From NCBI RefSeq assembly GCF_014643535.1, contig NZ_BMJQ01000004.1, positions 248,001 through 312,000 on the forward strand: DNA of 64,000 bases. Direction: 5' to 3'. The notes beneath the pieces were generated by a model. It did not search any database. It worked only from the letters and a program-made list of their open reading frames with translations, and was not told the origin of the DNA. This stretch comes from Aliidongia dinghuensis (GTDB lineage: Bacteria; Pseudomonadota; Alphaproteobacteria; ATCC43930; CGMCC-115725). This document shows, in pieces, positions 1 to 64,000 of this stretch (positions are counted from its first letter, which is position 1; each line of letters begins with the position of its first letter). Position numbers and translations under genes: made by a program.

Positions 1-217
1 GATGACGAGCCAGTATCTGAACCTGACCAAGAACTCGACGCTTGCGGTCGCGATCGGTTTTCCCGACCTGGTGTTCGTCGCGAATACGCAGATGAACCAG
101 ACGGGTCAGGCGATCGAGGGCATCTCGATCATCATGGCGACCTACCTCGCCATCAGCCTGTCGATCTCGCTGCTGATGAACATCTACAACGCGCGCATCG
201 CGCTCAAGGGGCGCTGA
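1..217 (+). CDS. aapQ: Amino-acid ABC transporter permease, C-terminal end (AapQ-like, partial)
   Basis: Only the last ~71 codons lie in the window; the start is off the left edge. The visible residues read as the last periplasmic and membrane segments of a HisM/GlnP-type inner-membrane permease, with a run resembling the TKNSTLAVAIGFPDL end of AapQ proteins and a final hydrophobic helix (about LAISLSISLLMNIY) before a basic tail. The gene is followed after 3 bases by a second permease and then an ATPase of the same system, the usual aapQ-aapM-aapP order of general L-amino-acid transporters. The periplasmic binding protein gene (aapJ) would be expected further left, outside the window. Family assignment is firm; the AapQ name rests on neighbourhood and resemblance. 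Confidence 0.85.
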   Translation, partial: MTSQYLNLTKNSTLAVAIGFPDLVFVANTQMNQTGQAIEGISIIMATYLAISLSISLLMNIYNARIALKGR

Positions 218-220
218 GCC

Positions 221-1312
221 ATGGCCACGACGACCGCGGTTCCGGCATCGGGCCCGACGGCCGGGCGCCTCGTGCCCTGGCTCAAGGCCAACCTGTTCAA
301 CTCTGTCGGCAACAGCATCATCACCATCGTGCTCGCGGTGCTGCTGTTCTGGATCCTCAAGGGCCTCGTCCAGTGGGGCATCATCGACGCGGTCTGGTCG
401 GCCCCCAACATGCGCGCCTGCCAGGCGGCGGGGACGGGCGCCTGCTGGGCGTTCGTCGGCGAGAAATGGCGCTTCATCCTGTTCGGCCGCTATCCGTTCG
501 AGCTGCAATGGCGCCCGGCGCTCGTGACGCTCATGCTGTTCGCCATCACCGGGGCCTCCTTCGTGCCGAAGCTCTGGCGGCGCGAGACTGCGTATGCCTG
601 GGTGGCCGTGCTCGCGGTCTCGACCGTGCTCATGTATGGCGGCATCCTCGGCCTCGAATATGTGCCGAGCGACCTGTGGAGCGGCTTGCCGCTGACGCTG
701 ATCCTGTCGCTCCTCAGCATGATCCTGGGCTTCCCGCTCGCCGTGCTGCTGGCGCTCGGCCGGCGCTCGAACCTGCCGGTGGTGAAGCTGTTCTGCACGG
801 CGGCAATAGAGATCATGCGCGGCGTGCCGCTCATCACCGTACTGTTCATGGCGAGCTTGATGCTGCCGCTGTTCCTGCCGCCGGGCTTCACCGTCGACAA
901 GCAGTTGCGCGCCCTCGTCGCGATCACGCTGTTCCTCGCCGCCTACCAGGCCGAGGATGTGCGCGCCGGCCTGCTGGCGCTGCCCAAGGGCCAGTTCGAG
1001 GCGGCGGATGCGCTGGGCCTGAGCTACTGGCGCAAGACGAAGTCGATCGTCCTGCCGCAGGCAATCACCATCGTGATCCCGCCGCTGGTCGGCAATCTGA
1101 TCGGCAATTTCAAGAACACGTCGCTCGTCTCGATCATCAGCCTGCTCGATCTGATGCAGACGACCCAAGTCGCCCTCATCGATCCGAACTGGCGCGGCCT
1201 CACGAGCGAGGCCTATCTGTTCCTCGCCGCCATCTACTTTGTCGCCTGCTTTGCCATGTCGCGCTACAGCCAGTGGCTCGAACGTCGTCTCAACAAGGGC
1301 AAGCGCCGCTAG
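221..1312 (+). CDS. aapM: Amino-acid ABC transporter permease AapM
   Basis: 363-residue inner-membrane permease of a polar/general amino-acid ABC importer. The ATG lies 3 bases after the previous stop. The C-terminal half carries the conserved EAA loop (around GQFEAADALGLSYWRKTK) that docks onto the ATPase, and several hydrophobic helices surround it. The N-terminal ~150 residues hold extra hydrophobic segments typical of the longer AapM type, which exceeds the ~220-residue HisM. It pairs with the permease to its left and the ATPase to its right in one operon that ends at the hairpin near 2130-2167. Substrate range of the family is broad (acidic, basic and aliphatic L-amino acids); the exact substrate here cannot be read from sequence. 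Confidence 0.92.
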   Translation: MATTTAVPASGPTAGRLVPWLKANLFNSVGNSIITIVLAVLLFWILKGLVQWGIIDAVWSAPNMRACQAAGTGACWAFVGEKWRFILFGRYPFELQWRPALVTLMLFAITGASFVPKLWRRETAYAWVAVLAVSTVLMYGGILGLEYVPSDLWSGLPLTLILSLLSMILGFPLAVLLALGRRSNLPVVKLFCTAAIEIMRGVPLITVLFMASLMLPLFLPPGFTVDKQLRALVAITLFLAAYQAEDVRAGLLALPKGQFEAADALGLSYWRKTKSIVLPQAITIVIPPLVGNLIGNFKNTSLVSIISLLDLMQTTQVALIDPNWRGLTSEAYLFLAAIYFVACFAMSRYSQWLERRLNKGKRR

Positions 1313-1326
1313 GAGTCTGAAACGCC

Positions 1327-2109
1327 ATGTCTGAAGCCGCCGCCACCGCACCTGCCACTGCGTCCAAGCTCGGGGCGCCGATCATCGAGATGCGCGACGT
1401 CAACAAGTGGTACGGCGAGTTCCACGTGCTGCGGAACGTCAACCTGACGGTGCGCAAGGGCGAGCGCGTCGTGGTCTGCGGCCCCTCGGGCTCCGGCAAG
1501 TCGACGGCGATCCGCTGCATCAACCGGCTGGAAGAGCACCAGAAGGGCCAGATCATCGTCGACGGCATCGAGCTTACCGCGAACCTCAAGAACATCGAGG
1601 CGATCCGGCGCGAGGTCGGCATGGTGTTCCAGCAGTTCAACCTGTTCCCGCACCTGACCGTGCTCGAGAACCTGACGCTGGCGCCGATCTGGGTGCGCAA
1701 GGTGCCGAAGAAGGAGGCGGAGGAGACCGCCATGTACTACCTGAACCGGGTGCGCATCCCGGAACAGGCGAACAAGTACCCGGGCCAGCTGTCGGGCGGC
1801 CAGCAGCAGCGCGTCGCGATCGCGCGCTCGCTGTGCATGAAGCCCAACATCATGCTGTTCGACGAGCCGACCTCGGCGCTCGATCCGGAAATGGTCAAGG
1901 AAGTGCTGGACGTGATGGTCGGCCTCGCCAACGAAGGCATGACCATGATCTGCGTCACCCACGAGATGGGCTTCGCCCGCACCGTCGCCGACACGATGGT
2001 GTTCATGGATCGCGGCGAAGTGGTCGAGACCTCGGCGCCGCAGGAGTTCTTCGCTCAGCCGAAGAGCGAGCGCACGCGCGCTTTCCTCGGCCAGATCCTG
2101 CATCACTAA
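1327..2109 (+). CDS. aapP: Amino-acid ABC transporter ATP-binding protein AapP
   Basis: 260-residue cytoplasmic ATPase that energises the AapQM permease pair. All ABC motifs are readable: Walker A (GPSGSGKST), Q-loop (VFQQFNLFPH), signature (LSGGQQQRVAIARSL), Walker B (IMLFDEPTSALDP) and the H-loop (VTHEMGFA). A short alanine-rich leader of about 18 residues precedes the domain. It is the last gene of the operon, 14 bases after aapM, and is followed by a strong intrinsic terminator. Length and motifs are normal for the GlnQ/HisP family. Confidence 0.95.
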   Translation: MSEAAATAPATASKLGAPIIEMRDVNKWYGEFHVLRNVNLTVRKGERVVVCGPSGSGKSTAIRCINRLEEHQKGQIIVDGIELTANLKNIEAIRREVGMVFQQFNLFPHLTVLENLTLAPIWVRKVPKKEAEETAMYYLNRVRIPEQANKYPGQLSGGQQQRVAIARSLCMKPNIMLFDEPTSALDPEMVKEVLDVMVGLANEGMTMICVTHEMGFARTVADTMVFMDRGEVVETSAPQEFFAQPKSERTRAFLGQILHH

Positions 2110-2129
2110 GCTTCGCGCGCTTACAACGA

Positions 2130-2167
2130 ACGCCGGCCCGGGGATACCCGCGGCCGGCGTTTTTGTT
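2130..2167 (+). terminator. Intrinsic terminator of the aap operon
   Basis: A 9-bp perfect stem (ACGCCGGCC at 2130-2138 with GGCCGGCGT at 2152-2160) is followed directly by a T-rich run, TTTTTG. It sits 20 bases after the aapP stop. Confidence 0.85.
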
Positions 2168-2224
2168 GGCTGCATGACTAGGTTCCGCGACCCGGCATCC
2201 GATATCAGGCGAGGATCGCGCTGG

Positions 2225-2253
2225 TTCGGCGTTGGCTGAAACGGCACGCCGAA
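2225..2253. promoter_or_regulatory. Inverted repeat upstream of the MFS gene
   Basis: Perfect 8-bp inverted repeat TTCGGCGT (2225-2232) / ACGCCGAA (2246-2253) with a 13-base spacer. It lies 29 bases before the MFS start and has no T-tract, so it could be an operator or a leader hairpin. No adjacent regulator gene suggests which. Confidence 0.3.
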
Positions 2254-2281
2254 ATTGCGCTTCTCGCGGAGGATGGCCGGA

Positions 2282-3511
2282 ATGTTGATCCTGTCGGAGC
2301 TGAAGACTCTCACGCCCAGTCAACGCAACGCCTTCGTCGCGAGCTTCCTCGGCTGGACGCTCGACGCTTTCGACTTCTTCCTGATGTCGTTCACGCTCGG
2401 CGCGATTGCCGAGGATTTTGGCGTCCAGGTGACGGCGGTGGCGTTCGCGATCACGCTGACGCTCGCCTGCCGGCCGATCGGCGCCTTCATCTTCGGGCGG
2501 CTCGCCGACCGGTTCGGGCGCCGGCCGGTGCTGATGGTCGACATCCTGCTGTTCGCGGTGCTGGAGATCGGCTCGGCCTTCTCGCCCAACCTCATCGTTT
2601 TCCTGGTGCTGCGCGCGCTGTTCGGCATCGCGATGGGCGGCGAATGGGGCATCGGCGCCTCGCTCACGTTCGAGAGCATTCCGGAGCGCACGCGCGGTGC
2701 GGTCTCCGGCATCCTGCAGCAAGGCTACGCCTGCGGCTTCCTGCTCGCGTCTGTGGTCAACTGGGCGCTGTTCGAGCTCATCGGCTGGCGCGGCATGTTC
2801 GTGATCGGCGTCGTCCCGGCGCTGCTCGTCATCTATATCCGGATGTTCGTCGAGGAATCGCCGGTCTGGCAGAAGGGCGAGCACACGAGCGCCCGGCTCG
2901 GCTTCTTCGAGGCGATGCGCGGGCACTGGAAGCTCGCCGGCTATGTCATCGTGCTGATGACCGCCTTCAACTTCTTCAGCCACGGCACGCAGGATCTTTA
3001 TCCCGAATTCCTGCGGACGACCCACCAGTTCGACAACGCCGCCGTCTCGCTCTTGACCATCGTCGCCAATGTCGGCGCCATCGTCGGTGGCGTCGCGTTC
3101 GGCGCCTGGTCGGAACGGATCGGCCGGCGCCGGGCGATCATCCTGGCCGTGCTGCTGGCGTTGCCGGTCCTGCCGCTCTGGGCGTTCAGCACGACGCCGC
3201 TCTGGGTCGGCACCGGCGCGTTCCTCATGCAGATCTCGGTGCAGGGCGCCTGGGGCATCGTGCCGACGCACTTGAACGAGCTGTCGCCGGACGCGGTGCG
3301 CGGCACCTTCCCAGGCCTCATGTATCAGCTGGGCAACCTGCTGGCCGCGATCAACGCGACCTTCCAGGCTTGGCTCGCGGTGCAGTTCGACGGCAACTAC
3401 GCGATCCCACTCGCGCTCGTCGCGGGCGTGGTCGCGATCGTCATCGTCATCCTGGCCGCAGTCGGCGTCGAGAAGAAGGGCGTCGCGTTCGGCACGGCCG
3501 CGAGCACTTAG
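2282..3511 (+). CDS. MFS transporter, metabolite:H+ symporter type
   Basis: 409 residues, twelve-helix major facilitator. The opening reads like the sialate/lactate (SHS) and related H+-symporter groups: a conserved GWTLDAFDFF segment in helix 1, the loop-2 signature GRLADRFGRRPVL, and EWGIGASL in helix 4-5. The start at 2282 was chosen because GCGGAGG ends 9 bases upstream; an in-frame ATG at 2273 sits almost on that ribosome site and one at 2255 lacks one. The gene stands alone between a terminator and a small secreted-protein gene, so nothing nearby gives the substrate. A monocarboxylate or aromatic/sugar acid is the family expectation. Confidence 0.85.
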   Translation: MLILSELKTLTPSQRNAFVASFLGWTLDAFDFFLMSFTLGAIAEDFGVQVTAVAFAITLTLACRPIGAFIFGRLADRFGRRPVLMVDILLFAVLEIGSAFSPNLIVFLVLRALFGIAMGGEWGIGASLTFESIPERTRGAVSGILQQGYACGFLLASVVNWALFELIGWRGMFVIGVVPALLVIYIRMFVEESPVWQKGEHTSARLGFFEAMRGHWKLAGYVIVLMTAFNFFSHGTQDLYPEFLRTTHQFDNAAVSLLTIVANVGAIVGGVAFGAWSERIGRRRAIILAVLLALPVLPLWAFSTTPLWVGTGAFLMQISVQGAWGIVPTHLNELSPDAVRGTFPGLMYQLGNLLAAINATFQAWLAVQFDGNYAIPLALVAGVVAIVIVILAAVGVEKKGVAFGTAAST

Positions 3512-3638
3512 CCGCGGCGTGTTGCTGTCAACGCGATTCCGTTACGCCCCAGAGGTTTCGTTCAGCAGCGCGATCTTGCGGACAGGGATCGGCTCTGCTT
3601 GCATGCTGGACACGAAGCCTCGCCGAAAAGGGGATGTC

Positions 3639-3995
3639 ATGAGGATCGCCGTCCGATGCTGTGCCCTTGCGGGGCTTTTCATGTTCGTGGCCACCGGCGC
3701 CGTGGCTGCAGGGAAACTGCGGTTCTGGAACCAGACGACCAGCACGATTGTCGAGCTCTATCTTGCTCCAGCCGGCACGGAGAAATGGGGACCGAACCAG
3801 TGCGAGAACGACAAGGATAAGGCCGTCGATGGCGATGAACGGCTGCAGCTGACCGGCGTGGCCGCCGGTCGGTACGACGTGAAGCTGGTCGAAAAGTCGG
3901 GACGGCGCTGCCTTGTCCGCGACGTCGAGCTCAAGGCGGACGGGCCTTACGCCTTTGCCCTCGCGGAAGAGGATCTCAAGGACTGCAAACCGTAA
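3639..3995 (+). CDS. Small secreted protein of unknown function
   Basis: 118 residues. Residues 1-23 form a clear signal peptide ending in an A-x-A-like site (GAVAAGK). The mature part is a short beta-rich domain with a FWNQTTSTI segment and three cysteines (in NQCENDKD, RRCLVRD and the final DCKP), which could form disulfides in the periplasm. The start at 3639 follows an AAAAGGGG ribosome site; an upstream in-frame extension to 3519 would place the signal peptide internally. I do not recognise the family. Sequences of this kind, with a short polar NQT-type start and a closing cysteine, are common as lone periplasmic proteins in alphaproteobacteria. Confidence 0.65.
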   Translation: MRIAVRCCALAGLFMFVATGAVAAGKLRFWNQTTSTIVELYLAPAGTEKWGPNQCENDKDKAVDGDERLQLTGVAAGRYDVKLVEKSGRRCLVRDVELKADGPYAFALAEEDLKDCKP

Positions 3996-4035
3996 CGCGC
4001 CGCCCCGGCTTCAAGGCGTTAGAAGTTCGCGAGCG

Positions 4036-4251
4036 CTAGCGGCCCCTGGTCGCGCACCATCGGATGGCGAGCGCGCTCGCATAGGCGGCGGCCGCCGCGA
4101 CGGCGACCAGCCACCATTCGTGCGGCAGGCCGAACAGGCGGACGGCGGCCTCGGTATAGGCGACCAGCAAAGCCGGGAACCACAGGCCCCAAAGGCCGGG
4201 CAGCGTCCGTCTGGGAGCGATGCGCGCGAGCAGGGTGAGCGGGTTATTCAT
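4036..4251 (-). CDS. Small membrane protein
   Basis: 71 residues with two likely transmembrane helices (around LWFPALLVAYTEAAVRLF and WWLVAVAAAAAYASALAI) and a basic tail ending RWCATRGR. The start at 4251 (MNNPLTLLAR) avoids a long overlap with the gene upstream; an in-frame ATG also exists at 4314. It follows the low-GC orphan in the same direction and may share its transcript. Function unknown. No binding motif is visible. Confidence 0.5.
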   Translation of the reverse strand: MNNPLTLLARIAPRRTLPGLWGLWFPALLVAYTEAAVRLFGLPHEWWLVAVAAAAAYASALAIRWCATRGR

Positions 4252-4286
4252 GCCGGTGAAATCTATTTGAAACCGCGCAAGCGCGT

Positions 4287-4739
4287 TCAAAGGTCCAGTC
4301 GCACTGCCGACCAAACAGTTTCGCCTGCTTGATCAGCTAGAATGAAGCGAAGGTCCACTTCCTTCAGTTGAAAAACATGTATTTGTCCCTCTCTGCTGCA
4401 TCTGACGGCGTCGAAGGGCTGGTGTGAGGTAGCGAGCCGGACATAGCGCCAGGGCGCGGTGTCTTGCTTTGGAACGACGACGAGCTTGGCGTTGGCCTCT
4501 AGATCGTGGTCGTCAAACCCGTAACGGCCAAAATGAACGGCCTTCCCTGAACTATGAGCCTCAAATTCGCAGACCTCGCAGACGAGCGTTCTGAATAGAG
4601 CCTCTTCAACACGCTCCCAGCTGTCATATTGCTTACCTTCTTGCCAAGGCACCGCCGCGACGTCGAGTACAGGAACAAGCAGGCGGCACGCCTTCGCGAA
4701 GTTGAAGACCAGGTCCGAGACGGAAATGGGCGAGGTCAT
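4287..4739 (-). CDS. Unrecognised cytoplasmic protein, low-GC orphan
   Basis: 150 residues from the ATG at 4739 (MTSPISVSDL), 13 bases after the sulfurtransferase stop, so probably co-transcribed with it. There is no signal peptide or membrane helix. A CEVCEF pair of cysteines, several tryptophans and acidic patches are visible but form no motif I know. The base composition is clearly poorer in G+C than its neighbours (A/T-rich codons such as aaa, gaa, ttg are frequent), which suggests recent acquisition. Function unknown. Confidence 0.6.
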   Translation of the reverse strand: MTSPISVSDLVFNFAKACRLLVPVLDVAAVPWQEGKQYDSWERVEEALFRTLVCEVCEFEAHSSGKAVHFGRYGFDDHDLEANAKLVVVPKQDTAPWRYVRLATSHQPFDAVRCSREGQIHVFQLKEVDLRFILADQAGETVWSAVRLDL

Positions 4740-4752
4740 CGCCGGCCGTTCC

Positions 4753-5616
4753 TCAGCGCCGCGCGGGGCCGGTCTCGACCGGCGTGTCGCCCGGCAGGCC
4801 CCATTCGGACCAGGAGCCGTCATAGACCGCGAAATTGCGGTGGCCGATCAGGTGCAGTCCCAGCGCCAGCACGCTTGCCGTGACGCCGGAGCCGCAGGTG
4901 GTGACGACCGGCCGGGCGAGGTCGACGCCGGCCGCCTCGAACGCCGCCTTGATTGCCTCGGCCGGCTTCACGAGCCCGGTCGCGGCATCGACCAGGTCCA
5001 GATGGTCAAGATTGAGGCTGCCAGGGACATGGCCGGAGCGCAGGCCCGCGCGCGGCTCGGGTGCCGTGCCCTCGAACCGCCCCTTGGCGCGGGCGTCGAC
5101 CAGCTGGGCTTGCCGGCTCTCGATATTGGCCAGCACCTGGCCCTTGTCGCGCACGAGCAGGCTGTTGAAGCGCGCGGTGAAATGCCGGTCGCGCGGCGGC
5201 GGCGGCAGGTCGTCGACCGGGCGCCCCTCGGCCTGCCATTTCTTGAAGCCGCCGTCGAGGATGGCGACGTCCGTGTGGCCGAACACGCGGAAGGTCCACC
5301 AGACGCGGGCGGCACCCGGCAGGCTCGAGCCATAGAGCACGATGCGGTTGCCGTCGCCCAGGCCCAGCTGGCGCACACGCGAGGCGAATTTCTCCGGCGA
5401 CGGCAGCATGTGGGGCAGGGAACTGCCGGTGTCGGCGATCTCGTCGATGTCGAAGAACACGGCGCCCGGGATATGACCGGCCTCGTAATCCTCGTGCGCC
5501 GTCGGTGTCACACCCGGCATCTTGAAGCTGGCGTCGACGACCCGGATGTCGGGCGCGCCGAGGCGCTGGGCGAGCCACTCGGTCGAGACCAGCGTCTCGG
5601 GATGGGCGTAAGGCAT
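4753..5616 (-). CDS. sseA: 3-mercaptopyruvate / thiosulfate sulfurtransferase
   Basis: 287 residues with two rhodanese domains in tandem (about 8-135 and 160-280). The second holds the catalytic loop CGSGVTA, the form typical of 3-mercaptopyruvate sulfurtransferase (CG[S/T]GV[T/S]), which transfers sulfur from mercaptopyruvate to a thiol acceptor. The ATG at 5616 is chosen over a GTG at 5622 because GAGGAG lies 5 bases upstream of the ATG and would overlap the GTG. It lies 31 bases downstream of the AlaX-type gene on the same strand, so the two are probably one transcript, perhaps linked through cysteine/serine metabolism, though that link is inference. Confidence 0.9.
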   Translation of the reverse strand: MPYAHPETLVSTEWLAQRLGAPDIRVVDASFKMPGVTPTAHEDYEAGHIPGAVFFDIDEIADTGSSLPHMLPSPEKFASRVRQLGLGDGNRIVLYGSSLPGAARVWWTFRVFGHTDVAILDGGFKKWQAEGRPVDDLPPPPRDRHFTARFNSLLVRDKGQVLANIESRQAQLVDARAKGRFEGTAPEPRAGLRSGHVPGSLNLDHLDLVDAATGLVKPAEAIKAAFEAAGVDLARPVVTTCGSGVTASVLALGLHLIGHRNFAVYDGSWSEWGLPGDTPVETGPARR

Positions 5617-5647
5617 ACTCACTCCTCGATTAACCCCGCGAAGGGGA

Positions 5648-6367
5648 TCAGCCTGCGAAGGCGATGTTGATGCGCCGATTCTGGCGCCCCTTGTTCTCGA
5701 TCTTGGCGACGACGACCGGGCCGATCTCGGCCGTATTGCGAATGTGGGTGCCGCCGCACGGCTGCAGATCGACGCCGACGATGTCGAGCAGGCGCACGCG
5801 GCCGGCGCCGGTCGGCGGCTTCACCGACATGGTGCGGATGAGCTCCGGCTGGGCCGCGAGCTCTTCGTCGGTGATCCAGCGCGTCTCGACCGCGTGGCCG
5901 CCTTCGATGAGCGCGTTGAGCTTCGCCGTGATCTCGTCCTTGTCGAGACTGTCGCCCGGCACGTCGAAATCGAGCCGCGCCTTGCCGTCGGAGATCTGGC
6001 CGCCGGTGACGGAGCCGGGCACGACGGCGCACAAGAGATGCATGCAGCTGTGCATGCGCATCAGCCGATGGCGATAGTCCCAGTCGATCGCGGCCGTGAC
6101 CGCCGTCCCCGGCGCGGGTGCTGCGGCGCCTTCCTCCAGCAGGTGGAGGACGCTGTCCGGTGTCTCGCCCTTGCGCGTGTCGACGATCGTGAAGACCTGG
6201 CCGTCGGCCGTGGTGAGCGTCCCGCGGTCGCCCGGCTGGCCGCCGCCCAGCGGATAGAACACTGTGCGGTCGAGCTCGACCCGATTGCCGTCGACGGCGA
6301 CGACCGTCGCAGGCGTGCTTCGCAGGTAGGCGTCGTCGCGAAACAACAGCTGGGTAGCCCCTGGCAT
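5648..6367 (-). CDS. Alanyl-tRNA editing protein (AlaX type)
   Basis: 239 residues, a free-standing version of the AlaRS editing domain that hydrolyses mischarged Ser- or Gly-tRNA(Ala). The zinc site is intact: HSCMH (HxxxH) near residue 103 and CGGTH near residue 208. The N-terminal VFYPLGGGQPGD segment is the conserved glycine-rich motif of class II AlaX. The length fits the medium/large AlaX class without an aminoacylation domain. It heads a minus-strand run with the sulfurtransferase. Confidence 0.9.
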   Translation of the reverse strand: MPGATQLLFRDDAYLRSTPATVVAVDGNRVELDRTVFYPLGGGQPGDRGTLTTADGQVFTIVDTRKGETPDSVLHLLEEGAAAPAPGTAVTAAIDWDYRHRLMRMHSCMHLLCAVVPGSVTGGQISDGKARLDFDVPGDSLDKDEITAKLNALIEGGHAVETRWITDEELAAQPELIRTMSVKPPTGAGRVRLLDIVGVDLQPCGGTHIRNTAEIGPVVVAKIENKGRQNRRINIAFAG

Positions 6368-6464
6368 GGCGCGCGTTTCTCCCCGTTTTTGGCTTCAGAG
6401 GTCGAGCGTAGTGAGGCCGTGGTGCGGCTTCAAGAGGTGGCAAGTATCTGCATGGGTTCGATGC

Positions 6465-6493
6465 AACTGCAACTAACGTCATCGAACTGCAAC
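6465..6493 (+). repeat. Two AACTGCAAC direct repeats upstream of the SBP-chemoreceptor operon
   Basis: AACTGCAAC occurs at 6465-6473 and 6485-6493, exactly 20 bases apart start to start (two helical turns), 45-73 bases before the binding-protein start. Spacing on one DNA face suggests a site for a dimeric regulator; no regulator can be named. Confidence 0.4.
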
Positions 6494-6537
6494 CCGAACG
6501 GAGCATAAGAGGCCGATCGATTCTGCTGGTGGATCGA

Positions 6538-7311
6538 ATGCAAAAGTTGTTAAAGAAGTACTTTTACATCTTTTACGCGTTCTTGCTCTACTCGGCCGTG
6601 CGTCCTGCCGTCGCCGAGACCTGGACCATGGTCAGCGAGGACGACGTGCCGCCGTTCGTGTCGATCGAGCAGGGCCGCAAAGTCGGCCTCGACGTCGACC
6701 TGATGGGCGCGGTGCTGCACGAGGCCAAGGTCGAAGCCCAGCATCGCGGCGTGCCGTGGAACCGCGTCATGCAGATGCTCGACCGCGGCAAGGCCGATCT
6801 CGGTTTCCCCTTCGTCGATACGCCGGCGATCCGCGCGAAATATATCCTGGTCGGCCCTTACCGGAACGGGCGCTCGGCCCTGGCCGGCGTTGCCGGCACC
6901 CGCATCGAGTTCAAGGAATTCGGCGATCTCAAGCGCTTCGTCGTCGCGACCGTCCAGGGTTACGCCTACTCGCCCGAATTCGACACGGCGACGGGCCTAC
7001 GCAAGGACCAGACCGCGACGAGCCAGCTCTTGCTGCTGAAGAAGCTGATCGCCGAGCGCGACGACCTGATCGCCGGCGATGCCGACACGCTGAAGGTGCT
7101 GGCCGAGCGTGAAGGGGTCGCCCGCCGCATCGCGTTCCTGCCGCATCTCGTCGAGGAAGGCCCCCGTTACGTCGCGTTCCCGAAGGACCGCGCCGACAAG
7201 GCCGACCAGTTCCGCGCGGCGCTCGAACGGGTGCGGGCGCAGGGCGAGCTCGACCAGATCCTCGATCATTGGCGCGACCAGCATGCGGACGCGCCGCAAG
7301 TGGGACAATGA
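6538..7311 (+). CDS. Periplasmic solute-binding protein (SBP_bac_3 family)
   Basis: 257 residues: signal peptide (about 1-27, hydrophobic YIFYAFLLYSAVRPAVA) followed by a bacterial extracellular solute-binding family 3 fold, with the typical start WTMVSEDDVPPFVSIEQG and the GLDVDLMGAVL motif, then MLDRGKADLGFPFV. The start at 6538 (MQKLLKKY) follows a GGTGGA site; a GTG at 6529 is possible. No ABC permease or ATPase genes accompany it. Its stop overlaps the start of a chemoreceptor (ATGA), so it probably delivers a ligand (amino-acid-like by family) to that receptor and not to a transporter. Confidence 0.8.
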   Translation: MQKLLKKYFYIFYAFLLYSAVRPAVAETWTMVSEDDVPPFVSIEQGRKVGLDVDLMGAVLHEAKVEAQHRGVPWNRVMQMLDRGKADLGFPFVDTPAIRAKYILVGPYRNGRSALAGVAGTRIEFKEFGDLKRFVVATVQGYAYSPEFDTATGLRKDQTATSQLLLLKKLIAERDDLIAGDADTLKVLAEREGVARRIAFLPHLVEEGPRYVAFPKDRADKADQFRAALERVRAQGELDQILDHWRDQHADAPQVGQ

Positions 7312-9050
7312 CGATGCAAGACCTGTCGCCCCCGGCCGAACTCGCGTCGGCCCTGCCGAAAGCCCGCCGCCCGCTGTTCGCCAGGCTCGGCCGCCCCGCT
7401 GTCTTGCTCTTCCGTCCCGTTCTTGCCGGCTGGCGCCGGCTGCCGGCGCCGGTGCGCGCGGTTCTCGGCTTCGTGCCGGCCCGGCTTGCCTGGCTCGCCC
7501 CGTGGCGGCTCAGCCTGCAGAATCGTGTGCTGGCGACGATCGGCCTGGTCATGACGGTGATCATCATCGCCTCGGCCGTCGTCAACATGCAGACGGCGCA
7601 GGAGGAACGGCGGGCGACGCTCGAGGCGCGCGGCAAGCAGCTGGTCCTGATGCAGGCCGAGGCGATGTCGAAGCCGCTCTGGGACATCAACAAGCCCGAG
7701 ATCGAGGGCATGCTGGCGACGCTCGCCCAGGACCCCGACTTCGCCCATGGCGTCGTGATCGACGCCGACGGCCAGACGGTTGCCGAGCGGGACAAGCCGG
7801 GCCCCGGCGGCCGCCTCAAGTTCGGCCTGCCGATCAACTACAAGGACGAGACCCACCAGGAAAATCTCGGGCGGCTCGACCTCATGCTCTCGACCGCGCG
7901 GCTCGAGGCGGCCGACGAGGCGACGCTGGTCGATACCATCGGCGTCGCGGTGCTGCTGCTGGTCGCGACCATGGTGGCGGTCTTCCTGGCCTTCCGGCAG
8001 ATCAGCCGGCCGCTCAACGGCATCACCGGCGCCATGCGCCGGCTTGCCGGCGGTGATCAGGACGCCGCGATCCCGGCGACGCAGCGCCGGGACGTTATCG
8101 GCGACATGGCGCGGGCACTCACCGTCTTCCGCGACAACGGCCTGGAACACGAGCGGCTCAAGGCCGAGCAGACGGAGCGTGAGGCGGCCGCCCAGCTCGA
8201 CCGGCGCCAGACGCTCGAGCGACTGGCCGATGCCTTTCAGGCGAGCGTACTGGGCGTCGTCGAGCGGCTGGGCGAGGCGGTCCAGGCGTTGCGCATCAAC
8301 GCCCAGGGGCTGAATGCGACGGCCGACGAGACCTCGGCGCAGTCCGCCACGGTCGCCGCCGCGTCCGAGGAAGCCTCGGTCAACGTGCAGACCGTGGCGA
8401 CGGCGGCCGAGGAGCTCCATGCCTCGATAGCCGAAATCAGCCGGCAGATGGCCGAGGCGAGTGCCATCGCCGCGCGCGCCGTGGCACAGGCCAAGGCGAC
8501 CGATGCCGCGATGCATGGCCTTGCCGATGGTGCTGAGCGCATCGGCGCCGTGGTGCAGCTGATCCGCGCGATCGCGCACCAGACGAACCTGTTGGCCTTG
8601 AACGCGACGATCGAGGCGGCGCGCGCCGGCGAGGCCGGCAAGGGCTTCGCCGTCGTGGCGTCGGAGGTGAAGTCGCTCGCTGTCCAGACGCAGAATGCGA
8701 CGGGCGATATCCAGGCGCAGATCGACGCGATTCGCGGCGAGACCGGCCGCGCGGTCGACGCGATCCGCGACATCGTCGGCACGATCGGCGACATCAGCGA
8801 GATCACCACGGTCGTCGCCGCCGCGGTCGAGCAGCAAGGGGCGGCGACCCAGGAGATCGCCCGGAACGTTCAGGAAGCGGCGCGCGGCACCAACGAGGTC
8901 TCGGTCAATATCGTCGGCGTCACCGACGCGGCCGGCAAGACCGGGGCGGCCGCCGGCACCCTGCTCGACGCGGCCGGCGCCTTGGCCGAGCAGTCGCAGC
9001 TGCTGCGTGGTGAAGTCGACCGCTTCACCGAGGTCGTGCGGCGCGGCTGA
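7308..9050 (+). CDS. Methyl-accepting chemotaxis protein
   Basis: 580 residues. After an unusual ~70-residue proline/arginine-rich N-terminal segment there is TM1 (about 74-93), a short periplasmic region of ~110 residues, TM2 (about 210-230), a HAMP domain (RQISRPLNGITGAM onward) and a long MCP signalling coiled coil with the canonical hairpin tip (HQTNLLALNATIEAARAGE). The hairpin binds CheA/CheW. The start ATG overlaps the previous stop (ATGA), indicating translational coupling to the binding protein. No CheA-docking C-terminal pentapeptide (NWETF-type) is present. The sensed ligand is unknown. Confidence 0.93.
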   Translation: MTMQDLSPPAELASALPKARRPLFARLGRPAVLLFRPVLAGWRRLPAPVRAVLGFVPARLAWLAPWRLSLQNRVLATIGLVMTVIIIASAVVNMQTAQEERRATLEARGKQLVLMQAEAMSKPLWDINKPEIEGMLATLAQDPDFAHGVVIDADGQTVAERDKPGPGGRLKFGLPINYKDETHQENLGRLDLMLSTARLEAADEATLVDTIGVAVLLLVATMVAVFLAFRQISRPLNGITGAMRRLAGGDQDAAIPATQRRDVIGDMARALTVFRDNGLEHERLKAEQTEREAAAQLDRRQTLERLADAFQASVLGVVERLGEAVQALRINAQGLNATADETSAQSATVAAASEEASVNVQTVATAAEELHASIAEISRQMAEASAIAARAVAQAKATDAAMHGLADGAERIGAVVQLIRAIAHQTNLLALNATIEAARAGEAGKGFAVVASEVKSLAVQTQNATGDIQAQIDAIRGETGRAVDAIRDIVGTIGDISEITTVVAAAVEQQGAATQEIARNVQEAARGTNEVSVNIVGVTDAAGKTGAAAGTLLDAAGALAEQSQLLRGEVDRFTEVVRRG

Positions 9051-9063
9051 TCGCCGAGCCGCC

Positions 9064-9109
9064 GGCAGGTTCGGGCGCCGGCAGGTCAGGCGCGGGCAGG
9101 TCAGGCGCC
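9064..9109. repeat. Triple tandem 15-16 bp repeat between convergent genes
   Basis: Three successive copies: GGCAGGTTCGGGCGCC (9064-9079), GGCAGGTCAGGCGCG (9080-9094), GGCAGGTCAGGCGCC (9095-9109). The last copy contains the stop codon of the Nudix gene (9101-9103). Confidence 0.85.
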
Positions 9110-9718
9110 GCTGCGCAGCCGGTCGCGGTTGAGCGCCAGCCACAGGCCGGCGTGAAGCGTGAACAGATTCGCGATGCGCCCATCGGTCTGCCAGGCGGCG
9201 AAGGTGTCATAAGGCTGGACGAGGACACGGATATCCTCGTCCTCCGTCGCGAGCCCATGCAGGCCGCCGGCAGCGCCGGCATCGACGATCGCGCAATAGA
9301 GATGGAGACGTTCGGTATTGTAGCCGGGCGAGATGAGGGCGACGGCGATGCGCTCGGGCGCGCCCAGGATGACGCAGCCGGTCTCCTCGCGAACCTCGCG
9401 CTCGACCGCGGCAAGCGGCGGTTCGCCGGGATCGATCCGGCCGGCGACGATCTCGACCTGGATGGCGTCCTCGCCGGTCACCGCCGCAGGCAGCCGGAAC
9501 TGCTCGATCAGCACGACCGCATCGTGCACCGGGTCGTAGAGCAGCACGCCGACGCAATCTGCGCCGACGACGATCTCGCGATCGAGCACGGGCGTCGTGG
9601 TGCCGTCGAAGCGGCGATGACGAACCTGATAGCGATCCAGCTTCAGAAAGCCGTCATGGCATCGGTCATGGGCGAGAAGGGTGTACCCTTCGGCGCGGAG
9701 GCGGCCGGCATCATCCAT
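9101..9718 (-). CDS. nudF: Nudix hydrolase, ADP-ribose pyrophosphatase type
   Basis: 205 residues. The Nudix box is complete: GRIDPGE, then seven residues, then REVREETG, which binds Mg2+ and cleaves the diphosphate. Upstream residues VVLIEQFRLPA and downstream SPGYNTERLHLYCA match the ADP-ribose pyrophosphatase (NudF/TrgB) group. The start at 9718 (MDDAGRL) follows AAGGGAG; an ATG at 9754 would place that site inside the gene. It is convergent with the chemoreceptor. Its final codons run into a three-copy tandem repeat, so the C-terminal residues may vary between strains. Confidence 0.85.
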   Translation of the reverse strand: MDDAGRLRAEGYTLLAHDRCHDGFLKLDRYQVRHRRFDGTTTPVLDREIVVGADCVGVLLYDPVHDAVVLIEQFRLPAAVTGEDAIQVEIVAGRIDPGEPPLAAVEREVREETGCVILGAPERIAVALISPGYNTERLHLYCAIVDAGAAGGLHGLATEDEDIRVLVQPYDTFAAWQTDGRIANLFTLHAGLWLALNRDRLRSGA

Positions 9719-9786
9719 CAGATCGCGCTCCCTTGGTGGCTGGCCCAAGGGCACTATTCCTCAACGGGGCTGATATGGACAAGCTC

Positions 9787-10200
9787 TCAGGCGGCGCGCG
9801 CCGGCCGTGACCGATCGATATAGGCGCGCAGCGACGCGGTGGTGAGCGCCAAGGCCGCGGTCGACATCAGGCGCGCGGGGGCATCCGGCAGCACCGCGAG
9901 GTCGGGGCGGTAGAGATCGGCGATCCAGCCCACGGCCCGGCCGCGGCCGTCGGTGCGCTGGGCGAGTTGCGCAATCGTCCAGCCCTTGGGCACCAGCATC
10001 ATTGCCGCATCGAGCGACTGGCTGTAGGGCGCCGAGGCGGTGCCGAGGGCTGTGGCGATGGCATCGTCGAGCTCTGTCGATCCGACGAGGGCAGCCTCGA
10101 CGAGGGCCAACGTTCGAGGGAGCGACAAGGGACGAGCCTCCAAGGATCCGACGATCATCCTCAAAGGATAGTTGTCACCCGGCCGCCTATCGCGCGTCAT
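9787..10200 (-). CDS. Small unrecognised protein coupled to the histidine kinase
   Basis: 137 residues. The ATG at 10200 overlaps the kinase stop (ATGA), so it is the fourth member of an overlapping run: lipoprotein, response regulator, kinase, this protein. No signal peptide. A central SLDAAMMLVPKGWTIAQL segment vaguely recalls the SLDAAxxLVPxGW pattern of phage-type ABA-sandwich-domain proteins; I treat that as a weak resemblance. An alternative start at 10158 (MIVGSLEARPL) would break the coupling. A role as an accessory to the two-component system is inference from position only. Confidence 0.55.
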   Translation of the reverse strand: MTRDRRPGDNYPLRMIVGSLEARPLSLPRTLALVEAALVGSTELDDAIATALGTASAPYSQSLDAAMMLVPKGWTIAQLAQRTDGRGRAVGWIADLYRPDLAVLPDAPARLMSTAALALTTASLRAYIDRSRPARAA

Positions 10201-11759
10201 TTTTGCGTCAGGGCGCGGCGGATCGGCAGGCGGATCCGGACGAGCAGCCCGGCCGGCATCCGGTTTTCCGCCGTGACGCCGCCGCCCAGCGCCTCGACGT
10301 TGCGCCGCACGATCCACAGGCCGACGCCGAAATGGACGCTCTGGTCGCCGTTGTCCGGCAGATCGGGGCGCGAGGAGAAATAGCGGTCGAAGATGCGCGG
10401 CAGGTCCTGCGGGGCGACACCCGGGCCGGAGTCGGCGATGGTGAGGTCGGCCCAGTCGCCGACGATGGCAAGGCGCACCTCGATCCTGTCGCCGGACTTG
10501 GCGAAGGAAATCGCGTTCTCGATGATGTTCTCGAACACGGTTTCCAGCATCTCGACATTGGCGCGGACCGGCACATGCGCGTCGAGGCTCGCTTCGAGCA
10601 CGATGCCGCGCTCGTGGAACAGGTCGCTGTGGGCGCCCAGCACCCGCTCCAGGAGCCGGGCGAGGTCGAGCTCGATGCGCGGCATGTCGAGCAGGTCCGC
10701 CGTCGCCTCGTCGAGCCGGCGTGAGGAGGCGACGAGCCCGTCGAGCTTGTCGAGCGACCGCTCGATGAGGCCGATCGCCCGATGGCCGCGGGTATTGTCT
10801 TCCGGCAGGCTGCGCGCGACCGGCTCCAGTGACTGCCGGATGATGGCGATCGGCGTCTTGAACGCGTGGGCATTGTCCTCGGCGGCACGGCGGATGTCGC
10901 GGGCCGAATCCTGCAGCATGTCGACCATCCGGTCGAATTCCTCGGCCACCGTCGCCAGTTCCGGCACCGTGTTGCGTACGAGGAAGCTCGCCCCCTGCAC
11001 CTCGCGCGCCCGGATCTGGCGCGCCCGCTCGGCGAAGCGGCCGAGGCCACGCCAGATGCTCCAGAAGGTCGTGAAAGTGAGGAGCGCCATCAACAGATAG
11101 ATGGCGCCGGCGAAACGGATCTCCGGCGAATCGTAATAGGGCCGGCCAAGCGAGAGGCCGGGCAGCGACGACGCCGACAGTGAGGTTACGAGCGCCCAGC
11201 AGCCGGAGGTCGACTGAATCGGGATCAGCGAATTCACCACCTCGTCGTGCCCGTCGGGCGCCGTGTAGCGCTGTTCGATCGGTACGTCGCCGCTGCAGCT
11301 CTCGTCGAGCCGGCCGAGCACGCCCTGCTGGGCAAGGCTCGCTCGCTCGGCCTCGAGCTCCTCCGACGGTTCGGGCGCCGAGGTCGCGACATAGTAGAAG
11401 CCGCCGACGCCGCTCGAGACCGGCCGGAACAAGAGCTTGATCGTGGTCAGCGGATTGGCGAAACGGGAGAGCTCGCGGCCGATCGCCGGCAGGTTGGCCG
11501 GTCCCGGCTGGGTCAGGGTCGGGGTGAGGGCGGCCGCAACCGTGTGACCCTGTTCGCGGACGCTCGCGGTCACGAGCGCCCGCTTTTCCTGGTCGGCGGA
11601 CAGGAACTGCGCATAGATCAGGACCGGGACGATCAGGAAGATCGCGCCGAGAAGGGCAGCTTTCGTCGCGACCCTGAGATGGGGGCGCATGCGATGGCCG
11701 GCGCTGCCGGCTTCATAGGACCGCGGCCAGGCCGGTATCGGGTCCTTCGTTTCACTCAT
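10197..11759 (-). CDS. Sensor histidine kinase
   Basis: 520-residue membrane kinase: TM1 about 29-50, a ~140-residue periplasmic sensor with three cysteines, TM2 about 190-212, a HAMP-like linker, then DHp and catalytic domains. The phospho-accepting histidine lies in AHAFKTPIAI; the N-box (ENIIENAISFAKSG), G1 (IADSGPGV) and G2 (FGVGLWI) ATP-binding motifs are all present. Its start overlaps the response-regulator stop by 8 bases, so the pair is translationally coupled and cognate. The sensed signal is unknown. The HAFKTP form (K at the usual R/E position) occurs in the PhoQ/ChvG-like and related groups. Confidence 0.92.
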   Translation of the reverse strand: MSETKDPIPAWPRSYEAGSAGHRMRPHLRVATKAALLGAIFLIVPVLIYAQFLSADQEKRALVTASVREQGHTVAAALTPTLTQPGPANLPAIGRELSRFANPLTTIKLLFRPVSSGVGGFYYVATSAPEPSEELEAERASLAQQGVLGRLDESCSGDVPIEQRYTAPDGHDEVVNSLIPIQSTSGCWALVTSLSASSLPGLSLGRPYYDSPEIRFAGAIYLLMALLTFTTFWSIWRGLGRFAERARQIRAREVQGASFLVRNTVPELATVAEEFDRMVDMLQDSARDIRRAAEDNAHAFKTPIAIIRQSLEPVARSLPEDNTRGHRAIGLIERSLDKLDGLVASSRRLDEATADLLDMPRIELDLARLLERVLGAHSDLFHERGIVLEASLDAHVPVRANVEMLETVFENIIENAISFAKSGDRIEVRLAIVGDWADLTIADSGPGVAPQDLPRIFDRYFSSRPDLPDNGDQSVHFGVGLWIVRRNVEALGGGVTAENRMPAGLLVRIRLPIRRALTQK

Positions 11760-12534
11760 TGGCGATCCAGCGATAGCCGAATCCGGCGTAGTTGCCGATA
11801 CCGTCGAACTCGGGATCGACCTCGCGGAACTTCTTCCGGATCCGCTTGATGAACGTACGCACGTTCGCACGATAGCCTTCAGCACCGTAGCCGGCGACGA
11901 AATCCTTGCCATGCACCAGGTCGTAGATGTCGCGGTAATGCACGTCTTCGCCGGCGCGGCTCGCCAGCAGCTGGACGATGTTGAACTCGGTGAGCGTGAG
12001 CTCGACGGTCTCGCCGCGCCAGAGCGCGCGGCTCGTGTCGCCGCGCAGCGTGAGTTGGCCATAGTCGGTCGTGCTGAGCCGCTTCGGGTCCTGGTCCGAC
12101 GTGACGGGCCGCACGCCCTGGGCGATGAGCTTCACGCGCTTCAGAATGATCGACAGCCGGCGCGACTTGTCGATGAAATCGACAGCACCGCCCTCGAGTG
12201 CCGCTTCCTCATAGAAATCGTCGCTGAGCGCGGTCAGGAAGATGACCGGGATCGTGATGACGCGCCGGCGGATCTCGCGCAGGACCGCAAGCCCGTCCAT
12301 GCTCGGCATGCGCCAGTCGAGCAGCAGGACGTCGGCCGTCCCGCCATTGGCGAAGAAGGCAAGCGTATCGGGCCCGTTGGAGAAGCTCGTCACGCTGAAT
12401 CCCTCATCCTCGAGATTGAGGCCCAGGGACTCGCGGAACAAGTCATCGTCGTCAACGAGGAGGAGGCGCATCGGCTGCATGACGCTCGACAAGGCGCTGG
12501 AGGCAGACATCACGTCGCTGATCGGATCGGTCAT
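11752..12534 (-). CDS. OmpR-family response regulator
   Basis: 260 residues. Receiver domain: acidic pocket LLLVDDDD, phospho-acceptor Asp in VLLLDWRMPSMDGL, switch Thr in IFLTAL, Lys in FIDKS. C-terminal winged helix ends VRTFIKRIRKKFREVD...GYRW, the OmpR/PhoB DNA-binding form. The ATG at 12534 follows AAAGGG and overlaps the upstream lipoprotein by 83 bases; later in-frame ATGs at 12480 and 12471 (MRLLLVDDDD) are also plausible and would shrink the overlap to 20-29 bases. Partner of the kinase that follows. Confidence 0.92.
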   Translation of the reverse strand: MTDPISDVMSASSALSSVMQPMRLLLVDDDDLFRESLGLNLEDEGFSVTSFSNGPDTLAFFANGGTADVLLLDWRMPSMDGLAVLREIRRRVITIPVIFLTALSDDFYEEAALEGGAVDFIDKSRRLSIILKRVKLIAQGVRPVTSDQDPKRLSTTDYGQLTLRGDTSRALWRGETVELTLTEFNIVQLLASRAGEDVHYRDIYDLVHGKDFVAGYGAEGYRANVRTFIKRIRKKFREVDPEFDGIGNYAGFGYRWIANE

Positions 12535-13009
12535 CACCCTTTACATCGACGAATAGGGCGCGGAGCGCGCCGCTTTTGAGATCTTGATAGAAGTAGACGT
12601 CCACGGCGCAGTCGTCGGCAGCATAGCGCCAGACGACGGCGGGCGGCGAATCGGCCTGTGCTTGCGGCGGCCCCAAGCGCGCTTCGACCGCGGATGCCTC
12701 GAGCCCGTCGAGCGTGACGACCGTCGGACCGGTGGCGGGCGATGGGGTCGGCGTCGGCGGTATCGTCGGCTCTGGGTGCAACGGTTCGGGCGTGCCGATG
12801 GTTGCATTGGCCGGCTCCGACGGCGGCGATGGCTTTCGCTTGGGCACTGGTACCTTGGCCGGCGGCTGGGAGGGCGCCTCGGTAAGGGGCTCGGGCGTCG
12901 TGGCCGGCGGGGGTGGGGCAGGCTTGTTTGCGCACCCGGCGACGAGAATGGCGAGGAGAACGGAGACCGCGGTGCGACGGCCCGGCCATACTCTGGCCGG
13001 GCGGGTCAT
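12452..13009 (-). CDS. Proline-rich lipoprotein upstream of the two-component system
   Basis: 185 residues. Residues 8-30 form a lipoprotein signal peptide with lipobox LVAGC (Cys about 28), so the mature protein is lipid-anchored. Then a ~75-residue Pro/Thr/Glu-rich linker, and a C-terminal domain with an LGPPQAQADSPPAVVWRYA segment followed by CAVDVYFYQD, a pattern seen in short envelope lipoproteins of alphaproteobacteria whose fold resembles SmpA/OmlA-type domains (resemblance only). The gene overlaps the response regulator start, making it the first gene of the coupled run. It might modulate the sensor kinase in the periplasm; that is inference from linkage. Confidence 0.7.
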   Translation of the reverse strand: MTRPARVWPGRRTAVSVLLAILVAGCANKPAPPPPATTPEPLTEAPSQPPAKVPVPKRKPSPPSEPANATIGTPEPLHPEPTIPPTPTPSPATGPTVVTLDGLEASAVEARLGPPQAQADSPPAVVWRYAADDCAVDVYFYQDLKSGALRALFVDVKGDDRSDQRRDVCLQRLVERHAADAPPPR

Positions 13010-13083
13010 GCATTGATGCTTCGCGGTTGAAGCGCAAGGTTCGGGCAGGTGTGGCCTCCGTAGGAAGAGGGCACCGCCGACGA

Positions 13084-13158
13084 TGGCTCCGGGGGTCGGA
13101 TTCGAACCGACGACCGATCGGTTAACAGCCGATTGCTCTACCGCTGAGCTACCCCGGA
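13084..13158 (-). tRNA. tRNA-Asn (anticodon GTT)
   Basis: Cloverleaf reads on the minus strand from 13158 to 13087: acceptor 5' TCCGGGG pairs with 3' CCCCGGA, D-arm AGCTCAGCGGTAGAGC, anticodon loop CTGTTAA with GTT, T-loop GGTTCGAATCC, discriminator G. The 3' CCA is encoded at 13086-13084. The promoter lies immediately upstream (13188-13216). Confidence 0.96.
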
Positions 13159-13187
13159 ACGGTCGGTGCGCCGTTGAGCGCCCGCGG

Positions 13188-13216
13188 GTTATAGCGACCT
13201 CCCCGCGTGGCACCAA
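13188..13216 (-). promoter_or_regulatory. Sigma-70-type promoter of tRNA-Asn
   Basis: On the minus strand TTGGTG (13216-13211), a 17-base spacer, then TATAAC (13193-13188), 30 bases before the tRNA 5' end. A GC-rich discriminator (CCGCGGGC) follows, as is usual for stable-RNA promoters. Confidence 0.7.
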
Positions 13217-13356
13217 GGATTTTTTCCGTCATGCAGGCCGCGTTCGCAACGCATGGCTCGTGGGCTGAGCATTTCTCTCGAATCCGATTGCTTCATGCGA
13301 ACGCTGAAATGCCCGATCGGTTTCCCAAAGGCTTCGCGAATCGGAAAAATAGTCGG

Positions 13357-14154
13357 TCACTTGCCATAAGGATAGGGACCGTCGAACCGCCCGATCGGCA
13401 GGATATGGCCGACGAGCCCGATGCCGTCCTCCCAATGCAGCAGCTGCAGAGCCGGCGGCTCATATATATAAGCAGCGGCCGCGCCGGGCCGGAGGTCGAG
13501 CGTCACGGCGTGGGTCGAGCTGGGCGCCGTACTGGCGATGGTCCCGGCCCAGCGGCGCTGCATGGCGCGATGGACATGGCCGGCGATCACGCGCTCGACC
13601 TGCCGATGGCGCGCGATGACGGCGGCGAATGCGTCGGCGTCTTCGAGACCGACGGCATCCACATGGCTGATGCCGGTCGGAAAGGGCGGGTGATGCAAGG
13701 CCACGACCGTCGGGCGCGCCGGCGCTTCTGTCAGCCTATGGTCGAGCCAGGCAAGCTGCTCTGGGCCGAGCCGGCCCCGCCCCATGCCCTCGATCAGGGA
13801 ATCGAGGCAGATCAGCCGCACCGGAAAGGACTCGACCGTATAAGCGAACAGGTCCGTGGCGGGCAGGACGCCCAAGTCGGCGAAGGCTGCGCGCAAGGGT
13901 GCGCGTCGGTCATGGTTGCCGGGCAGCACGACGAACGGGGCGGCGAGCGCGGCCAGGATGCGGCGCAGCTCCGCATATTCCTCCGGACGGCCGCGTTCGG
14001 TCAGGTCGCCGGTGATGACGACCAGGTCGGGCGGCGTCGGCGAATGGCCGAGGCAGCGGATCGCCTCTTCAAGCGCCGCCGTCGTGTCGGCCCGACCGAA
14101 CAGCCGCTCGCCCGGGGCGCAGATGTGAGGATCGCTGAGTTGCGCCAGGATCAT
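13357..14154 (-). CDS. Calcineurin-like phosphodiesterase (GpdQ/CpdA type)
   Basis: 265 residues. The dimetal centre motifs are complete: DPH (LSDPHIC) at the N-terminus, GDLTE, GNHD (LPGNHDRR), H in ALHHPPF, and GHVH (IAGHVHRA). This class hydrolyses cyclic nucleotides or glycerophosphodiesters in the cytoplasm. The start at 14154 (MILAQLSDPH) is where the family normally begins; the frame extends further left only into tRNA-Cys. The gene lies between tRNA-Cys and tRNA-Asn, all on the minus strand. The substrate (cAMP or glycerophosphodiester) cannot be decided from sequence. Confidence 0.88.
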   Translation of the reverse strand: MILAQLSDPHICAPGERLFGRADTTAALEEAIRCLGHSPTPPDLVVITGDLTERGRPEEYAELRRILAALAAPFVVLPGNHDRRAPLRAAFADLGVLPATDLFAYTVESFPVRLICLDSLIEGMGRGRLGPEQLAWLDHRLTEAPARPTVVALHHPPFPTGISHVDAVGLEDADAFAAVIARHRQVERVIAGHVHRAMQRRWAGTIASTAPSSTHAVTLDLRPGAAAAYIYEPPALQLLHWEDGIGLVGHILPIGRFDGPYPYGK

Positions 14155-14216
14155 CGCGGCAGGGCCGGTTTCCCGGTCATCGCGTTGCGGCGGTGACGAT
14201 GCTCGCTGGAAACGGG

Positions 14217-14290
14217 TGGAGGCCGGACCGAGAATCGAACTCGGATACGAGGATTTGCAGTCCTCTGCATAACCACTCTGCCATCCGGCC
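14217..14290 (-). tRNA. tRNA-Cys (anticodon GCA)
   Basis: Minus-strand cloverleaf from 14290: acceptor GGCCGGA pairs with TCCGGCC, anticodon loop CTGCAAA with GCA, T-loop GTTCGATTC, discriminator T (U73, the cysteine identity base), and an encoded CCA at 14219-14217. A promoter lies at 14307-14336. Confidence 0.96.
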
Positions 14291-14306
14291 ACCCGTGGGA
14301 GGCGAC

Positions 14307-14336
14307 GATATAGGCGCCAAACCAGGGGCGGGTCAA
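14307..14336 (-). promoter_or_regulatory. Sigma-70-type promoter of tRNA-Cys
   Basis: On the minus strand TTGACC (14336-14331), an 18-base spacer, and TATATC (14312-14307), 17 bases before the tRNA 5' end. Confidence 0.65.
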
Positions 14337-14532
14337 GCGGCTCCGGCGGAAAGGCGATCTGCGCGCGGTGGAGGGCCGACGGAATAGCTGGGGATCGCAT
14401 TGTTTTCCGTGCGATCCGGCTTTATACCTTGCCGGCGAGCAAGATGCTGCACCGCCCTCGCGACGGGCGGCTGCTGCCGTTTTCCTGATGATTTCAAAGT
14501 CGCCGTTCTGGCGCCGAGCGCAGATTCCTGAC

Positions 14533-15207
14533 ATGACCGATTACGCCAAGGTTCGCATGAATATGGTCGAAAGCCAGATTCGACCGAACAAGGTGACCGA
14601 TCCCGCGGTGCTGAGCGCCTTTCTGGAGGTGCCGCGCGAACTGTTCGTGCCGGAGGCGTTGCGGGGGGCCGCCTATATCGACGAGGACCTGCCGGTCGGC
14701 GGCAATCGCTTTCTGATGGAGCCGATGGTGCTGGCGCGCCTGCTGCAGACGGCGGCACCGCGCCCGACCGAGCAGGCGCTCGTCGTGGCGAGTGGCGCCG
14801 GCTATGACGCGGCGATCCTCGGGCGCCTCGTCCAGGGCGTCGTCGCGGTCGAGGCCGATGCCGCCCTCGCCGAGGCCGCGCGCGCGGCCTTTACTGCTTG
14901 CAACACGGGCAACGTCACGCAAATCGTCGCCGATCCCGCGGCAGGACACCCGGCGAAGGCGCCCTATGACGTGATCCTGCTGGCGGGCTCCGTCAGGCAC
15001 CTGCCGGATGCGCTGACGCAGCAACTGGCCGAAGGCGGCCGCCTCGTCGGCGTGGTTAAGACGGGCGAGGGCGCTATCGGCCAGGCATCGGTCGGCCAGG
15101 CCGTGCTGATCGAGCGCGGTCCGGGCGGCTTCTCGCGCCGGGTGCTGTTCGACGCGGCCGTTGCCGAGCTGCCCGGCTTCGAGCCGGCGCCGGCCTTCGT
15201 CTTCTGA
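14533..15207 (+). CDS. Protein-L-isoaspartate O-methyltransferase family protein (divergent)
   Basis: 224 residues. The N-terminus MVESQIRPNKVTDPAVLSAF and the PRELFVPEAL segment match the alphaproteobacterial Pcm subfamily. The SAM-binding motif I is altered to VVASGAGYDAA where true Pcm enzymes have EIGTGSGYQTA, and the following acidic residue region is VVAVEAD. A second, canonical pcm lies at 46698. This paralogue is usually found, as here, in front of a rhodanese and a TolC-family gene. Its altered motif makes a different substrate or lost activity possible. The start at 14533 gives the normal N-terminus. Confidence 0.8.
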   Translation: MTDYAKVRMNMVESQIRPNKVTDPAVLSAFLEVPRELFVPEALRGAAYIDEDLPVGGNRFLMEPMVLARLLQTAAPRPTEQALVVASGAGYDAAILGRLVQGVVAVEADAALAEAARAAFTACNTGNVTQIVADPAAGHPAKAPYDVILLAGSVRHLPDALTQQLAEGGRLVGVVKTGEGAIGQASVGQAVLIERGPGGFSRRVLFDAAVAELPGFEPAPAFVF

Positions 15208-15215
15208 TCCCGGTC

Positions 15216-15545
15216 ATGACGGACCAACCGGTCAGCGTCACGGTCGCCGAACTCGATCGCCGCCGCCGTGCCGGCGAGGCGCTCGTCATCCTCGACGTCC
15301 GGGAGTCTTGGGAACTGGAGATCGCTCGGTTTCCCGACGCACTCACGATTCCGCTTATGAGCCTGCCGGCGCGCGTCGGCGAGGTGCCGACGGATCGGCC
15401 GGTCGTCGTGGTCTGCCACCATGGCATGCGGAGCTACCAGGCAATGTCCTGGCTCAGGCAGAACGGCGTCGCCAATGCGATCAATCTTGATGGCGGGATC
15501 GACGCGTGGGCACGTGAGATCGAACCGACGATGGGAGTCTACTGA
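15216..15545 (+). CDS. Rhodanese-like domain protein
   Basis: 109 residues, a single rhodanese domain. The active-site loop is VCHHGMRS with the catalytic Cys; upstream LDVRESWE is the conserved CH2-type motif. It lies between the Pcm-like gene (8 bases) and the TolC-family gene (stop and start overlap, TGATG). Such single-domain proteins carry persulfide sulfur; the acceptor is unknown. Confidence 0.88.
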   Translation: MTDQPVSVTVAELDRRRRAGEALVILDVRESWELEIARFPDALTIPLMSLPARVGEVPTDRPVVVVCHHGMRSYQAMSWLRQNGVANAINLDGGIDAWAREIEPTMGVY

Positions 15546-16990
15546 TGCCGACCACGCCGAACCGCCGGGTGCCGCACCTTCGTCATGTCGGCGCCGTCTC
15601 CATCGTGGCATTGGGGGTGGCGGCCGGGCTGCAGCCGGGCCATGCCGCGGCCCAGACGCTGCAGGACGCCCTGGTGCAGGCCTATCAGAGCAATCCGCAG
15701 CTCTTGGCCGAGCGGGCCAATCTGCGGGCGACCGACGAAGGCGTCCCGCAGGCGCTGGCGAATTGGCGCCCGACCGTGCAATTGTCGGCCTCGCAGGGCT
15801 ATACCCACGTCGACAGCACATCGCCTGAGGCGGTGACCAACGTGCTGGGGCAGCCGACCGGCAAGACGGCCGACGTCTCGGGCAGCTCGAACAGCCACCC
15901 GCAGACCTACGGCGTCTCGATCACCCAGCCGCTCTATCGCGGCGGGCGCACCGTCGCCCAGACCGCCGAGGCGCTGAACCTGGTCCAGGCCGAGCGGGCG
16001 CGTCTCGTCGCGGAAGAACAGACGATCATGCTGACCGTCGCCACGGACTATATGAACGTGGTGCGCGACCAGGCGACGGTCGATCTCGACATCAACAACG
16101 AGCAGGTGCTGAAGCGGCAGCTCGAGCAGACCCAGGACCAGTTTCGGGTCGGCGAGGTGACCCGGACGGACGTGGCGCAGGCCGAGGCGTCCTACGCCCA
16201 GGCGATTGCGACCCGCCAGGCCGCCGAGGGCGCGCTGCAGGTCGATCGCGCCGCGTTCGAGCATGACGTCGGCATTGCCCCGGGCAAGCTTGTGGCGCCG
16301 ACCGGTTTGCCGCCGCTGCCGACCAAGCGCGAGGCGGCAGTCGACTTGGCCTCGACCAGCAACCCGAACGTCATCGCCGCCCAGTTCGCACAGCAGGCGA
16401 GCGAAGACAACGTCAACGTCGTCCGCGGTCAGCTCCTGCCGCAGGTCGGGCTCACCGCTTCGTGGCAGCACGCCAAGGATTCGACGAACACCGCCGGCCT
16501 GCGCGCGGACGACGCGCAGGTCGTGGCCCAGGTCACGATGCCGCTCTACGAAGGCGGCGCCATCTATTCGCAGACCCGCCAGGCGAAGCAGACCGTGGCG
16601 CAGCGCAAGAGCCAGGTCGACGACGCCCGGCGCGTCGCCGTCCAGTCCGCCGCATCCTTCTGGGAGCAGATGTTGTCGGACCGGGCGACGATCACGTCGC
16701 TGCAGGCCGCGATCCGGGCCAACGAGATCTCGCTCGACGGCACTCGCCAGGAGGCCGCGGTCGGCCAGCGCACTGTGCTCGACATCCTGAACGCCGAGCA
16801 GGTGCTGCTGCAGTCGCGGGTCAATCTCGTGTCCTCGCAGCATGACGAGATCGTCGCCGAACTGTCGCTCGCCTCGGCGATCGGCGCACTCACCGCAAAA
16901 AATCTGGGCTTGCCGGTCGAACTTTATGAGCCCGACAAGAATTTCAACGAGGTTCGCGACAAATGGGTCGGCTTCGGCTCCGCCGAATAG
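15545..16990 (+). CDS. tolC: TolC-family outer-membrane efflux/secretion channel
   Basis: 481 residues. Residues 1-36 form a signal peptide (LGVAAGLQPGHAAAQ). The mature protein has the two OEP repeats, with TLQDALVQAYQSNPQLLAERANL beginning the first (helical barrel) and TRTDVAQAEASYAQA and QRTVLDILNAEQVLLQS (the VLDxLNAxQxL hallmark) in the second. It forms the outer-membrane channel for type I secretion or RND efflux; no partner pump is adjacent. The ATG shares a base with the rhodanese stop. Confidence 0.92.
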   Translation: MPTTPNRRVPHLRHVGAVSIVALGVAAGLQPGHAAAQTLQDALVQAYQSNPQLLAERANLRATDEGVPQALANWRPTVQLSASQGYTHVDSTSPEAVTNVLGQPTGKTADVSGSSNSHPQTYGVSITQPLYRGGRTVAQTAEALNLVQAERARLVAEEQTIMLTVATDYMNVVRDQATVDLDINNEQVLKRQLEQTQDQFRVGEVTRTDVAQAEASYAQAIATRQAAEGALQVDRAAFEHDVGIAPGKLVAPTGLPPLPTKREAAVDLASTSNPNVIAAQFAQQASEDNVNVVRGQLLPQVGLTASWQHAKDSTNTAGLRADDAQVVAQVTMPLYEGGAIYSQTRQAKQTVAQRKSQVDDARRVAVQSAASFWEQMLSDRATITSLQAAIRANEISLDGTRQEAAVGQRTVLDILNAEQVLLQSRVNLVSSQHDEIVAELSLASAIGALTAKNLGLPVELYEPDKNFNEVRDKWVGFGSAE

Positions 16991-17015
16991 TCCTGGTTTC
17001 CGAAGCCTGCCGCCG

Positions 17016-17040
17016 GGGAACGCTTCCCTTTGCGTTTTTC
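17016..17040 (+). terminator. Possible terminator after tolC
   Basis: Short stem GGGAA (17016-17020) / TTCCC (17024-17028) with a 3-base loop, followed by TTTGCGTTTTTC. The stem is short, so the call is tentative. Confidence 0.35.
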
Positions 17041-17090
17041 TCGCCGAACGTTACAGTCCAAGCCTGCTTTTCGCACGGGTGTGAGCGCTA

Positions 17091-17636
17091 ATGTCCGAGG
17101 CCAAAGGTCAACAAGAACCCTCGATGGAGGAGATCCTCGCATCGATCCGTCGGATCATCGCCGAGGACAATGATGCGGAGAAGCCGGCCGAGGAGGCTGC
17201 GGCACCGCCGCCGCTGCATGTCGCCGAGCCGGAACCAATCTCTGCGCCGGCACCGGTAGCGGCAATGAAGGATGACGTGCTCGAATTGACCGAGGTGGTC
17301 GAGGACGAGCCGGAGCCTGAGCCGCAAGCACCCTACGAGCCGGAGGAGCCGCTGTTCCAGCCGCGCCGCTTCGAGATGCCGGAGGACCCGACGGAGGGGC
17401 TGGTATCGCGGGCGACTGCCGCCGCCTCGACCGCTGCCTTTGCCGCCATGCACAGCCGCGTACGCGAGCGCCGCGACAGCGACGTCTATCTGGGCAATGG
17501 CGCCATCACGCTCGAGGAGCTGGTCAGGGAGCTGCTGCGGCCGCAGCTGCAGGATTGGCTCGACCGGAACCTGCCGGGCATGGTGGAGCGCCTGGTGCGC
17601 GAGGAGATCGAACGGCTGGCACGCGCTGCGAAGTAG
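17091..17636 (+). CDS. PopZ-family protein (DUF2497)
   Basis: 181 residues. The N-terminal helix MEEILASIRRIIAEDN and the C-terminal helices LEELVRELLRPQLQDWLDRN and LVREEIERLAR are the signature of the polar-organising PopZ/DUF2497 family. Between them lies a Pro/Glu-rich acidic linker (about 25-105), as in Caulobacter PopZ. The protein self-assembles at cell poles and tethers chromosome-partition factors. In many relatives valS follows; here a terminator and a RidA gene follow instead. Confidence 0.88.
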   Translation: MSEAKGQQEPSMEEILASIRRIIAEDNDAEKPAEEAAAPPPLHVAEPEPISAPAPVAAMKDDVLELTEVVEDEPEPEPQAPYEPEEPLFQPRRFEMPEDPTEGLVSRATAAASTAAFAAMHSRVRERRDSDVYLGNGAITLEELVRELLRPQLQDWLDRNLPGMVERLVREEIERLARAAK

Positions 17637-17664
17637 CGCGGCGGCCGCTCGAGATCGCGACATG

Positions 17665-17694
17665 CGGGTCGGCACTGCCGGCCCGTTTTCGTTT
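17665..17694 (+). terminator. Intrinsic terminator after the PopZ-like gene
   Basis: 9-bp stem CGGGTCGGC (17665-17673) / GCCGGCCCG (17677-17685) with one G-U pair and loop ACT, followed by TTTTCGTTT. Confidence 0.75.
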
Positions 17695-17804
17695 CGGGTC
17701 GGGTGCCATGCTTCGTCCGCGAACGAAGCGTCTCGCCTCGACCGGCGGCTCTGCCGCCGCCATCATCGCCTTCCCGATCATCAAGCCGCATCCGGGGAAG
17801 GGCG

Positions 17805-18197
17805 ATGAAACGAGAAGTGATCCGCGTCGAGCCGATCTCGACCTATCTTGAGCGATTCCGCGCACCGGCGTCGGCCGTCACGCGCGGTGGCGGTCTGGTC
17901 TTCGTCTCCGGGCTGCCGCCGTTCGATCCGGCAACGGGCGAGATCGCCCAGGTTCCGCTCGAGCGCCAGGCGGAGCTGGTGCTCGACCAGCTGAAGCTGT
18001 GCCTCGAAGCGGCGGGAACAAGCGTGGACAATGTCCTGAAATGCAATGTGTTCTGTACGTCCGCCGAGAAGTTTGCGGCGGTGAACGCGATCTATGCCCG
18101 CTATTTCCCGGTCGATCCGCCGGCTCGCATCTTCGTCTGCGTGCCGGAGTGGAGCGGACCGTTCGACATCGAGGTCGATTGCGTGGCGGTCGCCTGA
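17805..18197 (+). CDS. RidA family (YjgF/YER057c/UK114) protein
   Basis: 130 residues. The fold starts with a short strand and continues [20 protein letters not shown]; the C-terminus ends [14 protein letters not shown]...[11 protein letters not shown], with the arginine that binds the carboxylate of imine/enamine intermediates. RidA enzymes hydrolyse reactive enamines formed by PLP enzymes; some paralogues have other roles. The ATG at 17805 follows GGGGAAGGG. It stands between a terminator and the convergent GntR regulator, so it may be a single-gene transcript. Confidence 0.85.
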
Positions 18198-18210
18198 CGG
18201 GGCTTGGTTC

Positions 18211-18966
18211 CTAACTCTCGGCCGGCTCTGCGCCGCGCCGCTCGAGGGCGGCGCGCAGCCGTTCCCGGCTGTTGGTCAGATGCAGGCGCATGGCGGCACG
18301 CGCGGCCTCGGCATCGCCGCGCGCGATCGCCTGCTGGATCTGGGCGTGCTCCTGCTGGATGCGCTGCAGATAGGCGACCTTGCCCTCCGGATCGTTCTTG
18401 AACAGGTCGAGCCGGGCGCGCGGCACGAGCCGCGGGGCGAGCCGGCCGTAGAGCTCGGTGAAATAATGATTGCCGGTGGCGCGCGCGATCTCCTGATGAA
18501 AGCGCACGTCGTGCTCGGCCGAGCTGTCCGGCCGGCTGAGGCTCGCCTCGAGCGCGTCGAACGCCTGGCGCAGCGCCGTCAGCTGCTCGCTCGTGCGCCG
18601 TTGGGCTGCGAGTGCCGCCGCTTCCGATTCGAGCGCGATGCGGATTTCCATCACCTGCAGCACGTCCTTGACGGTGCTGAGGTCAGCATCGTCGAGCTGG
18701 AAACCGAGCGAGGAGGGCGGGTCGAGCACCCAGGCGCCGCGGCCCTGTTGGGTCGCGATCCGGCCGGACGAGCGAAGGCTCGACACGGCCTCGCGCACGA
18801 CGGTCCGGCTGACGCCATAGAGCGCCATCAGCTCCCGCTCGGTCGGCAGGCGGTCGCCCGGCTTCAACTCGCCCTTCTCGATGCGCGCCGACAGGTCGCG
18901 CAGCACCTGGGTCGTCAGGCTGTCGCGCTGGCGGTGCTCGATGGAACGGCCGAACAGGGGAGGCAT
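18211..18966 (-). CDS. GntR/FadR-family transcriptional regulator
   Basis: 251 residues. N-terminal winged helix (GDRLPTERELMALYGVSRTVVREAV) and a C-terminal FCD all-helical effector domain with the metal-binding residues of the family (DVRFHQEIARATGNHYF; H near 195-220 in RLHL). It is divergent from an SDR gene and close to kdgD, and a TTGT-CGT-ACAA site of the FadR-subfamily type lies between it and the SDR (19084-19094). It probably represses the sugar-acid genes until a pathway intermediate binds; this is inference from position and operator. Confidence 0.9.
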   Translation of the reverse strand: MPPLFGRSIEHRQRDSLTTQVLRDLSARIEKGELKPGDRLPTERELMALYGVSRTVVREAVSSLRSSGRIATQQGRGAWVLDPPSSLGFQLDDADLSTVKDVLQVMEIRIALESEAAALAAQRRTSEQLTALRQAFDALEASLSRPDSSAEHDVRFHQEIARATGNHYFTELYGRLAPRLVPRARLDLFKNDPEGKVAYLQRIQQEHAQIQQAIARGDAEAARAAMRLHLTNSRERLRAALERRGAEPAES

Positions 18967-19052
18967 GGGCGGGGAGGTCCTTGGAGAATATCGCCAGTTG
19001 TCGATGCTTTATGGGCGGCGGTCCCGCCGGCTGGCAAGCGGCCGGCGAGGAC

Positions 19053-19081
19053 TTGCCGTCGTTCCAATCCTACCATATGTC
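19053..19081 (+). promoter_or_regulatory. Candidate promoter of the SDR gene
   Basis: TTGCCG (19053-19058), 17-base spacer, TATGTC (19076-19081). The -35 fits four of six consensus positions, the -10 only three. The operator at 19084-19094 would cover the transcription start. Confidence 0.35.
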
Positions 19082-19083
19082 TG

Positions 19084-19094
19084 TTGTCGTACAA
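19084..19094. promoter_or_regulatory. Candidate GntR (FadR-type) operator upstream of the SDR
   Basis: TTGTCGTACAA fits the TNGTNNNACNA consensus described for FadR-subfamily GntR regulators at every fixed position. It lies between the GntR gene and the divergent SDR. The half-site TCGTACAA recurs in the kdgD promoter at 20946-20953. Confidence 0.6.
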
Positions 19095-19120
19095 GGAAAC
19101 CCCAATTGGAGGAACGAAGC

Positions 19121-19924
19121 ATGGCCGAGCATCCCGATTATCGTGCGCTGTTCGACCTCACCGGCCGTGTCGCGCTGGTCGTCGGCGGCGGCTCGGGGAT
19201 CGGCGAGGCGGGGGCGCTGGCGCTCGCCGCCCATGGCGCGCGCGTCGCCGTCGCCGACGTCGACCAGGCCAAGGCGGAGGCGACGGTGGCCCTCATCACC
19301 GAGCGCGGCGGAACGGCCTCGGCCCATGTCGTCGACGTGCGCGACACGGCGAGCGTCGATCGGCTGGTGGCGACGGTCCAGGCCGCCGAAGGCCGCATCG
19401 ACGTTCTGCTCGACATGCCGGCAATCAACATCCGCAAGCGGCTTGCCGATTATACGGACGAGGAGTTCGACCGGGTCGTCGACCTCAATCTCAAGGGCAC
19501 GTTCCGCGTCGCCCGGGCGGTTGCCAAGGTCATGGCGGCGCAGAAGTCCGGCTCGATGATCCTGATGTCGTCGATGCGCGGCACCAGCGTCGAGCCGGGC
19601 CAGAGCATCTATGGCTCGACCAAGGCCGCGATCACGCTGCTGGTCAAGGGGCTGGCCAGCGAGATGGCCGAGCATAATGTGCGGGTGAACGCGCTCGCCC
19701 CCAGCATCATCGCGACGCCGATCAACGCGGTGATCCGGGACAATCCGGCCTGGAAGGAGGCCTATGCCTCGCGCACCGCGTTCGGCCGGTGGGGCGAGAC
19801 CTATGAGATGGCCGGTCCGATCGTGTTCCTTGCGTCCGACGCGGCGAGCTATGTCACCGGCACGACGCTTTATGCCGACGGCGGTTGGACCGTTGTCGAC
19901 GGCCGGTACAAGCCGCCGGTCTGA
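19121..19924 (+). CDS. SDR-family oxidoreductase (sugar-acid island)
   Basis: 267 residues. Classical short-chain dehydrogenase: NAD(P)-binding GGGSGIG near residue 19, catalytic YGSTK near residue 164, and a closing GTTLYADGGW. The usual NNAG motif after strand 4 is replaced by DMPA (residues about 98-101), followed by INIRK as in gluconate-5-dehydrogenase-like SDRs. The start follows GGAGG with an 8-base spacer. It faces kdgD across a terminator and is divergent from the GntR regulator, so it probably oxidises a hexonate/uronate-derived intermediate. The substrate is not determinable. Confidence 0.85.
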   Translation: MAEHPDYRALFDLTGRVALVVGGGSGIGEAGALALAAHGARVAVADVDQAKAEATVALITERGGTASAHVVDVRDTASVDRLVATVQAAEGRIDVLLDMPAINIRKRLADYTDEEFDRVVDLNLKGTFRVARAVAKVMAAQKSGSMILMSSMRGTSVEPGQSIYGSTKAAITLLVKGLASEMAEHNVRVNALAPSIIATPINAVIRDNPAWKEAYASRTAFGRWGETYEMAGPIVFLASDAASYVTGTTLYADGGWTVVDGRYKPPV

Positions 19925-19942
19925 GGTCGTGCTGATGGAGGC

Positions 19943-19969
19943 CCGGTGCGGGTGGCGTGCCCGCACCGG
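19943..19969. terminator. Bidirectional hairpin between SDR and kdgD
   Basis: Perfect 10-bp stem CCGGTGCGGG (19943-19952) / CCCGCACCGG (19960-19969) with a 7-base loop, between convergent stop codons. It lacks a long T-run in either direction. Confidence 0.6.
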
Positions 19970-19975
19970 ATTCGA

Positions 19976-20899
19976 TCATTGCTGCCCGAGCTTGGCGATG
20001 AGGGCGGCGAGCGCAGCCGTTTCGTCGGGCTTGAGGTCGGACAGCGGCGAGCGGACCGAGCCCGCCGGATGGCCAGCCACGGCGGCACCGGCCTTGATGA
20101 TGCTGACCGCATAGCCCGGCTGGCGGTTGCGGATGGCGAGATAGGGGAAGAAGAACTCGCGCAGCAGCCGGCCGCAGGTCGCGTGATCGTCCGCCATGAC
20201 CGCGTCGTAGAACTCGAGCGCGGTCTTGGGGATGAAGTTGAACACGGCCGAGGAGTAGGTCGGCACGCCCATGGCCTTGTAGGCCTGGGCATAGACCTCT
20301 GCCGTCGGCAGCCCGCCGAGATAGGTCAGCCGGTCGCCGAGCGTATTCCAGATCGAGACCATCGCCTCGATCTCGCCGACACCATCCTTGAAGCCGATCA
20401 GGTTCGGGCAGTCCTGGGCGAGGCGCACCATGGTTTCGGCCGTGAGCCGGCAAGTCGCGCGGTTGTAGACGATGACGCCGAGCTTGGTCGCCCGGCAGAC
20501 CGCGGTGATATGGGCCCTCAAGCCCTCCTGGCTCGCCTCGGTTAAATAGTGCGGCAGCAGCAGCACGCCGGCGGCGCCGAGCCGCTCCGCCTCCTGCACG
20601 TACTCGATCGCCATGCGCGTGCCGTAGCCGGCGCCGGCGATGATCGGCGTCCGGCCGCGGCAGGTCTCGACCGCCGATCCTACGACCCGGCTATATTCCG
20701 GCAGGGTGAGCGAGAAGAACTCGCCCGTGCCGCCGGCGGCGAACAGCGCGGAGACCTTGTAGGCCGACAGCCATTCGAGTCGGGCGGCATAGGATCTGGC
20801 GTCGAAATCCCCGGCCCCGTCGAAGTCCGTCACGGGGAACGACAATAGGCCGGTCGGAATCGTCGCCTTCAATTCCTCGGGCGACATCAGGGAAGGCAT
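19976..20899 (-). CDS. kdgD: 5-dehydro-4-deoxyglucarate dehydratase
   Basis: 307 residues, dihydrodipicolinate-synthase fold. The Schiff-base lysine lies in [10 protein letters not shown], the partner tyrosine in VIVYNRA, and the N-terminal glycine motif is [10 protein letters not shown], the form typical of 5-dehydro-4-deoxyglucarate (KDG-acid) dehydratases, which yield 2,5-dioxopentanoate and CO2 in D-glucarate/galactarate breakdown. The start at 20899 ([10 protein letters not shown]) fits the family. A promoter with an embedded operator lies 39-68 bases upstream. Glucarate dehydratase and dioxovalerate dehydrogenase genes are not in this window. Confidence 0.9.
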
Positions 20900-20937
20900 G
20901 GGATCTGGGCTCCTGGCGGCGGGTGTGAAGGTTAAAG

Positions 20938-20967
20938 ATAATACATCGTACAAATTTTCTGGACCAA
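20938..20967 (-). promoter_or_regulatory. kdgD promoter with embedded operator
   Basis: On the minus strand TTGGTC (20967-20962), an 18-base spacer, and TATTAT (20943-20938). A site reading ACATCGTACAA on the plus strand (20943-20953) occupies the spacer and shares TCGTACAA with the SDR operator, as expected for repression by the neighbouring GntR protein. Confidence 0.55.
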
Positions 20968-21043
20968 CGACAAGCAGCTGGATGCCTCCCTTGTCAGGGC
21001 GGCGCTTGTCGGATGGCCGGCGCGGGCTTAAGGACAAGGGATC

Positions 21044-22129
21044 ATGTCCGATCCTGCGATCCTGCCGACCGGCGGAAACCGGCCGCTGCGCCGTCCCGAC
21101 GAACTGGTCGAAGCCGGGCTGGCGCCGGCCGACCGGCTCGCAGCCCTCGAACGGGTCGCTGCGCGCTATGCGATCGCGATCACGCCGGCGATGGCCGATC
21201 TGGTCGATCCGACAGATCCGGACGACCCGATCGCCCGGCAGTTCGTGCCCGACGAGGCCGAGCTCGACCATCGGCCGGAGGAACTGGCCGACCCGATCGG
21301 CGATCACAGCCATTCCCCGGTCAAGGGCATCGTCCACCGCTATCCCGACCGGGTGCTGCTGAAGCCGTCGCACGCCTGCCCGGTCTACTGCCGGTTCTGC
21401 TTCCGGCGCGAGATGGTCGGGCCGGGCGGCGAGGCGCTGACGCCGGCGGAGCTCGCGGCCGCGATCGGCTACATCGCCGACCATCCCGAGGTCTGGGAGG
21501 TCGTCATCACCGGCGGTGACCCGCTCATGTTGTCGCCGCGGCGCTTGGGCGAGCTTGTCCGCGCGCTCTCGGCCGTGCCGCATGTCGCCGTCATCCGTTT
21601 CCACAGCCGCGTGCCGGTCGTCGATCCCGGGCGCATCGACGCCGCCCTGGTCGCAGCACTGGCAACCGACAAGGCGGTGTGGGTCGCGGTCCACGCCAAT
21701 CACGCGCGGGAGCTCGGCGACGAGCAGGCCGCGGCGTGCCGGCGCCTTACCCAGGCCGGCATCCCGCTCATCGGCCAGAGCGTGCTGCTGAAGGGCGTCA
21801 ACGATGATGTCGCGACGCTCTCGGCCCTGTTGCGCCGCATGGTGGCGCTCAGGATCAAGCCCTATTACCTGCATCACGGCGACCTGGCGCCGGGCACCCA
21901 GCAGTTCCGCACGTCGATCGATGAAGGCCAGGCGCTCGTGCGCGCGCTGCGCGGCGCGGTCTCAGGCCTGTGCCAGCCGACCTATGTACTGGACATTCCA
22001 GGCGGGCACGGCAAGGCACCGATCGGACCGGATTTCCTTGCGCGCGATACGGCCGGGCACTGGCTGGTCACGGATTTCCGTGGGCAGTCCCACCGCTATC
22101 CGCCGCCCGCGACCGAGGATAAGGGCTGA
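21044..22129 (+). CDS. Lysine-2,3-aminomutase-like radical SAM protein (EpmB-like)
   Basis: 361 residues. The radical-SAM cluster motif CPVYCRFC (CxxxCxxC) binds the 4Fe-4S cluster and S-adenosylmethionine; VVITGGDPL is the GGE-like motif; the PLP lysine lies in [13 protein letters not shown]. The length matches the short EpmB/lysine-aminomutase-like group and lacks the long C-terminus of clostridial KamA. In EpmB the product, beta-lysine, modifies elongation factor P, yet neither efp nor epmA is adjacent, so this assignment is open: it could supply beta-lysine for another use. The start follows AAGGACAAGGG. Confidence 0.85.
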
Positions 22130-22233
22130 GGCAGCGACGGCGGCCGTTCAAGGCCCTTGTCTCGGTTGTGCTCGAACCGACATGCTAGCCCGCGTGGAGC
22201 GGGCGCGGGCCCGCGGGTGATCCCGAGAGCCTA

Positions 22234-23340
22234 TTGAAACAGAACCGCCTTTACCTGCCGTCGACTTTCGAGGAGCGCGGCACGGCCGCGCCCTTCACGA
22301 CGCCAATGTTCGTCTTGAGCCGCGTCCGTCCGGACGAGCGCCACGGCTTGGTTCTGCTGCTGCCGAGTTTCGTCGGCACCGAGGGATCCTATGTTGTGCC
22401 CTGGAGCGCGGTCCAGGAGATCGGCGGCATGTCGACCCACGACCGGGCGCTGCACGAGGAGATCCTGGCGGCCAAGGCGACCTCGCCGGACGAGATGCGG
22501 GCGGCGGCCTTCAAGGTGGCGGCGACCGGGCTCGCCGGCCCTCTGGCCGCCGAATCGGCCAGGCAGGCGATCGCGGCGGACCGGAAGAAGATCGACGAAA
22601 CCCATATCCTGCTGATCCTGGCGCTCCTGACCTCGGCCGGCATGACCACCCGGGAACTGACCGAGACCGATCCCGAGACCGACGAATGGCGCGGCAAGAC
22701 CAAGGCGATGCTGACCCAGGCGGCCGGGGAGTACGGCACCGACATCGACCAGGTCTATCATCGGATCGGCGAGCTTAGCCGGGCGCTGGCCCCGGTCGGC
22801 CTTGCGATTTCCCGGCAGGAAGCCCGGCTTCGGCAGATGCTGCAGCGTCTGGGCGAATTTCGCCAGTCGATCGCCGAGTGGGCCGAGCAGGATGTGTCCG
22901 ACATGGCCGAGGGGGCATCGTTCGCGGCGGGCGTCGCCGACCTGACGCTCGATCTCGCCGGCAAGATGTTCCGCAGGCTCGATGTCGCGGTCAGCGACAT
23001 CGGCAAGGTCGTGCGCAACTGGGCGGCGGAAGGGCCGCAAGCGCGCCGTCTGGCCGGCCGGCTGTCGTGGCTGCTCGACGGCTGGGAGACCGTCATGGAG
23101 CTGTGGCGCAGCGTGGCCGATCAGCCGGTCGATGTGCAGCGCGACGGCGTCACCAACCTCATGCGGGTGCTGCCGCTCATTCCGCGGAGCGAAACCGAAG
23201 ATGACGGCAGCGAATTGGGCAGGCGCTGCGAGATCTTCCGGCACACGCGCTTGCAGGCCCATGTCGACTGGCGTACCGGGAAGTACGATGTCGAGCTCGT
23301 TTCCCGCATCGAGCAGATCAAGGCGAGGGCGACGGCATGA
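22234..23340 (+). CDS. Unrecognised protein, first gene of a coupled pair
   Basis: 368 residues from a TTG start; the next in-frame ATG (22306) would remove a conserved-looking N-terminus (MKQNRLYLPSTFEERG). No signal peptide. Residues ~25-60 look beta-rich (MFVLSRVRP...LVLLLPSFVGTEGSYVVPW), the rest is predicted mainly helical with many Ala/Glu/Arg and one hydrophobic stretch (THILLILALLTSAG). No catalytic or nucleotide-binding motif is visible. Its stop overlaps the next gene (ATGA), so the two proteins are made together, probably in fixed ratio. I do not recognise the family. Confidence 0.7.
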   Translation: MKQNRLYLPSTFEERGTAAPFTTPMFVLSRVRPDERHGLVLLLPSFVGTEGSYVVPWSAVQEIGGMSTHDRALHEEILAAKATSPDEMRAAAFKVAATGLAGPLAAESARQAIAADRKKIDETHILLILALLTSAGMTTRELTETDPETDEWRGKTKAMLTQAAGEYGTDIDQVYHRIGELSRALAPVGLAISRQEARLRQMLQRLGEFRQSIAEWAEQDVSDMAEGASFAAGVADLTLDLAGKMFRRLDVAVSDIGKVVRNWAAEGPQARRLAGRLSWLLDGWETVMELWRSVADQPVDVQRDGVTNLMRVLPLIPRSETEDDGSELGRRCEIFRHTRLQAHVDWRTGKYDVELVSRIEQIKARATA

Positions 23341-24686
23341 GCGATCCCAGCAATACCGGTGGGGGCGGGAGCGACAAGGCAGCCGCCGCCATGCACGATC
23401 TCGAGCGGCCGCTCGAACATATTTCCGAGGCGAAATTCCGCGAGATCGCCCGCCTCCTGGAAGAAGTGCACGAGCAGCCGGGCGTGCAGCGGATCCTCGA
23501 CCATGTCCGCCCGCGTCTTGCCAAGCTCAGGCCGGGGCGCAAGCCGAACCTGCAGCGCCTGTTCTACCAGCCGCTCGAGGACCTGCTGGTGCCGGACGGG
23601 GCGCCGCCGAACAACGGTCTGTTGCCCCGGCATCTGGTGGCGCTGGTCTGGCGGCAGGTGGTCAAGACCGGTGATGCGGAGACGCGCAAGCGGTTCGAAG
23701 ACGCGCTCCGCCGCGCCAAGGCCGACGACCGGGCGACCCAGGCGGCCGTTGCGAAGGAGCTGTGGCCGTGGGCCGCGGCGATCATCGCCGCCGTCGCCGG
23801 CAACCAGGGAGCCGCGAAGGCGATGCTGGGGAGCCATGCCGGCCTGCTCCCTGAGTTGATCGAGGTCGCGACGCTGCTCGAACTCGCCCCGGCGGTCGAG
23901 CGGCTGAAGGCCGAGCTGCCGCCTCGGCCGATCCACGGCCTCGCCGACGAGCAGATGGGCCAGATCCGCCGGATCATCGCCGACAGCACCGGCGGCGACG
24001 CCCAGAAGGTCTATGTCATGGTGCTGATCGCCATGGTGCGCATGGCGAAGCGGGCGGATTTCCTCGAGAGCATCATGGGCATGACGCTCGGGCTCGCGGC
24101 GACCGACAAATCCGCGGTCTACATGCGCCTCTCTCGGCTGGTCATGACCGAGATCAGTGACCGGGCCCGGCAGATGGCCGAGACCGACCGCGCGAACCTG
24201 GTCGGCCTCGCGGACAGTGCCCGTTCGCTGGTAACGGGCGTCGTCGCGGCCGAGCGAGCGCTCAAGAACGACCCGCAGGCGCGCCGGGAGTTGAGTGAAA
24301 TGCGCAAGAGCGCCGAGAAGACCGTGAGCCAGGTCGTCGACACCGCGAAGGGCGCCGTCACCGTTGCGATCGCGGAAGGCCCCGGCGCCGGCCTCGAGGC
24401 ACAGGTCGAGACCGAGAACAATATCCTGGCGCTCCGCAAGTGCCAGACCTTCGCCAACCATATCGGGCTCGACCGTGCCGTCGAGGGCGCCTTGGGCGGC
24501 ATTGTCGGCGAGGTGCGCCAGAAGGCCGACGGGTTGTTCACCGCGTTGCGGGCTGCCGACAGCGAAGCGCCACCCCGCGATACGGCGCAACAGCAGATGT
24601 ACTGGGCCGTGCGCATGACCGAGCTTGCCGGCAATCCCGACGATGCCGACAAGCTGCGCCGCGATGGCCTGAAAGCGATCGGCTGA
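23337..24686 (+). CDS. Unrecognised helical protein, second gene of a coupled pair
   Basis: 449 residues. After a Gly-rich start (SNTGGGGS) the protein looks almost entirely helical. Recognisable landmarks are PLEHISEAKFREIARLLEE, a LQRLFYQPLEDLLV segment, a hydrophobic ELWPWAAAIIAAVAG stretch, repeated MVRMAK/MTLGL helices, and a coiled-coil-like ERALKNDPQARRELSEMRKSAEK. No enzymatic motif is visible. It begins within the stop of the preceding gene, which indicates a two-component protein complex. The stop codon is created at the junction of a 14-bp tandem duplication (24669-24696). Function unknown. Confidence 0.7.
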   Translation: MSDPSNTGGGGSDKAAAAMHDLERPLEHISEAKFREIARLLEEVHEQPGVQRILDHVRPRLAKLRPGRKPNLQRLFYQPLEDLLVPDGAPPNNGLLPRHLVALVWRQVVKTGDAETRKRFEDALRRAKADDRATQAAVAKELWPWAAAIIAAVAGNQGAAKAMLGSHAGLLPELIEVATLLELAPAVERLKAELPPRPIHGLADEQMGQIRRIIADSTGGDAQKVYVMVLIAMVRMAKRADFLESIMGMTLGLAATDKSAVYMRLSRLVMTEISDRARQMAETDRANLVGLADSARSLVTGVVAAERALKNDPQARRELSEMRKSAEKTVSQVVDTAKGAVTVAIAEGPGAGLEAQVETENNILALRKCQTFANHIGLDRAVEGALGGIVGEVRQKADGLFTALRAADSEAPPRDTAQQQMYWAVRMTELAGNPDDADKLRRDGLKAIG

Positions 24687-24696
24687 AAGCGATCGG
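24669..24696. repeat. 14-bp tandem duplication at a stop codon
   Basis: CTGAAAGCGATCGG at 24669-24682 is repeated at 24683-24696. The stop (24684-24686) of the upstream gene falls on the junction; a slip of one copy would change the reading frame and C-terminus. Confidence 0.9.
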
Positions 24697-24705
24697 CTGA
24701 GCTGG

Positions 24706-25473
24706 TTACGCCAGGTCGAGCACGACCGGTGTGTGGTCCGACGCCTTCTCCCGGCCGCGCGGCTCCTTGTCGATCTCGCAGCCCTGCGCCCGGTCGCTCG
24801 CCCGGGGCGACAGCAGGAAATGGTCGATGCGCAGGCCCTCGTCGCGATACCAGCGGCCGGCCTGATAATCCCAGAACGAGTAGCGATGCGGCTCGTCGTG
24901 GAACAGGCGATAGGCCTCGGTCAGGCCGAGGTTGAGGAGGGAGCGGAACTTGGCGCGGCTTTCGGGCCGGCAGAGCGCATCCTCGCGCCAGCCGACCGGG
25001 TCATAGACGTCGTCGTCGGTCGGGCAGATGTTGTAGTCGCCGGCGAGCACGAACGGCTGCTCGGTCGCGAGCAGCCCTCTGGCATGGTGATAAAGCCGGT
25101 CCATCCAGGCGAGCTTGTAGGGATATTTCTCGGTGCCGACCGGATTGCCGTTCGGCAGATAGAGCGAGGCGATGCGCACGCCCGCGACCGTGCCCTCGAC
25201 ATAGCGCGCCTGCTCGTCGGCCGGATCGCCGGGCAGGCCGTAGAGCACGTCCTCTATCGGCTGCCGCGACAAGAGCGCCACGCCATTGTAGCTCTTCTGG
25301 CCCAGCACATGCGCCTCGTAGCCGGCGCTCTCGATCTCGAGCCGCGGGAAATCCGCCGTTTGGCACTTGATCTCCTGCAGACAGACGACGTCGGGCTGCG
25401 CCGCCTCGAGCCACGCCAGCACGTTCGGCAGGCGGGCCTTCAGCGAATTCACGTTCCAGCTGGCGATCTTCAT
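24706..25473 (-). CDS. xth: Exodeoxyribonuclease III
   Basis: 255 residues. The endonuclease/exonuclease/phosphatase fold is complete: WNVNSLKAR (Asn), CLQEIK (Glu, metal), SYNGVALLSR, LAGDYNI (Asp/Asn), and the closing SDHTPVV (catalytic His). The enzyme repairs abasic sites and 3' blocked ends. The ATG at 25473 (MKIASWNVNS) is the usual start; a longer reading to 25515 is unlikely. It is convergent with the unknown pair. Confidence 0.93.
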   Translation of the reverse strand: MKIASWNVNSLKARLPNVLAWLEAAQPDVVCLQEIKCQTADFPRLEIESAGYEAHVLGQKSYNGVALLSRQPIEDVLYGLPGDPADEQARYVEGTVAGVRIASLYLPNGNPVGTEKYPYKLAWMDRLYHHARGLLATEQPFVLAGDYNICPTDDDVYDPVGWREDALCRPESRAKFRSLLNLGLTEAYRLFHDEPHRYSFWDYQAGRWYRDEGLRIDHFLLSPRASDRAQGCEIDKEPRGREKASDHTPVVLDLA

Positions 25474-25511
25474 TTGGCTTCCCCTGCGCGCCTGTTCGAG
25501 ACGTTGCTTTG

Positions 25512-28500
25512 TCACCTCACGAGCGCAGGGACGGAGGATTCCTCGGCAGCCGTCGCCCCCTCATGCTCGACGTCGATGTCTTCGAGCGGGAGCGGCGCCC
25601 TGAGCGACTTGCTGGCACGTAGTCCGTGTAGCATGCCTTTCAGCCGCCGGGCGAGAATGTCCCAAGACCGCTCCGCGAGCCAAGCGGCGGTGATCTCTTG
25701 GAGATGTGCCCGGCGTGGCTGATCGCGCAGCAATTGATCGAGGTCGCTCACCATTGCCGCCACATCAATGGCAGCGAAGCGATGCACGGCATCGTTGGCT
25801 TCCTCGAAGATTGCCGTTGGCGTGACCGCCACCGGCACACCGCTCGACAGCGCAATCCGCACGGCGCCGCTGGCCGATTCTTTGCTCTCGTCGTACGGCA
25901 GCACCAGGAGGTCGCAGCTGCTGAGTTGCCGCATGCTCGTCTCGTGCGGATTGAACGCCGTGTCCCATTCGATCGCATCGCTCACGCCGAGTGCAGCCGC
26001 CAGCTGGCGGCAGCGCTCGATCTCCGCCGCGGATTCTGGTGCGGGGTACTCGGCATTGACGAGCCGGAGCTTCAAATTCGGCCAAGCCTGCCGCAGTTGT
26101 GCGACGCTCTCGATCAAGCGCGGGATGCCCTTGCCGGGCAGGAAGAAGCCGTAGCAGCCGATGACAGGTGCATCGCTGGGCGTCAGGGGGCGAGCCGCCG
26201 CAGTCGGTGCGCGAGGCGGTACGCCGTGCGGGAACAGGGTAACGTTCGCCGTCAGTCCCAGGTCTTTGAGCAGGTTCAGATCCGCCACGCGATGGACCAG
26301 GATACGAGTGGTCCCTCTGAGCGCATCGACGACATTGCTGCGCTCCTCTTCCGGCAGATCGAGCAGATGCAATGCCGCATGAAGGGTGACGACGGTGATC
26401 CTGTTGCGAATCCGTTGATCCTTGAGCAAGTGCGCCAGATCCGGCCACAAGATCAAGCCTGGTTGATGTTGAATGACAATGGCATCGGAGTCCGCGGCAG
26501 CGACGGCCCTGGCAAGGTCGTCCAGGCTGTCGGAATCCGCCAGGGCCCAGCTTGGATCGATATGAAGCCCGTTTGCCTCGGTCGATGGAGGGGTGCGCCC
26601 GTCAGCCAGAACGAGCATGGGCGCCGTCCGCCCGCCATCCGGCTGGGCAAGATAGTCCATCAGAAAGCGAGAATATTCCGCGACGCCACACCGGACGCCC
26701 CAGGTTGAAATCCACGCGACCCGCAATGGCTGCGACGGCGGCGCCGTCAGAGCCTCGACTGCCGCCGCTCTGACGCGACGGACCCAATCTTTGTGATCAA
26801 GCCGCCGGCGCACGGCCGCCTGAGCACGGCGAGCACGATCGGCAGACCCGCCGCTGAAGCCGTCCTCGAACGCTTCTCGCAGGGCGGCCGTGAGATCATC
26901 CTGGTCCGGCTCGACCCAGACTGATCCCGACACGGCCACGTGGCTGCCCGAAGGTTGAAAACGAAAGTCGACGAAACGCGCTTCGGTCGGCTTGCAGAAA
27001 TCCAAGTGCCCGCCGTAGCCCGTCACGATCAATGGAACGCCTGCGGCCATGGCCTCCGCTGCCGGAAGATTGAAACCCTCTCCGCGGGTCGGCAGTACCA
27101 GGGAATCTGCATCCGCATAGAGTTCGAGCATCCGGTCAATATCCAGATCCTCATTAATCATGACGATCTCGGCCACGTCCGGATCGCGAATACGCAGCGC
27201 CTCAATCTGTTCCGGAACGTCATTGTGGGGGTTCGGGAACCCTTTGATGACCAGGCGGACGTGGTCGGTCTTGCGGAAGGCGCGAGCGTAGGCTGCCAGC
27301 AGCACGTCCACGCCCTTGCGAGGGAAGCAGGAGGATACGTGGAGAAACGTAAAGTGCCCGTCCTCGTGCCGGGCAGCGCGCCGCTTCAGACCGAGACGGT
27401 AAAACTCATCAAGATCGGGCGGCTGGCCTGTCGTTCGGACCGGGATCGGCAAGCCCGAATCGACAAGTGCCTTCGCGACCGAGGCAGCCGGGACGAAGAC
27501 CCCGTTGAACCCCGCTGCGAGCGTGTCGATCGTCGCTGGCGGTACGAGGGATTCCTCCCAAGCGAACAAGGCGAAGGCTGCATTGCCGATGTTTTCCGGG
27601 ACCAGGACTGGGTAATGCTGACTGATGACGAATTCTGGCCCGGTCGGCGGTGCTGGGCGCGATGCTAGGGCGGCCACTTGTTGAGCATCGCGAGACGGTA
27701 CGCCCGATAGGTCGTCGACCGGCCCGTTCTCCCATGGAATAATCCGGACAGCGCCAGGAACGTGAGCCTCGTAGGTTAGCGCCATCATTCGGTTTATGGT
27801 CGCGAGGCTGTACGTGCCGTTGATATGCCCGGTAACGGCCACGCGCATGTTGTCGACTACCGACGACACGGTCGCGTCTCGTGGCGATGCGGCGCCGGCA
27901 GTGAGCAGGGCTTGGACCAGATGTGGCATCTGATGCTCGAGCCGGAAACCATCCAGGACTGCACGTTGCCGGGCGACGATTTCTCGCCGCCGCTCGGGTG
28001 ACGCTGCAAGGTCGAGGATCGCGGCCGCGACGGTCCCGGGCGAGCGGTCCGCCAGCAGCACGCCTGCACCGCCGAGCGTGTAGGGCACGGCGCCGCACGG
28101 CCAGGCGATTACCGGCACGTCATGGGCCATCGCCTCGATGAGCGGCACGCCAAATCCTTCATGCTTGCTCAGCGATACATAAACGTCTGCCTCTCCGTAC
28201 CACGCGTGCAGTTCGCTGTCCGAAACCGGTCCGGTGAGGAATACCTCGTCCTGAAGGCCGTGCTGGGTTATTCGACGAGAGATTTCCGTCGGGTAGGGAG
28301 CATCAGGCGCTGCCGCGCGCCCGACCAGCACGAGCCGGCAAGGCTCGCCCCATGCGCGGCGGAATTCCGCAAAGGCGTCGACCAGCTCGGCCTGTCCCTT
28401 GGAGGCAACGACGCGACCGACGAAGAGGATGGTGAAAGGCGCGTTCGCCCGTCGGTTCGGCCGCTCGCCAGCTTTAGCGATGAGCGCGCTTGCGTCAAAC

Positions 28501-30299
28501 AGCAACGGGCAGGCAATTGGCGCGTCATACCCATAGGCACGCAGCTCGAGAGCATTGTACTCGCTGGCGGCGAGGGCTGCAGATACATGTGGTCGTAGCT
28601 GCTCGAGTTGTCGCAGCCCCAATTCGGCGTAGGCCCGCGTCGATTGAGAATCGTCCAGAAACTCGGACGGCGTGATGTTGTGGTACATCAAGACTTTGCG
28701 CACTGGCAAAGCCAGGATCCGGCCAAAAGCGTCATACCCCATCGAATGATGCACGATCAGCGCGTAGTCCGCGTGCTGCGGCAGGTCATCAATCTCCAGC
28801 AGGCGATCGGCGAGATCCGGAGCCCGATGCTCGACAAAGATGTCGCTCTCATAGCCCATGGCGCGAAGCTGCGCCTGGATTAGGAACATCGAATTGGTGA
28901 CTGCGTCGCCAACCGCCGAGCCGGAATGAAATTGGTGAACCTTGTGGGGTCGGATGCCGTGCGTCGGCGCCGATCGTGAGTATTGCTGGCGGAATTTGCG
29001 GGTCGAGGCGAAGCCCCGATAGACCGGCGCCATGAGGGCTGAGGCCTTATAGGCGGCGTCCCGTCGTTGCAGCCATTGCCACGGGCCGGGAATGATCCGC
29101 TCGAGTCCCGCCCCGACGCGGGCGCTCCCCGGGAGGCGGGCGGCGGCCCGTGCGACCACATAGAACAGCACGCGGGAACTGCGTTTGAGAAACCCGGCAT
29201 CGGTTCCACCGACACGCTGCAGACGTTCCGCGCGCGCCGGCGGCATTCCGGCCTCAATGAGGGCGCTTCCCACCCGCCCGCGCGCGACGAAGGTCGCGGC
29301 GCGCAGCGCGGCGGTAATGCGCCATGAGTGGCTTCGATGGGGCGCTTGAAGCTGCGCCTCGCGCTGGCGCAGCATGTCCGAGTTGATTCGGCCCTTCTCG
29401 ATTTCGGTCCTGAGCAGGGCTTTCAATTCGGTGATCTGCAGGGTCGCCTTCCGCGATTCTTCCTCCGAAGCCTTCGCGCGCGTCCGTAAATCAGCCTCTA
29501 ACTTACGGGCCCGATCCTCCGCCGCCCTGGTTGCGACGATCTGATCCTGGAGCGCGTGGCGTGAGCGCGCGGCACGCGCTTCCGACTCCTGCATCCGGAT
29601 GACGGATGCCTCGTGCATGTTGGTGGTGAAGCCGTCAAACACATTGGGCGGATAGTGAAGGGCCGACGTCAGCTCGGCATGCTCTTCGGCCACATAGAAT
29701 CTGTTCAACCCATCGGCGTAGGCGAAACGGTAGCGATGGGCGAGGACGAGCGGCTCCCACTCGTCAAACGTCTCATCCTGGGAATTTGGCCGCGTCGCTT
29801 CGATGACCAGGATCCAGGGGCGCCAGCGCTCGAGGTCGAAACCCTGCAAGACCGCCTGCTCGCCGCCTTCGACGTCGATCTTGAGAAAATGGATGTCGCC
29901 TGTGACATGCGCCGCGCAGATCTCGTTCAGCGTCAGCACCTCGACTTCCAGGGTGTCGACGTCGAAACCTTCGCGTCGGTGCTGCGCGGCGATATCGGCG
30001 CTGGGCGTCGACAGCCCCGTCTGCGGGACCTCGTGAAGCGTGAGCATGCCACGCTCGCTGCCGGCGGCGACGCGCAGGTTGATGTCGTCCGGCCGCTCAT
30101 GCGCCAGCCTGTCGAAATAGAATTGGGTGGGCTCGATGTTGATGCCGTGCCAACGGCGGGCGTAGAACGCCTTCGTCACGGAATCGACCGTCGGGTCGTT
30201 CGCGCCGACATCGATATAGAACCCCTTCTCCACATGCTTCAGGGCACGCCAGAGCATCACGTCTTCAAAGTTCTGCGCATAGGAGACGAAAGCTGTCAT
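25512..30299 (-). CDS. FkbM methyltransferase fused to three glycosyltransferase-4 modules
   Basis: 1595 residues. Domains in order: FkbM-type SAM methyltransferase (about 1-215; FYIDVGANDPTVDS SAM motif, KIDVEGGE), a coiled-coil-like linker (about 225-320), and three successive GT-B glycosyltransferase modules (about 450-805, 815-1190, 1192-1565). Each has the donor-binding E-x7-E-like end: GEADVYVSLSKHEGFGVPL (first), RGEGFNLPAAEAMAAGVP (second); the third is weaker, DLLVLPYDESKESASGA. The protein probably builds and O-methylates a surface sugar chain. Start at 30299 (MTAFVSYAQN) is the normal FkbM N-terminus. G+C content looks lower than in the flanking genes, suggesting acquisition. Exact sugars unknown. 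Confidence 0.85.
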   Translation of the reverse strand: MTAFVSYAQNFEDVMLWRALKHVEKGFYIDVGANDPTVDSVTKAFYARRWHGINIEPTQFYFDRLAHERPDDINLRVAAGSERGMLTLHEVPQTGLSTPSADIAAQHRREGFDVDTLEVEVLTLNEICAAHVTGDIHFLKIDVEGGEQAVLQGFDLERWRPWILVIEATRPNSQDETFDEWEPLVLAHRYRFAYADGLNRFYVAEEHAELTSALHYPPNVFDGFTTNMHEASVIRMQESEARAARSRHALQDQIVATRAAEDRARKLEADLRTRAKASEEESRKATLQITELKALLRTEIEKGRINSDMLRQREAQLQAPHRSHSWRITAALRAATFVARGRVGSALIEAGMPPARAERLQRVGGTDAGFLKRSSRVLFYVVARAAARLPGSARVGAGLERIIPGPWQWLQRRDAAYKASALMAPVYRGFASTRKFRQQYSRSAPTHGIRPHKVHQFHSGSAVGDAVTNSMFLIQAQLRAMGYESDIFVEHRAPDLADRLLEIDDLPQHADYALIVHHSMGYDAFGRILALPVRKVLMYHNITPSEFLDDSQSTRAYAELGLRQLEQLRPHVSAALAASEYNALELRAYGYDAPIACPLLFDASALIAKAGERPNRRANAPFTILFVGRVVASKGQAELVDAFAEFRRAWGEPCRLVLVGRAAAPDAPYPTEISRRITQHGLQDEVFLTGPVSDSELHAWYGEADVYVSLSKHEGFGVPLIEAMAHDVPVIAWPCGAVPYTLGGAGVLLADRSPGTVAAAILDLAASPERRREIVARQRAVLDGFRLEHQMPHLVQALLTAGAASPRDATVSSVVDNMRVAVTGHINGTYSLATINRMMALTYEAHVPGAVRIIPWENGPVDDLSGVPSRDAQQVAALASRPAPPTGPEFVISQHYPVLVPENIGNAAFALFAWEESLVPPATIDTLAAGFNGVFVPAASVAKALVDSGLPIPVRTTGQPPDLDEFYRLGLKRRAARHEDGHFTFLHVSSCFPRKGVDVLLAAYARAFRKTDHVRLVIKGFPNPHNDVPEQIEALRIRDPDVAEIVMINEDLDIDRMLELYADADSLVLPTRGEGFNLPAAEAMAAGVPLIVTGYGGHLDFCKPTEARFVDFRFQPSGSHVAVSGSVWVEPDQDDLTAALREAFEDGFSGGSADRARRAQAAVRRRLDHKDWVRRVRAAAVEALTAPPSQPLRVAWISTWGVRCGVAEYSRFLMDYLAQPDGGRTAPMLVLADGRTPPSTEANGLHIDPSWALADSDSLDDLARAVAAADSDAIVIQHQPGLILWPDLAHLLKDQRIRNRITVVTLHAALHLLDLPEEERSNVVDALRGTTRILVHRVADLNLLKDLGLTANVTLFPHGVPPRAPTAAARPLTPSDAPVIGCYGFFLPGKGIPRLIESVAQLRQAWPNLKLRLVNAEYPAPESAAEIERCRQLAAALGVSDAIEWDTAFNPHETSMRQLSSCDLLVLPYDESKESASGAVRIALSSGVPVAVTPTAIFEEANDAVHRFAAIDVAAMVSDLDQLLRDQPRRAHLQEITAAWLAERSWDILARRLKGMLHGLRASKSLRAPLPLEDIDVEHEGATAAEESSVPALVR

Positions 30300-30456
30300 C
30301 GAGAGGCGGACCTGCGGGCGTAGTCTCGGCGCCGGAACAATCGGCGCATGAAGGAATTGGCATCGGCACGCACCATGGCCGCCTGCGGGCGGCAGGGTCA
30401 AGCCGCGATGCACTCCGCCTGTGCCCGGTCAGGGCTGCCCGCCTGGTGGTGGCCGG

Positions 30457-31740
30457 CTATCTCGCTGCCGGCCGGTCGGCTGTTGCCGCATCGCGCGCAG
30501 TCGCAGAGACCGGCGTGCCGGTAACGGACAGCAGGTCGCCGGGGGCTGCGACCGGCGCCTCCGGTGCGGCCCGCACGGCGGCCGCGTGATAGCCATGGCT
30601 TGCGGCCAGCCCCTGCCAGCGTTTCGTCTCTGCCGGATCGGGCGGCACGCCGCGGCCGAGTTGATAGGCGCGCGCGAGATTTGCCATGGCGACCGCAAGG
30701 TTCTGTGCGGCTGCCCGGCGGAACCAGCGCGCGGCTTCGGTCGGATCGGCCGCGACGCCGCGACCCTGGTCATAGAGCACGCCCAGGTGGTTCTGCGCCT
30801 CGGGCAGGTTGCCCGTGTCCGCCGCCATGCGGAACCACCGCGCCGCCTCGGCTGGGTTCGCCTGGCCGTCGGCGAACCCCTGCTCGACGATGACACCCAG
30901 GCGATAGGCTGCCTGCGGCACGCCCAAGTCGGCCGCCCGCCGGTACCAGCGGGCGGCTTCGGCATAGTTCCGCGCGACGCCGCGTCCCTGTTCGTAGAGT
31001 GCGGCCAGATGGGTCATCGCCGGACCGTCGCCAGCCTCGGCGCCGCGCCGGTAGAGTTCGAACGCGACGAGATCGTTCGTCGGGCCGCCGCGTCCCCGTT
31101 GGCGGAACTGACCCAGGAGGTCGAGCGCCGGGGCGTAGCCCTGGCTGGCCGCGCGTCCCAGGTAGTCGACCGCCACGGCATCCGCGTCGGGCGCCGTCAC
31201 ATGGCCGTTGGCGGCGCATAGCGCATAGCGATATTGCGCCACCGCCAGGCCTTGGTCGGCCGCCTGCTTGTAGAGGGCAACGGTCTCGGCGAACGGCGGC
31301 ACCGTGCCGAGGCCGCGGTCGTGCAGATATGCCAGGTCGTATTGCCCCATGGCGAAGCCCTGGAGCGCGGACAGGCGGAACCATTTCTCCGCCTCGCCAT
31401 AGTTCTTGGCCACGCCCAGGCCGGATTCGTAGAGGCGACCCAGGTTGTTCTGGTCGGACGCGCTGCCGGCCAAGGCGGCGAGCCGGTACCATTTCGCGGC
31501 CTCGCGATTGTCGTGCGGCACGCTGTGCCCGGTCTCGTAGGCCCAGCCGAGCTCGTTCTGGGCGGTCGTGTTGCCGGCGAGCGCATAGCGCTCGATCACC
31601 GGCAGGCTCATTGTGGCGTTGCCGGCATCGAGGGTGCGGATCGCGTCGACGAGATCGGCTGGGTCGGCCGCAAGCGCGAGCGTCGGCGCGGCCGCCAGCC
31701 AGACAAGCGTTAAGCAGAGGGCGCGTCGGCCGCCCGTCAT
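30457..31740 (-). CDS. Sel1-repeat (SLR/TPR-like) secreted protein
   Basis: 427 residues. Signal peptide (about 1-24, LVWLAAAPTLALAAD), then about nine Sel1 repeats of ~36 residues, recognisable by the A..xLGxxYExGxGV...NYxEAxKWYRxAAxxG pattern (for example AQNELGWAYETGHSVP and NNLGRLYESGLGVAKN). These helical repeats mediate protein-protein contacts, often in exopolysaccharide or envelope assembly. A Pro/Ala-rich tail follows. Two 5-codon ORFs overlap its start by TAATG junctions (31740-31774). It lies upstream of, and in the same direction as, the giant glycosyltransferase gene (157-base gap), so joint expression is plausible. Confidence 0.88.
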   Translation of the reverse strand: MTGGRRALCLTLVWLAAAPTLALAADPADLVDAIRTLDAGNATMSLPVIERYALAGNTTAQNELGWAYETGHSVPHDNREAAKWYRLAALAGSASDQNNLGRLYESGLGVAKNYGEAEKWFRLSALQGFAMGQYDLAYLHDRGLGTVPPFAETVALYKQAADQGLAVAQYRYALCAANGHVTAPDADAVAVDYLGRAASQGYAPALDLLGQFRQRGRGGPTNDLVAFELYRRGAEAGDGPAMTHLAALYEQGRGVARNYAEAARWYRRAADLGVPQAAYRLGVIVEQGFADGQANPAEAARWFRMAADTGNLPEAQNHLGVLYDQGRGVAADPTEAARWFRRAAAQNLAVAMANLARAYQLGRGVPPDPAETKRWQGLAASHGYHAAAVRAAPEAPVAAPGDLLSVTGTPVSATARDAATADRPAAR

Positions 31741-31774
31741 TATGGATGGCCAGTCATTACGGATGGCCAGTCAT
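31740..31774 (-). repeat. Tandem 17-bp repeat making two chained five-codon ORFs before the Sel1 gene
   Basis: On the minus strand ATGACTGGCCATCCGTA (from 31774) and ATGACTGGCCATCCATA (from 31757) are followed by the true start ATGACGGGC (31740). Each copy encodes Met-Thr-Gly-His-Pro-stop, and each stop overlaps the next start (TAATG). The Sel1 gene start looks like a third, degenerate copy. Confidence 0.85.
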
Positions 31775-31787
31775 CGCAGAAGACGCG

Positions 31788-32144
31788 TCAGATCGAGAAG
31801 GACATGCCGCAGCCGCACGACGAGCTGGCATTCGGGTTGCGCATATGGAACTGCGCCCCGGACAGGTCCTCGACGAAATCGAGTTCGGCGCCGGCCAGCA
31901 GATCGAGTGACGTATCATCGATCACGACGGTGGCGCCGTCGCGTTCGAACGCGTGGTCGTCCTCGTGCCGCTCGGTCGAGAGCTCGAAATTGTACTGGAA
32001 GCCGGAACAGCCGCCGCCCGAGACGCCGACGCGCAGGAAGGCTCCGACGACGGCCCCTTCCGCCGTCGCGGCCTTGCGGATGCGCCGCGCTGCGCTTTCG
32101 CTGATCAGAAGCTGCCGGGTTCCGGCCATGCCGCCTTCGGCCAT
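31788..32144 (-). CDS. erpA: Iron-sulfur cluster insertion protein (ErpA/IscA family)
   Basis: 118 residues. The A-type carrier motif is complete: VSGGGCSGFQYNFEL (first Cys) and SSSCGCGMSFSI (Cys-Gly-Cys pair), which bind Fe-S clusters for delivery to apoproteins. The start at 32144 (MAEGG) follows GTGGAG; an in-frame TTG at 32183 would add 13 residues not seen in the family. The gene is divergent from the dGTPase gene, which is the common arrangement in alphaproteobacteria. Confidence 0.9.
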   Translation of the reverse strand: MAEGGMAGTRQLLISESAARRIRKAATAEGAVVGAFLRVGVSGGGCSGFQYNFELSTERHEDDHAFERDGATVVIDDTSLDLLAGAELDFVEDLSGAQFHMRNPNASSSCGCGMSFSI

Positions 32145-32253
32145 CGTCGATATCTCCACCCGAACATCGGGACTGAGTGTCAAGTCGGCCCATATGTGGG
32201 GCGCCTCGTCCCGTGTTTGTAGGACAGCGTCGTCGAAAACCCAAGCGTTCGCC

Positions 32254-32287
32254 GCGCAGGGTTGCTCGACGCGCAGGGTTGCTTGGC
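32254..32287. repeat. 17-bp imperfect tandem repeat upstream of dgt
   Basis: GCGCAGGGTTGCTCGAC (32254-32270) is followed by GCGCAGGGTTGCTTGGC (32271-32287), 15 of 17 bases identical, in the divergent intergenic region. Confidence 0.85.
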
Positions 32288-32332
32288 GCTAGGGTCGAAG
32301 CGGTGCAGCCGAAGAGGATAGGACCCAGGGAC

Positions 32333-33682
32333 ATGATGCGTTGGCAGGAGCTATTGTCGACCCGCCGCCTCGGGCAGCGCACGCCGCGGCGGACCGACGA
32401 TCACCGCTCGCCGTTCGAGATCGACGTCGATCGTTTCGTGTTCTGCAGCGCGTTCCGGCGTCTGCAGTCGAAGATGCAGGTGCATGGGCCGTCGTTGCAG
32501 TCCGATCAGCCGGGTGACTATGTGCGCAACCGGCTGACCCATTCGCTCGAGGTCTCGCGCGTCGGCCGCAGCCTCGGCCAGATCGCGGGGCAATATCTGA
32601 TCCAGCGCGGGCTGGCCGAAGGTGTGACCGCCGCCGATGTCGGCCATATCGTCTCCGGCGCCGCCATCAGCCATGACGTCGGCCAGACGCCGTTCAGCCA
32701 TCAGGGAGAACAGGCGATTTCCGCCTGGTGGACGACGAGCCCGATCGCGGCCGAGATCTTGGCCGGCCTGCCGCCGGAATGGGCGTGGGAGCTGACGCGG
32801 TTCGAAGGCAACGCTTTCGGCTTTCGCATGCTGACCCGGCTCGAGGGCTGGCAGCCGAATGGCGGCCTGCAGCTGACCTGTGCCACGCTCGGCGCTTTCT
32901 CGAAATATCCCTGGTCGGGCGTGCTGCCGCCGGACCGGCGGCCGCATCCGATGAAATACGGCATCTTCGCGAGCGAGCTCGACCTGTTCCGCGAGGTGGC
33001 GGAGGCGACGGGGCTGATCGAGCGCGAGCCTGGTATCTGGTGCCGGCACCCGCTGGCATATCTGACCGAGGCGGCCGACGACATCTGTTATCGAATCGTC
33101 GATGTGGAAGATGCGGTCCAGGTCGGCTCCCTGCCGTTCGTCGAGGCCGAGGAGCTGCTGGCGCCGCTCGCCGATCTCGAGGCCGGCGTCTATGCGGGCC
33201 TGGTCGGCGTCGAGCGCAAGCTCACATATCTGCGCGCCCGGGCGATCTCGACTCTCATTACCGACACGCTCGACGTCTGGCGCGACCAACACGACCGGAT
33301 GCTGGCGGGCGAGGCGATCCCGGCGCTGCTCGACGTCTCGCAGCACAAGGCCCAGCTCGACCGCATCGCGCGCATCACCAAGAGCAAGATCCTGCGCGGC
33401 GAGCGGCGCGCCGAGACGATGCTGATCGCGAGCCGGACCATCGATATGCTGCTGGACGGCATCGCCGGCATGCTGCTGCGGCGCGAGCGGACGAAGCGCG
33501 ACGACGAGCTGGCGCTCAGGGATAATGCGGTGCTCGACATGCTGAACCGCGGCCGCGATCCGTCGCGCCCATTCTCGCGCGACCGCGCCCTATGGGTGCG
33601 CGAGATGATGGATACGATCGCGTCACTCACCGACCATGCGGCGATCCGCATGGCCAAGATCATCGCCGGCGGCCTCGGCTGA
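32333..33682 (+). CDS. dgt: Deoxyguanosinetriphosphate triphosphohydrolase-like protein (HD domain)
   Basis: 449 residues. The HD superfamily metal ligands are present: RLTHSLEV (H), AISHDVGQTPFSH (HD and second H). The extended helical region and the LRARAISTLITDT segment match Dgt-like dNTPases that degrade dNTPs. The HDVGQTPFSH form differs from the common HDLGHPPFGH by V for L, Q for H and T for P, so catalysis could be altered. The start at 32333 follows CCAGGG. It is convergent with the SRPBCC gene across a 13-bp tandem repeat. Confidence 0.88.
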   Translation: MMRWQELLSTRRLGQRTPRRTDDHRSPFEIDVDRFVFCSAFRRLQSKMQVHGPSLQSDQPGDYVRNRLTHSLEVSRVGRSLGQIAGQYLIQRGLAEGVTAADVGHIVSGAAISHDVGQTPFSHQGEQAISAWWTTSPIAAEILAGLPPEWAWELTRFEGNAFGFRMLTRLEGWQPNGGLQLTCATLGAFSKYPWSGVLPPDRRPHPMKYGIFASELDLFREVAEATGLIEREPGIWCRHPLAYLTEAADDICYRIVDVEDAVQVGSLPFVEAEELLAPLADLEAGVYAGLVGVERKLTYLRARAISTLITDTLDVWRDQHDRMLAGEAIPALLDVSQHKAQLDRIARITKSKILRGERRAETMLIASRTIDMLLDGIAGMLLRRERTKRDDELALRDNAVLDMLNRGRDPSRPFSRDRALWVREMMDTIASLTDHAAIRMAKIIAGGLG

Positions 33683-33708
33683 GAGATCAGGCGAGGAGAT
33701 CAGGTAAG
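33683..33708. repeat. 13-bp tandem duplication between convergent genes
   Basis: GAGATCAGGCGAG (33683-33695) then GAGATCAGGTAAG (33696-33708). The copies start directly after the dgt stop and contain the stop of the SRPBCC gene (33700-33702). Confidence 0.85.
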
Positions 33709-34137
33709 GCTGGCCGCGACCCGTTCCAGGCCGGTGAGATAGCGCTGCCAGCCGTATTGGGCACCCTGGAAATTGCGCTCGTCCTGCGGTCCGAAACCTG
33801 ACTGCTCCATGCGCACGAGCACGCCGCCCTGCGTCGGTGTCAGCGTCCAGGTGACGACGGTCTTGAGGCCGTCGGCCGCATCGGTCGTGTTCCAGCTGTA
33901 GGATAGGCGCTCGCCCGGCTCGACCGCCAGCACCTCGCACTCGAGGATGCCGTTCCAGTGAGGCATCGGCTCGGTGCGGAAGTTGAAGCGATGGCCGACC
34001 ACCGGCTGGAAGTCGTTCTTCATGAGCCAGTCCTCGAGCAGCGCGCCCTCGGTGAGCGCGCGCCAGACCTTGTGCGGCGGGTGCGGCATCTCGCGTTCGA
34101 TGACGAGGGAGCGGGTGTCGGCGTCGGTTCGGATCAT
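33700..34137 (-). CDS. SRPBCC (AHSA1/START-like) domain protein
   Basis: 145 residues. The family N-terminus is visible (REMPHPPHKVWRALTEGALLEDWLM) and the C-terminus ends with the SRPBCC helix GWQRYLTGLERVAASL. These small helix-grip proteins bind hydrophobic ligands. In many genomes the gene sits beside an ArsR-type regulator; here none is present, yet an ATAAC-N6-GTTAT inverted repeat lies 50 bases upstream (34187-34202). The start at 34137 (MIRTDADTR) gives the normal N-terminus. Ligand unknown. Confidence 0.85.
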   Translation of the reverse strand: MIRTDADTRSLVIEREMPHPPHKVWRALTEGALLEDWLMKNDFQPVVGHRFNFRTEPMPHWNGILECEVLAVEPGERLSYSWNTTDAADGLKTVVTWTLTPTQGGVLVRMEQSGFGPQDERNFQGAQYGWQRYLTGLERVAASLT

Positions 34138-34186
34138 GGGGTCGTCCTGTCGCGGGTTGTGGCCGGCTGTCAGCGATGGACAATTC

Positions 34187-34202
34187 ATAACTCAATGGTT
34201 AT
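34187..34202. promoter_or_regulatory. ATAAC-N6-GTTAT inverted repeat upstream of the SRPBCC gene
   Basis: ATAAC (34187-34191) and GTTAT (34198-34202) form a symmetric site in an A/T-rich stretch that also holds the LysR stop codon. The form resembles ArsR-family operators that usually precede SRPBCC genes. Confidence 0.4.
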
Positions 34203-35128
34203 TGATTTGTCAAACCCGCGGAGCGTACCCGCCCGTCCGTGCTGTGCCGGGCGAATTCCCGGATCAGCCAGTCGATGAACACGCGGACGCGCGGCGAAAG
34301 CTGGCGGCTGTGGGGGTAGAGCAGCGAGACCGGCATGGGCTCGGACGGGAACGCCTCCAGGATCGGAACGAGCGTGCCGGCGTCGAGCTCCCGCTCGACG
34401 TGGTAGCGCGGCACTTGGATCAGGCCCAGCCCCTGTTTCGCCGCGAGCACGAAGGTCTCGGCGGCCGTCACGGAGACGGTGGCCGGCAGCACCACGGGCT
34501 TTTGTGCGCCGTTGATCCTGAACGACAGGGGCAGCGGGCTGCCCGTCGCCGACGAGACGAAGCCCACCATACGGTGGCCGTCGAGCGCGTCCGGCGTCGC
34601 GGGCGTGCCGAACCGTGCGAGATAATCGGGACTGGCGCAGGTCACCTCGTCGAGCAGGGCGATGCGGCGTGCCACCATGCTGCTGTCCCGCGGGTCGCCG
34701 GCACGCAGCACGCAGTCGATGCCTTCGCGCACCAGGTCGACGAGCCGATCGCCTTCGCCGATGTGCAGCTCCAGCTCCGGATATTGCGCGAGGAAGGTGG
34801 GCAGGGCGGGCAGCATGAAATGCCGGGCGAGCGTGCCGTGCACGTCGACGCGTAGCAGGCCGCGCGGCTTCACGTCGCGGAACCCGGCCTCCGCCTCTTC
34901 AATGTCGGCCAGGATCGCCAGGCAGCGCTGGTAATAGGCCTCGCCGTCGAGCGTCGGGGCGACGTGCCGGGTCGTGCGCTGCAGCAGGCGGGCGCCCAGC
35001 CGCGCCTCGAGCTGCTGCACCGCTTCGGTCAAGGTCGAGCGGGGCAGGCCCAGATCCGCCGCAGCCTGTGTGAAGCTGCGCCGCTCCACGATCCGCGCGA
35101 ACACCCGCATGGCGTCGAACCGGTCCAT
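34199..35128 (-). CDS. LysR-family transcriptional regulator
   Basis: 309 residues. N-terminal winged helix-turn-helix (RSFTQAAADLGLPRSTLTEAVQQLE) and a C-terminal periplasmic-binding-like effector domain (residues about 90-300). It is divergent from two SDR genes, with a perfect 8-bp inverted repeat 10-30 bases upstream of its own start (35138-35158). It probably controls itself and the SDRs; the inducer is unknown. The SRPBCC gene lies 61 bases downstream in the same direction and may be read through. Confidence 0.92.
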   Translation of the reverse strand: MDRFDAMRVFARIVERRSFTQAAADLGLPRSTLTEAVQQLEARLGARLLQRTTRHVAPTLDGEAYYQRCLAILADIEEAEAGFRDVKPRGLLRVDVHGTLARHFMLPALPTFLAQYPELELHIGEGDRLVDLVREGIDCVLRAGDPRDSSMVARRIALLDEVTCASPDYLARFGTPATPDALDGHRMVGFVSSATGSPLPLSFRINGAQKPVVLPATVSVTAAETFVLAAKQGLGLIQVPRYHVERELDAGTLVPILEAFPSEPMPVSLLYPHSRQLSPRVRVFIDWLIREFARHSTDGRVRSAGLTNQ

Positions 35129-35137
35129 GATGCCTCG

Positions 35138-35158
35138 CTATTCGGAAATCCCGAATAG
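35138..35158. promoter_or_regulatory. Perfect palindromic LysR-type operator
   Basis: CTATTCGG (35138-35145), spacer AAATC, CCGAATAG (35151-35158): a perfect 8-bp inverted repeat that contains a T-N11-A core, the usual LysR box. It lies 9 bases upstream of the LysR start in the divergent region. Confidence 0.75.
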
Positions 35159-35244
35159 TATTGCCAAACATAGGGTGATTATCCAGATCGGGCGAAGGCT
35201 CATGTTTTTCCCGGGCCGCCATCCCGGCGGCGACGGAGAAGGGA

Positions 35245-35985
35245 ATGAGCACTCACTCGAACAAGGTCGCGATCGTCACCGGCGCGTCGCGCGGCATCGG
35301 CGCCGCGGTCGCCGAGCGCCTCGCCAAGGACGGCTTCACGATCCTGGTCAATTATTCGGGCGACGCGGCGCCGGCCGAGGCGCTGGTCCAGAAGATCGAG
35401 GCCGCCGGCGGCAGCGCCCGTGCAGCCAAGGCCGATGTCAGCGATCCGGCGGCGGTCCGCCGCCTGTTCGATACGGCCGAGGCGGCGTTCGGCGGTGTCG
35501 ATGTGCTGGTCAACAATGCCGGCATCATGACCCTGGCACCCATCGCCGAGGTCGAGGATGCGGCGTTCGACCGGCTGATAGCGGTCAACATCAAAGGCAC
35601 GTTCAACACGCTGCGCGAGGCGGCGCGCCGGCTGCGCAATGGCGGCCGGATTATTAATTTCTCGTCGAGTGTGGTCGGCCTCTACCAGCCGACCTACGGC
35701 GTCTATGCCGCGACCAAGGCGGCGGTCGAGGCGCTGACCTCTGTGCTCACCAAGGAGCTGCGTGGCCGCGCGATCACGGTGAATACCGTTTCACCCGGCC
35801 CGACCGCGACCGACCTGTTCCTCGTCGGCAAGCCGCAGGAACTGGTCGACCGGCTCGCGAAGATGGCGCCGCTCGAGCGGCTGGGCACGCCGGACGATAT
35901 CGCCGCGGCGGTCGCCTTCCTGGCCGGGCCGGACGGCGCCTGGATCAACGGCCAAACGCTGCGCGCCAACGGCGGCATCATCTGA
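35245..35985 (+). CDS. SDR-family NAD(P) oxidoreductase
   Basis: 246 residues, classical SDR. Cofactor motif TGASRGIG near residue 12, NNAG near residue 90, catalytic YAATK near residue 155 (VYAATKAAV), and the closing GQTLRANGGI. Such proteins are usually 3-oxoacyl-ACP reductase-like; the substrate is not determinable. The gene follows an ATG with GGAGAAGGG upstream and is divergent from the LysR regulator. A second SDR of different type follows 19 bases later, so the two probably act in one pathway. Confidence 0.88.
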   Translation: MSTHSNKVAIVTGASRGIGAAVAERLAKDGFTILVNYSGDAAPAEALVQKIEAAGGSARAAKADVSDPAAVRRLFDTAEAAFGGVDVLVNNAGIMTLAPIAEVEDAAFDRLIAVNIKGTFNTLREAARRLRNGGRIINFSSSVVGLYQPTYGVYAATKAAVEALTSVLTKELRGRAITVNTVSPGPTATDLFLVGKPQELVDRLAKMAPLERLGTPDDIAAAVAFLAGPDGAWINGQTLRANGGII

Positions 35986-36004
35986 CATCGGAAGGAGGGG
36001 ACCC

Positions 36005-36904
36005 ATGAAAAGCGTCATCGTCGTCACCGGCGCGTCGAGCGGCTTCGGCCGGCTCGCCGCCGAGGCGCTCGCCCGGGCCGGCCACGCGGTCTATGCCAGC
36101 ATGCGCGAGATCGCTGGCCGCAACGCGCCGCAGGCCGCTGCCATGCGGCAATATGCCGGGGCGCACGGCGTCGATCTGCGCCCGATCGAGCTCGACGTCG
36201 CATCCGAGCCGTCGGTCGGCGCGGCGATCGCCCGCATCGTCGCTGAAGCCGGCCGGCTCGACGGGATCGTGCACAATGCCGGTCACATGGCGTTTGGCCC
36301 GGCCGAGGCGTTCACGCCGGAACAGTTCGCGGCGCTCTACGATATCAACGTGCTCGGGACCCAGCGGGTCAACCGGGCGGCCCTGCCGCATCTGCGGCGC
36401 CAGGGCAGGGGGTTGCTCGTCTGGGTATCCTCCAGCAGTACGCGCGGCGGCACGCCGCCCTACCTCGCGCCCTATTTCGCCGCCAAGGCGGCGATGGACG
36501 CGGTCGCGGTCAGCTACGCCGGCGAGCTTGCGCGCTGGGGCATCGAGACCTCGATCATCGTGCCGGGCGCCTTCACCAAGGGCACCAACCACTTCACCCA
36601 TGCCGGCGCGCCGGCCGACCAGGCGCGGGCTGCGGAATATGCGGCGGGACCGACGGCCGACCTGCCCAAGGTGGCGCTCGAAGGGCTGGCGGCGCTCGAG
36701 CCGCCGGAAGCGGATGCAACCGCCGTCGCGGAGGCCATCGTCCGGGTCGTGGACGCGCCGTTTGGCAAGCGGCCGTTCCGTGTCCACATCGACCCGTCGG
36801 ACGACGGGGCCGAGGTCGTCAACGGCATGGCCGACCGGGTGCGGGCGGAACTGCTGCGCCGCATCGGGCTCGCCGACGTGCTGAAGCCGCGCGCGGCCTC
36901 CTGA
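36005..36904 (+). CDS. SDR-family oxidoreductase, longer form
   Basis: 299 residues. Cofactor motif TGASSGFG near residue 7, NAGH near residue 90, and catalytic YFAAK (APYFAAKAAMD) near residue 160. The FG in place of IG and the longer C-terminal extension resemble the retinol/17-beta-hydroxysteroid-dehydrogenase-like SDR group. RBS AAGGAGGGG precedes the ATG. Co-transcribed with the preceding SDR by spacing. Substrate unknown. Confidence 0.87.
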   Translation: MKSVIVVTGASSGFGRLAAEALARAGHAVYASMREIAGRNAPQAAAMRQYAGAHGVDLRPIELDVASEPSVGAAIARIVAEAGRLDGIVHNAGHMAFGPAEAFTPEQFAALYDINVLGTQRVNRAALPHLRRQGRGLLVWVSSSSTRGGTPPYLAPYFAAKAAMDAVAVSYAGELARWGIETSIIVPGAFTKGTNHFTHAGAPADQARAAEYAAGPTADLPKVALEGLAALEPPEADATAVAEAIVRVVDAPFGKRPFRVHIDPSDDGAEVVNGMADRVRAELLRRIGLADVLKPRAAS

Positions 36905-36912
36905 GGCTGCAA

Positions 36913-36943
36913 GCGGGCCGGACTCGCCTAAGCGCCGGCCCGC
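36913..36943 (+). terminator. GC-rich hairpin after the SDR pair
   Basis: Perfect 9-bp stem GCGGGCCGG (36913-36921) / CCGGCCCGC (36935-36943) with a 13-base loop, 9 bases after the stop. No T-run follows, so termination may need a factor. Confidence 0.5.
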
Positions 36944-37104
36944 AATCGATCGTTGCCTGGCGAAATTGCAAGGGGCGGCTGCCCGAAGTCTCTATGGACG
37001 GGGCGGCCGTTCTTCCCTAGGAAGGGTGCTGGTTTCGGCACGCGTCCGGCCTGGGTGATTCGGCCCGGCCGCGCTCGTGCGCCTCAGTTGGGTCCGCCGC
37101 TTCG

Positions 37105-38859
37105 ATGAACGTCTTTTCCTATTTTCATGCCGAGATCGCGGGCGCGCTCGGCCGGCTCGCCGCCGAGGGCAAGCTGCCGGCCGGACTCGACCTCGCGAAG
37201 CTCGTGGTCGAGCCGCCGCGCGACGCCGCCCACGGCGATCTCTCGACCAATGCGGCCATGGTGCTGACCAAGCAGGTGGGCAAGCCGCCGCGCGCCATCG
37301 CCGAGCTGCTGGTGGCGGCGCTCCGCGCCCATCCCGCCGTGACGGAGGCGACGATCGCGGGGCCCGGCTTCCTCAATTGGCGGCTCAAGGATGATTTCTG
37401 GCAGGAACGCCTCAAGGACATCCTCGCCGTCGGCCCGGCCTATGGCGCCTCCGACATCGGCCGCGGCACCAAGATCAATGTCGAGTATGTCTCGGCCAAC
37501 CCGACCGGCCCGATGCATGTCGGCCACGCCCGGGGCGCCGTGTTCGGCGACGCGCTCGCGAGCTTGCTGGCCAAGGCCGGCTTCGACGTCTGCCGGGAAT
37601 ATTACATCAACGACGCAGGCGCCCAGGTCGACGTGCTGGCCCGCTCGGCCTATCTGCGCTACCGCGAGGCGCTGGGGGAGGCGATCGGCGAGATCCCGCA
37701 GGGCCTCTATCCGGGCGAGTACCTGAAGGCGGCCGGCCAGGCGCTCGTTCAGTGTTACGGCGACAAGTGGCTGGGCAAGGACGAGTCGGAGTGGCTGGTG
37801 CCGGTCCGCGACGTCGCGATCGAAACCATGCTCGCCATGATCAAGGACGATCTCGCGAGCCTGGGCGTGCGTCACGACGTCTTCACCTCCGAGCGGGCGC
37901 TGCACGCGTCCGGCGCCATCGACAAGGCGCTGGCGACGCTAGAGGCGGCGGGGCTCATCTATGTCGGCGTGCTCGAACCGCCGAAGGGCAAGACGCCGGA
38001 CGATTGGGAGCCGCGGCCGCAGACGCTGTTCGCGGCGAGCCGCTTCGGTGACGACGTCGACCGGCCGCTCAAGAAGTCCGATGGTGCCTGGACCTATTTC
38101 GCCGCCGACATCGCCTATCACCTCGATAAGTATCGGCGCGGCTTCGCCCAGCAGATCGACGTGCTGGGCGCCGACCATGGCGGCTATGTGAAGCGCATGC
38201 AGGCGGCGGTGACGGCGATCACCAACGGCGGCGGCTCGCTCGACGTCAAGATCTGCCAGCTCGTCCAGCTCCTGGATAATGGCGAGCCGGTCAAAATGTC
38301 GAAGCGCTCCGGCACGTTCGTGACACTGCGCGAGGTGGTGGAGGAGGTCGGCAAGGACATCGTCCGCTTCATGATGCTGACGCGGAAGAATGACCAGACG
38401 CTCGATTTCGATTTCGCCAAGGTGGTCGACCAGTCGCGCGACAACATGGTCTGGTACGTCCAGTACGCCCATGCCCGCGCACAGTCGGTGCTGCGCAAGG
38501 CGCGGGCGGAGGATCCGGCAGCGGACCTCGCCGACCAGGCACTGGCCGCGGCCGACCTCACGCCGCTCGTCGATCCGTCCGAACTGGCGCTCATCCGCCA
38601 GCTCGCCGGCTGGCCGCGTCTGATCGAAAGTGCCGCAGAGGCGCACGAACCGCATCGGCTGGCGTTCTATCTCTATGAGATCGCGGCCCAGTTCCACGCG
38701 CTGTGGAACAAGGGCAAGGATGATGCGAGCTTGCGCTTCGTCCTGGCTGGCGATACCCGGACGACGCTCGCGCGCCTGGCCCTGGTGCAGGCGGTGGGCT
38801 TCGTCATCGCCTCTGGCCTGGACGTGTTCGGGGTCGCCCCGGTGATGGAGTTGCGTTGA
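37105..38859 (+). CDS. argS: Arginyl-tRNA synthetase
   Basis: 584 residues, class I synthetase that charges tRNA-Arg. HIGH motif HVGH within [20 protein letters not shown]-like motif [10 protein letters not shown], an N-terminal Add-1 domain ([14 protein letters not shown]) and a C-terminal DALR anticodon-binding domain ([20 protein letters not shown]). Full length. Its TGA overlaps the next ATG (TGATG), so it heads the long coupled block with the SPOR protein, NagZ, M50 protease, ScpAB and Tat genes. Confidence 0.96.
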
Positions 38860-39782
38860 TGCCGCCGCGCCTGTTTCCAGACGAGCCCGAGCCGCCGCGC
38901 CACGACGACGGCCTGTCGATCGACCCGACGGACCGGCCCTACTACGCGTCCGAAGACGAGCCCCGGCGCGGCGGCCTGATCCGCAACATCGCGGTCGTGG
39001 CCGTGATGCTCGTCTGCGCCGGTGCCATCTATTTCGCCTACAACAAGGGCAAGCAGGCCGGCAGCGCGCCGGGCGGCGCCATTCCGCTCATTCGTGCGGA
39101 CCAGGACCCGACAAAGAAGAAGCCGGACGATGCCGGCGGCTCGGTGCCCGACGAGGACAAGCTCGTCTATAACCCGAACGATCCGAACGCCGCCAAGTAC
39201 GAGCGCCTGTTGCCGCCGCCGGAGCAGCCGCTGCCGAGGCCCGCGGCACCGCCGGCCGCCGACGAGCCGCTGCCGGTGCAGAACGTGGCGCCGGCGGCGA
39301 CGCCGCAGATGGCGCCGCCGACGGCTGCGGCTGGGCTTGCGACCGAGAGCGCCTCGCAGCAGGCGAACACGACGGGCATGATGACGGCGCCGCCCGGCGC
39401 CAAGGCCGCGCCCGGCGTGGAGATCCCGCCGGCTCCACCGCCGCAGGCGGTGCCCGCCGCGCCCGCGAAGCCCGTGCCGCTGGCACCGCAGACGGCGGCG
39501 GCTCGTCCGGCGCCGCCGGCCGCCGCTGCCTCGGGCGGCCCGTTGCGCGTCCAGATCGCCGCCACCAAGGACGAGGCGTCGGCGCGCACCGAGTTCGCCC
39601 GGCTGCAAAAGGCGCATCCCGACCTGCTGGGCAATCTTTCGGCGACCGTGGTCAAGGCGGACCTGGGCGACAAGGGCACCTTCTACCGCATCCAGGCTGG
39701 CCCTCTTGCCGACCGGGCACAGGCCGACAAGCTGTGCGGCCAGCTGAAGCCGCTCGGGATCGGGTGCATCGTTGTCCATTGA
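38859..39782 (+). CDS. SPOR-domain membrane protein
   Basis: 307 residues. A short acidic cytoplasmic N-terminus, one transmembrane helix (about 42-61, IAVVAVMLVCAGAIYFAY), a long Pro/Ala-rich periplasmic linker (about 100-225) and a C-terminal SPOR domain (about 227-306, LRVQIAATKDEASARTEFARL). SPOR domains bind denuded peptidoglycan at the division site. The start overlaps the argS stop. Its position next to NagZ fits a role in cell-wall remodelling at division. Confidence 0.88.
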   Translation: MPPRLFPDEPEPPRHDDGLSIDPTDRPYYASEDEPRRGGLIRNIAVVAVMLVCAGAIYFAYNKGKQAGSAPGGAIPLIRADQDPTKKKPDDAGGSVPDEDKLVYNPNDPNAAKYERLLPPPEQPLPRPAAPPAADEPLPVQNVAPAATPQMAPPTAAAGLATESASQQANTTGMMTAPPGAKAAPGVEIPPAPPPQAVPAAPAKPVPLAPQTAAARPAPPAAAASGGPLRVQIAATKDEASARTEFARLQKAHPDLLGNLSATVVKADLGDKGTFYRIQAGPLADRAQADKLCGQLKPLGIGCIVVH

Positions 39783-40815
39783 GCGGACGGGACGACATGC
39801 TGCCGCGATCTTCGGCTGCGCCGGGACGTCCCTGACGGCGGAGGAACGAGCCTTCTTCCGCGCGGTCGACCCGGCTGGCTTTATCCTGTTCAAGCGCAAT
39901 TGCGAGGCGCCGGACCAAGTCCGTGCGCTCGTGGCTGACCTGCGTGCGCTCGTCGGCTGGCGGGCGCCGGTGCTGATCGACCAGGAAGGCGGCCGGGTGC
40001 AGCGGCTGCGCCCGCCCCATTGGCGCGCGGCACCGCCGGCGCGGCGCTTCGCCGAGCTCTATCGTTTGGACGCGGTCGCCGGCTTGCGCGCCGCCTGGGT
40101 CAATGCCCGGCTGATCGCGGACGAACTCGCCGACCTCGGCATCGACGTGGACTGCGCGCCGGTGCTCGACAATCCCGTGCCGGGCGCCCACGACGTGATC
40201 GGCGACCGGGCCTTGGGTGACGATGTCCGGACCATCGCGGCACTCGGCCGCGCCGTCATTGCCGGGCTTACGGCCGGCGGCGTGCTGCCGGTGATCAAGC
40301 ACTTGCCCGGCCATGGCCGCGCCCAGGTCGACAGCCACCTGCATTGCCCGGTCGTCGAGGCCGACGAAGCGGCGCTCGGAGCCCACGACCTGCCGCCGTT
40401 CCGCGCCCTGGCCGACGCGCCTTTCGCCATGACCGCTCACGTGGTCTATCGCGCATGGGATACCGAGCGCGTCGCGACCTGGTCGCACCGGATCATCACC
40501 GACGTCATCCGCGGCGCCATCGGCTTCACGGGCTGTCTCCTGAGTGACGACCTCAGCATGCAGGCGCTCGACGGCGGCCTTGGCGAACGGGCGGAGCGCG
40601 CACTCGCCGCCGGCTGCGACCTTGCGCTTCATTGCAACGGCGATCTCGCCGAGATGCGGGCGGTCGCGGGCGCGGCCGGCACCCTGTCGGACATCGCGGC
40701 CGACCGCTTCACGGCAGCGCTCGACCGCCGCACTGCGCCGGACCCGATCGACCGGCTGGCCTTGATGGCGGAGCTAGACGCGCTGCTCGCGCGTCTTGCG
40801 AACGAAAGGGGCTAG
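39772..40815 (+). CDS. nagZ: Beta-N-acetylhexosaminidase (NagZ, GH3)
   Basis: 347 residues from a TTG start that overlaps the previous gene by 11 bases (no good ATG occurs before the domain). GH3 hallmarks: ALIDQEGG-type loop (VLIDQEGGRVQRL), KHLPGHGRAQVDSH, and the nucleophile loop LSDDLSMQAL. NagZ cleaves GlcNAc from anhydro-muropeptides in cytoplasmic peptidoglycan recycling. The His in the KHLPGHG...DSH loop that serves as acid/base is present. Confidence 0.92.
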   Translation: MSIERTGRHAAAIFGCAGTSLTAEERAFFRAVDPAGFILFKRNCEAPDQVRALVADLRALVGWRAPVLIDQEGGRVQRLRPPHWRAAPPARRFAELYRLDAVAGLRAAWVNARLIADELADLGIDVDCAPVLDNPVPGAHDVIGDRALGDDVRTIAALGRAVIAGLTAGGVLPVIKHLPGHGRAQVDSHLHCPVVEADEAALGAHDLPPFRALADAPFAMTAHVVYRAWDTERVATWSHRIITDVIRGAIGFTGCLLSDDLSMQALDGGLGERAERALAAGCDLALHCNGDLAEMRAVAGAAGTLSDIAADRFTAALDRRTAPDPIDRLALMAELDALLARLANERG

Positions 40816-40819
40816 GTTT

Positions 40820-41503
40820 TTGAATCATTTGATGCAGACGCTTCAGGGCCTGACCGTCTGGGTGCTGCCGGTACTGTTCGCGATCACCTTGCACGAGGCG
40901 GCGCACGGCTATGCGGCGCTCGTGTGCGGCGACACTACGGCGCAGCGCGCCGGCCGGCTCTCGGTCAATCCGCTACGCCATGTCGATCCGTTCGGCACCG
41001 TCATCCTGCCGGCCGTCTCCTATTTTGCCGGCGGCTTCCTATTCGGCTACGCGAAGCCGGTCCCGGTGAATTTCGGGGCGTTGAAGCGGCCCCGGCTCGA
41101 CATGATCTTCGTCGCCTTCGCGGGGCCGCTGACCAACATCGTGCTGGCGTCGCTGTCGATCTTTCTGTTCGCCCGGCTGACGCCGCTGATGCCGCCCTGG
41201 GCCCAGCTGTTCGTGCTCAGGAACCTGCAGAACTCGGTCTCGATCAACCTCATCCTGGCGATCTTCAACTTGCTGCCGATCCCGCCGCTCGACGGCGGGC
41301 GTATCGTCACAGGCCTGCTGCCGGCGCGGCTCGCGTCCCGCTTTGCCAAACTCGAGGAGGTGGGTATCCTCATTCTCCTGGGGCTGCTGGTGCTGATACC
41401 GATGCTGGGCGCGCAGTTGCACATGAATTTCAACATCTTGGCGCCCGTCATCCAATATCCGCTGAACTGGCTCGGCACGCTGCTGGTCCAATTGTTCGGG
41501 TGA
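40820..41503 (+). CDS. Site-2 protease family (M50) membrane protein
   Basis: 227 residues. HEAAHG gives the zinc HExxH motif inside the second hydrophobic segment and PPLDGGRI the third ligand (NxxPxxxLDG form). Several transmembrane helices surround them. The TTG at 40820 (MNHLMQTLQG) is preferred, because the family usually starts M-N-x-x-L..Q and GAAAGGGG lies 10 bases upstream; an ATG at 40832 is possible. It sits between nagZ and scpA, a conserved alphaproteobacterial position. Substrate unknown. Confidence 0.85.
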   Translation: MNHLMQTLQGLTVWVLPVLFAITLHEAAHGYAALVCGDTTAQRAGRLSVNPLRHVDPFGTVILPAVSYFAGGFLFGYAKPVPVNFGALKRPRLDMIFVAFAGPLTNIVLASLSIFLFARLTPLMPPWAQLFVLRNLQNSVSINLILAIFNLLPIPPLDGGRIVTGLLPARLASRFAKLEEVGILILLGLLVLIPMLGAQLHMNFNILAPVIQYPLNWLGTLLVQLFG

Positions 41504-42271
41504 ATGCCGCCCATGACCGCCGAAGACGCCGCATCGAATGCCGAGCTCGTCGTCGATCTCGACGGCTTCGAGGGCCCAATCGGCATGCTCCTGGTGCTGG
41601 CGCGCGAACAGAAGGTCGATCTGACGCGCATCTCGATCCTGGCCTTGGCCGAGCAGTACCTGACCTTCATCGCCGAGGCGCATCGGCTCCGGCTCGAGCT
41701 TGCGGCCGACTATCTGGTGATGGCCGCCTGGCTCGCCTATCTCAAGTCTCGCATGCTGCTGCCCGATCCGCCGCCGGAGGACGAGCCGAGCGCGGAGGAA
41801 TTGGCTGAAGCGCTGCATTTCCGCCTGCTGCGTCTGGAAGCGATGCAGAAGGCCGGAAAGTCGCTGATGGAACGGCCGCAGCTCGGCCGTGACATGTTCG
41901 CGAACGGCGCGCCGGAGGGGCTCAAGACCGTGGCGCGCCCGGTCTATGCGGTCAGCCTCTATGAACTGCTCAAATCCTATGGCGACCATCGCTCGCGCGG
42001 CGAGGCGACGGTGCTGCACATCCGCGCGCCGGAATATTTCTCGGTCGACGATGCCATCCGGCGGCTCTCGCAGATGATCGGGCACAGCGTCGAGTGGCGG
42101 CAGTTGGGCCAGTTCCTGCCGCCGCAGCTGCGTACAGGCGTGCTCGGCCGCTCGGCCTTGGCCGCGACGTTTGTCGCCAGCCTGGAATTGACCAAGAGCG
42201 GCGAAATCGAACTGCGCCAGGACGAGACTTACGGGCCGATCTTCGTGCGCGGCGTGAGGCCCGGCTCATGA
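41504..42271 (+). CDS. scpA: Segregation and condensation protein A
   Basis: 255 residues, kleisin subunit of the SMC condensin. The N-terminal motif DLDGFEGPIGMLLVLAREQKVD and the C-terminal winged helix are readable. The ATG directly follows the previous stop. It binds SMC heads and ScpB; the latter is encoded next, with an ATGA overlap. Confidence 0.93.
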   Translation: MPPMTAEDAASNAELVVDLDGFEGPIGMLLVLAREQKVDLTRISILALAEQYLTFIAEAHRLRLELAADYLVMAAWLAYLKSRMLLPDPPPEDEPSAEELAEALHFRLLRLEAMQKAGKSLMERPQLGRDMFANGAPEGLKTVARPVYAVSLYELLKSYGDHRSRGEATVLHIRAPEYFSVDDAIRRLSQMIGHSVEWRQLGQFLPPQLRTGVLGRSALAATFVASLELTKSGEIELRQDETYGPIFVRGVRPGS

Positions 42272-42972
42272 CGGCGCCAGACGCAACTGCATCCGAGATG
42301 ACTGATCGAGAATTGGCCGAGCAGGACGGCGAGGCCGAGATGCCGGAGCCGACCGATCGGGACACGGAGCGGGAACGCGCGCTGCGCCTGATCGAGGCGT
42401 TGCTGTTCGCGTCCGACCGGCCGCTCGGCGACGCCGAGCTTGCGGCCCGCCTGCCCGAGACGCTGGTGCTCGAAGAACTCATCGAGACGCTGCGCACGCA
42501 CTACCGCTTCCGCGGCATCAACCTGGTGCGTGCGGCCGGCGGCTGGACCTTCCGAACCGCGCCGGACCTGGCGGGCTTGCTGGCACACGAGACCGTGCAG
42601 GCGCGCAAGCTGACGCGCGCCCAAATCGAGACGCTTGCCATCATCGCCTATCACCAGCCGGTGACGCGCGCCGAGGTCGAGGAGATTCGGGGCGTGACGC
42701 TGGCCAAGGGCACGCTCGATCTCCTGATGGAGGCGGGTTGGGTCATGCCGAAGGGCCGGCGCGAGACCCCGGGCCGGCCGGCGACGTGGGTTACGACTGA
42801 AGGATTCCTTCTGCATTTCGGCCTCGATTCGCTGCGCGACCTGCCGAACGTCGACGAGCTCCGGGCGGCCGGTCTGCTCGATGCGCGCCCGGCCTCGACG
42901 CTGGGCGAGGCGGCGCCGGAGGAGAGCGACGACGACCGCGGTTATGCTGGCGAGGAGGATGATCCGCCATGA
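42268..42972 (+). CDS. scpB: Segregation and condensation protein B
   Basis: 234 residues. Two winged helices are recognisable: RLIEALLFASDRPLGDAEL and KLTRAQIETLAIIAYHQPVTRAEVEEIRGV, the strong ScpB signature. An acidic C-terminal tail (EESDDDRGYAGEEDD) follows. The start overlaps scpA by ATGA, as expected for subunits of one complex. Confidence 0.94.
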   Translation: MTAPDATASEMTDRELAEQDGEAEMPEPTDRDTERERALRLIEALLFASDRPLGDAELAARLPETLVLEELIETLRTHYRFRGINLVRAAGGWTFRTAPDLAGLLAHETVQARKLTRAQIETLAIIAYHQPVTRAEVEEIRGVTLAKGTLDLLMEAGWVMPKGRRETPGRPATWVTTEGFLLHFGLDSLRDLPNVDELRAAGLLDARPASTLGEAAPEESDDDRGYAGEEDDPP

Positions 42973-43085
42973 TCGCGGCCCTGCTCGCGACCCGGCTCGC
43001 GGTCATGCCGGAACAGGCGGCAGATGCGCAGCCCGCCGCGTTGCTTGGGCCAGGCCTTTCTGCCATCATCCGCGCCATTCGATGA
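42969..43085 (+). CDS. Possible 38-residue microprotein overlapping scpB
   Basis: An ATG overlaps the scpB stop (ATGA) and opens a 38-codon frame (MIAALLATRLAVMPEQAADA at its start; closing SAIIRAIR). The N-terminal third is mildly hydrophobic. Position and coupling favour translation; composition gives no family. It might instead be fortuitous. Confidence 0.35.
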   Translation: MIAALLATRLAVMPEQAADAQPAALLGPGLSAIIRAIR

Positions 43086-43103
43086 GGGCGGTTGGAGCGG
43101 CGC

Positions 43104-43211
43104 GTGATCGGTATCGGTATCTGGCAAGTCGTTCTGGCGGTAGCGATTGCGGCGCTCGCGGCCTGTGGGCTCCTGAGCGAGCGCCGGCACCGCTCGCGCG
43201 ACGATCGCTAG
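43104..43211 (+). CDS. Reduced TatA-like membrane peptide (35 residues)
   Basis: GTG start with GGAG 6 bases upstream. The product begins MIGIGIWQVVLAVAIAALAA, then CGLLSERRHRSRDDR: one transmembrane helix with a polar/aromatic start like TatA (xIW followed by an apolar helix), but lacking the FG hinge and the amphipathic helix. It occupies the place, between scpB and tatB, where tatA normally lies in alphaproteobacteria. I tested the other two reading frames downstream and found no amphipathic helix. It is either a truncated tatA, a diverged small subunit, or chance; the strong ribosome site argues for expression. Confidence 0.5.
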   Translation: MIGIGIWQVVLAVAIAALAACGLLSERRHRSRDDR

Positions 43212-43279
43212 GTTCGGCATCCGCCGCCCGATCGAGCCCTCCCTTTCCTCCGCCGTGCTGAAGCGAGTACCGGACCCTC

Positions 43280-43774
43280 ATGTTTGATTTCGCCTGGTCA
43301 GAGATAGCCGTTCTCGGCGTGATCGCGCTGGTCGTGATCGGGCCCAAGGACCTGCCGCGGGCGCTCAAGACGGCCGGGTTCATGGTCCGCCGGGCGCGCA
43401 TGCTGGCGCGCGAGTTCCAGAGCAGCGTCGACGACATGATCCGCGAATCCGAGCTGCACGACATCCGCGAGCAGGCGGCGAAGGCGGCCGGCGTCGACGA
43501 CCTGAAGCAGGCGGTTCAAGAAGCGATGGACGTCGGCGGCGAGATCCGCAACGTCGTGAACGAACCGCTGGGTGGGCCGGCACTCCAGCCGCCGGGCGCG
43601 CCGCAGACCCTCGAAGGCGCGACGGCCGAGAGCCCGGCGGCAGCATCTTCCCCGACAACGCCTGCTTCCACCGAACATCCAGCGCCCGAACATCCAGCGC
43701 CCGTGACCGACCATCATTCCGAGGCGGGCAAGGACGCACCGCCGGAGCTGCATAGGACCCCGCCCGCACCATGA
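43280..43774 (+). CDS. tatB: Twin-arginine translocase subunit TatB
   Basis: 164 residues. MFDFAWSEIAVLGVIALVVIGPKDLPRALK is the TatB/TatA transmembrane helix with the conserved Glu8 and the GPK hinge, followed by an amphipathic helix (ARMLAREFQSSVDDMI) and a long Pro-rich cytoplasmic tail with two EHPAP repeats. TatB binds TatC and the twin-arginine signal peptide. Glu8 and the hinge proline support TatB over TatA. It overlaps tatC by ATGA. Confidence 0.92.
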   Translation: MFDFAWSEIAVLGVIALVVIGPKDLPRALKTAGFMVRRARMLAREFQSSVDDMIRESELHDIREQAAKAAGVDDLKQAVQEAMDVGGEIRNVVNEPLGGPALQPPGAPQTLEGATAESPAAASSPTTPASTEHPAPEHPAPVTDHHSEAGKDAPPELHRTPPAP

Positions 43775-44568
43775 GCGACGAGCTCGACGAAGGCCGCATG
43801 TCGCTGATCGAACATTTGATCGAACTGCGCAAGCGCCTCATCTACTCCCTGTCCGGTCTCCTGGTGTGCTGGGGCGTCTGCTACTACTTCAGCGAGGAGC
43901 TGCTCGATTTCCTGATCCGCCCGCTGGCGGCACAATTCGGTGCCGACTCCGGTCGACACCTGATCTACACGGCCTTGACCGAGGCGTTCGTCACGCGGGT
44001 CAAGGTCGCGTTCTGGGCGGCCTGCTTCCTGGCGTTTCCGCTCATCGCGACGCAGGTCTGGATGTTCGTGGCGCCGGGCCTCTACAAGAACGAGCGCAAG
44101 GCGTTCATGCCATACCTGGTGGCGACGCCGATCCTGTTCTTCATGGGCGGGGCGCTCGTCTATTACCTGATCTTCCCGACCGCCTGGCACTTCTTCCTGA
44201 GCTTCGAATCCGCCGGCAATCCCGGCAGCCTGCCGATCGAAGCCGATCCCAAGGTGAGCGAGTATCTGTCGCTCGTCTTGACGCTGATCTTCGCCTTCGG
44301 CGCTGCGTTCCAGATGCCGGTGGCCCTCACGCTCATGGCGCGGGTCGGACTCGTCAGCTCGAAGTTCCTGGTCGAGAAGCGGCGCTACGCCATCTTCATC
44401 AACTTCGTCATCGCCGCCGTGCTGACCCCACCCGACGCCATCAGCATGACCGGCCTCGCCGTGCCGCTGCTGCTGCTCTACGAGATCTCGATCTGGAGCT
44501 GCCGCATCGTCGAGCGCAACAAGGCGAAGCGCGCAGCCGAGATCGCTTCCGACCTCGCCAAGCTTTAG
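43771..44568 (+). CDS. tatC: Twin-arginine translocase subunit TatC
   Basis: 265 residues, six transmembrane helices. The N-terminal region MSLIEHLIELRKRLI holds the conserved signal-peptide-binding site, and FVAPGLYKNERK and LTPPDAISMT are family landmarks. It recognises folded Tat substrates at the inner membrane. The start overlaps tatB. A hairpin without T-tract (44575-44597) separates it from serS. Confidence 0.95.
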   Translation: MSDELDEGRMSLIEHLIELRKRLIYSLSGLLVCWGVCYYFSEELLDFLIRPLAAQFGADSGRHLIYTALTEAFVTRVKVAFWAACFLAFPLIATQVWMFVAPGLYKNERKAFMPYLVATPILFFMGGALVYYLIFPTAWHFFLSFESAGNPGSLPIEADPKVSEYLSLVLTLIFAFGAAFQMPVALTLMARVGLVSSKFLVEKRRYAIFINFVIAAVLTPPDAISMTGLAVPLLLLYEISIWSCRIVERNKAKRAAEIASDLAKL

Positions 44569-44574
44569 ACGCGG

Positions 44575-44597
44575 CCGCCCGTCCGATGGACGGGCGG
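44575..44597 (+). terminator. Hairpin between tatC and serS
   Basis: Perfect 10-bp stem CCGCCCGTCC (44575-44584) / GGACGGGCGG (44588-44597) with a 3-base loop, 6 bases after the tatC stop. No T-run; probably an mRNA stability or partial termination element. Confidence 0.4.
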
Positions 44598-44647
44598 GGA
44601 CCTGACGCCTATAAAGACTTCACCCTTCAGCCTGACAGTCCGCCCCC

Positions 44648-45919
44648 ATGCATGATTTGAAAGCGATCCGCGACGCCGCAGCCGACTTCGACCGAGGGCT
44701 TGCCCGGCGCGGCCTGGCCCCGCACTCGGCGCGGATCCTGGATCTGGACGCGGCCCGGCGCGCGGCGCAGACCGAGCTGCAGGAGATCCAGACCAAGCGC
44801 AATGAACTGTCGCGCGGCATCGGTATCGCCAAGAGCAAGGGCGAGCCGGTCGAGGCGATCATGGCCGAAGTCGCCGCCATGAAGGACCGCATGGCGGTGC
44901 TCGAGGGCGACGAGCGCCGGCTGGGCGAGGAATTGGATGCCATTCTGGCCGCCTTGCCGAACCTGCCGGCGCCCGAGGTGCCGGACGGTGCCGACGAGCA
45001 CGGCAATGTCGAGGTCCGACGCTGGGGCAGCCCGCGCAATTTCGCCTTTGCACCCAAGCAGCATTTCGAGCTGGGCGAGGCGCTGGGCCTCATGGACTTC
45101 AGCCGCGCGGCCAAGGTCGCCGGCGCGCGCTTCACGGTGCTGAAGGGCGCGCTCGCTCGCATGGAGCGGGCACTCGGCGCCTTCATGCTCGACACTCATA
45201 CGACCGAGTTCGGCTATACCGAGGTGATCCCGCCGGCGCTCGTCAATGACGCGACCGTGTTCGGCACGGGCCAGCTGCCGAAGTTCAGCGAAGACCTGTT
45301 CCGTACGACCGACGGGCGCTGGCTGATCCCGACGGCGGAGGTGCCGCTCACCAACCTCACGGCCGACGAGATCCTGGATGAGGCGGCGTTGCCGCTGCGC
45401 TGGACGGCCTTCACGCCCTGTTTCCGCAGCGAGGCCGGCTCGGCCGGCCGCGACACGCGCGGCATGATCCGGCAGCACCAGTTCTCCAAGGTCGAACTGG
45501 TGTCGATCGCGCATCCGGACCATTCGGAGGCCGAGCACGAGCGGATGACGAGCGCGGCCGAGACGATCCTGCAGAAGCTGGGCCTGCCCTACCGGGTCAT
45601 GCTGCTCTGTGCCGGCGACATGGGCTTCACTGCGCGCAAGACCTACGACCTCGAGGTCTGGCTGCCGGGCCAGCAGGCCTACCGCGAGATTTCGAGCTGC
45701 TCCAACTGCGGCGAGTTCCAGGCACGGCGCATGAAGACGCGCTTCCGTCCGGCCGAGAGCAAGGGCAACCGCAACGTCCATACCTTGAACGGCTCGGGCC
45801 TGGCGGTCGGTCGCACGCTGGTTGCGATCCTCGAGAACTACCAGCGCGAGGACGGCACAGTCGAGGTGCCGGCCCCGCTTCGGCCCTATATGGGCGGCCT
45901 GGAGAAGATCGGCCTCTGA
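44648..45919 (+). CDS. serS: Seryl-tRNA synthetase
   Basis: 423 residues, class II synthetase. N-terminal coiled-coil arm ([20 protein letters not shown]), motif 2 [15 protein letters not shown], motif 3 [19 protein letters not shown]. It charges tRNA-Ser and tRNA-Sec. Full length. Its stop overlaps surE (TGATG), as in many alphaproteobacteria where serS-surE-pcm-nlpD form a conserved block. Confidence 0.96.
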
Positions 45920-46701
45920 TGTCCAGCATGCCGATTGATCTCGCCAAGGCGCGCATTCTGCTGTCGAACGACGACGGCATCGACGCCCCTGGGCTCAAGG
46001 TGCTGGAGCGCATCGCGCGCGCGCTCAGCCGCGACGTCTGGATTGTGGCGCCGGAGCGCGAGCAGAGCGGCGCTGGCCACTCGCTGACGCTGCGCCAGCC
46101 GTTGCGCATCCGCAGGCTCGGGCCGAAGCGCTTCGCGGTCGACGGCACGCCGACCGACTGCGTGCTGCTCGCAGTCAACGAGATCATGAAGGACCACCGG
46201 CCGACCCTGCTGCTGTCCGGCGTCAACCACGGCGGCAACATGGGCGAGGACATAACCTATTCCGGCACGGTCGCGGCCGCGATGGAGGGCACGCTCATCG
46301 AGGTGCGCTCGATCGCCTGCAGCCTCGCCACGGTCAACGGCCAGAAGCCGATCTGGGACGCGGCCGCGGCCCATCTGCCGGAAGTGATCCGCGCGCTCGC
46401 CGCGGCCCCGTGGCCGCCGAACACGCTGGTCAACGTCAATGTGCCGAACCTGCCGCCGGACGAGATCCGCGGCGTCAAGGCGACGGCGCAGGGCCAGCGC
46501 AAGCTCGGCGGCAACATCGTTGGCGCTACGGACCCACGCGGCCGGCCCTATTACTGGATCGGGCCGAATCGCGACGAGGATGCGGAGAAGCCGGGTACCG
46601 ACATCTGGGCCGTCGCGCAGGGCTATGTCGCGGTGACGCCGGCGTTTCTCGATCTTACTCACCGGGCCGCCCTGGCATCGCTCGGAGAATTGTTTCCGTG
46701 A
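45919..46701 (+). CDS. surE: 5'/3'-nucleotidase SurE
   Basis: 260 residues. Metal site ILLSNDDGIDAPG (Asp-Asp), second motif SGVNHGGNMGEDITYSGTV and the closing VTPAFLDLT. SurE dephosphorylates nucleoside monophosphates. It starts within the serS stop and overlaps pcm (GTGA), the classical surE-pcm pair of stationary-phase survival genes. Confidence 0.95.
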   Translation: MSSMPIDLAKARILLSNDDGIDAPGLKVLERIARALSRDVWIVAPEREQSGAGHSLTLRQPLRIRRLGPKRFAVDGTPTDCVLLAVNEIMKDHRPTLLLSGVNHGGNMGEDITYSGTVAAAMEGTLIEVRSIACSLATVNGQKPIWDAAAAHLPEVIRALAAAPWPPNTLVNVNVPNLPPDEIRGVKATAQGQRKLGGNIVGATDPRGRPYYWIGPNRDEDAEKPGTDIWAVAQGYVAVTPAFLDLTHRAALASLGELFP

Positions 46702-47384
46702 CCGGCGGCGCCCGCTCGCCCTCGTCGGCTCCTGCGGCGCGCTTGATCGAGGAGCTGCGGCGCGCCGGCATCGCGGACGAGCGGGTGCTGGCCGCGATGG
46801 CGCGCGTGCCGCGCGACCAGTTCGTGCCGGCGGCTTTCGTCGATCATGCCTGGGACAATGTCGCCCTGCCGATCGGCCATGGCCAGACGATCAGCCAGCC
46901 GCTGGTCGTGGCGCTCATGACCGCGGCGCTCGAGGTGACCGACCGGCACAAGGTGCTCGAGATCGGCACCGGCTCCGGCTATCAGACGGCGGTCCTGGCG
47001 CCCTTGTGCCGGCGCGTCTTCACCATCGAGCGGCACCAGGCGTTGCTGCACGAGGCGAACAAGCGCTTCGCGGCACTCCGGCTCGGCAATGTCACGAGCC
47101 GGTTCGGCGACGGCACCAAGGGCTGGCCGGAGCCGGCACCGTTCGACCGGATCCTGGTCACTGCTGCAGCCGCCAAGCTGCCGGTGACGCTGCAGGAGTT
47201 GCTGGCACCGGGCGGCGTGATGGTCGCCCCGGTGGGCGCCGAGAAGGGCAAGCAGATGCTCGTGCGCGTGCGCCGGACCGACGAGGGCTTCAAGACCGAG
47301 GACCTGGTCGCCGTGCGCTTCGTGCCGCTGGTCGAAGGGTTGCCGCGCAATCCGCGCCGTCCGGTGGAGGCGGCGTCGACGTGA
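46698..47384 (+). CDS. pcm: Protein-L-isoaspartate O-methyltransferase
   Basis: 228 residues. Motif I is canonical here, VLEIGTGSGYQTAVLA, and ISQPLVVALMT and ILVTAAAAKLP complete the family signature. The enzyme methylates isoaspartate to start protein repair. GTG start overlaps the surE stop (GTGA); a later start would lose the first helix. This is the catalytic copy; the paralogue at 14533 has an altered motif I. Confidence 0.95.
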   Translation: MTGGARSPSSAPAARLIEELRRAGIADERVLAAMARVPRDQFVPAAFVDHAWDNVALPIGHGQTISQPLVVALMTAALEVTDRHKVLEIGTGSGYQTAVLAPLCRRVFTIERHQALLHEANKRFAALRLGNVTSRFGDGTKGWPEPAPFDRILVTAAAAKLPVTLQELLAPGGVMVAPVGAEKGKQMLVRVRRTDEGFKTEDLVAVRFVPLVEGLPRNPRRPVEAAST

Positions 47385-48793
47385 GCGTGCGACATCTCGG
47401 TCCCGGCGTGCTGGTAATGGCACTGCTGGCCGGCTGCCATCAGTCCACCACCCCGGCGCCCATCTACAATGGCGGCTCGGGCGAGACGCGGCCGCTGGCG
47501 CCGGCGAACGCGGCTCCGGACGCGCAACCAGGCAGCGCGCAGACCGGCATCCTCGAGACGGCGGGCGGTCGCGTGACCGTGCAGCAGGGCGAGACGCTCT
47601 ATGCCATCTCGCGGCGCTCGGGCGTGCCCGTCCGGTTCCTGATCGATGCGAACAACCTGCAGCCGCCCTATCGGGTCCAGTCCGGGCAGGTGCTGACCCT
47701 GCCGCGCACCCGTCAGCATATCGTTCAGCAGGGCGAGACGCTCTATTCCGTCGCCCGGCGCTATGGCGTCGAGGCCGCGAGCCTCGCCCGCATGAACCAC
47801 ATCGACCCGCCCTATACGATCAAGCTCGGCCAGCCGCTGCTGCTGCCGCCGACGGTTGCCGAGGCGCCGCAGGTCGCAAGCGCACTGCCGCTCACATCGG
47901 CGCCCCCGTCGGCGCCCGCATCGGCGCTGTCGCCGGTCGAGCCTGCGAGCCCACCACCGCCCGCTGGCGCCCCGGGCGGCAACGGCGTCATGACGACGGC
48001 ACTATCGCCGCCCCCGTCGGCACCGTCATCCACGGCGGCCCCACCCGCGGCGACGCAACCGCCGGCTCCGGTGGCAGTGCCGGGGCCGCCGCAGGTGCTC
48101 GCACCGCCGGCTACGTCGTCCGCTGCGCCACCTGCTGCGCCGCAGAATACGGCGGCCGTGCCGGTGCCGCCGCCTTTGCCGCAACGGCCCGGCCCAGCAC
48201 CAACGTCGGCGCCTGCACCGACCCCGACGCCTGCCCCGACACCAGCACCGGCGCCGGAGGCGGCCGAAGAGGCGCCGCCGCCAGCAGGCACGACCGTGTC
48301 GCCGCCCGAGCCCGAGAGCGGGGCCGCGACCCCGCCGCCTCGCGCCGCGGCACCGTCCGCCGCCGTCGCTGCCATTGTCGATGGCCATCGACCGCCGACG
48401 GCGCCGCTGTTCAGCTGGCCGGTCAGCGGCCGGATCATCTCGACCTTCGGGCCGGCGGCCGGCGGGACCCACAACGACGGCATCAACATCTCGGCACCCG
48501 AAGGCACGACCGTCGTCGCGGCCGAGGCCGGCACCATCGCCTATGCCGGTAACGAGCTGCGCGGCTTCGGCAATCTGCTGCTCATCAAGCACGACGGCGG
48601 CTGGGTCACTGCCTATGCCCACAATGAGGTGCTGCTGGTGAAGAAGGGCGACCGGGTCCGCCGCGGCCAGGCGATCGCCCGGGTCGGCAACACCGGCGGC
48701 GTCAACGGCTCGCAACTGCATTTCGAGCTCAGGAGCGGCACCAAGGCGGTCGATCCGCTCGACCATCTGCCGCAGCTGACGGCGGGCGACTGA
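47381..48793 (+). CDS. nlpD: LysM / M23 lipoprotein (NlpD/EnvC-like)
   Basis: 470 residues. Lipoprotein signal with lipobox LLAGC (Cys19), two LysM domains (about 65-108 and 112-156), a Pro/Ala-rich linker (about 160-345) and a C-terminal M23/LytM domain (about 350-465). The zinc site is degenerate: HNDGINI in place of HxGxD, and QLHFELR in place of HxH, so it is probably an amidase activator and not an active peptidase, as in NlpD. The start GTG overlaps pcm (GTGA). It anchors to the outer membrane and acts at division. Confidence 0.9.
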   Translation: MSVRHLGPGVLVMALLAGCHQSTTPAPIYNGGSGETRPLAPANAAPDAQPGSAQTGILETAGGRVTVQQGETLYAISRRSGVPVRFLIDANNLQPPYRVQSGQVLTLPRTRQHIVQQGETLYSVARRYGVEAASLARMNHIDPPYTIKLGQPLLLPPTVAEAPQVASALPLTSAPPSAPASALSPVEPASPPPPAGAPGGNGVMTTALSPPPSAPSSTAAPPAATQPPAPVAVPGPPQVLAPPATSSAAPPAAPQNTAAVPVPPPLPQRPGPAPTSAPAPTPTPAPTPAPAPEAAEEAPPPAGTTVSPPEPESGAATPPPRAAAPSAAVAAIVDGHRPPTAPLFSWPVSGRIISTFGPAAGGTHNDGINISAPEGTTVVAAEAGTIAYAGNELRGFGNLLLIKHDGGWVTAYAHNEVLLVKKGDRVRRGQAIARVGNTGGVNGSQLHFELRSGTKAVDPLDHLPQLTAGD

Positions 48794-48867
48794 CAGGTCT
48801 CCGTTTCGAGGGCACCGTGTTGTGTCTCGACCGCGGCTTTTGCCCGGGACGGAAATGGAGATCAGAG

Positions 48868-49119
48868 ATGGTTAAGCTTTGGCTTGCCGGCCTTGCCGGA
48901 CTGCTGATGACCTCGACCGTCGCGGTCGCCCAGGATGCGCCGATCAGTTCGCCCTCGACCACACCGACGAGCATCGACCGATCCGCCTCGCAGGAAGGCG
49001 GCATGCTGACGGAGCGGACGCGGACCTATCAGACGCAACAGCCGAGCCCGGTCGTCGTGGTGCCGCCCACGACTGAGACCACCACGGTCGAGCGGACCAT
49101 CACCGTCGAGCCGCAATGA
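48868..49119 (+). CDS. Small Thr-rich secreted protein
   Basis: 83 residues. Signal peptide about 1-22 (LAGLAGLLMTSTVAVAQD), then a short unstructured Ser/Thr/Gln-rich region ending TTETTTVERTITVEPQ. GGAG lies 7 bases upstream of the ATG. It faces a similar Thr-rich lipoprotein across a terminator, and both end in TV-E-P motifs, suggesting related function. No family recognised. Confidence 0.6.
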   Translation: MVKLWLAGLAGLLMTSTVAVAQDAPISSPSTTPTSIDRSASQEGGMLTERTRTYQTQQPSPVVVVPPTTETTTVERTITVEPQ

Positions 49120-49139
49120 CGTGGGGCTCCTGAAATGAA

Positions 49140-49180
49140 AACGGCGCGGTTCCAGGTCGGAGCCGCGCCGTTTCTCGTTT
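49140..49180. terminator. Strong bidirectional terminator between Thr-rich genes
   Basis: 14-bp stem (AACGGCGCGGTTCC with GGAGCCGCGCCGTT, one T-G pair, loop AGGTC) at 49140-49172, followed by TTTCTCGTTTC on the plus strand; the A-run 49137-49141 serves the minus strand. Confidence 0.85.
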
Positions 49181-49191
49181 CACCGCCAACC

Positions 49192-49422
49192 TCATTGCGG
49201 CGGCTCGACCGTCGTCGTGGTCGTCGAGCTCGTGCCCGCCGTCACTGGCGGTAGCGGCGTCGTCGTAACGTAGCTGGGCGTCGTGGTGGTCCGGGTCGTC
49301 TCCGTCCGGGTCACGGTCGACGTCGGCGGCGCTTCGGTGTAGCAAGCTGCCAGCCCCATCAGCACAGTCATGGCTGCGAGCGGCGCCAAGAGGCGGGCAG
49401 GGACATTCGCGTGTTTGCGCAT
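49192..49422 (-). CDS. Small Thr-rich lipoprotein
   Basis: 76 residues. Lipobox GLAAC (Cys about 27), then an almost pure Thr/Pro/Val segment (TSTVTRTETTRTTTTPSYV) ending TTTTTVEPPQ. The ATG at 49422 follows GGAGG. Composition and ending match the secreted protein encoded opposite it (48868-49119). The low complexity makes family searches uninformative. Function unknown. Confidence 0.6.
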   Translation of the reverse strand: MRKHANVPARLLAPLAAMTVLMGLAACYTEAPPTSTVTRTETTRTTTTPSYVTTTPLPPVTAGTSSTTTTTVEPPQ

Positions 49423-49501
49423 TCTCGGTTCCTCCGAGTGGTGTCCTTGATAGCAGAACACCATTCCCAGCGGATTGGTTTCGTCCGGCTTTATTATGAC
49501 T

Positions 49502-50374
49502 CTATTCGAGCTTGTAGCGCCGGCGGCCGGCCAGGTCCTGGATATATTGCCAGGCGACGCGACCCGACCGGCCGCCGCGGGTCACGGCCCATTCATTTGC
49601 TTCCGCGACGAGGCTCGGATCGTCGATCTCGATGCCGTAGCGCTCGACATAGCCGCGGATGATCGCAAGATAGGTCTGCTGGTCGCAGGCGTGGAAGCCC
49701 AGCCACAGGCCGAACCGGTCGCTGAGCGAGATCTTCTCCTCGACCGCCTCGCCTGGATTGACCGCGGAGGAGCGCTCGTTGTCGATCATGTCGCGCGGCA
49801 TCAGGTGCCGGCGGTTCGAGGTCGCATAGAGCACGACGTTCGCCGGCCGGCCCTCGATGCCGCCGTCGAGCACGGCCTTCAGCGATTTGTAGGCGGCATC
49901 GTCATGGTCGAACGACAGATCGTCGCAGAACAGGATGAAGCGGTGCGGCTCGCCGCGCAGCTGGTCCAAGAGCCGGGGCAGCGACGGGATGTCCTCGCGA
50001 TGGATCTCGACGAGCTTGAGCTTGCCCGGCGCGCCTGCCGGCATGGATGTCAGCACCTCGGCATGGATGGCCTTGACGAGCGAGCTCTTGCCCATGCCGC
50101 GCGAGCCCCAGAGCAGGGCGTTGTTGGCCGGGAACCCGGCGGCGAACTGCTCCGTATTCTCCAAGAGGATGTCGCGGACGCGCTCGACCCCGCGCAGCAG
50201 CTTGAGCTCGACCCGGCTCACGGCCGGCACCGGGACCAGGCGGTCGCTTTCGGCGTGCCAGGAGAAGGCATCGGCCCCCGCGAGATCGACGGGCGGCGCT
50301 GGTGGCGGGGCCAGACGGTCGAGCGCATCGGCGATGCGGGTCAGGAGAAGGTCGAGCGAGGCGGGCTGGGTCAT
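49502..50374 (-). CDS. DUF815-family ATP-binding protein
   Basis: 290 residues. AAA-type ATPase with Walker A GSRGMGKSSLVKA and Walker B FILFCDDLSF; conserved SNRRHL and RFGLWLGFHAC segments are typical of DUF815. The family is widespread in proteobacteria without a defined biochemical role. In alphaproteobacteria it often lies beside yajC, as here, on the opposite strand. The ATG at 50374 gives the common MTQP-type N-terminus. A 16-bp tandem repeat lies just upstream (50388-50421). Confidence 0.87.
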   Translation of the reverse strand: MTQPASLDLLLTRIADALDRLAPPPAPPVDLAGADAFSWHAESDRLVPVPAVSRVELKLLRGVERVRDILLENTEQFAAGFPANNALLWGSRGMGKSSLVKAIHAEVLTSMPAGAPGKLKLVEIHREDIPSLPRLLDQLRGEPHRFILFCDDLSFDHDDAAYKSLKAVLDGGIEGRPANVVLYATSNRRHLMPRDMIDNERSSAVNPGEAVEEKISLSDRFGLWLGFHACDQQTYLAIIRGYVERYGIEIDDPSLVAEANEWAVTRGGRSGRVAWQYIQDLAGRRRYKLE

Positions 50375-50387
50375 CGGTCTCTCGAAC

Positions 50388-50421
50388 TGGAACGGAAGGC
50401 GGGTGGAACGGCAGGCGCGGG
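50388..50421. repeat. 16-bp imperfect tandem repeat upstream of the DUF815 gene
   Basis: TGGAACGGAAGGCGGG (50388-50403) followed by TGGAACGGCAGGCGCGGG (50404-50421), 13 bases before the gene start on the minus strand. Confidence 0.75.
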
Positions 50422-50609
50422 CGACGCTAACATAGCTGGCGCGGCGCAGAAAACCGGGCGGGAATCGGGGCAGGGTCGCGCGCGGCGTTCCCGACCATTG
50501 CTCTTTGCCGTCCTTTCTCGTACCTATGCGCCCCTCCGGACGGCGATCCCGCCGCCGGCCCGTTCGGCTGCGTCCGAACACCGACCACGCGTTCAGGAGT
50601 CCGCCTCGC

Positions 50610-51122
50610 ATGTTGTTCTCGACCGCCTTCGCGCAAACCGCAGCTGGTGGCGGCAGCGATTTCCAGGCTCAGCTCGTGCAGTTCGCGCCGCTGATCATGA
50701 TCGCGGCCGTGTTCTATTTCCTGCTGATCCGGCCGCAGCAGCAGCGCGCGAAGCAACTGAAGACGGCGCTGGCGGCACTCCGTCGCGGCGACAAGATCGT
50801 CACCGCCGGCGGTATGATCGCGAGCGTGTCGCGCGTCATCAACGACGACGAGGTCGAGGTCGAGATCGCGGCGGGCATCAAGGTGCGGGTCGTACGCAGC
50901 ACGATCACGACGATTCTCTCGAAGCCGGAGCCGGCCGGCAAGGACGCTGGCAAGGACAAGGGCGGCAAGTCGGGCGAGACCAAGGACGCGGAGGCCGAGA
51001 CGGGCGAGGGCGGCGAGGGCACCGACGGGTCGGCCAAGCGGCGCCGCGGCCCGGCCAAGCCCGCCGGCAAGGCTCCGGAGACCGAGGCCGCTGACGCCAA
51101 GCCCACGGATGCGCCGAAGTAA
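50610..51122 (+). CDS. yajC: Preprotein translocase subunit YajC
   Basis: 170 residues. A short N-terminal periplasmic stretch, one transmembrane helix (FAPLIMIAAVFYFLLIRPQQ) with the family IRPQQxRxK motif, then GDKIVTAGGMIASVSRV. The C-terminal ~70 residues are a Lys/Glu/Gly-rich extension longer than in E. coli YajC (110 residues). It assists SecDF. GGAG lies 10 bases upstream of the ATG. secD follows after 3 bases. Confidence 0.94.
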   Translation: MLFSTAFAQTAAGGGSDFQAQLVQFAPLIMIAAVFYFLLIRPQQQRAKQLKTALAALRRGDKIVTAGGMIASVSRVINDDEVEVEIAAGIKVRVVRSTITTILSKPEPAGKDAGKDKGGKSGETKDAEAETGEGGEGTDGSAKRRRGPAKPAGKAPETEAADAKPTDAPK

Positions 51123-51125
51123 CCG

Positions 51126-52703
51126 ATGCTGAATTTTCAACCCTGGAAGACCTGGACGGTCATCCTCATCTGCCTCGCGGGCGTGTTCCTGGCGCTGCCC
51201 AACGTCCTGCCGGCGACGGTGGTGGCACAGCTGCCGTCGTGGATGCCGGCGCCGCGCATCAGCTACGGCCTCGACCTGCAGGGCGGCAGCCATCTGCTGC
51301 TCGAGGTCGATCTGAAGTCTGTCACCAAGGAGCGCTTGAACGGCGCGCTCGACGGGCTCCGGACCGCGCTGCTCAAGGACAAGATCGGCTACACCCAGCT
51401 CGCCGTCGAGGGCGACCATATCGCGGTGACGCTGCGCGACGCGGGCGATGCCGACAAGGCCAAGGGCCTGGTGCGCGACGTCGATCCCGATCTCGAGGCC
51501 AGCCAGACGCCGGACGGCAAATTCTCCATCGCCTATAGCGCCCAGTCGATCGCGCAGCGCCGTACCTCCGCCGTCGACCAGTCGATCGAGATCATCCGCC
51601 GCCGCATCGACGAGACCGGCACCAAGGAGCCGACGATCCAGCGCGAGGGCGAGGACCGCATCCTCCTGCAGCTGCCGGGCATCGACAATCCGGAGCATGT
51701 GAAGGAGCTCTTGGGCCGGACCGCCAAGATGACCTTCCAGCTGGTCGACGAGGGTATCTCGCCGGAGGAGGCCAAGGCCGGCCATCTGCCGCCGGGCGAC
51801 GAAATCCTGCCGGGCGACGATGCCGCGGCACGCCAGGGGCAGCCGACCGAATACGTCATCAAGAAGCGCGTCATGGTCGACGGCGGCACGCTCACCAGCG
51901 CATCCGCGACCTTCCAGGACAATCGCCCGGTCATCCAGTTCAAGTTCGATTCCTCGGGCGCCCGCCGCTTCGCCGACACGACGCGCGACAATGTCCACAA
52001 GCGCTTCGCCATCGTGCTCGACAACAAGGTGATCTCCGCGCCCGTGATCAATGAGCCGATCACCGGCGGCCAGGGCATCATTTCGGGCAGCTTCACCGTG
52101 CAGAGTGCCAACGACCTGGCCCTGCTGCTTCGGGCGGGCGCGCTGCCGGCGCCGCTCACGATCCTCGAGGAACGCACGGTCGGCCCCGACCTCGGCGCAG
52201 ACTCCATCCGGGCCGGCACGACCGCCTGCCTGGTCGCGGTCGGGCTCGTCGGCGTCTTCATGATCGTGTTCTACGGCCTGTTCGGCATCTATGCGAACAT
52301 CGCGCTGTTCTTCAACCTGTGCCTGCTCCTGGCGGCGCTCTCGACGCTCGGCGCCACGCTGACGCTGCCCGGCATCGCCGGCATTGCGCTGACACTCGGC
52401 ATGGCGGTCGACGCCAACGTGCTGGTGAACGAGCGCATCCGTGAGGAGGCGCGGCACGGCCGCGGCGTCATCTCCGCGATCGACGCCGGGTTCAGCCGCG
52501 CCTATGCGACGATCATCGACGCCAACGTCACCCACCTGATCGCCGGCTCGCTGCTGTTCGAGCTGGGTTCGGGACCGGTCAAGGGCTTCGCGGTCACGCT
52601 CTGCCTCGGCATCCTGACCTCGCTCTTCACCACCATGCTGGTGTCCCGTCTCCTCGTCGTCTGGTGGCTGCGCCGTACGCGCCCCAAGGCGATCCCGATC
52701 TAA
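51126..52703 (+). CDS. secD: Protein translocase subunit SecD
   Basis: 525 residues. GLDLQGGSHLLLEVD is the SecD P1 hallmark; a large periplasmic region and six transmembrane helices follow, with GIALTLGMAVDANVLVNERIREE, the conserved TM4 motif with the Asp of the proton path. It uses proton motive force to pull secreted chains through SecY. It is coupled with yajC and secF. Confidence 0.96.
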   Translation: MLNFQPWKTWTVILICLAGVFLALPNVLPATVVAQLPSWMPAPRISYGLDLQGGSHLLLEVDLKSVTKERLNGALDGLRTALLKDKIGYTQLAVEGDHIAVTLRDAGDADKAKGLVRDVDPDLEASQTPDGKFSIAYSAQSIAQRRTSAVDQSIEIIRRRIDETGTKEPTIQREGEDRILLQLPGIDNPEHVKELLGRTAKMTFQLVDEGISPEEAKAGHLPPGDEILPGDDAAARQGQPTEYVIKKRVMVDGGTLTSASATFQDNRPVIQFKFDSSGARRFADTTRDNVHKRFAIVLDNKVISAPVINEPITGGQGIISGSFTVQSANDLALLLRAGALPAPLTILEERTVGPDLGADSIRAGTTACLVAVGLVGVFMIVFYGLFGIYANIALFFNLCLLLAALSTLGATLTLPGIAGIALTLGMAVDANVLVNERIREEARHGRGVISAIDAGFSRAYATIIDANVTHLIAGSLLFELGSGPVKGFAVTLCLGILTSLFTTMLVSRLLVVWWLRRTRPKAIPI

Positions 52704-52716
52704 GGTCAACCGATCC

Positions 52717-53658
52717 ATGCGCCCGCTTTTAGTTTTTCTGCATGAGCCGCCGCACATTCCGTTCGTGAAGCTGCACACGCTGGGCTTTGTGGTCTCGATC
52801 CTGCTGACACTCGCGTCGGTCGGTCTGCTCGCGACCAGGGGCCTCAATTTCGGCATCGACTTCCGCGGCGGCATCGTCATGGAAGTGAAGGCCCCGGGCG
52901 GCAAGGCTGATCTCGAGGCCATGCGCGGCCAGCTCAACGGGCTGGGTTTGGGCGAAGTGTCGCTGCAGACCTTCGGCCAGCCGGACGACGTGCTGATCCG
53001 CCTGCCGCGCCAGCCGGGCGACGACGCGGCGCAGAACAAGGGAGTCGAGACCGCCCGGAACTCGCTCGGCCCAACTTATGAATACCGCCGCACGGAGGTG
53101 GTCGGCCCCAAGGTCGGCGGCGAGCTCATCCATGCGGGCACGATCGCGACCATGCTGGCGATCCTGGCGATCGCGGCCTATGTCTGGTTCCGCTTCGAGT
53201 GGCAGTTCGGCCTCGGCGCCGTGATCTCGACCTTCCACGACGTGATCACGACCTTGGGCCTGTTCTCGCTGCTGCAGCTCGAGTTCAATCTGACGACGCT
53301 CGCCGCGATCCTGACCATCGCCGGCTATTCGATCAACGACACGGTCGTGATCTATGACCGCGTGCGCGAGACCATGCGCAAGTTCAAGCAGATGCCGCTC
53401 GGCGGCGTCATCGACTTGAGCCTGAACGAGACGCTGTCGCGCACCGTGCTCACCTCGTCGGTGACGGCGGTGGCCGTGCTGGCGCTCCTGCTGTTCGGCG
53501 GCGAGGTCATCCGCGGCTTCAGCGCCGCGATGCTCTGGGGTATCGTGATCGGCACCTATTCGTCGCTGTTCATCGCGGCGCCGCTGCTGCTGCACGCGAA
53601 GCCGCGCCGCGGCGGCGAGAAGCCGGCGCCGGCAGGAACGGCGCCGACCAAGGCTTAA
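52717..53658 (+). CDS. secF: Protein translocase subunit SecF
   Basis: 313 residues. GLNFGIDFRGGIVMEV near the N-terminus and IAGYSINDTVVIYDRVRE in helix 4 are SecF signatures. It completes the SecDF pair; the start is 13 bases after secD. The Mth938-like gene follows after 12 bases. Confidence 0.96.
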   Translation: MRPLLVFLHEPPHIPFVKLHTLGFVVSILLTLASVGLLATRGLNFGIDFRGGIVMEVKAPGGKADLEAMRGQLNGLGLGEVSLQTFGQPDDVLIRLPRQPGDDAAQNKGVETARNSLGPTYEYRRTEVVGPKVGGELIHAGTIATMLAILAIAAYVWFRFEWQFGLGAVISTFHDVITTLGLFSLLQLEFNLTTLAAILTIAGYSINDTVVIYDRVRETMRKFKQMPLGGVIDLSLNETLSRTVLTSSVTAVAVLALLLFGGEVIRGFSAAMLWGIVIGTYSSLFIAAPLLLHAKPRRGGEKPAPAGTAPTKA

Positions 53659-53670
53659 AAGGGCCGCCCC

Positions 53671-54051
53671 ATGGACGTGACGCCGATCATCCCGGCCGGC
53701 AAGCAGGTGCTCGAGCGCTACGGCACCGAAGGCTTCCGGGTGAGCGGCACGCTCCATCAAGGGGCCATCCTGCTGTTCCCGGACGAGACGCTTGCCTGGG
53801 CGCCGCGCGCCATGGCCGAGGTCACCGAGGCGAGCCTGGCACCGGTCGTGGCCCGCGGCGGCGTCGAGATCCTGCTGCTCGGCTGCGGCCGGCGGATGGC
53901 GCTGGTGCCGCCGGCGCTGCGCGCCCACCTCAAGGCGGCCGGGGTCGTGATCGACGCCATGGATACGGGGGCAGCCTGCCGAACCTACAGCGTGCTCCTG
54001 GGCGAGGGGCGGCGCGTTGCGGCCGCCCTTCTGCCGATAACGGCCGAGTAG
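53671..54051 (+). CDS. Mth938-like domain protein (DUF498/DUF598)
   Basis: 126 residues. EILLLGCGRRMALVPPALRAHLKAAGVVIDAMDTGAACRTYSVLLGEGR is the conserved core of the Mth938/NDUFAF3-like fold; the cysteine-glycine LGCG pair and the DTGAACRTYSVL segment are typical. Mitochondrial relatives (NDUFAF3) assist complex I assembly; a bacterial role is inferred. The genes for secDF and the NDUFAF6-like protein are close, which fits that idea. Confidence 0.88.
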   Translation: MDVTPIIPAGKQVLERYGTEGFRVSGTLHQGAILLFPDETLAWAPRAMAEVTEASLAPVVARGGVEILLLGCGRRMALVPPALRAHLKAAGVVIDAMDTGAACRTYSVLLGEGRRVAAALLPITAE

Positions 54052-54071
54052 TACTCGATACCTGCCCGATT

Positions 54072-54089
54072 AATGACACGGGTGTCATT
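54072..54089. promoter_or_regulatory. Perfect 8-bp palindrome upstream of a small secreted protein
   Basis: AATGACAC (54072-54079), GG, GTGTCATT (54082-54089). It lies 76 bases before the next start. The compact 18-base symmetry is typical of a dimeric repressor operator (TetR- or MarR-like); no regulator is adjacent. Confidence 0.5.
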
Positions 54090-54164
54090 GGAGAAATTCA
54101 CGCGGCTCACCCGTATATCCTCATGTTGGGTCGACATTGTCGGCCACGACGGAGGACATTCGAG

Positions 54165-54494
54165 ATGGAACCTTGCAAGCGGGGGTATCGGGGCCATACG
54201 GCCATTGCCGCCATCGGTGGCCTGATCGCGATTGCCGGCTTCGGCCTTGCAACCCTGCAGATGGCTCATGCTGACGACGACGACTGGCATACCGAGGCGA
54301 CGCGCCCTGTGGCAACGGACTCTCGGCCGTGCCAGCCGAAAGCCGAGGCCGACCGTGACGACGCCATGCCGCGGGTCGCGGAAAAGCCCCAGCGCGAGAC
54401 GCTCTACGTGCCGCCGAGCCAGGTCCGGTCGCTACCGTCCTTCCCTTATATGCTGACCGCCTACCAGACCGCCGACGTCGCGCGCCCGCACTGA
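54165..54494 (+). CDS. Small exported protein
   Basis: 109 residues from an ATG with GGAGG 9 bases upstream. After a basic MEPCKRGYRGH start comes an apolar helix (TAIAAIGGLIAIAGFGLATLQ), then MAHADDDD, resembling a signal peptide with a cleavage site before an acidic segment. The C-terminus has YVPPSQVRSLPSFPYMLTAYQ. Family unknown. A palindromic operator-like site lies upstream. Confidence 0.6.
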   Translation: MEPCKRGYRGHTAIAAIGGLIAIAGFGLATLQMAHADDDDWHTEATRPVATDSRPCQPKAEADRDDAMPRVAEKPQRETLYVPPSQVRSLPSFPYMLTAYQTADVARPH

Positions 54495-54545
54495 CGAGGG
54501 CGCGCTGACGGGGCCTAGCCGAAAAACCGAAAAGAGAACCAAGGA

Positions 54546-54758
54546 ATGATGAAGCAGATCGCAGTGATTGCTGTGGCCGCCGTCCTGCTGGCCGGTTGCT
54601 CAAACCTTAGCCGTGCGGAGCAGCGGGCGCTGTCGGGCGGCGCCATCGGTGCGGCCGGCGGTGTGGCACTCGCAGCCGCGACCGGCGGCACCAGCCTGCT
54701 CGCCGGCGGCCTGATCGGCGCCGGCGCCGGTGCCACGATCGGCGCGCTCACCAAGTAA
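54546..54758 (+). CDS. Glycine-zipper lipoprotein
   Basis: 70 residues. Lipoprotein signal with lipobox LLAGC (Cys18), then GGAIGAAGGVALAAATGG and LIGAGAGATIGAL, a Gly-zipper region that inserts into membranes. Entericidin/OsmB-like small lipoproteins have this form. Two adjacent ATGs (54546, 54549) fit the AAGGA/AGAGA site; either may be used. A clear terminator follows. Confidence 0.75.
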   Translation: MMKQIAVIAVAAVLLAGCSNLSRAEQRALSGGAIGAAGGVALAAATGGTSLLAGGLIGAGAGATIGALTK

Positions 54759-54775
54759 GCCCGCGCCCAAAAGAA

Positions 54776-54812
54776 AAGGCGCCCGGCCGAAGAAGGTCGG
54801 GCGCCTTTGTCT
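54776..54812 (+). terminator. Intrinsic terminator after the glycine-zipper gene
   Basis: 13-bp stem AAGGCGCCCGGCC (54776-54788) / GGTCGGGCGCCTT (54795-54807) with one G-T pair and loop GAAGAA, followed by TTTGTCTT; it also has A-residues on the 5' side (bidirectional with sodB). Confidence 0.85.
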
Positions 54813-54843
54813 TGCCTGCTTTTGTCTCTTCCGCTTGCGGGGA

Positions 54844-55443
54844 TCAGGCCTTCGCCAGGTTCTCCGCGACGAAGTCCCAGTTCACCAGCTTGTCGAGGAA
54901 GGTCTGGACGAAGTCCGGCCGGCGGTTCTGGAAGTCGAGGTAATAGGCATGCTCCCAGACGTCGACGGTCAGGAGCGCCTTCTGGCCGTTGATCATCGGC
55001 GTCACCGCGTTCGCGGTCTTCGTGATCTTGAGCTCGCCGCCGTCCAGCACCAGCCAGGCCCAGCCCGAGCCGAACTGGCCGACCGCGGCCGCCTTGAAGG
55101 CTTCCTTGAACTTGTCGAGGCCGCCGAAGGTCTTCTCGATCCGGTCGGCCAGCGCGCCGGTCGGCGCACCGCCGCCATTCGGCTTCATGCAGTGCCAGAA
55201 GAAGGTGTGGTTCCACACCTGGGCGGCGTTGTTGAAGATGCCGACCTTGGATTCATCCTTGGCCGACGCGAGGATGATCTCTTCCAGCGACTGCGACGCC
55301 GCCGGCGTGTCCTTCACGAGGTTGTTCAGGTTCGTGACATAGGCCTGATGATGCTTGCCGTAGTGGAACTCGAACGTCTGCGCCGACATGTGCGGCTCAA
55401 GAGCGTTCTTCGGATACGGCAGAGGGGGAAGCTCGAATGCCAT
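54844..55443 (-). CDS. sodB: Superoxide dismutase, Fe type
   Basis: 199 residues. Metal ligands His (HYGKHHQAYV), His (WNHTFFWH), Asp-His (DVWEHAYYLDF) are all present. The conserved Gln in AAQVWNHTFF and the GQFGSGWAWLV segment point to the iron-dependent form. No signal peptide, so it is cytoplasmic. It stands alone; the minus-strand terminator is shared with the previous gene. Confidence 0.96.
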   Translation of the reverse strand: MAFELPPLPYPKNALEPHMSAQTFEFHYGKHHQAYVTNLNNLVKDTPAASQSLEEIILASAKDESKVGIFNNAAQVWNHTFFWHCMKPNGGGAPTGALADRIEKTFGGLDKFKEAFKAAAVGQFGSGWAWLVLDGGELKITKTANAVTPMINGQKALLTVDVWEHAYYLDFQNRRPDFVQTFLDKLVNWDFVAENLAKA

Positions 55444-55668
55444 GGAGACCTCGTTCGGTAGGTTCCGAAAGAATGGAACGGCGCTTGCTCGGGAGGGGAG
55501 CCTGACGCCGGTGGGAACACCAGGGGCGTCGGAACCGATCCACCCGCGGGCGCGGGACGGGGCGGGCCACCGGTCGATGACCCGCCATAGGAGATATGTT
55601 GCGGCGGCCGGCTTTGGAAGCGAAAAGGATGGGGCCTCAACGCTTTCTCACCGATCGGACCTTGTTTC

Positions 55669-56547
55669 ATGCCGTCGCGTCCCGCCGAAGCCGCCCAGCC
55701 GGTCGATGTCCAGCCAGTCGATCCTGGGCCGATCGATCTCGTGCGGCGCTACGACCATGACCGCTTCCTGGCCTCGCTGTTCGCGCCGGCGGGGCTGCGC
55801 CCGGCGATCTGGGCGCTGCTCGCGTTCAATCTGGAGATCGCCCGGGTGCGCGAGGTGGTGAGCCAGCCGGTCATCGGCCAGATCCGCCTGCAATGGTGGC
55901 GCGACGCGCTCGACGAGATTTACACCGGCAAGCCGCCACGCCGGCATGAGGTGGTCGAGCCGCTGGCGGCGGCGATCGTCGCGCACGGCCTGACACGCAC
56001 CCACTTCGACACGATGATCGACGGCCGCGAGTTCGATCTCGGCGACGAGCCTCCGGCGAGCCTGGATGCGCTCGAGCGCTATCTCGAGCAGACTTCGTCC
56101 CGCCTCATCGACCTGGAGCTCGAGGTGCTGGGCGTCACCGCACCGGCCGCGTTCGAGGCGGCACGCCATGCCGGCGTGGCGTGGGGGCTCATCGGACTCG
56201 TCCGCGCCGTGCCGTTCCACGCGGCGCAGGGGCGGATCTACCTGCCGGCCGACCTGATGGCCGGGGCGGGGATCGATCGCGATGTGCTGCTGGCCGGCAA
56301 GGGGGCTTCGGCGGTGCTGGTGAAGCCGTTGGTCGACCGGGCGGCGGAGCATCTCATGGCCGTGCGACGCCGGCGCAAGGAGATTCCGCGCAAGGCGGTG
56401 TCGGCGCTGCTGGTCGCCCGTCAGGCGGCGGCCTATCTGCGCCGGCTGGTGCAATCGGGCTACGATCCGTTCGATCCGCACGTCAACGCGCCCGACCCGG
56501 GAGCCGTGTTCCGGCTCGCCGTCGGGCGATATCTCGCCTTGATCTAG
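55669..56547 (+). CDS. Squalene/phytoene synthase family protein (NDUFAF6-like)
   Basis: 292 residues. The isoprenyl-synthase fold is recognisable (DRFLASLFAPAGLRPAIWALLAFNLEIARVRE, then RLQWWRDALDEIY), but the DxxxD pairs of true squalene/phytoene synthases are only partly kept, and the second one is absent. This form matches the NDUFAF6/C8orf38 group linked to complex I assembly. It lies near the Mth938-like (NDUFAF3-type) gene, supporting that role. A catalytic terpenoid function is less likely but cannot be excluded. Confidence 0.8.
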   Translation: MPSRPAEAAQPVDVQPVDPGPIDLVRRYDHDRFLASLFAPAGLRPAIWALLAFNLEIARVREVVSQPVIGQIRLQWWRDALDEIYTGKPPRRHEVVEPLAAAIVAHGLTRTHFDTMIDGREFDLGDEPPASLDALERYLEQTSSRLIDLELEVLGVTAPAAFEAARHAGVAWGLIGLVRAVPFHAAQGRIYLPADLMAGAGIDRDVLLAGKGASAVLVKPLVDRAAEHLMAVRRRRKEIPRKAVSALLVARQAAAYLRRLVQSGYDPFDPHVNAPDPGAVFRLAVGRYLALI

Positions 56548-56561
56548 GGGAAATACCGCCG

Positions 56562-57476
56562 TTGCGCGCCTGGATGCGGCGATGCGGATTGGCATGTGCG
56601 TTGGCCTTGGCGGCCTGCGCTGCAGGCGCGCCGGCGCCGCCAGGGACGCTAGCTGGGGTGGCCGGGCCCGAAGAGGTGACGGACCGGGCGCAGCTCTGGT
56701 GGGTACCGGTCCGGCCCTATATCGACAGCGACGCGACCTTCCTGCTCGAAACCATGGTCTATCGCCCGCCGGGTCCGGGGCCGTTCCCGCTCGTCACGAT
56801 CAACCACGGCCTGCCGGCCGACAAATGGAGCCTGAGGGCCGTGAAGCCGGCCTTTGCGGCGGCGGCCCATTGGTGGGTTGCCCGGGGCTATGCCGTAGCC
56901 GTGCCGCTGCGCCGCGGCGTCGGCCGCTCCCAGGGCGATTTCGTCGAGGCGAGCGACGATTGCAGCACTGAAGACCTCGTCCAACTCGCCTATGTCGGCG
57001 CGCTCGATCTGCGTGGTGTGGTCGATTATCTCGCCCGGCAACCGTTCGTCGATCCGCACAGCATCGTCATCGTCGGCCAGTCGGCGAGCGGCTTCAGCGG
57101 CCTGGCGCTCGCGGCCGACCCGCCGGCCGGCGTTGCGGCGCTGATCGCCTTTGCGCCGGGCGTCGGCGGCTATGGCAATGGCGAGATCTGCGGTGGGACT
57201 GAGGCGCTGATCGAGGCGGCACGGCAGCTCGGCCAGCGCGGCAAATTGCCGGAGCTCTGGCTCTATGCGCAGAACGACCGCTGGTTCGGCGCGATCGGCG
57301 AACAGATGTTCTATGCCTACCGCTCGGGCGCGCTCGCGCCGATCCGTTTCGTCTCGCTACCGCCGTTCGGCGCGGACGGCCACAGCACGCTCTACCAAGC
57401 CGATCCCGGTTTCTGGGGGCCGGCCGTCAGCGACTTCCTGAAAACCATCCCGGCCCTGTCCGGTGCCGGCGGCTGA
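56562..57476 (+). CDS. Alpha/beta-hydrolase lipoprotein (dienelactone-hydrolase-like)
   Basis: 304 residues. A TTG at 56562 is preferred, 8 bases after AGGGG; an ATG at 56574 is farther. Lipobox LAAC with Cys about 19-23. The hydrolase core has the oxyanion NHGLPAD, nucleophile GQSASG, an acidic residue in YAQNDRW and a closing His in GADGHST, so the Ser-Asp-His triad is complete. It is the lipid-anchored, exported version of a small-ester hydrolase. The substrate is not determinable. Confidence 0.82.
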   Translation: MRAWMRRCGLACALALAACAAGAPAPPGTLAGVAGPEEVTDRAQLWWVPVRPYIDSDATFLLETMVYRPPGPGPFPLVTINHGLPADKWSLRAVKPAFAAAAHWWVARGYAVAVPLRRGVGRSQGDFVEASDDCSTEDLVQLAYVGALDLRGVVDYLARQPFVDPHSIVIVGQSASGFSGLALAADPPAGVAALIAFAPGVGGYGNGEICGGTEALIEAARQLGQRGKLPELWLYAQNDRWFGAIGEQMFYAYRSGALAPIRFVSLPPFGADGHSTLYQADPGFWGPAVSDFLKTIPALSGAGG

Positions 57477-57479
57477 CGG

Positions 57480-58838
<1,359 letters not shown>

Positions 58839-58935
58839 CGAAAACCCACTCCAAACCGCGAAAAGCAAACCCCGACTTTACGCGATGCAGCTGGAGCTGT
58901 GCAGCCCGGCGTCCGCAGGGCGGCCCTGCGGGCGT

Positions 58936-59862
58936 TCAGGCTGCCTGGGGACGGTGGAACCGGTCCAGGAGCCGGCCGTCGATGCAGGCGAGGCCGAGGC
59001 CGATCGCCGCCATGCCGGCGAAGGCCACGGGGGCCACCGTCTCGCCGAGCGCCAGCCAGCCGATCAGCAGCGCGCTCACCGGCAGGAGGAAAGTCACGAG
59101 CATCAGGTTGGTGGCGCCGGCCGTGGCCAGGATGCGGAAATAGAGCATATAGGCGAGCGCCGTCGAGACGAGCGCCAGGGCGGCAAGCGTCGCCCAGGTC
59201 GCAGCACCGGGCATCGGCAGCGTCCATGGCTGGTCGACGAGGGCCGCGAGTGGCAGCAGGATGAGCGTGCTGCCGGTAATCTGCCCAGTCGCGACCTTCA
59301 GGGGCGCGATGCCCTGGAAACGCCGGCCATAGATGCCCGCGAGCCCGTAGACGAACGCGGCGGCGAGGCAGGCGAGCTCGCCCGGCAGATCCTGGTTGGC
59401 GAGGCCGGCGAGCGCGTCCGGGCCGATCAGGATCGCGACGCCGGCGAAGCCCGCCAGCACGCCTAGCCCACGCCGCACGGTCAGTTTCTCGTTCCGGGTC
59501 AGCAGATGCGCGCTCAACACGGCGAAGACCGGCGTCGTCGCGTTCAGGATCGAGGCGAGGCCGCTCGAGATGCGCGTTTCGCCGAACACGATCAGGCTGA
59601 ACGGCACGACGTTGTTGAGGAGCCCCATGACGAGGAACCGGCCCCAGAGCCGCGGCGTCATGGGCATCGGGTCGCGCCGCGCCAGAAGATAGAGATTGAG
59701 CGCCGCGGCCGCGATGCCGACCCGGCCCAGCACGATGGTGAAGGGCGGCAGGACCGCGACCAGGACCTTGAAGAAAAAGAAGGTTCCGCCCCAGAGCACC
59801 GAGAGCGCCACGAGGAGCAGCCATTCGGTGGCACCCATGCGGAGCGGTGGGGTGGCAGGCAT
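58936..59862 (-). CDS. EamA/DMT-family transporter
   Basis: 308 residues, ten predicted transmembrane helices in two EamA repeats; the first begins WGGTFFFFKVLVAVLPPF and the second GLAGIYGRRFQGIAPL. The GETRISSGLASILNATTPVF and ALGETV-type segments fit the RhaT/YdcZ-like drug/metabolite exporters. Substrate unknown. It is divergent from the large oxidoreductase gene; a TTTGT-AC-ACAAA symmetric site lies between (59954-59965). Confidence 0.9.
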   Translation of the reverse strand: MPATPPLRMGATEWLLLVALSVLWGGTFFFFKVLVAVLPPFTIVLGRVGIAAAALNLYLLARRDPMPMTPRLWGRFLVMGLLNNVVPFSLIVFGETRISSGLASILNATTPVFAVLSAHLLTRNEKLTVRRGLGVLAGFAGVAILIGPDALAGLANQDLPGELACLAAAFVYGLAGIYGRRFQGIAPLKVATGQITGSTLILLPLAALVDQPWTLPMPGAATWATLAALALVSTALAYMLYFRILATAGATNLMLVTFLLPVSALLIGWLALGETVAPVAFAGMAAIGLGLACIDGRLLDRFHRPQAA

Positions 59863-59953
59863 CGATAACCTCGTCCAAGGGAGCAGTGGCCCGAGCTTGC
59901 CTGCACCGGCCAGCCGTCGCTATCCGATTATTGTCACCGAAACGGCAATATCA

Positions 59954-59965
59954 TTTGTACACAAA
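59954..59965. promoter_or_regulatory. Symmetric TTTGT-AC-ACAAA site
   Basis: TTTGT (59954-59958), AC, ACAAA (59961-59965), in the divergent region between the EamA gene and the large oxidoreductase. The site resembles FadR-type half-sites but with a 2-base spacer; no cognate regulator is near. Confidence 0.3.
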
Positions 59966-60117
59966 CAATCATGCTTGATCGGCGACGCGGCTTGGCGCAC
60001 AGTCGTCACCGGATAGCGCGGACAACAGGGCGATAAGCCCGGCCGCGGGACGGATTGCTGGACGCGGTGCCGGATTTCCGGAGCCGACGCCCTCGGCCAA
60101 GGGAGGTTTCGATCGGG

Positions 60118-63100
60118 ATGCGGACCACGCTGGCATTGAGCTTCGGCCTCGAATTCGAGGATCTTTATCGTCGGGATGGGCTCGTCCGGCTGGACCAGGC
60201 CTTCGTCGACTGGCTGCGCGTGGCGGAGCCGGCGCTCCTCGACCGGCTGATGGCCGCCCGTGCGACGCCTGAGGCGCTGACCGCCAAGGACGAGTCGGAG
60301 CTGCTGGTCGAGACCGCACCGCATCTGGAAGATTTCATCGGCCGTCTGTTCGGCATCGAGGCCGAGGTCGGAGCGCTTGCGGCCACCCACGACGCATTGG
60401 CGCCGCTCTACCGGGTGAAGCGCCTGTTCGTGCAGCGCCGCGCGGTCAAGGGCGTGACAGCGGAGCAGGCGGCCGCCCTCGACGGTCCGGCGCTTGCGGC
60501 CGAGATCGAGGCCCTCATCGGCGAGCCCTTGACCGAAGCGAGCTTCGCCACCCATGTCGAGCGCTGGAGCACCGACGAGGCCGCGCACGGCGCCGCCCTT
60601 GATCTCGCGGCGCGCTATGCCCGTTGGGCGACCCTGTCCGACGCCGGCCGCGCCCGCCATGGCGCCGGCATCCTCTTCAAGGTGCCGCACAAGCTCGATC
60701 CCGCCCATCTGGTGCCTATCGAGATCGTGACGGTCGACGGCGTCGCCATGCAGCGCCTGCCGGAGACACACTGGCGCCGGCGCCAGGGCTTCGGGCTCAC
60801 CGACCAGGGCATGGATCTCACCCATGGGCTCGACCAGGCGAACTACTGCATCTGGTGCCACAACCAAGGCAAGGACAGCTGCTCCAAGGGCCTGAAGGAG
60901 AAGGACGGCGGCTTCAAGGCGAGCCAGTTCGGCGTACCGCTCGCCGGCTGCCCGCTCGAAGAGAAAATCTCCGAGATGAACCTGGTGAAGTCGCGGGGGC
61001 ATGCGGTCGGCGCGCTTGCCATCGTCACCATCGACAATCCGATGGCGGCGGCGACCGGCCACCGCATCTGCAACGACTGCATGAAGTCCTGCATCTATCA
61101 GAAGCAGGAGCCGGTCGACATTCCCCAGGTCGAGACGCGCAACTTGAAGGATGTGCTGGGCCTGCCCTGGGGCTTTGAGATCTATGGGCTCTTGACGCGC
61201 TGGAACCCGCTCAACATCCGTCGCCCGCTGCCGCGGCCGGAAAGCGGCTACAAGGTGCTGGTTGTGGGACTGGGCCCGGCGGGTTTCACGCTGTCGCACC
61301 ATCTGATGAACGACGGCCATACCGTGGTCGCGGTCGACGGGCTCAAGATCGAGCCGCTCGATCCGGCGCTGTCCGGCGTCACGGCCTTGGGCGAGCCGGT
61401 GCCGTTCCGGCCGATCCGCGACGTGGCCGAGGTCTACGAGCATCTGGGCAACCGCGTCATGGCGGGCTTCGGCGGCGTCGCCGAATACGGCATCACCGTG
61501 CGCTGGAACAAGAATTTCCTGAAGCTGATCCGCCTGCTGCTCGAGCGCCGGCGCGAGTTCTCAATGATGGGCGGCGTGCGCTTCGGCGGCACGCTCACGA
61601 TCGACGGGGCGTTCGAGCTGGGCTTCGACCATGTGGCGCTGTGCGCCGGCGCCGGGCGGCCGACCGTCATCCCGATGAAGAACGGCCTCGCCCCGGGCGT
61701 GCGCCAGGCGTCGGACTTCCTGATGGCGCTGCAGCTGACCGGCGCCGCCAAGGCGGATTCGATCGCCAACCTGCAGGTCCGACTGCCGGTCGTCGTGGTC
61801 GGCGGCGGCCTGACGGCGATCGACACGGCAACGGAATCGCTCGCCTATTACCCGGTCCAGGTCGAGAAATTCCTCCAGCGCTACGAGACGCTGGTGGCCG
61901 AGCGCGGCGAGGCGATGGTGCGCGCCGACTGGCGGGCGCCCGAGGTCGAGGCGGCCGAGGATTTCATCGCCCATGCCCGGGCGATCCGCGCCGAGCGGGC
62001 GGCAGCGGCGGCCGAGGGCCGGGCGCCGCGGATCATCGAGCTCATCAACGGCTGGGGCGGCGTCACCATGGCCTATCGCCGGCGCCTCGTCGATGCACCC
62101 AGCTATACGCTCAATCACGAGGAGGTGGCGCTGGCGCTCGAAGAGGGCATCCGCATCGCCGAATGCCTGGCACCGGCGGAAATCGAGGTCGACGCCTGGG
62201 GCCAGGCGCGCGGCATCGTCATGACGCCGCAGATCGTCGACGAGACGGGGCGCATCGCGCCGGCCGACACGACGGTGACCCTGCCGGCGCGCACCGTGCT
62301 GATTGCGGCGGGGACCCAGCCCAACACCGTGCTCGGCCGTGAGGATCCGCACAACATCTCGCTCGACGGCCGCCACTTCCAGGCGTTCGACGAGACGGGC
62401 CAGCCGGTCAAGCCGCAGAAGAGCGCCAAGCCCGCCGACGTCCATGTTCTGATCAGCCTGCGCCCCGACGGGCGCGCCATCAGCTTCTTCGGCGACCTGC
62501 ACCCGTCCTACGCCGGCAACGTCGTGAAGGCGATGGGCAGCGCCAAGCAGGGCTATCCGGTCGTAAGCCGCGTGCTGGCGCGCCGCGCGCCGGCCGAGCC
62601 TGCGCCGGCAGCGCTCGCGCGCACCATGAACGAGGGGCTGCGCCCGACCGTGCATGCGGTGACGCGGCTCACGCCGACCATCGTCGAGGTCGCGGTCAAG
62701 GCGCCGTTTGCGGCGCGCGCGTTCGAGCCCGGGCAGTTCTATCGCCTGCAGAACTACGAGACGCGGGCGCTCTCGGCCGAGGGCACGCGGCTCGCCATGG
62801 AGGGGCTGGCCTTGACCGGCGCCTCGGTCGACAAGGAGCAGGGGCTGCTCTCGACCATCGTGCTCGAGATGGGCGGCTCGTCCGACCTCTGCGCGCTCTT
62901 GCAGCCGGGCGAGCCGATCGTGCTCATGGGCCCGACCGGCACGCCGACCGAGACGCCGGCCGGTGAGACCGTGCTGCTGGTCGGCGGTGGCCTCGGCAAC
63001 GCCGTGCTGTTCTCGATCGGCCAGGCACTGAGGCACCAGGGCTCGCGCGTCGTCTATTTCGCCGGCTACAAGCGCATGATCGACCGCTACAAGGTCGAGG

Positions 63101-63627
63101 AGATCGAGCGCGCGGCCGACCTCATCGTCTGGTGCTCGGACGAGGAGCCGGGCTTCGTGCCGGGCCGGCCACAGGATCGCGCGTTCGCCGGCAACATCGT
63201 CGAGGCGATGCGGGCTTATGCCTCTGGCGCGCTCGGCGGCGCGCCGGCGATCCCGCTGAGCGCGGTCGACCGCATCGTCGCGATCGGCTCCGACGGCATG
63301 ATGAACGCGGTCGCCCGCGCACGCCATGGCGTGCTGCAGCCGTACCTGAAGCCCGAGCATCATGCGGTCGGCAGCATCAATTCGCCGATGCAATGCATGA
63401 TGAAGGAGATCTGCGCCCAGTGCCTGCAGGTCCACAAGGACCCCGCGACCGGCGCCGAGACGGTGGTGTTCTCGTGCTTCAACCAGGACCAGTCGCTCGA
63501 CCAGGTCGATTTCACCAGCCTGCGCGCACGGCTCAGCCAGAACGGCGTGCAGGAGAAACTGACCAAGCAATGGATCGACCGCTGCCTGCACCAGCTGGGA
63601 CATCGCCCGGCTGTCGCGGCGGAGTAG
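60118..63627 (+). CDS. Large multi-domain FAD / Fe-S oxidoreductase
   Basis: 1169 residues from the ATG at 60118 (GGGAGG upstream; a TTG at 60055 is possible). Order: a helical N-terminal region (about 1-230); a cysteine-rich Fe-S module with Cys near 244, 247, 255, 278, 318, 321, 325 (CIWCHNQGKDSC, GCP, CNDCMKSC); a glutamate-synthase-like FAD/NAD(P) module with Rossmann motifs VLVVGLGPAGFTLS and VVVVGGGLTAID; and a C-terminal ferredoxin-NADP-reductase/PyrK-like region (about 840-1150) with VGGGLGNAVLFS and a CMMKEICAQCLQ cysteine cluster. It probably moves electrons between NAD(P)H, FAD and a ferredoxin-like acceptor. The partner is unknown. Confidence 0.8.
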   Translation: MRTTLALSFGLEFEDLYRRDGLVRLDQAFVDWLRVAEPALLDRLMAARATPEALTAKDESELLVETAPHLEDFIGRLFGIEAEVGALAATHDALAPLYRVKRLFVQRRAVKGVTAEQAAALDGPALAAEIEALIGEPLTEASFATHVERWSTDEAAHGAALDLAARYARWATLSDAGRARHGAGILFKVPHKLDPAHLVPIEIVTVDGVAMQRLPETHWRRRQGFGLTDQGMDLTHGLDQANYCIWCHNQGKDSCSKGLKEKDGGFKASQFGVPLAGCPLEEKISEMNLVKSRGHAVGALAIVTIDNPMAAATGHRICNDCMKSCIYQKQEPVDIPQVETRNLKDVLGLPWGFEIYGLLTRWNPLNIRRPLPRPESGYKVLVVGLGPAGFTLSHHLMNDGHTVVAVDGLKIEPLDPALSGVTALGEPVPFRPIRDVAEVYEHLGNRVMAGFGGVAEYGITVRWNKNFLKLIRLLLERRREFSMMGGVRFGGTLTIDGAFELGFDHVALCAGAGRPTVIPMKNGLAPGVRQASDFLMALQLTGAAKADSIANLQVRLPVVVVGGGLTAIDTATESLAYYPVQVEKFLQRYETLVAERGEAMVRADWRAPEVEAAEDFIAHARAIRAERAAAAAEGRAPRIIELINGWGGVTMAYRRRLVDAPSYTLNHEEVALALEEGIRIAECLAPAEIEVDAWGQARGIVMTPQIVDETGRIAPADTTVTLPARTVLIAAGTQPNTVLGREDPHNISLDGRHFQAFDETGQPVKPQKSAKPADVHVLISLRPDGRAISFFGDLHPSYAGNVVKAMGSAKQGYPVVSRVLARRAPAEPAPAALARTMNEGLRPTVHAVTRLTPTIVEVAVKAPFAARAFEPGQFYRLQNYETRALSAEGTRLAMEGLALTGASVDKEQGLLSTIVLEMGGSSDLCALLQPGEPIVLMGPTGTPTETPAGETVLLVGGGLGNAVLFSIGQALRHQGSRVVYFAGYKRMIDRYKVEEIERAADLIVWCSDEEPGFVPGRPQDRAFAGNIVEAMRAYASGALGGAPAIPLSAVDRIVAIGSDGMMNAVARARHGVLQPYLKPEHHAVGSINSPMQCMMKEICAQCLQVHKDPATGAETVVFSCFNQDQSLDQVDFTSLRARLSQNGVQEKLTKQWIDRCLHQLGHRPAVAAE

Positions 63628-63628
63628 G

Positions 63629-63675
63629 GGCTATTCGGCGCTGGCCACGATGTCGTGTGCCAGCGCCGAATAGCC
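63629..63675. repeat. Near-perfect 22-bp hairpin inside the 3' end of a gene
   Basis: GGCTATTCGGCGCTGGC (63629-63645) is perfectly complementary to 63659-63675, and the loop itself holds CACGA-TG-TCGTG, leaving one unpaired T. It spans the stop and the last 13-14 codons of the right-edge minus-strand gene and begins 2 bases after the oxidoreductase stop. Confidence 0.9.
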
Positions 63676-64000
63676 GGCGTCCTTCAGGCGCGCGACCTGG
63701 TCCTGGTCGCTGCTGCGCCGGCCAATCATGGCGCTCAGCTGCTCGTCGTCGATCGGCAGCGGGCGGTACATCCGCCAGTGGCCGGTAGCGACGTCGACCA
63801 GAACGGCGCGCAGCACGATGCGCATCTTCTGCGTCTGGTCCGGCACCAGCCAGCCGGCAATCGGGACCCACGACACGGCCTTGGTGACTTCGTCGGTCTT
63901 GGAGGACTCGAGCGTTCCCCAGTAACAGAGAAGTTGGCCGTAGCCGCCCTGTGCGGCAATGAGCCGGAGCTGCCGGGCGTAATCGTTGTGGGGCTGCCCC
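63631..64000 (-). CDS. Unrecognised protein, C-terminal part (partial)
   Basis: 122 codons are visible and the frame is open to the right edge, so the start lies outside the window. Visible segments include RQLRLIAAQGGYGQLLCYW, VSWVPIAGWLVPDQTQKM, RIVLRAVLVDVATGHWRMYR and the end KDAGYSALAHDIVASAE. The pattern of a VSWVPxAGW strand and VLVDVATGxW suggests a secreted or lipid-anchored beta-rich domain, but I cannot name the family. Its last codons are formed by a large palindrome. Confidence 0.6.
   Translation of the reverse strand, partial: GQPHNDYARQLRLIAAQGGYGQLLCYWGTLESSKTDEVTKAVSWVPIAGWLVPDQTQKMRIVLRAVLVDVATGHWRMYRPLPIDDEQLSAMIGRRSSDQDQVARLKDAGYSALAHDIVASAE

Follow-up and report, generated by a model that had tools for sequence, protein, structure and literature searches.

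In TatA, a transmembrane helix leads into an amphipathic helix; residue 8 of TatA and of TatB belongs to the polar cluster of TatC, and TatA can occupy the site of TatB where the latter is missing (PMC5201420). In the A1B2C3 core, one TatA takes a TatB-type position, with a single helix in the slot via residue 8 and the amphipathic helix unseen, and the latter is not visible in the TatAC structure either; TatA and TatB compete, and later exchange of TatA into the TatB site is unlikely, the site being buried (PMC13323110). In that structural model, the core TatA helix and the large pool are the same TatA, one protein with both roles (PMC13323110). A second TatA site on TatC has also been described (PMC10197872). 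Two TatA-type genes per genome are likewise known from E. coli TatE and from C. jejuni TatA2, the latter without key residues (PMC5777986, PMC4148689). The available portions of these two papers hold no description of a helix-only paralogue, and no account of a helix-only TatA was found in the open-licence literature, which was mostly judged at the level of listings.

In other alphaproteobacteria, tatA lies immediately 5' of tatB. In the window, i.e. the whole 64,000-nucleotide stretch of Aliidongia dinghuensis DNA analysed here, this position holds a 35-codon open reading frame (ORF). The encoded peptide shares with TatA (TIGR01411/PF02416) the place of the gene, a single helix, a GIGIWQ-type N-terminal helix and a polar residue at 7-8, but it is shorter, has neither the FG hinge nor the amphipathic helix, and is not reported by the library models. 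Unlike TatE and TatA2, it is helix-only and encoded before tatBC. It is similar to the core TatA of A1B2C3, which is an ordinary TatA (PMC13323110); in the present genome, the slot might be served by a gene of its own that encodes a helix only. Judged from sequence, the ORF is probably (at roughly 55%) what remains of a redundant tatA of the operon, pared down to one helix with the potential to dock on TatC.

Gene context and features of the peptide

The ORF is preceded by scpA (41504-42271; Pfam SMC_ScpA, 5.2e-14) and scpB (42268-42972; Pfam SMC_ScpB, 3.5e-47) and followed by tatB (43280-43774; TIGR01410, 3.6e-18, above the cut-off) and tatC (43771-44568; TIGR00945, 1.6e-64), all on the forward strand. 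Both pairs share an ATGA overlap, and the Pfam and NCBIfam matches confirmed the genes, in agreement with the first-pass annotation, which had called scpAB and tatBC intact and overlapping. Its account of a 35-codon ORF in the tatA position, with GGAG six bases before a GTG, was also borne out. Specifically, the ORF (43104-43211, forward strand) runs from a GTG at 43104 to a TAG at 43209-43211, encodes the 35 residues MIGIGIWQVVLAVAIAALAACGLLSERRHRSRDDR and ends 68 bases before tatB; the Shine-Dalgarno-like GGAG (43094-43097, forward strand), six bases 5' of the GTG, is kept in the second genome of the genus (G001). A TTG at 43092 is also open and would give a 39-aa form with MERR added at the N-terminus. 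The GTG is the preferred start, as the Shine-Dalgarno spacing matches and a Gln falls at position 8. The shorter form also agrees with the effect of an eight-residue N-terminal extension of Providencia TatA, which blocks contact with TatC (PMC3712462). Additionally, a promoter-like element (TTGCTT-17 bases-CATCAT; 43041-43069, forward strand), which is a candidate promoter by consensus match, ends 34 bases 5' of the GTG.

The N-terminus MIGIGIWQVVL equals the start of one type of TatA. Numbered from the GTG, Gln8 is present in both species, within the Trp7-Gln8 of the TatA-type N-terminus, and this polar residue 8 is a predicted TatC contact as in TatA and TatE. A single-sequence AF2 model gave one straight helix from residue 3 to 34 (mean pLDDT 83, pTM 0.40). 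At 35 aa, compared with about 67 or more in the TatAs met in this analysis, the peptide does not keep the FG hinge residues. An HMM of the amphipathic helix gave at most −2.0 bits before tatB in the three forward frames of both species, compared with 48 bits for the full TatA of the window genome (used in training) and 6.7 bits for one in-situ ORF of the sister family described below (not used in training). The absence of a hinge and an amphipathic helix, with no other frame supplying them, had been claimed from the letters and was confirmed for the forward frames. A frameshifted or mis-sequenced tatA was not supported, as the other forward frames show nothing similar to an amphipathic helix and a second genome has the same ORF; because G001 carries this ORF, a sequencing error confined to the window is unlikely.

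Likeness to TatA was scored with an HMM of 45 TatA N-termini, 6 of which had been fetched because they resembled the peptide, against a background of 1184 N-terminal-helix peptides from fetched loci, including loci fetched for the same reason. The window peptide scored 10.7 bits and the G001 peptide 11.9 bits. A score of at least 10.7 was reached by 113 of the 1184 background peptides, all of them TatA, in-situ ORFs of the sister family or the genus peptide, and by 3 of 5000 shuffled peptides, and the best non-Tat peptide scored 7.4. Without the 6 peptide-fetched rows, the scores were 8.9 and 10.1, respectively; 5 of 5000 shuffles reached 8.9, and so did 114 background rows, none of them non-Tat as called by the TatA pattern plus inspection by eye of 7 rows outside it. 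When four further IWQ- or PWQ-type rows were removed (35 rows left), the scores collapsed to 3.4 bits for the window peptide and 2.1 for the G001 peptide, 121 of 5000 shuffles reached 3.4, and 23 of the background rows that scored as high fell outside the TatA pattern, 14 of them non-Tat. Because of this collapse, the peptide is taken to resemble the IWQ-type TatAs and not the HW type of the present family. The likeness to TatA N-termini suggested earlier thus held for the IWQ type (10.7 bits) but not for the family's own type. That the peptide is TatA-like, of IWQ type and with one helix only, stands as a reading of its sequence.

The same likeness was found in searches of 385 genomes of the class. 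A profile built from the two peptides (E ≤ 0.01; scoring limited to 19 candidates per genome) matched in 25 genomes, 23 of them outside the genus; the best match outside the genus (L108) and three others (L113, L114 and L119) were TatA N-termini from three genera, and the other 19 of the 23 were not TatA. A DNA pattern for GIGIWQ matched in 24 of the 385 genomes, compared with 3 matches for the reversed pattern. Among the 22 matches outside the genus, 8 were TatAs encoded immediately 5' of tatB, in which the motif sits at residue 2 or 3, 4 resembled what we take to be PpiD, and 10 were other proteins.

Some of these results could also mean that an unrelated small membrane protein arose de novo in the space from the tat promoter to tatB and resembles TatA by convergence. 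The sister genus and other genera of the family are without the peptide, the library TatA models miss it, it is unlike the HW-type TatAs of the family, and 14 of the 22 GIGIWQ matches outside the genus are not TatA. We nevertheless regard convergence as improbable: the hexapeptide lies at the extreme N-terminus, immediately 5' of tatB, as in the 8 TatAs, and no non-Tat peptide scored as high as long as the model included IWQ-type TatAs, even without the peptide-fetched rows.

The 39-aa form was not reported by Pfam TatA_B_E or NCBIfam tatAE at E ≤ 1, i.e. it does not pass the curated TatA/TatE family models; its weak library matches, LptM (0.011) and DUF6338 (0.01), were both under the cut-off. 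Against PDB sequences, the peptide found no Tat protein (best E 1.8 as a single sequence and 0.37 as a profile). The NCBIfam LptM match (E 0.011), together with LAAC-G in the window sequence, raised the reading of a small LptM-like lipoprotein with LAAC as its lipobox. From the GTG start, however, the N-terminus carries no positive charge, and the lipobox cysteine, Cys21, is Tyr in G001; we rejected this reading as extremely improbable.

Full-length tatA and the scpB-tatB interval in relatives

A search of the rest of the genome, proposed in the first-pass annotation, found a full-length tatA. The window genome (G000; 7.37 Mb, 91 contigs, 100% complete) encodes a canonical 75-aa TatA on contig C28 (PF02416, E 9.1e-10; sequence MGGLSLVHWIIILFVIVLLFGAGRISPMMGELAKGMKAFKQ...), and among its 8 PF02416 matches just this TatA and the TatB of the window were above the cut-off. 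The gene adjoins what is presumably a hisC-like gene, and a relocated tatA near a gene that we take to encode a hisC-like aminotransferase was seen at 7 of 30 family loci in five genera (L078, L079, L084, L087, L094, L099 and L107). A TatA relative was present in 32 of 39 family genomes and in all 21 high-quality ones; across the order, 40 of 43 genomes had PF02416 matches, TatB matches counted in. With the C28 gene and the 21 of 21 high-quality family genomes, the suggestion of a two-component TatBC system whose tatA had been lost was dropped. The C28 TatA starts MGGLSLVHW, and the peptide as a copy of this distant tatA was not favoured. As a separate observation, three family genomes (G011, G018 and G044) have two TatA matches each, and the pair on G011:C32 (L080) is adjacent on the same contig.

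Outside the order, tatA preceded tatB at 5 of 5 loci (L018, L030, L031, L036 and L038), and the same held for 4 of 5 named loci outside the family (Arenibaculum, Ferrovibrio, Minwuiaceae and PL25b, not Elstera); in Arenibaculum (L072), a full TatA (MSIGIWQVILILAVVLIIFGAGKLP...) is encoded immediately 5' of tatB. Within the family, a tblastn search (E 1e-3), which also misses the divergent in-situ ORF of the sister family, found no TatA in the stretch of up to 1.5 kb before tatB at any of 19 loci outside the genus. At 16 of these 19 loci scpB was on the locus; the scpB-tatB interval was 1-203 bases in 15 and 540 bases in one, and no TatA-like ORF was read in any of the 16, the 540-base interval having a different ORF of 139 aa. 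At the remaining three (L014, L017 and L022), tatB begins 41-59 bases after the promoter-like element, too close for a TatA-like ORF. Peptide relatives in the family outside the genus were limited to weak matches in 36 of 37 genomes (best E 0.002), with none in the remaining one.

The sister family (f2) has a 65-72 aa TatA-like ORF between the promoter-like element and tatB at 4 of 4 loci (L025, L029, L034 and L035). Its canonical tatA lies elsewhere, away from tatB, near what is presumably glmM in 3 of 3 cases examined. The in-situ ORF and the peptide thus share a place between the promoter-like element and tatB and a canonical tatA elsewhere. They differ in that the former is 65-72 aa long, has an FG-like hinge in 3 of 4 cases and a weak amphipathic region (6.7 bits for the single ORF scored), and has no scpB seen in the stretch upstream. 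Moreover, the in-situ ORFs start with MPS(A/V)LEI and not with GIGIWQ, change rapidly (six pairs, dN/dS 0.41-0.94), and in one case gave a sub-threshold PF02416 match (18.7 bits).

In a tree of TatC alone, the genus paired with g3 (100/99), and the first split within f1 was weakly supported (59/44); the single readable g3 locus has an empty interval of 121 bases. In the comparison of scpB-tatB intervals in relatives, the peptide was kept in G001 and absent from g3 and the other family genera examined. Since these have an empty slot, descent from an in-slot tatA implies no fewer than two losses within the family. The alternative origin is an ancestral loss of tatA, with a TatA-like start arising anew in the genus. 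Descent is favoured because place, promoter and N-terminus agree.

Conservation within the genus

The genus sample consisted of two genomes, G000 and G001, both of which carry the peptide. The G001 peptide (MIGIGIWQVVLTVAIAALAVYGLVRSRRRRSNDDR) is identical to that of the window at 27 of 35 residues, in the same frame and with the same length, and the ORF has no stop or frameshift in either species, with the Shine-Dalgarno sequence and start kept. The first-pass annotation had named, as grounds for giving up its reading, a full-length tatA elsewhere combined with a non-conserved or frameshifted peptide in close relatives; the C28 gene supplies the former, but in G001 the peptide is conserved and unshifted. 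Over the 35 codons there are 22 base differences (5, 5 and 12 by codon position) and 8 residue differences. For this one genome pair, NG86 gave dN 0.146, dS 0.576 and dN/dS 0.25 for the peptide; dS was 0.55 for tatC, tatB and scpA and 0.77 for scpB, and dN/dS was 0.47 for tatB, 0.16 for tatC, 0.15 for scpA and 0.13 for scpB. When the 22 changes were placed at random, with stops disallowed and the start kept, about 13 residue changes were expected compared with the 8 observed, and 8 or fewer arose in 0.3-0.5% of draws. Within the limits of two genomes, these values suggest that the genus has kept the peptide as a conserved gene; because it was found in two genomes only, its conservation is read from a single comparison.

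This constraint bears on the possibility that the ORF is a decaying relic, i.e. the leftover N-terminal end of a redundant tatA, perhaps still translated, which has no role and is caught in two species before it disappears. Decay would agree with the 19 of 19 other family loci without TatA before tatB, the fast evolution of the f2 in-situ ORFs and the presence of a full tatA elsewhere. The peptide is, however, more constrained than tatB (0.25 vs 0.47), and its intact frame, Shine-Dalgarno sequence and start speak against decay, which we consider possible but rather unlikely.

The ORF could also be a leader or attenuator that controls tatB translation, the peptide itself being unimportant. A scan for TTGCNN-17-CANNAT upstream of tatB, in which a CTG beside the −10 was also required and spacers of 15-19 were permitted, found the promoter-like element at 19 of 30 loci in two families of the order (the window and 18 others), with a spacer of 17 in all 19. 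If this consensus match is the tat promoter, the peptide would be the first ORF of the tatBC transcript, and its position after a conserved element and 68 bases 5' of tatB would suit a leader. At 13 of the 19 other family loci, however, tatB follows the element by 39-123 bases, and the 16 intervals read hold no such ORF. Moreover, the leader RNA before tatB folded no better than shuffles (z −0.57) and had no match in an Rfam search. Together with the amino-acid constraint on the peptide, these results make control by a leader ORF very improbable.

A possible role for the helix-only peptide

Reduction of an in-operon tatA to a docking helix remains our preferred reading. It fits because the ORF occupies the tatA position of other lineages and encodes a TatA-type N-terminus but neither the hinge nor the amphipathic helix. 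The earlier proposal that TatA has been reduced to a minimal subunit thus applies at the locus but not to the genome, which keeps a full tatA. In the proposed course, an ancestral tatA once stood before tatB and the ORF would be its reduced descendant; the separate full-length tatA would now provide TatA, and the in-operon copy may have shrunk to a transmembrane helix with a short basic tail.

As the putative first gene on the tatBC mRNA, the ORF would yield a membrane peptide oriented with the N-terminus out and the basic tail in. The helix bearing Gln8 could then dock on TatC in the slot for the TatA or TatB helix. The docked peptide might serve as an operon-made TatA within the core complex, or else keep the slot occupied or act as its brake, and would be unable to help build the translocation site. 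Because exchange into the buried TatB site is unlikely (PMC13323110), docking would need to occur during assembly. Made along with TatB and TatC, the peptide could fill the slot at that stage, outside the mobile TatA pool. It is conceivable, although doubtful, that the two TatAs share labour, with the helix-only operon product as core TatA or slot regulator and the full-length TatA as the only mobile pool that forms the translocation site.

With a natural TatA that has only the docking helix, and a second gene for a full TatA, the two roles could be distinguished. The locus also suggests a stepwise reduction of a redundant subunit, from the full tatA of other lineages to a divergent ORF (f2), a helix only (the genus) and nothing (the other family genera examined).

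As a side observation, position 8 of TatB is His, not Glu, at L011, L013, L014 and L038, and at these loci TatC has Met at what we take to be the position aligning with E. coli Gln215. Covariation between TatB position 8 and TatC position 215 is possible; the same TatC Met, by our assumed alignment, occurs with TatB Glu8 in the window, G001 and L024.
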